In this document: in pieces, positions 1 through 24,172 of the stretch
Position numbering within the stretch: the first letter of the stretch is position 1
Layout: every line of letters begins with the position of its first letter
From: Candidatus Neomarinimicrobiota bacterium
GTDB lineage: Bacteria > Fidelibacterota > Marinisomatia > Marinisomatales > TCS55
DNA length: 24,172 nucleotides
Direction of reading: 5' to 3'
Assembly: GCA_018651745.1 (NCBI GenBank)
Contig: JABIDL010000035.1
Location: forward strand, 1 to 24,172
Notes under the pieces: model-generated
Seen by the model: the letters and a program-made list of their open reading frames with translations, nothing else
What the model was told of the DNA's origin: nothing
Databases searched by the model: none
Position numbers and translations under genes: made by a program

Positions 1-40
1 CCATTCCAAGAATTAGAATTACAGTCTTCTGTAGTTTCAT
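1..40 (-). CDS. 5' fragment of an exported protein gene, continuing past the window edge
   Basis: An ATG at 40-38 on the minus strand opens a frame running off the window after 13 complete codons, MKLQKTVILILGM. An AGGA ribosome-binding sequence sits about 7 bases upstream. The basic start followed by a hydrophobic run looks like the beginning of a signal peptide or membrane anchor. It begins 38 bases after the stop of the copper ATPase gene on the same strand, so it is probably the next gene of the copper operon. Too little is present to name a family. Confidence 0.5.
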   Translation of the reverse strand, partial: MKLQKTVILILGM

Positions 41-78
41 TGGTTGGTCCTTTCTGTGGTTTATTTTAAAATTCACTT

Positions 79-2601
79 TCACAGCGAAATCTTTCGTAAT
101 CGCAATGCATTGCCAATGACAGTTACCGAACTGAAACTCATGGCGGCGGCGGCTATAATGGGGCTTAGCAGAATTCCGAAAAACGGATAGAGTATTCCGG
201 CGGCAATTGGAACTCCCAACCCATTATAAGCAAAAGCCCAAAAAAGGTTTTGCCGAATATTCTTCATAGTTGCCTTACTTAATTGCCGACCCCGAACAAT
301 TCCCGACAAATCGCCTTTAATCAACGTCATATCTGCGCTTTCCATCGCCACATCAGTGCCATTGCCCATAGCGATTCCAACGTCTGCCTGCGCCAAAGCG
401 GGAGCATCATTTATTCCGTCTCCGGCCATGGCTACAATTTTTCCTTCATTCTTCAATTTTTTTACAATTTCGTGTTTCTGATTTGGTAAAACATCTGCTT
501 CCACATGGTCAATTTCCAACTTTTTCGCTACGGCATGTGCTGTTTTTTCATTATCTCCGGTGAGCATGACGATTTGTAAATCTTCATTTTTTAATTCTGT
601 TATTGCGCCGTGAGTAGATTCTTTGATGGGGTCAGCTACTCCCAAAATGCCAGCAGGCTTAGAATCAATAGATACAAACATAACGGTGCATCCTTCTTTT
701 TGCATTTCGGTTGCCAAATCTCTTAATCCGCCAAAGTCCACATGCAACTCGTTCATCCATTGCAAATTGCCAATAGAAATTGTTTTTTCATTGACTACTC
801 CATGAACACCTTTTCCAGTCAAAGAATTAAAATCGGAACATGTTTCGATAGGTAAATCTCTTTCTTGCGCTTCAGAAACAATAGCATTCGCTAAGGGATG
901 TTCACTCACTTTTTCAACGCTTGCAGTCCATTGCAATAAATTACTTTCAGAAACCGGATCAATAGTGTGAATACGAGTGATTTTCGGCTTTCCTTCCGTC
1001 AGTGTGCCAGTTTTATCCACCACAAGTATATTGACTTTCTCCATGATTTCAAGTACTTCCGCATTTTTAATCAATACACCGTAAGCGGCGCCACGACCGG
1101 TGCCAACCATAATAGACATAGGTGTCGCCAATCCAAGTGCGCACGGACAGGCAATAATCAATACAGCAACCATGTTTATTAAAGCAAATGCAAATCGCGG
1201 TTCGGGACCCCAAATAGACCAAATCATAAAGGTTACCATACTGACTCCAACAACAGCCGGCACAAAATATGATGCAACTTTATCTGCAAGATTTTGAATG
1301 GGTGCGCGGCTGCGCTGAGCTTCATTGACCATCTGCACAATCTGGGACAGAAGCGTTTCCCTGCCAACTCTCTCTGCTTTCATTAGCATCGATCCCGTTC
1401 CGTTTACAGTTGCGCCCACAACGGTATCACCTTCATTTTTTTCTACCGGGATTGACTCGCCGGTGACCATGGATTCATCCACACTACTTTGCCCTTCAAT
1501 AATTACACCATCCACGGGGATTTTTTCACCTGGCCGAATCCGCAGAATATTTCCTTTTTGTACATGTTCTAACGGTATATCTTCTTCTCGGTCATCATCG
1601 CCAACCAAGCGAGCGGTTTTCGGCGCCAACCCTAATAGTGCTTTTATGGCACTACCGGTTTTATCTCGCGCGCGTAGTTCTAAAACCTGGCCCAAAAGCA
1701 CTAACGCAATAATCACTGCTGCAGATTCAAAATATACGGGAATGATACCGTCTGCATTTTTCAATGCTGCAGGAAAAATTGACGGAAACAACGTAGCAAT
1801 CACACTGTAGGAATATGCCACACCTGTACCAATGGAAATTAGAGTAAACATATTCAGGTTTCTGCTTTGAATGGATTTCCAACCTCGATGGAAAAAGGGT
1901 AATCCGCCCCATAAAACTACCGGCGTTGCTAATGCTAATTCTAACCACGTCTGCAACGAACCAAAAAATCCGCCGGTGAACATTCCGCCCATGGTAATGA
2001 CCAATAATGGCACCGCCAGAACAACGCTAACCCAAAACCGTTGGGTCATATCAATCAATTCAGGATTTCCTGTATCTTCAAGTGAAACTTCCATGGGTTC
2101 AAGAGCCATTCCGCAAATAGGGCAATCTTCCTGTTGATCCCTTATGATTTCCGGATGCATTGGGCAAGTAAATTGAACATTTGCACCTTCAGGAATCCTG
2201 GTTTTTTCAGGCTTCTTATCGCTCAGAAATGAATCCGGGTCTGCATCAAATTTTGTTTTGCAATGGGTACAGCAGAAAAAGAATTGTTGGCCATTATGTG
2301 TCGATTTAGCCGCAACATTTTCAGGGTTAACATCCATACCACACACAGGGTCTTTTTCAGCTTTAAGTGCAGTATCAGAACAACAAGCTGATTCATCCTT
2401 GACTTCTTTCGATTCTGATATCACGAAATTTTCCGGATGTTTCATAAATAAATCGTGGCAATATTCGGCACAGAAACCGTAGACCTTCCCTTCCCAATCC
2501 ACAGTAGAAACTGCTGTTTTTTCTGTGACCGTCATACCACATACAGGGTCTTTTAATTCAAAACTAGAATCTTTCATTGGAATATTTTCAGGTAAGTTCA
2601 T
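79..2601 (-). CDS. copA: Copper-exporting P1B-type ATPase with N-terminal YHS-YHS-HMBD array
   Basis: This inner-membrane pump should use ATP to move Cu+ (or Ag+) from cytoplasm to periplasm. The 840-residue protein starts with a YHS domain (about 18-60; C21, C44, C48), a CC pair at 73-74, a second YHS domain (84-126; C87, C110, C111, C114) and a heavy-metal-binding domain (143-172; C146, H149, C160, C163). The ATPase core follows, with TGES at 380-383, the CPC metal site at 485-487, the phosphorylated Asp in DKTGT (529-533), the HP motif at 568-569, GDGINDAP, and the late-membrane YN and MSFSS motifs typical of the Cu+ subgroup. There is no classical GMTCxxC HMA domain; the YHS/HMBD array replaces it. 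The ATG shares one base with the stop of the upstream lipoprotein gene (TAATG), so translation is probably coupled. The assignment to Cu+/Ag+ is firm; which metal dominates cannot be told. Confidence 0.95.
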
Positions 2602-3044
2602 TATACTGGTTTACTTGCTGACTGGGTATGAACCACCCTCCAAACTCCGTTAACCCAGCGTAGTAAATAAGTACCGTGACCTTTATTATGTATTTCCCTG
2701 CCAGTTGATGTGGTGAGTTCAATTTCGGTATCCACAACTGCCCAGGCAAAATTTTCTTCAAAATGTATTTGAATATTCGTGAATTCTAATTTCAAGCCCA
2801 ATTCAGCTTCGGGTTCAACATGATTCACTATCAAATCTTCAAGACCAATATTTTGGCCGCCACCTTCAAAAAATCTGGCACCATCCCAATCCAGAAAATG
2901 GCTACGGAAAGCTGTTCCATCGCCATTCTCCCAGCCAAGACGTATTTCATCGATAATATTTTCAATCAATTTTTCATTATGATCTGCTATATTTTTTTCA
3001 CAACCCAGTACTACTATTGCAAACGCAAAAATAAGATTTTTCAT
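2601..3044 (-). CDS. NTF2/SnoaL-fold (DUF4440-like) lipoprotein, coupled to copA
   Basis: A 147-residue protein with a short hydrophobic signal ending in a lipobox (V-L-G-C, C15), so probably a lipid-anchored envelope protein. The mature part has the alternating helix and strand pattern of the NTF2-like/SnoaL superfamily: an N-terminal helical stretch, then FVNVQIH-like strands, a '[13 protein letters not shown]' strand and a closing '[16 protein letters not shown]' strand pair typical of DUF4440 proteins. Many such proteins have no known activity, and no catalytic residues can be assigned. Its TAA overlaps the ATG of the copper ATPase by one base, and it lies 76 bases after the multicopper oxidase gene, so it belongs to the copper operon by position. 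A role in copper handling is inference only. Confidence 0.75.
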
Positions 3045-3120
3045 ACTAGATCCATTCTTGATTAATCATTCTCTAATAAATTCATTCTTTAAATTGCATC
3101 TGGTTATTCATTTCCTGTCA

Positions 3121-4866
3121 TTATTTTAACAGAATTAGTTTTTGAGTTTCAACATGACTTCCACTTTGTAGCACTGCAAAATAAATACCACTTGGCTGAT
3201 TGGATCCATTCCATTGAATTTTATGTGTACCCCGTTCAATTATCTTATCTAGCAAGGTTGTTACCAATTTACCAGAAATATCAAATAATTGTAGGGTCAC
3301 CACAGTATTTGTTTCTACAGAAAAACGGATTGTAGTTGTCGGATTAAAGGGATTTGGGTATGCGTTGTGAAAATTGAAATCTGTTACTAATATTTCAGGT
3401 CCACCTATTCCAACTGATGATGTATCTACTACGGTAAATTGTCCCATCATTCCAGTTTCTTCGTGAGTAAGTATATGGCAGTGATACATATACGGTACGG
3501 ACGTATCTGAAAAGTCTTCAAATTTAGTAATAAATTTTGCTGTACCATTCTGAGATGGGACCAAAACGACATCTTTCCACCCTTGCATATGTGGAGGAGG
3601 CGCTACACCATTTATTTCTAAAATATTGAACTGAACATCATGGATATGAAATGGATGTGCAATTTGTGATTGATTCCTTAATTCCCATATTTCAACATTA
3701 TTCAATGGAATTTCATAATTAACCACATTGATATCAAAAGGGTCACCATTAAACTGAAACGGACCATTTAATGCACCGTTTGAGCCCATGTTAACCGGTG
3801 AAAAAACAATCTCTCTCGTTTGATTAACATCGGCTGGATTCCATGGTAAAACAGAAACAAGTGAAGTCGGAATGGTTGTAATTGGATCAGCTGTGGAGGA
3901 AGTAATACGCATTTCCAATAATGTAAAATCACTTCCATTTAATGGATTGTCTGCATAATAGGGGATCGAACTTCCACCCATTCCTCCTACAATACTTGCG
4001 CCATAAATTCCATTCGGTATCAACGACCCATAATTCATTATACGAATGGTGTCGCCAGTCATATTGTTCAAATCAATCAATACTTCATAACGTTCCCCAG
4101 GGGAAATTATTAATTGATCCAACGCAATAGGTTCGGGTAATAATCCTCCGTCAGTTCCTATTACATTAAAATTTGAATTATTATCTAGACCAATATTAAA
4201 GGACCGTTCGGAAGACCCATTCAATAAACGAAGTCTGATAATTTGCGCCGGTACATCAAGATACGCATCTATTGTTCCATTGGTGAATAAAAATGTATCT
4301 AACCCACTTGAATCCATATTGGTTACAATTTGATAATTTTCGTTCAATGTTTTTGTCTGAAAAACAAGAGGAATATCGTCCACGCCATAGTTCCTTGGCA
4401 AATCCAATAATGCCTCTTCATCATCTTTGACAATTACAAACCCGGCAATTCCCATTTGAACATGTTCATTTGTTTTATGCATTAGATGAGGATGGTACCA
4501 CATGGTAGAAGCGTGGTCTTTTACAGTAAAATACGGGTTCCAAATAGTATTCGGAGGGATGGGCGTGTGAGGGCCTCCATCAAATTCAGCCGGAACGTGC
4601 ATGCCATGCCAATGAATCGTGGTTGTATCAGGAAGTTGATTATCAAAAGTAATATTCACGTCTTCCCCTTTATCCATAATCAAGGTAGGTCCAAGGATAG
4701 GGTAACTCACACCCATAGTTTGAGTAAATATTCCGGGAAAAAATTCCATCTCACTTTCTTGTAGTACAAGATCAAAATTACTACCTGTCAAAGCAGGTGG
4801 GACAATTAACTGATTTTGACTAAAAGCTAAATTATTTATGATAAGTACTAACATTATTTTTTTCAT
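3121..4866 (-). CDS. Secreted multicopper oxidase with C-terminal T9SS-like sorting domain
   Basis: This is a three-cupredoxin oxidase of the CueO/CotA/bilirubin-oxidase type, expected to oxidise Cu(I) to the less toxic Cu(II) or to act on metals or phenols outside the cytoplasm. All copper-ligand motifs are present: HWHG at 85-88, WYHPH at 123-127, HPFHIH at 404-409 and HCHILTHE at 462-469, with Met 473/474 as the axial type-1 ligand. Residues 1-17 form a Sec-type signal peptide without a twin-arginine motif, unlike CueO. Residues about 490-581 form a sorting domain with YPNPFNPTTTIRF (503-515) and a terminal beta-strand 'QKLILLK', as in proteins carried out by type IX-like secretion. The length of 581 is normal for oxidase plus tag. 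An AGGA sits about 9 bases before the ATG. It lies downstream of a strong hairpin and upstream of the lipoprotein and copA genes. Confidence 0.92.
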   Translation of the reverse strand: MKKIMLVLIINNLAFSQNQLIVPPALTGSNFDLVLQESEMEFFPGIFTQTMGVSYPILGPTLIMDKGEDVNITFDNQLPDTTTIHWHGMHVPAEFDGGPHTPIPPNTIWNPYFTVKDHASTMWYHPHLMHKTNEHVQMGIAGFVIVKDDEEALLDLPRNYGVDDIPLVFQTKTLNENYQIVTNMDSSGLDTFLFTNGTIDAYLDVPAQIIRLRLLNGSSERSFNIGLDNNSNFNVIGTDGGLLPEPIALDQLIISPGERYEVLIDLNNMTGDTIRIMNYGSLIPNGIYGASIVGGMGGSSIPYYADNPLNGSDFTLLEMRITSSTADPITTIPTSLVSVLPWNPADVNQTREIVFSPVNMGSNGALNGPFQFNGDPFDINVVNYEIPLNNVEIWELRNQSQIAHPFHIHDVQFNILEINGVAPPPHMQGWKDVVLVPSQNGTAKFITKFEDFSDTSVPYMYHCHILTHEETGMMGQFTVVDTSSVGIGGPEILVTDFNFHNAYPNPFNPTTTIRFSVETNTVVTLQLFDISGKLVTTLLDKIIERGTHKIQWNGSNQPSGIYFAVLQSGSHVETQKLILLK

Positions 4867-4923
4867 GAGAATTTTCCTGAATTTCGTTATTCAATAAGAA
4901 TGATAATTTGTATTAAACTATTA

Positions 4924-4960
4924 TGAGAGTCTTTCGAGACGATACCCCGAAAGACTCTCA
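4924..4960 (-). terminator. 13-bp perfect hairpin between the Cys-rich protein gene and the oxidase gene
   Basis: TGAGAGTCTTTCG (4924-4936) and CGAAAGACTCTCA (4948-4960) are perfect inverted repeats separated by 11 bases. The element begins 8 bases after the stop codon of the Cys-rich protein gene (4969). On the minus strand the stem is followed by ATAATAGTTTAATAC, rich in A and T but without a clean U-tract. It fits a weak intrinsic terminator or a processing and mRNA-stabilising hairpin dividing the cus genes from the oxidase-copA genes. Confidence 0.6.
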
Positions 4961-4968
4961 TTCAGCTT

Positions 4969-5256
4969 CTATTTATTCTTACAACAGGCTTTGGTTTCAG
5001 ATTTTTTCCAAAACATCCAACTGCTGGATTTTTTGTGATCACATTTCGATGATGCCTCACTTTTTTCACCTTTATACGCACAATTCTCTTTCTTTGAACT
5101 GTCGCATTTTTTACTCTGGTGGTCGCAACCCACTGCCAAAGAATTCTGAGCTTTTGCAGGTTCAGTGATTTCCGTTTGGACTGTTGGAGTTTTATCCTGC
5201 GCAGAAATTACTGATATTGCTGCAGTCATGATAAAGACCATTAATAGGTTTTTCAT
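4969..5256 (-). CDS. Small secreted Cys/Lys-rich protein, candidate periplasmic metal binder
   Basis: I do not recognise a named family. The start at 5256 is chosen over the longer frame (5313) because it has AAAGGAAAG 7 bases upstream and opens directly with a signal peptide, MKNLLMVFIMTAAISVISAQ. The 95-residue product has a Pro/Thr/Glu linker (21-40), then a hydrophilic tail with six cysteines (C44, C51, C59, C72, C91, C92), two copies of C-D-H (44-46 and 72-74), about a dozen lysines and a terminal ACCKNK. Such composition suggests soft-metal binding in the periplasm; this is inference from sequence and from position directly after cusA and before a multicopper oxidase. It is not similar in sequence to the other Cys-rich protein at 11791-12144. 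Confidence 0.7.
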   Translation of the reverse strand: MKNLLMVFIMTAAISVISAQDKTPTVQTEITEPAKAQNSLAVGCDHQSKKCDSSKKENCAYKGEKSEASSKCDHKKSSSWMFWKKSETKACCKNK

Positions 5257-5318
5257 TTTACTTTCCTTTCGTTTGTGTATTGTTTGTTTGATTATTAATT
5301 CACCAAATCTCATTGGTT

Positions 5319-8300
5319 TTATTGAATTTCTTTTTCTTTTATCATCGAATAAAAAATCGGCACTACAAATGTAGTTAAAATCGCAAATACCATTCCACCA
5401 AAGGATGGAATCGCCATGGGAACCATCACATCTGCGCCGCGACCGGTGGACATCAAAACAGGAATCAGAGCCAAAATGGTAGTAGCTGCAGTCATCATGG
5501 CCGGACGGATTCTCCGTACGCCGGCAAACACAACCGCTTTGCGAATATCTTTAATTGTATCCGGTTTCCGCTGCTGAAAACTTTGATCAAGGTAGGTGCT
5601 TATTATAACTCCATTATCACTTGCGATACCAAAAAGCGCTAGGAAGCCAACCCACACAGCGACACTCAAATTCACCGGATGAATTTGAAACAATTCGCGT
5701 AGGTTTTCACCAAAAAGTCCGAAATTCATGAACCAGCCCTGTCCATAAAGCCAAAGCATCACAAACCCACCTGACCATGCAACAAAAATTCCGCTAAAAA
5801 CTATTAATGCAGTTGATACTCTTTTGAACTGAAAGTATAAAATTAAAAATATGATAATCAATGCAAGAGGTAACACAACTGCCAATTTTTTTGATGCACG
5901 GATTTGGTTTTCATAGGACCCTGCAAATATATAGCTTACACCTGCTGGAACGTTCAACGTCCCAGATTTAATGAGATGGTCCAAATAAGATTGTGCTTCT
6001 TCTACCACGTCCACCTCAGCCCATTCATCCAATTTATCAAACAAGACATACCCAATTAAAAATGTATCTTCACTTTTAATCACCTGCGGACCACGGACAT
6101 AATTCATGGTCGACAATTGTCCTAACGGAATTTGAACACCGTTTTGTCCCGGAACTAAAATCCGGTCCAGTGATTCCATATCGCTACGGTAATCCCGCAT
6201 ATAACGCACCCGGACGGGATACCTTTCTCTACCTTCTACGGTAGTGGTGATGGGCATACCACCAATAGCAACCTCAATCGCATGTTGGACTTTTTGCAGT
6301 GAAATTCCGTAACGGGCAATCGATCGCCGATTTATATCAATTTCCAAATATGGTTTTCCAACGATTCTATCAGCAAACACCATTTCGGGTTTTACGCCGG
6401 GGACATTTTTTAGGTGTTTTTCCAGCTCCATTCCAAACGCTTCAATGGTGGTTAAATCAGGTCCTTTAACCTTAATTCCCATGGGAGCGCGCATTCCACT
6501 TTGCAGCATCACAAGACGGGCAGAAATTGGCTGTAATTTTGGCGCAGATGTTGTCCCCGGAATCTGGGCAGCTTTGACCAGTTCATCCCAAATATCGTCG
6601 GCAGTGCGAATATGGTCTCGCCATTGACGAACACGTTTTCCATTCTCATTTAGACCATATTCAGATTTATAAGAAACAATCGTTTCAACCATGCTCAAAG
6701 GCGCCGGATCGAGCGGTGAATCTACCCTGCCAATTTTACCAACTACCGATTCCACCTCCGGGACGGAATACAATGCTTTATCCAAAGTTTGCAGCACATC
6801 AATAGATTCTTCCATTCCGGCATGAGGCATTGTGGTTGGCATGTACAGGTAGGAACCTTCATCCAGCGGTGGCATAAATTCCTTTCCCAACCCCGGGAAA
6901 GTATGCTGCATTGCGATAAATGGACGGGAGGAATGGACAAACCTCGGCATCCAGCCAAAGAAAGCATCAAATCCCAGCCAAACAAGCAATCCGAGGATCG
7001 TAACCAACGCCGGCAACGAGAGTGCTTTTACTTTATGATCTAAAGCCCATGCCAAAATTTTTGGATATACTTTCGTGAAACCGGTTATCGTGCCCATAAT
7101 TAAGGCAATTAGAAATCCTGCAAATAGGAAATTCAAAATGAATCCTTTTTCCAATCCCAGCGGCGACCATGTTGATGCCAAAATGAAAACCACCATCACA
7201 ATCACCAATCCATTGCCTAACCATGGGAATTGTTTCAATAGGGCTATTTCAAACCTGAATCGTTTTTCCTTTTTTCCAAGTAGCCAATGCGCAATGACCG
7301 GCAGAATCGTCAGGGCAATAATAATGGATGAAATCAAGGCAAACGTTTTGGTGTAAGCCAAGGGTTTGAATAATTTCCCTTCCGATCCAATCATGGTGAA
7401 AACAGGTAAAAAACTGATCACAGTTGTGGAAACGGCAGTGACCACCGCACTGCCTACTTCTGATACAGCATTAAAAATCACTTCCTTTGTTTTTTCTTTC
7501 GCCTTTTCCAAATGTTTCAAAATGTTTTCAGTCACCACAATTCCCATATCCACAATAGTGCCAATAGCAATGGCAATTCCGGAAAGGGCGACAATGTTGG
7601 CATCTACTTTAAATACTTTCATCCCAATGAAAACCATCAAAACAGTCAGAGGCAGCATCCCGGAAATCAACATAGACGACCGAAAATGCATAACCATCAC
7701 AAGGATTACGATAATCGTGATTAAAATCTCGTCCCGTAGTGCATGGCTCAATGTACCTAGCGTCTCATAAATCAATCCTGTTCGATCATAAAATGGTACA
7801 ATAGTCACTTGACTCACAGAACCATCAGAAAGTGTCTTTTTGGGTAATCCGGGAGAGATTTCCTTTATTTTTTCTTTTACATTCTGAATGGTTGCCAGTG
7901 GATTTTCGCCGTATCGAGCTACCACGACACCTCCCACTGCTTCTGCGCCTTCTTTATCCAACACGCCTCGACGCAACGCCGGGCCCAAGGTAACATGGGC
8001 AATATCTTTAATATAAAGCGGAACATTATCTCTAGTTTTTACTACGGTATATTCTATGTCTTCCAATGATTTAATGAACCCCAATCCACGGACCATATAT
8101 TCTACACGATTGATTTCCACCGTTCTGGCACCCACATCCAAATTGGATTGGCGAACCGCATTAAATACTTCTGTCAATTGAATGCCGTGTTCCCGCATTG
8201 CCATCGGATCCACATCAATTTGATATTCTTTTTGGAATCCGCCGATAGATGCTACCTCTGACACTCCAACTGCAGATTGAAGGGCGTAACGCACAGTCCA

Positions 8301-8837
8301 ATCCTGAATACTTCTTAGTTCTTCTAAATCCCAACCGCCGGTTGGATTGCCCTCTTTATCACGACCTTCCAGCGTGTACCAAAACACCTGTCCTAAGGCC
8401 GTAGCATCGGGTCCTAATGCGGGAGAAACACCTTTCGGGACTGTACCGGATGGAAGAGAATTGAGTTTTTCTAAAATGCGCGAACGTGACCAATAAAAAT
8501 CTACTTTTTCATTAAAGATGACGTAAATGGTGGAAAATCCGAACATGGAATAAGACCGAATGGTCTTCACATCGGGAATTCCTAGCAAAGCAGTGGTCAG
8601 CGGATAGGTAATTTGGTCTTCAATATCCTGTGGACTTCTTCCAGACCATTTTGTAAAAACAATCTGCTGGTTCTCGCCAATATCCGGAATGGCATCCACT
8701 GGCACCGGATCCCTCGGTAGATTGCCCAGATTCCAATCGAATGGCGCTACCATAATACCCCAAACCACAGCGCCAACAAGCAGAATGGCAACAACCAATG
8801 TATTGTCAAGAAAATATCGTATTATTTTATTTAGCAT
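5319..8837 (-). CDS. cusA: Heavy-metal efflux RND pump (CusA/CzcA family), Cu/Ag type
   Basis: The inner-membrane, proton-driven pump of a tripartite CusCBA system, expelling Cu(I)/Ag(I) through the adaptor and outer-membrane channel. The three methionines that form the CusA metal site in E. coli have counterparts here: LYMP (M666), PLSMVET (M716) and RLVMLQSGM (M777), which favours Cu/Ag over the Zn/Co/Cd (CzcA) type. The proton-relay Asp of TM4 is present (IVDMGIVVTEN, D430). The protein is 1172 residues, longer than the roughly 1047 of E. coli CusA. Part of the extra length is a hydrophobic stretch at about 541-590, before TM7, that looks like two additional membrane segments. The ATG at 8837 has no strong ribosome-binding sequence, and 137 bases separate it from cusB. 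It is followed, 62 bases on, by the small Cys-rich gene. Confidence 0.95.
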   Translation of the reverse strand: MLNKIIRYFLDNTLVVAILLVGAVVWGIMVAPFDWNLGNLPRDPVPVDAIPDIGENQQIVFTKWSGRSPQDIEDQITYPLTTALLGIPDVKTIRSYSMFGFSTIYVIFNEKVDFYWSRSRILEKLNSLPSGTVPKGVSPALGPDATALGQVFWYTLEGRDKEGNPTGGWDLEELRSIQDWTVRYALQSAVGVSEVASIGGFQKEYQIDVDPMAMREHGIQLTEVFNAVRQSNLDVGARTVEINRVEYMVRGLGFIKSLEDIEYTVVKTRDNVPLYIKDIAHVTLGPALRRGVLDKEGAEAVGGVVVARYGENPLATIQNVKEKIKEISPGLPKKTLSDGSVSQVTIVPFYDRTGLIYETLGTLSHALRDEILITIIVILVMVMHFRSSMLISGMLPLTVLMVFIGMKVFKVDANIVALSGIAIAIGTIVDMGIVVTENILKHLEKAKEKTKEVIFNAVSEVGSAVVTAVSTTVISFLPVFTMIGSEGKLFKPLAYTKTFALISSIIIALTILPVIAHWLLGKKEKRFRFEIALLKQFPWLGNGLVIVMVVFILASTWSPLGLEKGFILNFLFAGFLIALIMGTITGFTKVYPKILAWALDHKVKALSLPALVTILGLLVWLGFDAFFGWMPRFVHSSRPFIAMQHTFPGLGKEFMPPLDEGSYLYMPTTMPHAGMEESIDVLQTLDKALYSVPEVESVVGKIGRVDSPLDPAPLSMVETIVSYKSEYGLNENGKRVRQWRDHIRTADDIWDELVKAAQIPGTTSAPKLQPISARLVMLQSGMRAPMGIKVKGPDLTTIEAFGMELEKHLKNVPGVKPEMVFADRIVGKPYLEIDINRRSIARYGISLQKVQHAIEVAIGGMPITTTVEGRERYPVRVRYMRDYRSDMESLDRILVPGQNGVQIPLGQLSTMNYVRGPQVIKSEDTFLIGYVLFDKLDEWAEVDVVEEAQSYLDHLIKSGTLNVPAGVSYIFAGSYENQIRASKKLAVVLPLALIIIFLILYFQFKRVSTALIVFSGIFVAWSGGFVMLWLYGQGWFMNFGLFGENLRELFQIHPVNLSVAVWVGFLALFGIASDNGVIISTYLDQSFQQRKPDTIKDIRKAVVFAGVRRIRPAMMTAATTILALIPVLMSTGRGADVMVPMAIPSFGGMVFAILTTFVVPIFYSMIKEKEIQ

Positions 8838-8926
8838 AATTTTCGTTCATCCCAAACCATTGAATAATTGGTAGCATAGAATCGAAATGACAAACTACGT
8901 GAATCATTTCTAACCATTTCCTTTTG

Positions 8927-8953
8927 GCAACAATCCACTCCACTCATTGTTGC
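8927..8953. repeat. 8-bp inverted repeat in the cusB-cusA gap
   Basis: GCAACAAT (8927-8934) and ATTGTTGC (8946-8953) form a perfect stem with an 11-base loop. It lies just after the cusB stop codon (8975). On the minus strand no T-run follows it. It could be a small intercistronic hairpin affecting the relative expression or mRNA stability of cusB and cusA. The remainder of the 137-base gap shows no other structure or frame that I can support. Confidence 0.35.
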
Positions 8954-8974
8954 AATCCATTTTTAATTCCCATC

Positions 8975-10417
8975 TTAATGCTGATGATTTATTGGTTTAT
9001 TTTTATTCATATTCCCGTCGGGATTCATCATACTGGATTTGGCGGCAATCTGCATAGCGCTATCAATTTTAAAATTCCCTTTAACTACAACTCGTTCACC
9101 TTTGTGAAGTCCACTTCTGACGATGTAAAAATCCCCGGCTCGGTGTCCCAAAACAATCTCGCGTCCTTCAAATGTTTCATTATCTTGTTGAACATAAACA
9201 ATGGCCCGTTGACCTGTTTTTAACACAGCGCTGACAGGAACAAGTAAAGGATTTGAACCATTGCTATGATGAACAAACCCAAGAGATTCTGCCGATTCTA
9301 ATTTCATTCCGCAAATGGAACAGTTACCTTTTCGGTTATGAACTTCTTCCGGATGCATAGGGCACACCCATTTGCCAATCAAATTTTTTCCCATTGCCTG
9401 ACCGTGAGAATCAATATTTGCTTTTACGATTCCGCTTGTAAACATTCCCGGTTTTAGCATTCCCGAAGCATTATCTACATTGAGTCGTACCCGAACAGTT
9501 CGCGTTTTTTCATCAACGATCGGATCAATAAATGCCACAGCACCGGAGAATGTGTGTCCCGGAAGCGCCGCAGTAGTGAATGTAACATTTTGTCCATACT
9601 GAATCATGGCGACTTCAGTTTCATAAACATCCAGTTTTACCCAGACTTGTTCCAGACCAACCACATCAAAAAGCTTTGATCCGGTTTTTACATAATTCCC
9701 TTCGACTGCACTTTTGGCAATAACTACACCTGATATTGGACTAAAAATCGTAACTCTATCGGACGGTGTTCCTCTACTTTCAATTTCTGAAATTTGATCA
9801 TTCGTTAAACCGAGTAATTGTAATTTTTGCCGAGATGCTTCCAAAATCATGTCAAACCCGTTACCGGATGAAGCATCTGCACGCAAACGAATTGCTTGCA
9901 AAAATTCTTCTTGCGCAGAAACCAATTCAGGGCTGTATAATTCTACTAAATGGTCTCCTTTCTGTACAGATATTCCAGTGAAATCCACAAATAATCTTTC
10001 AATGCGTCCGGGGACCCACGCCGTAATGGATTTGATGCTTGTTTCATCATAATCCACTTTCCCGGATACTTGAATTTCTGCAAATGCTTCACCATGTTTC
10101 ACCTCGATTGTTTCAACTCGTGCAAGTGCTTGAGCTTCCGGTGATAAAATTAATTCATTCCTGTTAACCGAAGATGATCCTTTGGCTACCGGAATTAAAT
10201 CCATAAAACAAATTGGACATTGCCCCGGCTCAGGCAAATTGACACTGGGATGCATAGAGCAGGTCCAAGTATCCGCTTCTACTTGTGAACTACGATGCAT
10301 TTGGTTTTCTTCCATTTCGCCTGGAAACCCAAACCATAAACCGATTAAAAACGTTAGGACCATAAATCCCCAAGTGAAACCGTTGAAATGTTTGATATTG
10401 TCTAATATTTTATTCAT
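8975..10417 (-). CDS. cusB: CusB-type periplasmic adaptor with two heavy-metal-binding modules
   Basis: The membrane-fusion protein linking the RND pump to the outer-membrane channel. Residues 13-30 are a single membrane anchor. A heavy-metal-binding domain follows (about 49-78; C53, H56, C67, C70, with CPICFM rather than CPICGM). Then come the lipoyl/barrel-sandwich and helical-hairpin parts (about 110-240, including 'VPGRIERLFVDFTG' and 'SPISGVVIAKSAVEGNYV') and the beta-barrel (255-335, 'KPGMFTSG'). A second metal-binding domain is inserted at 349-374 (CPMHPE, CSICGM; C352, H355, C366, C369), before the membrane-proximal domain (about 390-455). The C-terminus is Met/His rich (MMNPDGNM, ending NHQH). 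AAGGA sits 7 bases before the ATG. CusB is known to bind and hand over Cu/Ag, and the extra modules fit that. It starts 36 bases after cusC. Confidence 0.93.
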   Translation of the reverse strand: MNKILDNIKHFNGFTWGFMVLTFLIGLWFGFPGEMEENQMHRSSQVEADTWTCSMHPSVNLPEPGQCPICFMDLIPVAKGSSSVNRNELILSPEAQALARVETIEVKHGEAFAEIQVSGKVDYDETSIKSITAWVPGRIERLFVDFTGISVQKGDHLVELYSPELVSAQEEFLQAIRLRADASSGNGFDMILEASRQKLQLLGLTNDQISEIESRGTPSDRVTIFSPISGVVIAKSAVEGNYVKTGSKLFDVVGLEQVWVKLDVYETEVAMIQYGQNVTFTTAALPGHTFSGAVAFIDPIVDEKTRTVRVRLNVDNASGMLKPGMFTSGIVKANIDSHGQAMGKNLIGKWVCPMHPEEVHNRKGNCSICGMKLESAESLGFVHHSNGSNPLLVPVSAVLKTGQRAIVYVQQDNETFEGREIVLGHRAGDFYIVRSGLHKGERVVVKGNFKIDSAMQIAAKSSMMNPDGNMNKNKPINHQH

Positions 10418-10453
10418 TATATCATCCTTTATTAATCCGATAGATTATTTGAA

Positions 10454-11680
10454 TCATTCTTCAATCCCCAAAAAAGATTCTAAAATCGCTTCGTGGGTAA
10501 GATAACTTACAATTGCTTTCTCATATTCTAATTTGAACTGAAGTAAACGTCTTTGGGCATCAATCAGTGTTAAGAAATCTGCTTTATCGCTGATATATGC
10601 TTTTTCGGATGCGCCCAAAGATTCCCGGCTTTTAGGAATCAATTCATTTCCATACAATTCTATTTTTCGTCGAGCATCATCCATTTTGAACAGGATATTT
10701 TCTGCAGCGGCAATCATTCTGTTCTGATGACTGACGAGTTTATTTTCTGCAGCTGTTTTTCTGTATCGAGCTGCGGATATTTCTTTTGCATTCTTTCCAA
10801 ACCAAATGGGTAAATCAATTGAAAATTTGAACAATAACGGATCTTTCCCGCTATTTGGGCTCCCTTCTTTTTCTCCGGTTCCGATATAATCCACGCCCAA
10901 CCCGAAATCCGGCAGATATTGCAGTTTTGCTCTCTGTAATACACTTTTGCGAGAACTGACAGAATATTCAGCCGCTAAGAGCGTGTGATTCTTTTCCCGT
11001 ATCATTTGAAATACAGATGCTTTGGGTAATTCTTGCCATTCCACATGTAATGAATCATGGTGGTCAATTTGAACTAAAGATGGATCATTAATTACAGATC
11101 TGAATTCCTGCAATAGAGGATTTTTACGAGTTGTTAATGATTTCAGATCATTTTGTAATTTAAGTAATTCAATTTGAGTTTTTATGAAATCCAGATGCCC
11201 GGCTTGAGCAGTTTGATATTTGGTTTGAATAACCTTTTCCCAGTTTTCCAACAAATGGACATTTTGCTGAGTAATGTCAATGGCTCTTTCAAGATAATAC
11301 ACATCATAATAAAGTGATTTTATTTTTGCCGTAACATCTGCTAAAGTTTGAAAATATATTTGTTCCAATGCGTCCGCTTGGGAAGATTTTGCTCGACTGG
11401 CTGATCCCAGTTTTCCAAACATGGGGAATTTCTGCATGATTCCAATTTTATATTCCTGCGGTCCGACTGCAGTTTCTACACTTTCCTGAAAAACGCCAAC
11501 ACTCAACATTGGATTTGGCAGTTTTTTAGCCACAGATATTTCGTCCTGTGAAGCTTTCCAAAGATAAAATGCACTCTGCACATCAGCGTTATTTTCTTGA
11601 CCAAATTTGACATAATGATCTAATGATTGTTGGCCAAAAATATTCGCCGCTAACAACGTTATTGTTAAAATTATTTTCAT
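10454..11680 (-). CDS. cusC: Outer-membrane efflux channel of TolC/CusC family
   Basis: The outer-membrane exit duct of the tripartite Cu/Ag pump. I place the start at the ATG at 11680 because MKIILTITLLAANIFGQ is a clean signal peptide; a GTG at 11704 would add eight residues with no obvious role and would overlap the GGAG. The 408-residue product shows the paired long coiled-coil/strand pattern of outer-membrane efflux proteins, with typical stretches 'KLPNPMLSVGVFQES', 'LPDFGLGVDYIG', 'IDLPIWFGKNAKEISAARYR' and 'LTLIDAQRRLLQFKLEYEKA'. There is no lipobox, unlike E. coli CusC. It is the first gene of the cusCBA block, 110 bases downstream of a secreted Cys-rich protein gene, with a terminator-like hairpin and a leader hairpin in between. 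Confidence 0.9.
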   Translation of the reverse strand: MKIILTITLLAANIFGQQSLDHYVKFGQENNADVQSAFYLWKASQDEISVAKKLPNPMLSVGVFQESVETAVGPQEYKIGIMQKFPMFGKLGSASRAKSSQADALEQIYFQTLADVTAKIKSLYYDVYYLERAIDITQQNVHLLENWEKVIQTKYQTAQAGHLDFIKTQIELLKLQNDLKSLTTRKNPLLQEFRSVINDPSLVQIDHHDSLHVEWQELPKASVFQMIREKNHTLLAAEYSVSSRKSVLQRAKLQYLPDFGLGVDYIGTGEKEGSPNSGKDPLLFKFSIDLPIWFGKNAKEISAARYRKTAAENKLVSHQNRMIAAAENILFKMDDARRKIELYGNELIPKSRESLGASEKAYISDKADFLTLIDAQRRLLQFKLEYEKAIVSYLTHEAILESFLGIEE

Positions 11681-11688
11681 GTCTAAAT

Positions 11689-11705
11689 AGTGATTATTTA
11701 TCACT
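11689..11705 (-). promoter_or_regulatory. Leader hairpin between SD and cusC start codon
   Basis: On the minus strand the leader reads GAAGG, then AGTGATAAATAATCACT (6-bp arms, 5-base loop), then ATTTAGAC and ATG. Linearly the GAAGGAG is over 20 bases from the ATG, too far for normal initiation. If the hairpin forms, GAAGG would be about 8 bases away. The dyad could instead be a protein-binding operator. Both ideas are inference from the bases. Confidence 0.4.
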
Positions 11706-11717
11706 CCTTCATTGATT

Positions 11718-11750
11718 AAAAAAACGGATGCCGTTTAGATGCACGGATCC
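11718..11750 (-). terminator. Intrinsic terminator or attenuator before cusC
   Basis: On the minus strand GGATCCGT (11750-11743) can pair with ACGGcATCC (11734-11726, one bulged C) across an 8-base loop, followed by G and seven Ts (11724-11718). A shorter alternative, AAACGG-CAT-CCGTTT (11736-11722), uses some of the same bases. A further 5-bp stem, GCGGA/TCCGC, lies at 11757-11772. The element ends about 38 bases before the cusC ATG, so it would end or attenuate transcripts coming from the Cys-rich gene. Confidence 0.5.
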
Positions 11751-11790
11751 CTTGTAGCGGACAATAATCCGCAAATAGTTTCAGGAGTGT

Positions 11791-12144
11791 CTAAATCAGA
11801 AGTGGAAGATTGAGGTGGGCTATAGGCCCGGGGTCGGATTCTATCCGATGAATGTATAATTCAGATTTGTTATTTGTGATCTGGTAGTTTTGAATTGAAA
11901 AATTTATTACTGCATCAGTTGTTTTCAAATCGGCTTTATGAAAAGGACCTGATACAATTGGCATAAATACCGACGTTCCGCAATCTGACATTGTCGGACA
12001 ATCAATATCTTTTTTCATATCGCAACAGGATTTTTCCACTTTAATGCAACAAGGCATTTCACAGTCACCTAAATGAATAAAGGGTGCTGCAGTAGCGCCT
12101 GCGAACAGGATGATTAAACCAATGGCTGTTATATTTTTCAGCAT
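11791..12144 (-). CDS. Small secreted protein with Cys cluster, first gene of the copper island
   Basis: I do not recognise a named family. The 117-residue product has a signal peptide (1-20, cleavage likely after ATAA). A compact cluster of seven cysteines follows within 28 residues: C28, C32, C33, C40, C41, C49 and C55, including two CC pairs, CxxxCC spacing and interspersed Met, Asp and Lys. The second half (about 60-117) has no cysteine, is strand-rich ('AVINFSIQNYQIT', 'SELYIHRIES') and ends in a hydrophobic PIAHLNLPLLI. The arrangement suggests a metal-binding head plus a small folded or membrane-associating tail, acting outside the cytoplasm. AAAGGAAC immediately precedes the ATG. Placement directly ahead of cusCBA supports a role in copper/silver capture or delivery, but this is inference. 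Confidence 0.7.
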   Translation of the reverse strand: MLKNITAIGLIILFAGATAAPFIHLGDCEMPCCIKVEKSCCDMKKDIDCPTMSDCGTSVFMPIVSGPFHKADLKTTDAVINFSIQNYQITNNKSELYIHRIESDPGPIAHLNLPLLI

Positions 12145-12190
12145 GTTCCTTTAATATACGCCATAATATCAAAAAGTTCCAAATACAGCA

Positions 12191-12730
12191 TTATTTAATA
12201 ATTTTTATCAATTCACGGAAGTTATTACCCTCGGCAATTTCCTGAAGTTCAAACAATGCAGTTTCTACACTGGTTTGGGATCCGCCATTCAGAATGATCT
12301 TATCCAGCCCCATGTCTCGATTGAAAGACGTCCGGGACGACACGGCATCTGCAACCACCTGAACCTCATACTCGGCTTCCAATAAATCTACAGCTGTTTG
12401 ATATACACAAACGTGCGTTTCAATTCCGGAAACGAGAATTTGAGTTGCGCCGGTATTTTTTAGGGCTGATTGGATGTCCGAATCGCGCCAGCAAGAAAAC
12501 TCTTTTTTAATGAACGGCTTTTGCCCATCCAGTAAGTCAGCAATTTCAGGAATTGTTTCGCCTAGTTTTTCCGGAAGCTGTTCTGTCCAGATTATCGGAA
12601 TATTCAAAACTTTCGCACCGCGTATGAGTTTCCGCATATTAGCAACATATTCATCGGCGTTCTGCATAATTCGAGCGAGCTTTCCTTGAACATCTATAAC
12701 GATTAAAGCGGTAGAAGATTTTTTTAACAT
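12191..12730 (-). CDS. Isochorismatase-family cysteine hydrolase
   Basis: A 179-residue member of the isochorismatase-like hydrolase superfamily, cytoplasmic, with a typical length and fold. The probable triad is visible: D13 in ALIVIDVQGKL, a Lys at 75/76 in FIKKEFSCW, and nucleophile C108 in SGIETHVCVYQTA, preceded by the usual cis-peptide region G-I-E. Members near this type include YcaC-like and nicotinamidase-like amidohydrolases; the substrate cannot be told from sequence. The start at 12730 is preferred over an upstream codon at 12766 because it opens at the conserved beta-strand and overlaps the preceding gene's stop by 7 bases (ATGTTAA), a common coupling arrangement. It sits 46 bases upstream of the Cys-rich gene of the copper island but shows no metal-related feature. 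Confidence 0.88.
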   Translation of the reverse strand: MLKKSSTALIVIDVQGKLARIMQNADEYVANMRKLIRGAKVLNIPIIWTEQLPEKLGETIPEIADLLDGQKPFIKKEFSCWRDSDIQSALKNTGATQILVSGIETHVCVYQTAVDLLEAEYEVQVVADAVSSRTSFNRDMGLDKIILNGGSQTSVETALFELQEIAEGNNFRELIKIIK

Positions 12731-13233
12731 AAGGTTTTTAATTCCTTCCAATAGACGGTTGCCCAATGATCAACGGTGCCGCCTGTTCTTACGATTTCAA
12801 CCGTGTTCATTAGGAATGAATCCTTCACGTCCAATTTACGAATAATAGACCTTTTTTGCTCTTCTGGCATTTCCTTGTAAATAAGACTGATATGAGGATT
12901 GAAGGAGTATGGATTTAGATTCGGAGTTAGGATATGAGATTCAATTTGGTGCTGGAAGTTAGATAATTCGTGGGATTTTTCCAGTTCAATGAAAATTGTT
13001 TTCCAGATTACATCGGACTGACCGATGCCGGTTTTCCTCACCTCAATTGGGTTCAGGCCAATAGATTTAATAAGATCTTTGGCAGTGGATAAATCCGTAA
13101 CGGGAGAATACAGCGTACAGTGAGGACTGAAAAATGGTGCATCATATTCCTCTGCTAATTCTCTAATCACTGAGGATAAAAACGCTTCATCTTCTTCACA
13201 TGGTGTCAACCAAATTGAATACTGTTCAATCAT
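12724..13233 (-). CDS. 2H phosphoesterase (cyclic phosphodiesterase / 2'-5' RNA ligase-like)
   Basis: A 169-residue protein carrying the two H-x-T/S motifs that define the 2H phosphoesterase superfamily: PHCTLYS (H38, T40) and NPHISLIY (H114, S116), about 75 residues apart as in plant-type cyclic nucleotide phosphodiesterases. The start 'YSIWLTP' and the ending 'VDHWATVYW' also match that branch. Such enzymes act on 2',3'-cyclic phosphates or 2'-5' linkages in RNA products; the exact substrate here is unknown. Its final bases overlap the isochorismatase-family gene. It follows a 142-base gap after the peptidase gene. Confidence 0.82.
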   Translation of the reverse strand: MIEQYSIWLTPCEEDEAFLSSVIRELAEEYDAPFFSPHCTLYSPVTDLSTAKDLIKSIGLNPIEVRKTGIGQSDVIWKTIFIELEKSHELSNFQHQIESHILTPNLNPYSFNPHISLIYKEMPEEQKRSIIRKLDVKDSFLMNTVEIVRTGGTVDHWATVYWKELKTLC

Positions 13234-13252
13234 TTAAATTATAAACAAGCTT

Positions 13253-13365
13253 AACGCAGAGGCGCAAAGCGCAGAGTAGGTTTTTAAAATGGGGTATTCT
13301 GAAATTTGTATATCTGTTTTTTCTATGATCAATATTATCTGAATTTTCGTTAGCGCCTTTGCGTT
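13253..13365. repeat. Widely spaced 13-bp inverted repeat flanking an intergenic spacer
   Basis: AACGCAGAGGCGC (13253-13265) and GCGCCTTTGCGTT (13353-13365) are inverted copies with one mismatch, 87 bases apart, filling most of the gap between the M1 peptidase stop and the 2H phosphoesterase start. The left copy continues as AAAGCGCAGAG, a degenerate tandem of GCRAAG-like units. The motif resembles dispersed CGCAAAGGCGCAAAG-type repeats seen in many bacterial genomes. It may be a REP-like element or a long-stem structure; no frame lies within it. Confidence 0.45.
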
Positions 13366-13375
13366 GAAAAAAGGT

Positions 13376-15793
13376 TTAGTGACCGCGTTTTTTACTACGC
13401 TTTCTTTTGGGTTTATTCAGATTTTCAATTGCGTCATCGATGGCATCAGCATTTATCGGATCGTATAAATTTTCCAACAATTCAATATGTTTCTTTTTCC
13501 CGTACCTTCCAACAGTCCCAATGGATGCGGATCGCACATTTCTATTCGGGTCTTCAAGATGATCTGCAAACCATTCCAAGAGTTCAGGGTTGTCTTCCAC
13601 TTTTCCGGACAGCGCCCAGACAGCCGATAAACGGGCATCCCAGGTAGTACCTCCATATTCTGCTAAATCCTTCAATTCGGCTAAAGAACTGTCTGTCTCT
13701 TGTTTAGAAATGGCACGAATCGCAGACCGGCGCAGCATGTCGTTATGAGAATCGGTATTAAGTGCCCAGTGTATTTTCGCATTAAAGGCAGAGGTGTCCA
13801 CTTTCCAAAGGCTATTAAAGGCATCATTTATGAGATAATCCTTTTCGTCCACTGAAAGAAATCCAAGTAAAAAATCCCGGACTTCATCACCTGTGTAATT
13901 TTTAAGGGCCCGAACACAGGCGCGCTTCACTCGATTGTCTTGCCCTTTTGCGGCCGCGATCAATTTTGCTTCCACTTTCCGGGGTTTTAACTTTCCTATT
14001 GCATTTGCTGCTTCTGCACGGACGCCAAAAAATGAATCGGTTTTCAATGATTCAAACAATGCATCCACAACCGATTTTCGTGCACTCAGTTTCCCCAGCT
14101 CATTAGCTGCCCAAACCCGATCATTCACATGGGACGCATATTGTAACTGATATATCAAATCTTTCATTGATTTTTTATGGGTTAAATATTTTGGGATCAA
14201 ATTTCCCTCATCAAATAAAACCATGTTTGGTTTTCCATCTGACGGAAACGTAAAGGTCTGCTTTTCTTCTTCAATAAAAATAACATGCTGCGTCATTTTG
14301 CCATCATCCACAACAATCGTCACAGGAAGTTTAAACAAAGATGTTTCTTCAATATTCTGTGTCTGGGATACTGTCATCGTAACCATATTATTCCGACGGC
14401 TGTACTTGGTTTTCACTTCAAGTTTCGGAAGTCCTTTAGTGTAAACCCACTGATCAAAAAACCAGTACAGATTCTGTCCGGTAGCTTCCTCAAATGCCTT
14501 TTTCAAATCCTGAGTCTCCACATTTTCAAATGCATATTTTTGGGTATAATGTTTCATGCCTCGCCAGAATGATTCATCGCCAAGATATTTTTTAAGCATA
14601 TACATGATGACTGCACCCTTGGCGTAGATATTGGCATCAAATACTTCCCAACTCTTTTCATAATGATACTGAACAATGGGACGTGAATGGTAATTATTTG
14701 CACGTATAACGCTTTTCAGTGATTGAAGTCTTGCGTATTCTCCACCATCAAATCCTTTATCATGTTCCACCCAAACAAGAGTCATAAAAGAGGTTAATCC
14801 TTCGTTAAGCCATGCATTTGCCCAGTTGCGAGTTGTCAGCAAATCGCCATACCATTGATGGGCGAGTTCATGAGCCACCAGTCCGTCGCTAGAATGATCC
14901 GGCCGGGCATTTTCTGTATGCATCGTTTCATCAGTTTGGTGAGAGAGTGTTATGTTTTCCATTCCGCCAAACATGAAATCCTCTAGCAAGACTTGATCGT
15001 ATTTTTCGTAAGGATAAGGGAATCCGGTGCGATCGTTGAAAAGGGAAATCATTTCCGGTGTTTTACCGAAGGACCGGAGTGCATCTTCTCTGCTGTGTTC
15101 CTGATACACCCAATAATTCACGGGCAACTTTCCATGAGAATCCTCAATTTTTTTATAATCGCCAATTGCAAACGACATCAAGTACGCAACCATCGGAGAA
15201 TTTTCCTTCCAATGGAATGTTTTCTTATTGCCGTTTTTATTGATTGAAATGAGTTCGCCGTTGGATACTGCTGTCAAATTTTCGTCAACTGTAAGAATCG
15301 TTTCAAACGTGGCGCGGTCGTTTGGATAATCGTGCAACGGCACCCAATAATGATTGTCCATATCTTCGCCTTGCGTCCACGCCTGCAAATGTTTTTCCGG
15401 ATAGACAGAATCAGGAAGAATGAAAAAGAGCCCAAGTTTGGGTTCAGCCCTATATTCAATTTTTATGTTGAGTGTATCTTCAAATCCGTATTCCCCGTCC
15501 AAATCTATTTCGAGCTTTTTTTCTTGCGCTTCAAATGTTAGCGATTTCTTCCCATTCAAAGTGACGGATGATACGACTGTGTGCTCACTGTCCAAACTTA
15601 TCCGAGATAAATTTGTTTGAAGTGGACTGAACGTATTCGTTACGTTTCCCTCTACCGATTCTCCTCGAATATCTATCTCAATTTCGATGCGAATATGGTG
15701 GACGTCAAAATCCCGGTCTGGCGTAGGGTTGTAGCGTTTTTCTTCTGCATAAGTAAGTGCAAAAAGAATAGAAAGTAAGAAAATGTGTTTCAT
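13376..15793 (-). CDS. Exported M1-family zinc aminopeptidase with HEAT-repeat C-terminus
   Basis: An 805-residue gluzincin. Residues 1-16 form a signal peptide, so it acts in the periplasm or at the surface. The N-terminal beta domain (about 25-215) precedes the catalytic domain with the exopeptidase motif GGMEN (276-280), zinc site HELAH (308-312), third ligand E331 in NEGLTSF, and the catalytic Tyr Y390 (NIYAKGA). After a beta-sandwich (about 455-535), residues 543-790 form HEAT-like helical repeats ('VWAANELGKLSARKSVVDAL', 'VRAEAANAIGKL', 'RLSAVWALSGKV', 'VRSASIGTVGRYG') instead of the usual M1 C-terminal domain. The end, KPKRKRSKKRGH, is strongly basic. AGGA lies about 6 bases before the ATG. 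It probably cleaves N-terminal residues from peptides for nutrition. It follows the TonB-dependent receptor by 81 bases and may share its transcript. Confidence 0.93.
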   Translation of the reverse strand: MKHIFLLSILFALTYAEEKRYNPTPDRDFDVHHIRIEIEIDIRGESVEGNVTNTFSPLQTNLSRISLDSEHTVVSSVTLNGKKSLTFEAQEKKLEIDLDGEYGFEDTLNIKIEYRAEPKLGLFFILPDSVYPEKHLQAWTQGEDMDNHYWVPLHDYPNDRATFETILTVDENLTAVSNGELISINKNGNKKTFHWKENSPMVAYLMSFAIGDYKKIEDSHGKLPVNYWVYQEHSREDALRSFGKTPEMISLFNDRTGFPYPYEKYDQVLLEDFMFGGMENITLSHQTDETMHTENARPDHSSDGLVAHELAHQWYGDLLTTRNWANAWLNEGLTSFMTLVWVEHDKGFDGGEYARLQSLKSVIRANNYHSRPIVQYHYEKSWEVFDANIYAKGAVIMYMLKKYLGDESFWRGMKHYTQKYAFENVETQDLKKAFEEATGQNLYWFFDQWVYTKGLPKLEVKTKYSRRNNMVTMTVSQTQNIEETSLFKLPVTIVVDDGKMTQHVIFIEEEKQTFTFPSDGKPNMVLFDEGNLIPKYLTHKKSMKDLIYQLQYASHVNDRVWAANELGKLSARKSVVDALFESLKTDSFFGVRAEAANAIGKLKPRKVEAKLIAAAKGQDNRVKRACVRALKNYTGDEVRDFLLGFLSVDEKDYLINDAFNSLWKVDTSAFNAKIHWALNTDSHNDMLRRSAIRAISKQETDSSLAELKDLAEYGGTTWDARLSAVWALSGKVEDNPELLEWFADHLEDPNRNVRSASIGTVGRYGKKKHIELLENLYDPINADAIDDAIENLNKPKRKRSKKRGH

Positions 15794-15874
15794 GTAATTC
15801 CTAGGGTTAAAACAGCCGGAAACTTACAAGAAATCTATTGGCTTTTCAAATGGGTTCAGCCTGACCAAATTTGA

Positions 15875-18415
15875 TTAATAATCCATATCCATCATGCCGC
15901 CGCCTTCTCCTCCTCGGCCCATACCTTCGCGGCTCCAACGGCGCTTCTGCTCAAGCTTCCCAAAATTATAATTGAGCACCAACGAAACCGTCCGGCGATC
16001 GCGTTTCCGCCATGCATCCATTGTTTGGGTGTAATTCTCGCCGATTAAACTTTCAATATCCTGTTCAGTATAAATCGAAAATTTTCCACTATTGGTAAGG
16101 TCATTGATTTTTAATGTCACTGATAGTCTGCGGTCAAAAAACGATTTTTGAATTCCAAGATCAAAGGTAACCATGGGATCAATATGCCCATAATTGATTT
16201 TCATTTTCCCCCGAAATCGGCTCGTGATTTCGACTTTAGCAATCCCCGGAACCGTCACATTCAAATTCCCGAATCCACCTATTCCACGTGATTCTCCGTT
16301 CAAATCCGATTCGCCGGAACCAAAAGAGCGGGAATTCCAACCGTATGCATTCAGCGTCAGGTTTACAAACGGCATAAATCGAAGATTAAGCATAACGTGA
16401 CCCACAAACCGCTCTGCAAATCCTGCATTGTCTGCTGTCATAATTTCGAATTCTTCGTTCCCTACTACCAAAATGTCGCGGTCCCACCACTGAATCATAT
16501 CTGTAAGACGCTTGTAAGACACACCGGTATTAAACGTCATCGTCCGAGTATTTGTGAAGAAATTGAATTCCAGCGCTTCGCTGTATTCCGGGCGAAGAAA
16601 TGGATTTCCAGTCCGCACATGCGAAGCATCAGTTGTGTTCCTAGGAAACGGGCTCAGCGATCGGCGACGAGGTCTATTCACCCTTTTGCTGTATCCAAAC
16701 TGAATCTTGGTGCTTTTCGAAAAATCGTAGAGTAAAAACGCACTTGGATATACCTGAAAATAAGGATTACTGAAGGGCGACGTTGAAACTGCTGTATCAA
16801 TAATGGCGGTAAAAACATTGACGGAATCAGGTGTAGCAGTTGAACTGCGCGTTACGCTAGCGTCAGTACTTACTTGTTCTGCTCGTGCGCCAAGCTTGAG
16901 ACCCAACTTTTCTGAAATTTTGTGAGAGAGCGTCGCATATACCGCGTGGACATCCTCCTGATAATTGTATGCATACGGCAGACTGAGATAATCAAGGTCC
17001 GTGTTAAACTTCTGGATTGTGCTTTTAAACCCTGTTTCCAAAATTGTCTTTTCACTGAAAGGATGGGTGTAGTCCGAAAGAATCACAATATTGGAATTCT
17101 TTTCATCGGAATGGCTGTGCGCCCCATCCTCCACATGGATATGTTCGTCACCTAATTCGTCGGTGCCTTCCACATCTTCTTCTATTTCCTCATCCACAGA
17201 GGAATTGTGGGTAATGTCAATTATGAGGTCCCGTTCCTGTTCATCAAAATCACGGTCGTACCTGAAGGACCAGTCCATTGTGGATCCCTTGTCCCATTCC
17301 ACACTTTGCTGTTCACCGTAATCAGGCTCAATATAATCTATGATTGTTCTGTCGCGTTTATCATGCGACTCAAATGTAGACGTGAGAGAAAATGTATTTT
17401 TCGAACCGAGGTAATAATCGGCGCCTAATCGAAACGAAATACTTTCCGGCTCTCGAATCCTGAGTGTATTCTGATTCATGATATTGATTGAATCTGTGTA
17501 TATATAATTGAACAATCTGGCGCCATCGCCATAGCGATTGCCAAGCCGATAACTTCCGTTCCCGGTCAAGTTCCAATTATTCATGCGGTAGTTCAGCATT
17601 CCGGAACCGTTGTATTTCCCGTATTCCCCTGCGGAAAGAGATGTGTTACCATTGAAGCCTTCAAAAATACCCCGCTTCAAAATGATATTAATAATTCCGC
17701 CCATACCGTCTGGATCATATTTCGCTGACGGATTTGAAATAACCTCTACGCGTTCAATCATAGCAGCGGGAATGTTATCGACCATTGCACGTCGGTCTCC
17801 GTGGGTCATACCGCTGGGTTTTCCGTCAATGAGCACGGTTACGTTTTGGTCTCCTCGAAGACTAATATTTCCGTCGATATCCACGTCCACATTTGGGATT
17901 TTCTTGAGGGCATCTTCTGCCGTTCCGCCGGCTACAGTAAGACTTTTATCTACATTAAATATCTGCTTATCAATAGTCTGTATATAAGAAGGTGCATCTT
18001 CAATCACGTCCACTGCTTCCATTTGGACAGCAGTAATTTTGAGTCCTATCCGACCAAGATTCAATTCTGTACTACCACCTTCACCGGGAAACAATTTAAA
18101 CGGACCAAGTACCTTTTTTTCATATCCGATGAATTGGATAACCACTGAATAACGTCCAAGCTGAAGTTCCTTTATTTTGAAAGATCCATCCTTTTGGGTA
18201 AGCCCGCCGGAAACAATTGTTTGGTTACGACCACTGATGATAGATACAGAAGCGTATTCTATCGGGTTCCCGTTCATGGAGTCCAAAACCGTTCCTTCAA
18301 TTACGCCAATCTTTGGCATCATGGATGGGTCAAATTTCCGGCCACCGCCTCTTTGGGAAAAAGCTAATGTGAGTCCCAAAATAGATAAAAATAATGCTGT
18401 ACTAAAATGTTTCAT
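15875..18415 (-). CDS. TonB-dependent outer-membrane receptor (outer membrane beta-barrel family)
   Basis: An 846-residue receptor with a signal peptide (1-20), a carboxypeptidase-regulatory-like beta-sandwich (about 36-120, 'GVIEGTVLDSMNGNPIEYASVSI'), a plug domain (about 145-250, including 'NISLRGDQNVTVLIDGKPSG' and 'GMGGIINIILKRG') and a beta-barrel of the PF14905-like type to the C-terminus. It should import a ligand too large for porins using TonB energy, but the substrate is not evident and no SusD-like partner is adjacent. An extracellular-loop insertion at about 408-440 is acidic and His-rich (H425, H427, H433, H435). The C-terminus is Gly/Met-rich (GGEGGGMMDMDY) beyond the usual terminal strand. 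AAGGA lies 6 bases before the ATG. A 6-bp dyad sits in its leader. Confidence 0.9.
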   Translation of the reverse strand: MKHFSTALFLSILGLTLAFSQRGGGRKFDPSMMPKIGVIEGTVLDSMNGNPIEYASVSIISGRNQTIVSGGLTQKDGSFKIKELQLGRYSVVIQFIGYEKKVLGPFKLFPGEGGSTELNLGRIGLKITAVQMEAVDVIEDAPSYIQTIDKQIFNVDKSLTVAGGTAEDALKKIPNVDVDIDGNISLRGDQNVTVLIDGKPSGMTHGDRRAMVDNIPAAMIERVEVISNPSAKYDPDGMGGIINIILKRGIFEGFNGNTSLSAGEYGKYNGSGMLNYRMNNWNLTGNGSYRLGNRYGDGARLFNYIYTDSINIMNQNTLRIREPESISFRLGADYYLGSKNTFSLTSTFESHDKRDRTIIDYIEPDYGEQQSVEWDKGSTMDWSFRYDRDFDEQERDLIIDITHNSSVDEEIEEDVEGTDELGDEHIHVEDGAHSHSDEKNSNIVILSDYTHPFSEKTILETGFKSTIQKFNTDLDYLSLPYAYNYQEDVHAVYATLSHKISEKLGLKLGARAEQVSTDASVTRSSTATPDSVNVFTAIIDTAVSTSPFSNPYFQVYPSAFLLYDFSKSTKIQFGYSKRVNRPRRRSLSPFPRNTTDASHVRTGNPFLRPEYSEALEFNFFTNTRTMTFNTGVSYKRLTDMIQWWDRDILVVGNEEFEIMTADNAGFAERFVGHVMLNLRFMPFVNLTLNAYGWNSRSFGSGESDLNGESRGIGGFGNLNVTVPGIAKVEITSRFRGKMKINYGHIDPMVTFDLGIQKSFFDRRLSVTLKINDLTNSGKFSIYTEQDIESLIGENYTQTMDAWRKRDRRTVSLVLNYNFGKLEQKRRWSREGMGRGGEGGGMMDMDY

Positions 18416-18437
18416 AAAATTCCTTAGTTAGTGGTTG

Positions 18438-18458
18438 GATGTCACTAAATGAGACATC
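18438..18458. repeat. 6-bp dyad in the leader of the TonB receptor gene
   Basis: GATGTC (18438-18443) and GACATC (18453-18458) are perfect inverted halves 9 bases apart, about 23 bases upstream of the receptor ATG. This could be a regulator operator or a small leader hairpin. Short dyads of this size arise by chance, so confidence is low. The rest of the 119-base gap up to the tRNA has an AT-rich stretch (CTTTTTCTTTT on the minus strand) without a clear stem. Confidence 0.25.
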
Positions 18459-18534
18459 AAAACAGCGTGAAAGTTAAAAAGTTCCTGGTAATGTTTATAG
18501 AAAAGAAAAAGCCACATTAATGGAGTATTTTTTG

Positions 18535-18608
<74 letters not shown>

Positions 18609-18705
18609 ATCGGTTTTTAAAATCTTTTCAATAAGCTGCCCGCACGATCGTTAATTCTGTTAAAATGCGCCGGCGAACTTATAAAGAGAAAGCAAATCCT
18701 ACAAC

Positions 18706-19722
18706 CTATTCTAATCGATATATTTTTAAATAAATCGGCATATGATCCGAATAACCTCCGAGCAGTTTATTTCCCGCCCAAAATCTGAAGGGAGAACCGT
18801 CGTATTTTCCAACATGCTGACGGTATTCCGGGCCATCAAACACCCGCTCTGACCCGTTTACAAACGTAAGATTTTTTTCATCCCAAAGTCCCGAACTGAT
18901 GATCAAATGATCGTACACCATATCTTTCCCACCATATTTATAAGTACTACCTTCTTTATTCCTGTGATATGGTTCCATCACATTCCATAAAATAGTATCC
19001 CTACCATTTACCTTCGTTTTGTCCATATTTGCGCCGAGATGCTCCACAATAGATGGATCGATCGGCTCATCGTTTAAGTCACCCATAATCACTATTTCCG
19101 CATTTGGATTATATTCCAGCAGGCGCTCAACTTCCTTCCGCAGGGTTCTCGCAGCCGCTGCCCGAAACGGAATAGTTTTTTCCACACCGCCATATTTTGA
19201 TGGCCAATGATTGACAAACACATGCAAAATCTGTTCTTCAAATTTCAATGTGGCATGAAGAATGTCTCGTGTAGGTTTTCCGGATGGAAGCAATACTTTG
19301 ATTTTCCGTGAATCTACAAGCCAAAGTTTTTCCGGATTGTAAAAAAGTGCAACATCAATCCCGCGAAAATCAGCAGATTCATAATGCACAATCTGGTATT
19401 CAAATGATGGAACACGAGAATCCAAATCTTTCAGGACTGCTTCATTCTCAATTTCGCAGAGTCCAAGAACATCGGCACCTATCTTGCTAATAACAGAAGC
19501 GATATTGTTCATTTTCAAATTATAAATTCCTTTATTTATGCGCTTTTTCCCACCTATAGCAAATTCATTATCATTCTTATACGGATCGTCTTCTAAGTCA
19601 AAAACATTCTCAACGTTCCAGAATCCAACGGTAAGCGTATCGCCAGCAAAAATAGGTGTGATGCAGATCAAAGCACTTAATACCAGAGCCTGTTTAACTT
19701 TTTTATATGAAACTTTATGCAT
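18706..19722 (-). CDS. Exported endonuclease/exonuclease/phosphatase-family protein
   Basis: A metal-dependent phosphoesterase of the EEP superfamily (DNase I-like). Motifs in order: FWNVENVFD, LCEIENE (metal-binding Glu), NHWPSKYGG, IMGDLNDEP, YKYGGKDMVYDHLI and the closing SDHMPIYL (catalytic Asp-His). With the start at 19722 the product is 338 residues and has a signal peptide MHKVSYKKVKQ then ALVLSALICITPIFAG, so it is probably periplasmic or secreted. A GAGG lies 4 bases before this ATG. An in-frame TTG at 19788 has an even better AAGGAGG 4 bases upstream and would add 22 Arg-rich residues; both starts may be used. Related proteins are secreted nucleases; the substrate here is not known. 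It follows der by about 36 to 102 bases depending on start. Confidence 0.85.
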   Translation of the reverse strand: MHKVSYKKVKQALVLSALICITPIFAGDTLTVGFWNVENVFDLEDDPYKNDNEFAIGGKKRINKGIYNLKMNNIASVISKIGADVLGLCEIENEAVLKDLDSRVPSFEYQIVHYESADFRGIDVALFYNPEKLWLVDSRKIKVLLPSGKPTRDILHATLKFEEQILHVFVNHWPSKYGGVEKTIPFRAAAARTLRKEVERLLEYNPNAEIVIMGDLNDEPIDPSIVEHLGANMDKTKVNGRDTILWNVMEPYHRNKEGSTYKYGGKDMVYDHLIISSGLWDEKNLTFVNGSERVFDGPEYRQHVGKYDGSPFRFWAGNKLLGGYSDHMPIYLKIYRLE

Positions 19723-19747
19723 AAATCCTCGTATGGTTAATTTAAAG

Positions 19748-19817
19748 CGGGTACGGAAATTACTCTTGCCTAACCTGAAAAACCTCAAGTTACCTCCTTG
19801 GTTTAGGTCCGTGCCCG
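19748..19817. repeat. Imperfect long hairpin enclosing an SD and TTG start
   Basis: On the minus strand CGGGCACGGA (19817-19808) can pair with TCCGTACCCG (19757-19748, one mismatch). An inner pair, CCTAAACC with GGTTAGG, encloses AAGGAGG (19799-19793) and the TTG at 19788. The stem therefore overlaps the alternative N-terminus of the EEP-family gene and follows the der stop codon by 7 bases. It may be a der terminator-like structure or a translation-control element. On the plus strand the right arm is followed by six Ts. Confidence 0.4.
19793..19799 (-). promoter_or_regulatory. Consensus ribosome-binding site before alternative TTG start
   Basis: AAGGAGG lies four bases before a TTG (19788) that is in frame with the EEP-family gene. 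It is one of the strongest ribosome-binding sequences in the window and competes with the GAGG before the ATG at 19722 for choice of start. Confidence 0.5.
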
Positions 19818-19824
19818 TTTTTTC

Positions 19825-21141
19825 TTATTTTTTCCTGAATGTTAATTTTATCGGCACACCTTTAAACCCAAACGATTTTCTCAATTTATTCTCAAGATAT
19901 CGCTTATAAGTAATTGGCATCAAGTTTGGATAATTAGTAAACAGGGCAAAAATTGGCGGACCATAATGTACTTGGGTCATGTATTTGATTTTGATATTCT
20001 TTCCCTTAACCGCAGGCGGGTTCAATTCCCTTGTAGCCGAATTCAAAAATGCATTCAACTTTGATGTGGAAATAGATTGATTGCGAGCTTCGTGTACGCC
20101 ATCAGCCGCTTCTAGCACAGCCGATATTCGTTGTTTGGTCTTGGCGGAAATAAATAATATAGGAAAATGCGCAAGCTCTCGGTATTGGTATCGCATCTCC
20201 TTTTCGTATTCAGAAAGTGTTGCAGAATCTTTTTCTACAAGATCCCATTTATTCACAATTAGTACCATGCCCTTACCGGATTTTATAATGAGGTTTGCGA
20301 TGGATTTGTCCTGCTTGCCGAATGCTTTATTTCCGTCAATCATCATCAGCGCTACATCGCATGCCTGAATAGATCTTCTGCTCCTTACCGTGCTGTAAAA
20401 TTCGATATTATCCATGGCTTTGCTTTTTTTTCGAAGCCCGGCCGTGTCAATCAGAGTGATGTCTTTCCCATGCCATTTCAAATTAGAGTCCACCGCATCG
20501 CGTGTGGTACCCGGGACATTTGTAACAATTGAATTTTCTTTTCTCAATAAAGCATTTGCCAAGGAGGATTTTCCCACATTCGGCATTCCAACAATGGCAA
20601 GGCGTAAATCCTGGTGTGGTTCTTCGTCCTGAGGATCGAATGTGAGATTTAGTTTTGCAACTATTTCATCAAGAAGATCACCGGTGAGTCTTCCAGTCAA
20701 CGCAGAAAAAGGGATTAACGGTTCTAACCCAAATTCATGAAACGCATTTATCCTTTCCTCGGATTCCAAAGTGTCACACTTATTCACAGCAACAATCAGT
20801 TTTTTTCCTGATTTCCGAACAAACTGTGCCAGGGTTTTGTCACTGGCAGTTGGATCTTCTCTACCATCCACCATAAATAAGACAAGATCTGCTTCATCAA
20901 TGGCTTGGCGGGCTTGCTCGCGGACTGCTGCTGTAAACGCATCTTCATCCACAGGAATATATCCACCTGTATCGACAAATTGAAGTGTATGGCCGGTCCA
21001 TTCGGTAATTCCGTACACACGATCTCGGGTGATACCTTCCTGGGGATCCACAATCGCCTTCCGCTGTTTGAGCAGGCGATTAAAAAAGGTGGACTTCCCA
21101 ACGTTGGGACGTCCGACAATTGCTATGAGTGGAGTTGCCAT
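19825..21141 (-). CDS. der: Ribosome biogenesis GTPase Der (EngA)
   Basis: The essential double GTPase that assists 50S subunit assembly in the cytoplasm. The 438-residue protein has two complete G domains. The first has GRPNVGKS (10-17), DTGG (57-60) and NKCD (120-123); the second has GMPNVGKSS (185-193), DTAG (232-235) and NKWD (297-300). A C-terminal KH-like domain follows, ending 'YLENKLRKSFGFKGVPIKLTFRKK', the typical Der terminus. Length is as expected. The ATG at 21141 lacks a clear ribosome-binding sequence. It lies 138 bases after the acyl-CoA synthetase gene. Confidence 0.97.
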   Translation of the reverse strand: MATPLIAIVGRPNVGKSTFFNRLLKQRKAIVDPQEGITRDRVYGITEWTGHTLQFVDTGGYIPVDEDAFTAAVREQARQAIDEADLVLFMVDGREDPTASDKTLAQFVRKSGKKLIVAVNKCDTLESEERINAFHEFGLEPLIPFSALTGRLTGDLLDEIVAKLNLTFDPQDEEPHQDLRLAIVGMPNVGKSSLANALLRKENSIVTNVPGTTRDAVDSNLKWHGKDITLIDTAGLRKKSKAMDNIEFYSTVRSRRSIQACDVALMMIDGNKAFGKQDKSIANLIIKSGKGMVLIVNKWDLVEKDSATLSEYEKEMRYQYRELAHFPILFISAKTKQRISAVLEAADGVHEARNQSISTSKLNAFLNSATRELNPPAVKGKNIKIKYMTQVHYGPPIFALFTNYPNLMPITYKRYLENKLRKSFGFKGVPIKLTFRKK

Positions 21142-21242
21142 GATTGATTTTTTTCTTGATTTAAGTCGGGGAAATTACAACGCCTGGATCAAAAGTCAGC
21201 AGGATGGAATAAGAATACTATTCGCGCTACATCGCAGTAAAT

Positions 21243-21261
21243 GTGATAATTATTTTATCAC
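21243..21261. repeat. AT-rich 7-bp dyad upstream of der
   Basis: GTGATAA (21243-21249) and TTATCAC (21255-21261) form a perfect stem with a 5-base loop about 20 bases after the acyl-CoA synthetase stop codon. On the minus strand it is followed by ATTTACTG, so a strong terminator is unlikely. It may be an mRNA-end hairpin or an operator for der. The rest of the 138-base gap shows nothing else I can support. Confidence 0.3.
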
Positions 21262-21279
21262 TTTAGTAGTTACATGGAA

Positions 21280-23109
21280 TTATTCAGCGTAAAGCGAATC
21301 GATGGTGTCGGACCACTTGGTGTAAATCTTGGCGCGTTTGATTTTAAACGTCGGTGTTACTTCATCATCCACCATCGTGAAATCTCGAGGAAGTACTGCG
21401 AATTTTCGGATATTTTCTACCTGCGCATACATGGTATTAACTTTATCAACGCCTTCCTGAATTTCGCTCAGAATATCCGGATCGGCAGCGAATTCTGCGA
21501 CAGTTTTTCCTTTGGATTCCAAAGTGGAAAGCAGTTCTGTTGGTTTGATATTGGAAATATCAACTCCCATTTTTTCCTTGAGTAAATATCCTACATCGAG
21601 GGTAATCAATGCCGTGCAAAAATGACGGTTATCTCCGATCATAACGGCCTGCGCCACTGCCGGAATTTCCCTAATATCCTGCTCAATCGGAATTGGTGCA
21701 ATGTTCTTTCCTCCGGACGTTACCAAAATTTCTTTTTTCCGTCCTGTAATATATAGGAAGCCCTCATCATCAAATTTTCCAACATCACCGGAATACAGCC
21801 AGCCGTCTTTCAAGCAAGCGTCCGTTTCTTCTTGATCTTTGTAATAACCTAAAAATACGTTTGATCCTTTTAGCATTATTTCGCCATCATCTGCGATTTT
21901 CACTTCCGTTCCAGGAAAAGCCGGTCCAACGGATCCGGGTTTGTTATTCCACGGACGATTAAAAGATGTCGGCCCGGATCCTTCAGATTGTCCATATACT
22001 TCCACAACCATAATATCCAAACTCGCAAATAGCTTTAAAATATCAGCATTGATTGGAGCTGCACCGGTTACACCAACCTTCAGATTGTTGAGACCGAGCG
22101 CATTTTTTACTTTACTGAACAATAGTTTGTTCGCTACATTGTATTTCCATCCGCCACCAGATCCCCCACGGAAAATATCAGCATTGTGTTCCTCTCCTGC
22201 TTGCAGAGAAAAGTTGACAATTTTTTCTTTGAGACCGCTCGCTTCGCCAAGCTTTTCTTTAAGACCGGCATAAAATTTTTCCCAAATACGCGGTACTCCG
22301 AATAAAATAGAAGGCTTTACTTCCTTCAAATTGTCTAGCACATCCAAAAGTCCGGTAGCAAAATATACTTTCCATCCTGTAATAATAGGTGCATGGATCG
22401 TAAACATTTGCTCGGCAATATGTGATAAAGGCAGATACGAAAGCGATGTATTATCCGACGTGAATTTCAACATATCAATCGCCTGACTGGCAGTCCACAC
22501 CAGATTTTTGTTCGAAAGCATCACTGCTTTTGGCGGACCTGTGGTTCCGGAAGTATAAATAAACGTAGCCGGTTCATTCGCCGATGTATTGCAGTAAAGT
22601 TCTTCCACTTTCGTTTTGTCGTTATCCGAGCCGATACCCATAAACGTTTGCCAATCCATATACAAATCATCTGCAATGTCCTCGCACCGGATCATGCCTA
22701 ACACATGTTTGAGATGGTGAAGATTCCCCCGTTTCGCTGCAACTTTATCCCACTGATCTTTGTTTTCCAAAAGCAATATAGTTGATTCGGAATGATTCAA
22801 AATGTAGGCAATTTCTTCAGGTGAATTTGTGGTATAAATGCCGGCGGGAATTGCGCCGATCATAATAGCGGCAAGGTCCATCACTACCCATTCGTAACAG
22901 TTGAAACCGAGAATACAAACCGTATCACCTTTACCCATGCCGAGTTTTACCAATCCGGCAGCAGCAGTGTGCACATCACTCGCATATTGACTCCAACTGA
23001 TGTCGTGCCATTCGCCATCTTTTTTAAACGCTATTCCGGCCACATTTCCTTGTATTTCGGCCTGCTTGAATAAATGGGTTACGGTATTTTCAAACTCTGG
23101 GTGTTTCAT
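21280..23109 (-). CDS. Long-chain acyl-CoA synthetase (AMP-forming)
   Basis: Activates fatty acids to acyl-CoA through an acyl-AMP intermediate. The start at 23109 is set by a GGAGG (23116-23120) six bases upstream; an in-frame TTG at 23133 lacks this support. The 609-residue protein has the AMP-binding P-loop YTSGTTGPPK (about 185-194), the substrate motif VYGQSEGSG, the hinge region GWLYSGDVGKFDDEGFLYITGRKKE and the C-terminal lysine region SGGKNIAP. The size and the insert 'PLSHIAEQMFTIH' match the FadD15/ACSL-like long-chain branch (sometimes annotated as AMP-dependent synthetase). It is cytoplasmic or membrane-associated. It is 65 bases downstream of the DNA glycosylase gene, and no other fatty-acid gene is adjacent. 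Confidence 0.93.
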   Translation of the reverse strand: MKHPEFENTVTHLFKQAEIQGNVAGIAFKKDGEWHDISWSQYASDVHTAAAGLVKLGMGKGDTVCILGFNCYEWVVMDLAAIMIGAIPAGIYTTNSPEEIAYILNHSESTILLLENKDQWDKVAAKRGNLHHLKHVLGMIRCEDIADDLYMDWQTFMGIGSDNDKTKVEELYCNTSANEPATFIYTSGTTGPPKAVMLSNKNLVWTASQAIDMLKFTSDNTSLSYLPLSHIAEQMFTIHAPIITGWKVYFATGLLDVLDNLKEVKPSILFGVPRIWEKFYAGLKEKLGEASGLKEKIVNFSLQAGEEHNADIFRGGSGGGWKYNVANKLLFSKVKNALGLNNLKVGVTGAAPINADILKLFASLDIMVVEVYGQSEGSGPTSFNRPWNNKPGSVGPAFPGTEVKIADDGEIMLKGSNVFLGYYKDQEETDACLKDGWLYSGDVGKFDDEGFLYITGRKKEILVTSGGKNIAPIPIEQDIREIPAVAQAVMIGDNRHFCTALITLDVGYLLKEKMGVDISNIKPTELLSTLESKGKTVAEFAADPDILSEIQEGVDKVNTMYAQVENIRKFAVLPRDFTMVDDEVTPTFKIKRAKIYTKWSDTIDSLYAE

Positions 23110-23115
23110 AGTCAG

Positions 23116-23120
23116 CCTCC
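23116..23120 (-). promoter_or_regulatory. Ribosome-binding site fixing the acyl-CoA synthetase start
   Basis: GGAGG on the minus strand, six bases before the ATG at 23109. It lies inside the reading frame of the longer alternative start and so argues for the shorter protein. Confidence 0.7.
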
Positions 23121-23174
23121 GGTTACTCTTCAAAATTGAACCTGCAATTTAATGGTTGGAATTGATTTTGGCAA

Positions 23175-23732
23175 TCAGCCTAAAAAATTAGATTGAATGT
23201 TCTTCCAGTCATGATATTTTTTGAGAAAAAGTGAATCGAAATCTAATTTATTTCGGTCCTCACTGCTAGATGAATACAGGGTTAAATAATCAAAGACCTC
23301 ATCATACCCAATATGGAATTTATACAAACCCGCTGCGCTAAGAGGGCGAGGATTTTTTTGTTTTCCTCCACCATTAAAGGCTATGGTTTTGATGTTTGGA
23401 TATTTCTTAAAAAAGAGTCTGAAATTATTGGGTTTAGCATTCAAGATATCGCGGTCTGCGCTGGTTTTCCGTTCGCATGAACGGAGCACATCCCAAAGTG
23501 CCACGCCGTGTGATAACGCATATTGTATTTTATCTTTATAGGATGTGGTTGCATTCCATCGCTTTGCAACCGTTTCTTCATCCGATCCTTCCAGAACGGC
23601 GAAGATTAGCGGCCAAAAGAGATTTGTCGCATTCGCGTAATACTGATTCACCTTGAGAGAATCTTTACTTGGAAAAGTACCAAGAATGAGCATCCGGCTG
23701 CTCGCATTTACAATCGGTTTGAATCCCTTCAT
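23175..23732 (-). CDS. Hypoxanthine-DNA-glycosylase-like protein (UDG superfamily family 6)
   Basis: A 185-residue member of the uracil-DNA glycosylase superfamily, closest by motif to DNA-deoxyinosine (hypoxanthine) glycosylases. Visible signatures are LILGTFPS (15-22), YYANATNLFWPL (31-42; the conserved Asn region), HGVALWDVLRSCERK (75-89) and the AFNGGGKQ turn (118-125). The usual LPSxS DNA-intercalating loop near the end is replaced by LYSSSSEDRN. It should excise deaminated adenine (hypoxanthine) and perhaps uracil from DNA in the cytoplasm. Its ATG overlaps the stop of the DUF167 gene as ATGA, so the two are translated together. The altered terminal loop leaves the exact base preference open. 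Confidence 0.82.
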   Translation of the reverse strand: MKGFKPIVNASSRMLILGTFPSKDSLKVNQYYANATNLFWPLIFAVLEGSDEETVAKRWNATTSYKDKIQYALSHGVALWDVLRSCERKTSADRDILNAKPNNFRLFFKKYPNIKTIAFNGGGKQKNPRPLSAAGLYKFHIGYDEVFDYLTLYSSSSEDRNKLDFDSLFLKKYHDWKNIQSNFLG

Positions 23733-23959
23733 TCCAAAATTCGAATCCGTTTTTGTCTGCTGGTCTGCCCGGACACAATTTCGATCTTACTTTTGGGTAC
23801 AGACCAATATTCCGCAAGTGCCGTTTTTACCGCAGCGTTGGCTTTCCCCTTTTCCGGTGTAGAAGTCACGTACACTTTGAGTGTATCAATTTCTTCCGCT
23901 ACGGCGTTTCGCGAAGCACGGGGAATGACCTTTATTTCTATAAATTTGTTGGTGACCAT
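23729..23959 (-). CDS. DUF167 (YggU) family protein
   Basis: A 76-residue protein with the full DUF167/UPF0235 pattern: 'IEIKVIPRASRNAVAEE' strand, 'LKVYVTSTPEKGKANAAVKTALAEYWSVPKSKIEIVSGQTSRQKRIRI'. The family is small, conserved and of unknown biochemical function. It overlaps the following DNA glycosylase gene by four bases (ATGA). Its ATG shares a base with the stop of a possible 14-codon leader frame (TAATG). Confidence 0.9.
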   Translation of the reverse strand: MVTNKFIEIKVIPRASRNAVAEEIDTLKVYVTSTPEKGKANAAVKTALAEYWSVPKSKIEIVSGQTSRQKRIRILE

Positions 23960-24003
23960 TAATAGGAATATACAGACAGCGGAACTAAAACGCCCATTCT
24001 CAT
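23959..24003 (-). CDS. Possible 14-codon leader peptide frame ahead of the DUF167 gene
   Basis: ATG at 24003 opens MRMGVLVPLSVYSY and ends in TAA that overlaps the DUF167 ATG as TAATG. No strong ribosome-binding sequence precedes it (ATTTAGC). The start-stop overlap is the same form as that linking the lipoprotein and copper ATPase genes. It could be a coupling leader, but a chance frame of this size is likely enough that I keep it low. The remaining bases to the tRNA hold no other feature I can support. Confidence 0.2.
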   Translation of the reverse strand: MRMGVLVPLSVYSY

Positions 24004-24099
24004 GCTAAATCTTACGAAGTATGTTTTTGATCAAAGTTACTCCTAATTAAATCATCCTGCCGTCTTTCGTTAAGCTTAGGCTGGGCGTCAATGTGATAG

Positions 24100-24171
24100 A
24101 GCGGGCGATGAGAATCGAACTCACGTCACGAGCTTGGGAAGCTCGGGTAATAACCATTATACGACGCCCGC
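24100..24171 (-). tRNA. tRNA-Gly (CCC)
   Basis: A complete 72-base cloverleaf on the minus strand: acceptor GCGGGCG/CGCCCGC, D-arm GTAT...TTAC, anticodon stem CGAGC/GCTCG with loop TTCCCAA (anticodon CCC), short variable region, T-stem GTGAG/CTCAT around TTCGATT, discriminator T. The anticodon arm closely matches the bacterial tRNA-Gly(CCC) type. CCA is not encoded (CTA follows). Confidence 0.95.
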
Positions 24172-24172
24172 A

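Follow-up and report, generated by a model that had tools for sequence, protein, structure and literature searches.

A putative metal-sensing leader protein ahead of cusCBA in Candidatus Neomarinimicrobiota

Evaluating a 24,172-nucleotide stretch of a Candidatus Neomarinimicrobiota genome (assembly GCA_018651745.1, contig JABIDL010000035.1; hereafter the window), we found that a 117-aa Cys-rich open reading frame (11791..12144; this and the features of the leader-to-ATPase locus below lie on the minus strand) probably encodes a leader protein that senses metal and regulates, in cis, how cusC, and hence cusCBA, is translated; we infer the identity of the metal and the direction of control from sequence. 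The leader gene is followed by cusC (10454..11680; outer membrane efflux protein, OEP at 1.4e-38; the proposed regulated gene, its start set at ATG 11680 by frame comparison with loci L040, L052 and L059), cusB (8975..10417; two heavy-metal-binding domains, HMBD), cusA (5319..8837; CusA/CzcA RND transporter, TIGR00914), a second Cys/Lys-rich secreted protein of 95 aa (4969..5256), a multicopper oxidase (3121..4866), a SnoaL-like gene, and a Cu+-type P-type ATPase (79..2601; two YHS domains, one HMBD). A preliminary description of this DNA had singled out the two small proteins as unrelated to each other, flanking cusCBA within a copper/silver locus, and outside named families such as CusF, all of which holds; it had further proposed that they capture metal and hand it over, a reading that we assess separately for each protein below.

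Whole-genome and profile searches place the leader in an unnamed family without a database model, spread over the uncultured marine phylum Neomarinimicrobiota. The former recovered relatives from 39 of the 101 near genomes, the latter from 80 of the phylum's 245 genomes, covering 34 of 84 genera. The gene directly after the leader is cusC in 49 of 73 loci, the start of a second, small HMA-like/outer-membrane operon in 12, and something else in the remaining 12. Comparison of the window copy with its nearest relatives indicates purifying selection (dS at least 1.4 vs dN ~0.3), and because both small proteins are conserved and the leader is under such selection, neither is a chance open reading frame. 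Neither protein has a family match in Pfam or NCBIfam or matches the CusF models at E ≤ 1, and 38 leader-family members yielded no convincing match to Pfam/NCBIfam models. DUF2946 (PF11162), the Pfam family of CutF and CruR, matched none of these 38 at E ≤ 1 and was found in none of the 245 genomes of the phylum, while CopL (NF033807) and HYC_CC_PP (NF047658) likewise matched none of the 38 at E ≤ 1. Searches of PDB sequences found nothing for the leader, the intergenic RNA after it had no match in Rfam, and no relatives were found on plasmids or viral contigs. As a side observation, the only HYC_CC_PP match among the 245 genomes is L151 (G105:C245:4092-4256), in a genome without a leader match.

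The anatomy of the leader separates into four parts: a signal-peptide-like N-terminal segment, a Cys cluster, a variable linker, and a conserved C-terminus. The N-terminal segment shows Lys/Arg, a hydrophobic core and an AxA-like site in homologues, the signal peptides of both small proteins having been judged by eye and not by a dedicated predictor. Seven cysteines fall within 28 residues, as previously claimed (C28, C32, C33, C40, C41, C49 and C55; CEMPCC...SCC...C...C, codons 28–55, 11980..12063), and form the proposed Cu(I)/Ag(I) sensor; across 38 homologues C28 and C41 are invariant, C32, C33, C40 and C49 are conserved in at least 90%, and the family as a whole carries 5–9 Cys. The linker evolves near neutrality (pN ~0.5 between close species), and though it is the least conserved part of the leader, the stretch between the last CC and the C-terminus is held at 80 residues (sd 2.9) and the total length at 111–123 aa (mean 118.6, sd 2.5). 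The last 15 residues (SDPGPIAHLNLPLLI, codons 103–117, 11794..11838) form the proposed arrest or slow-termination segment, where most pairs with the window copy show pN of 0.08–0.12 vs pS of 0.6–0.8; because pN is low while synonymous sites are free, the C-terminal peptide itself is under selection. The leader ends in [PS]L[LRIV]x-stop in 70 of 72 homologues, and in 45 of the 72 a PP lies inside the last 15 residues, ~9 residues ahead of the end; most relatives read PPPxFxxPLLI. The window copy has SDPGP and no PP in this segment, DPGP replacing PPP in its own genus and in one neighbouring genus.

Given a signal peptide, a Cys cluster and the cus context, the leader had earlier been taken for a periplasmic carrier or buffer whose Cys cluster captures Cu(I)/Ag(I) before passing it to CusB or the oxidase, and one protein can indeed be leader and binder together. 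We nonetheless consider a carrier decidedly unlikely, since the linker is near neutral, the length is fixed, the C-terminus is the most conserved part, and AlphaFold models of five sequences gave no confident fold (mean pLDDT 36, itself uninformative about fold); a carrier would also leave unexplained the covarying stem, described next, that runs from the leader stop codon to the next Shine-Dalgarno (SD) sequence. Taken together, the neutral linker, fixed length, conserved C-terminus, lack of a confident fold and SD-masking stem argue for a regulatory nascent peptide of the CutF/CruR type rather than a carrier, and serve as a warning that Cys-rich secreted open reading frames beside metal pumps are not to be read as metal carriers.

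The gap between the leader stop and the next start is mostly 66–131 nt (cusC begins 110 nt downstream in the window), and in nearly all loci the bases immediately 3' of the leader stop pair with the next gene's SD. In the window the anti-SD arm CACTCCT (11783..11789) starts 2 nt after the leader stop and forms a perfect 7-bp stem with AGGAGTG (11702..11708), which overlaps the cusC SD, AAGGAG (11709-11704). Pairing between a locus's own arms was stronger than between arms swapped among loci, both in a first set (−12.5 vs −8.3 kcal/mol, sd 0.43; 0/2000) and in a second, independent set of 30 further loci that played no part in forming the stem idea (−14.4 vs −8.8 kcal/mol, sd 0.56; 0/5000), a comparison that is conservative because the loci are related. 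The longest helix likewise spanned 8.5 bp for own arms vs 5.95 bp for swapped arms (0/300), and the first pair flanking the SD core was paired in 54 of 55 loci while its type varied (CG 24, TA 12, AT 11, TG 7). The stem signal is absent at L035, L069 and L126. Within the window's genus, one species has the leader before cusCBA and another (L034) has it before the other operon, with a matching stem in each. Also in this genus, genome G001 carries the leader ahead of the alternative operon, again with a stem matched to it, and G002 carries a leader that has no cus genes behind it and hardly any stem. This is consistent with a module in which the stem goes along with whichever gene is regulated. 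This strong covariation signature makes the mechanism directly testable.

How a ribosome would act on this stem was evaluated in a folding model, whose values are calculations with standard energy parameters and not measurements. When the initial 15 nt, counted from the stop codon, were covered, the modelled cost of opening the SD fell from 6.5 to 1.7 kcal/mol, whereas covering stretches from position 20 on did not lower it, and 32 ordinary gene pairs taken from the fetched loci showed no such effect (3.1 to 2.7). Stepping the ribosome back codon by codon, the SD opened only with the A-site within ~2 codons of the stop, so stalling at the PP motif would leave the ribosome too far upstream; because the modelled opening is confined to a ribosome near the stop, the pause is predicted at PLLI-stop. 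We know of no precedent for arrest by PLLI-stop.

That a ribosome at the stop codon suffices to open the SD in the model would also suit plain translational coupling, in which the stem opens upon leader termination without sensing by the nascent chain and metal control is transcriptional, through an ECF-like promoter. A conserved promoter-like motif ahead of the leader speaks for this account as well: in the window TTGGAAC-N15-CGTA (12157..12182) lies 12 nt before the leader ATG, the exact motif occurring twice in the genome, and G[GA]AAC-N15/16-[CAG][GA]TA is found upstream of 40 of 73 leaders vs 1.25 expected in shuffles, mostly 8–16 nt ahead of the ATG. The motif and its position suggest that the leader gene has an ECF-type promoter of its own and that its transcript has a very short 5' end. 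Coupling without sensing is nevertheless unlikely in our judgment, as it leaves unexplained the conserved Cys, the fixed distance from Cys to the end, and the conserved C-terminal peptide.

With the leader read as a sensor, the window's own copy is a less clear case, its modelled switch being weaker than in relatives. The intergenic region folds better than shuffles (z −2.9), but the stem taken alone (−11.8 kcal/mol) has a strength that the top fifth of ordinary gene pairs also reach. Unmasking lowered the modelled opening cost from 6.9 to 5.6 for AAGGAG and from 2.8 to 1.5 for AAGG (a gain of ~1.3 kcal/mol), a small change, as a second hairpin competes for part of the SD. This alternative hairpin P4 (AGTGAT-aaata-ATCACT, 11689..11705) lies between the SD and the cusC ATG, which are 23 nt apart, and is mutually exclusive with the SD:anti-SD stem; comparable hairpins occur at L040, L052 and L059, the other loci with a 21–23 nt SD-ATG gap, and our guess is that in such long-gap loci the hairpin may bring the SD near the ATG. 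Two further hairpins are predicted by folding inside the stem: P2 (GCGGAT-TATT-GTCCGC, 11757..11772), with hairpins at the same place in relatives, and P3 (GGATCCG...CGGCATCC, 11723..11753), which is followed by a T run and is terminator-like in the window copy.

The seven T after P3, together with T-rich sequence at L040, L052 and L059, would suit transcription attenuation, the controlled step being either Rho-dependent, by analogy with CruR, or an intrinsic terminator between leader and cusC, formed by P3 and its T run. We regard attenuation as highly improbable, since the T run is missing in most loci and the near-universal feature is SD pairing. A terminator-like hit lies at 11736-11722, but the terminator reading was rejected: terminator-like sites in the window were not above shuffles, and the site is not conserved.

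The proposed sensing mechanism can be laid out as follows. As the sequence shows, the anti-SD right after the leader stop pairs with the cusC ribosome-binding site and closes it as long as no ribosome is there. The leader would be exported co-translationally, such that its Cys cluster reaches the periplasmic side once the ribosome nears the end of the gene, where binding of Cu(I)/Ag(I) would slow the ribosome at the conserved PLLI-stop end. The paused ribosome would then cover the anti-SD and free the cusC site, so that the presence of metal leads to pump synthesis, and the leader would be expendable after release. Extending this to a phylum-wide family of exported arrest peptides that sense Cu(I)/Ag(I) through multiple Cys and unmask the SD of cusC or of the alternative operon by pausing at the stop is a tentative step, whose chances we put somewhat short of even. 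We know of only a few bench demonstrations that a nascent exported protein can sense metal at the level of translation, CutF and CruR among them.

The closest system in its way of working is CutF of Rhodobacter capsulatus (Ozturk et al. 2023, PMC9973294), a short exported leader with a Cys metal motif, a conserved C-terminus, adjoining copper genes and a stem hiding the next SD. Because CutF-like genes most often lie upstream of OEP (CusC-type) genes (PMC9973294), finding a leader ahead of cusC has precedent. Set against the CutF-like features given there, the window copy at 117 aa falls under the size limit (<150 aa), homologues have a typical-looking segment, by eye, where an N-terminal Sec signal peptide is expected, and a covarying stem-loop hides the downstream SD, though it is weaker alone in the window; a PP in the last 15 residues is missing from the window copy and present in the 45 of 72 homologues counted above. 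The differences from CutF as described are that it carries CxxxC where the Neomarinimicrobiota leaders carry 5–9 Cys, that the near-universal end here is PLLI-type followed by stop, with no DUF2946 match, and that the anti-SD here starts within a few nt of the stop codon; Neomarinimicrobiota is not named in the main-text sections of that paper covered here. CruR of Bordetella pertussis stalls at RAPP, copper relieving the stalling and Rho terminating transcription (Roy et al. 2022, PMC9426467), with arrest within RAPP shown (PMC12992588); it shares a position upstream of a copper gene and a Cys motif at fixed distance from a C-terminal arrest motif, whereas the modelled geometry here calls for pausing at the stop codon, which speaks for SD unmasking. 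CopL and HYC_CC_PP are likewise small exported Cys-containing proteins, to go by their names and, in the case of CopL, the CutF paper (PMC9973294). SecM, MifM and VemP (cited in PMC9973294) share an exported nascent chain whose stalling controls a downstream gene, but sense export, not metal. What is new here is the leader family, the phylum-wide covariation evidence, the siting of the anti-SD at the leader stop, and the pause site that the model predicts.

The 95-aa protein (4969..5256) is a separate item, a rare Lys/Cys-rich secreted protein that plausibly acts as a periplasmic metal buffer. As previously described, it has a signal-peptide-like start (by eye), six Cys, two C-D-H units (CDHQ, CDHK) and many Lys. 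Relatives occur in 8 of the 245 genomes, and the tie to metal genes, which the neighbourhood survey bore out for the leader, is looser here: four of the eight lie at copper genes, the other four having unrelated neighbours. Metal binding stays plausible for this protein, its G022 relative lying between cusA and the oxidase and carrying an HMBD. As the 95-aa gene precedes the oxidase in the window and the region downstream of it can pair with the oxidase SD (−11.8 kcal/mol), it could be an oxidase leader, like CutF before CutO, but about one fifth of ordinary pairs reach this value, so that it is not significant, the fold favours a local hairpin, the G040 relative lies after the oxidase and the G001 relative does not adjoin it, and the protein lacks a PP or PLLI-type end, all of which renders an oxidase leader very unlikely.

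Several further observations concern this end of the locus and the leader's neighbours. The gap between the 95-aa gene and the oxidase (4962-4923) holds a near-perfect inverted repeat, GAGAGTCTTTCGGGG...CTCGAAAGACTCTC, with a stem of ~17 bp and without a T run. The 95-aa protein and small secreted Cys proteins at L140:3842-4177 and L141:4307-4690 have in common a W-rich motif (WMFWKK / WWKVWGKK / WWKFWSKK) that precedes a CC close to the C-terminus, and several relatives of the 95-aa protein have a WMFWKK-like motif in this region. At L137:3932-4663 two small HMBD proteins lie between cusA and the oxidase, one of which starts like the 95-aa protein, which suggests domain shuffling of small periplasmic metal proteins. 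A type IX secretion sorting domain forms the tail of the multicopper oxidase, which may therefore be exported past the periplasm. Upstream of the leader (12191-15793 and relatives), a neighbourhood of isochorismatase-like, 2'-5' ligase-like and M1 peptidase genes, with no obvious metal link, is conserved in many genomes of the order. The alternative operon behind some leaders (L034:6681-8281; same place in L036-L039, L043, L049, L060 and L064), without a Pfam match in the copies scanned, is possibly an undescribed metal transport system, encoding a 132-aa exported Cys protein (GLVCSFC) and a 270-aa outer-membrane-like protein (AHQPVMDMAPRW), in most cases together with a 126-aa membrane protein (GTLLCCVLPAVVATIAGGAA).
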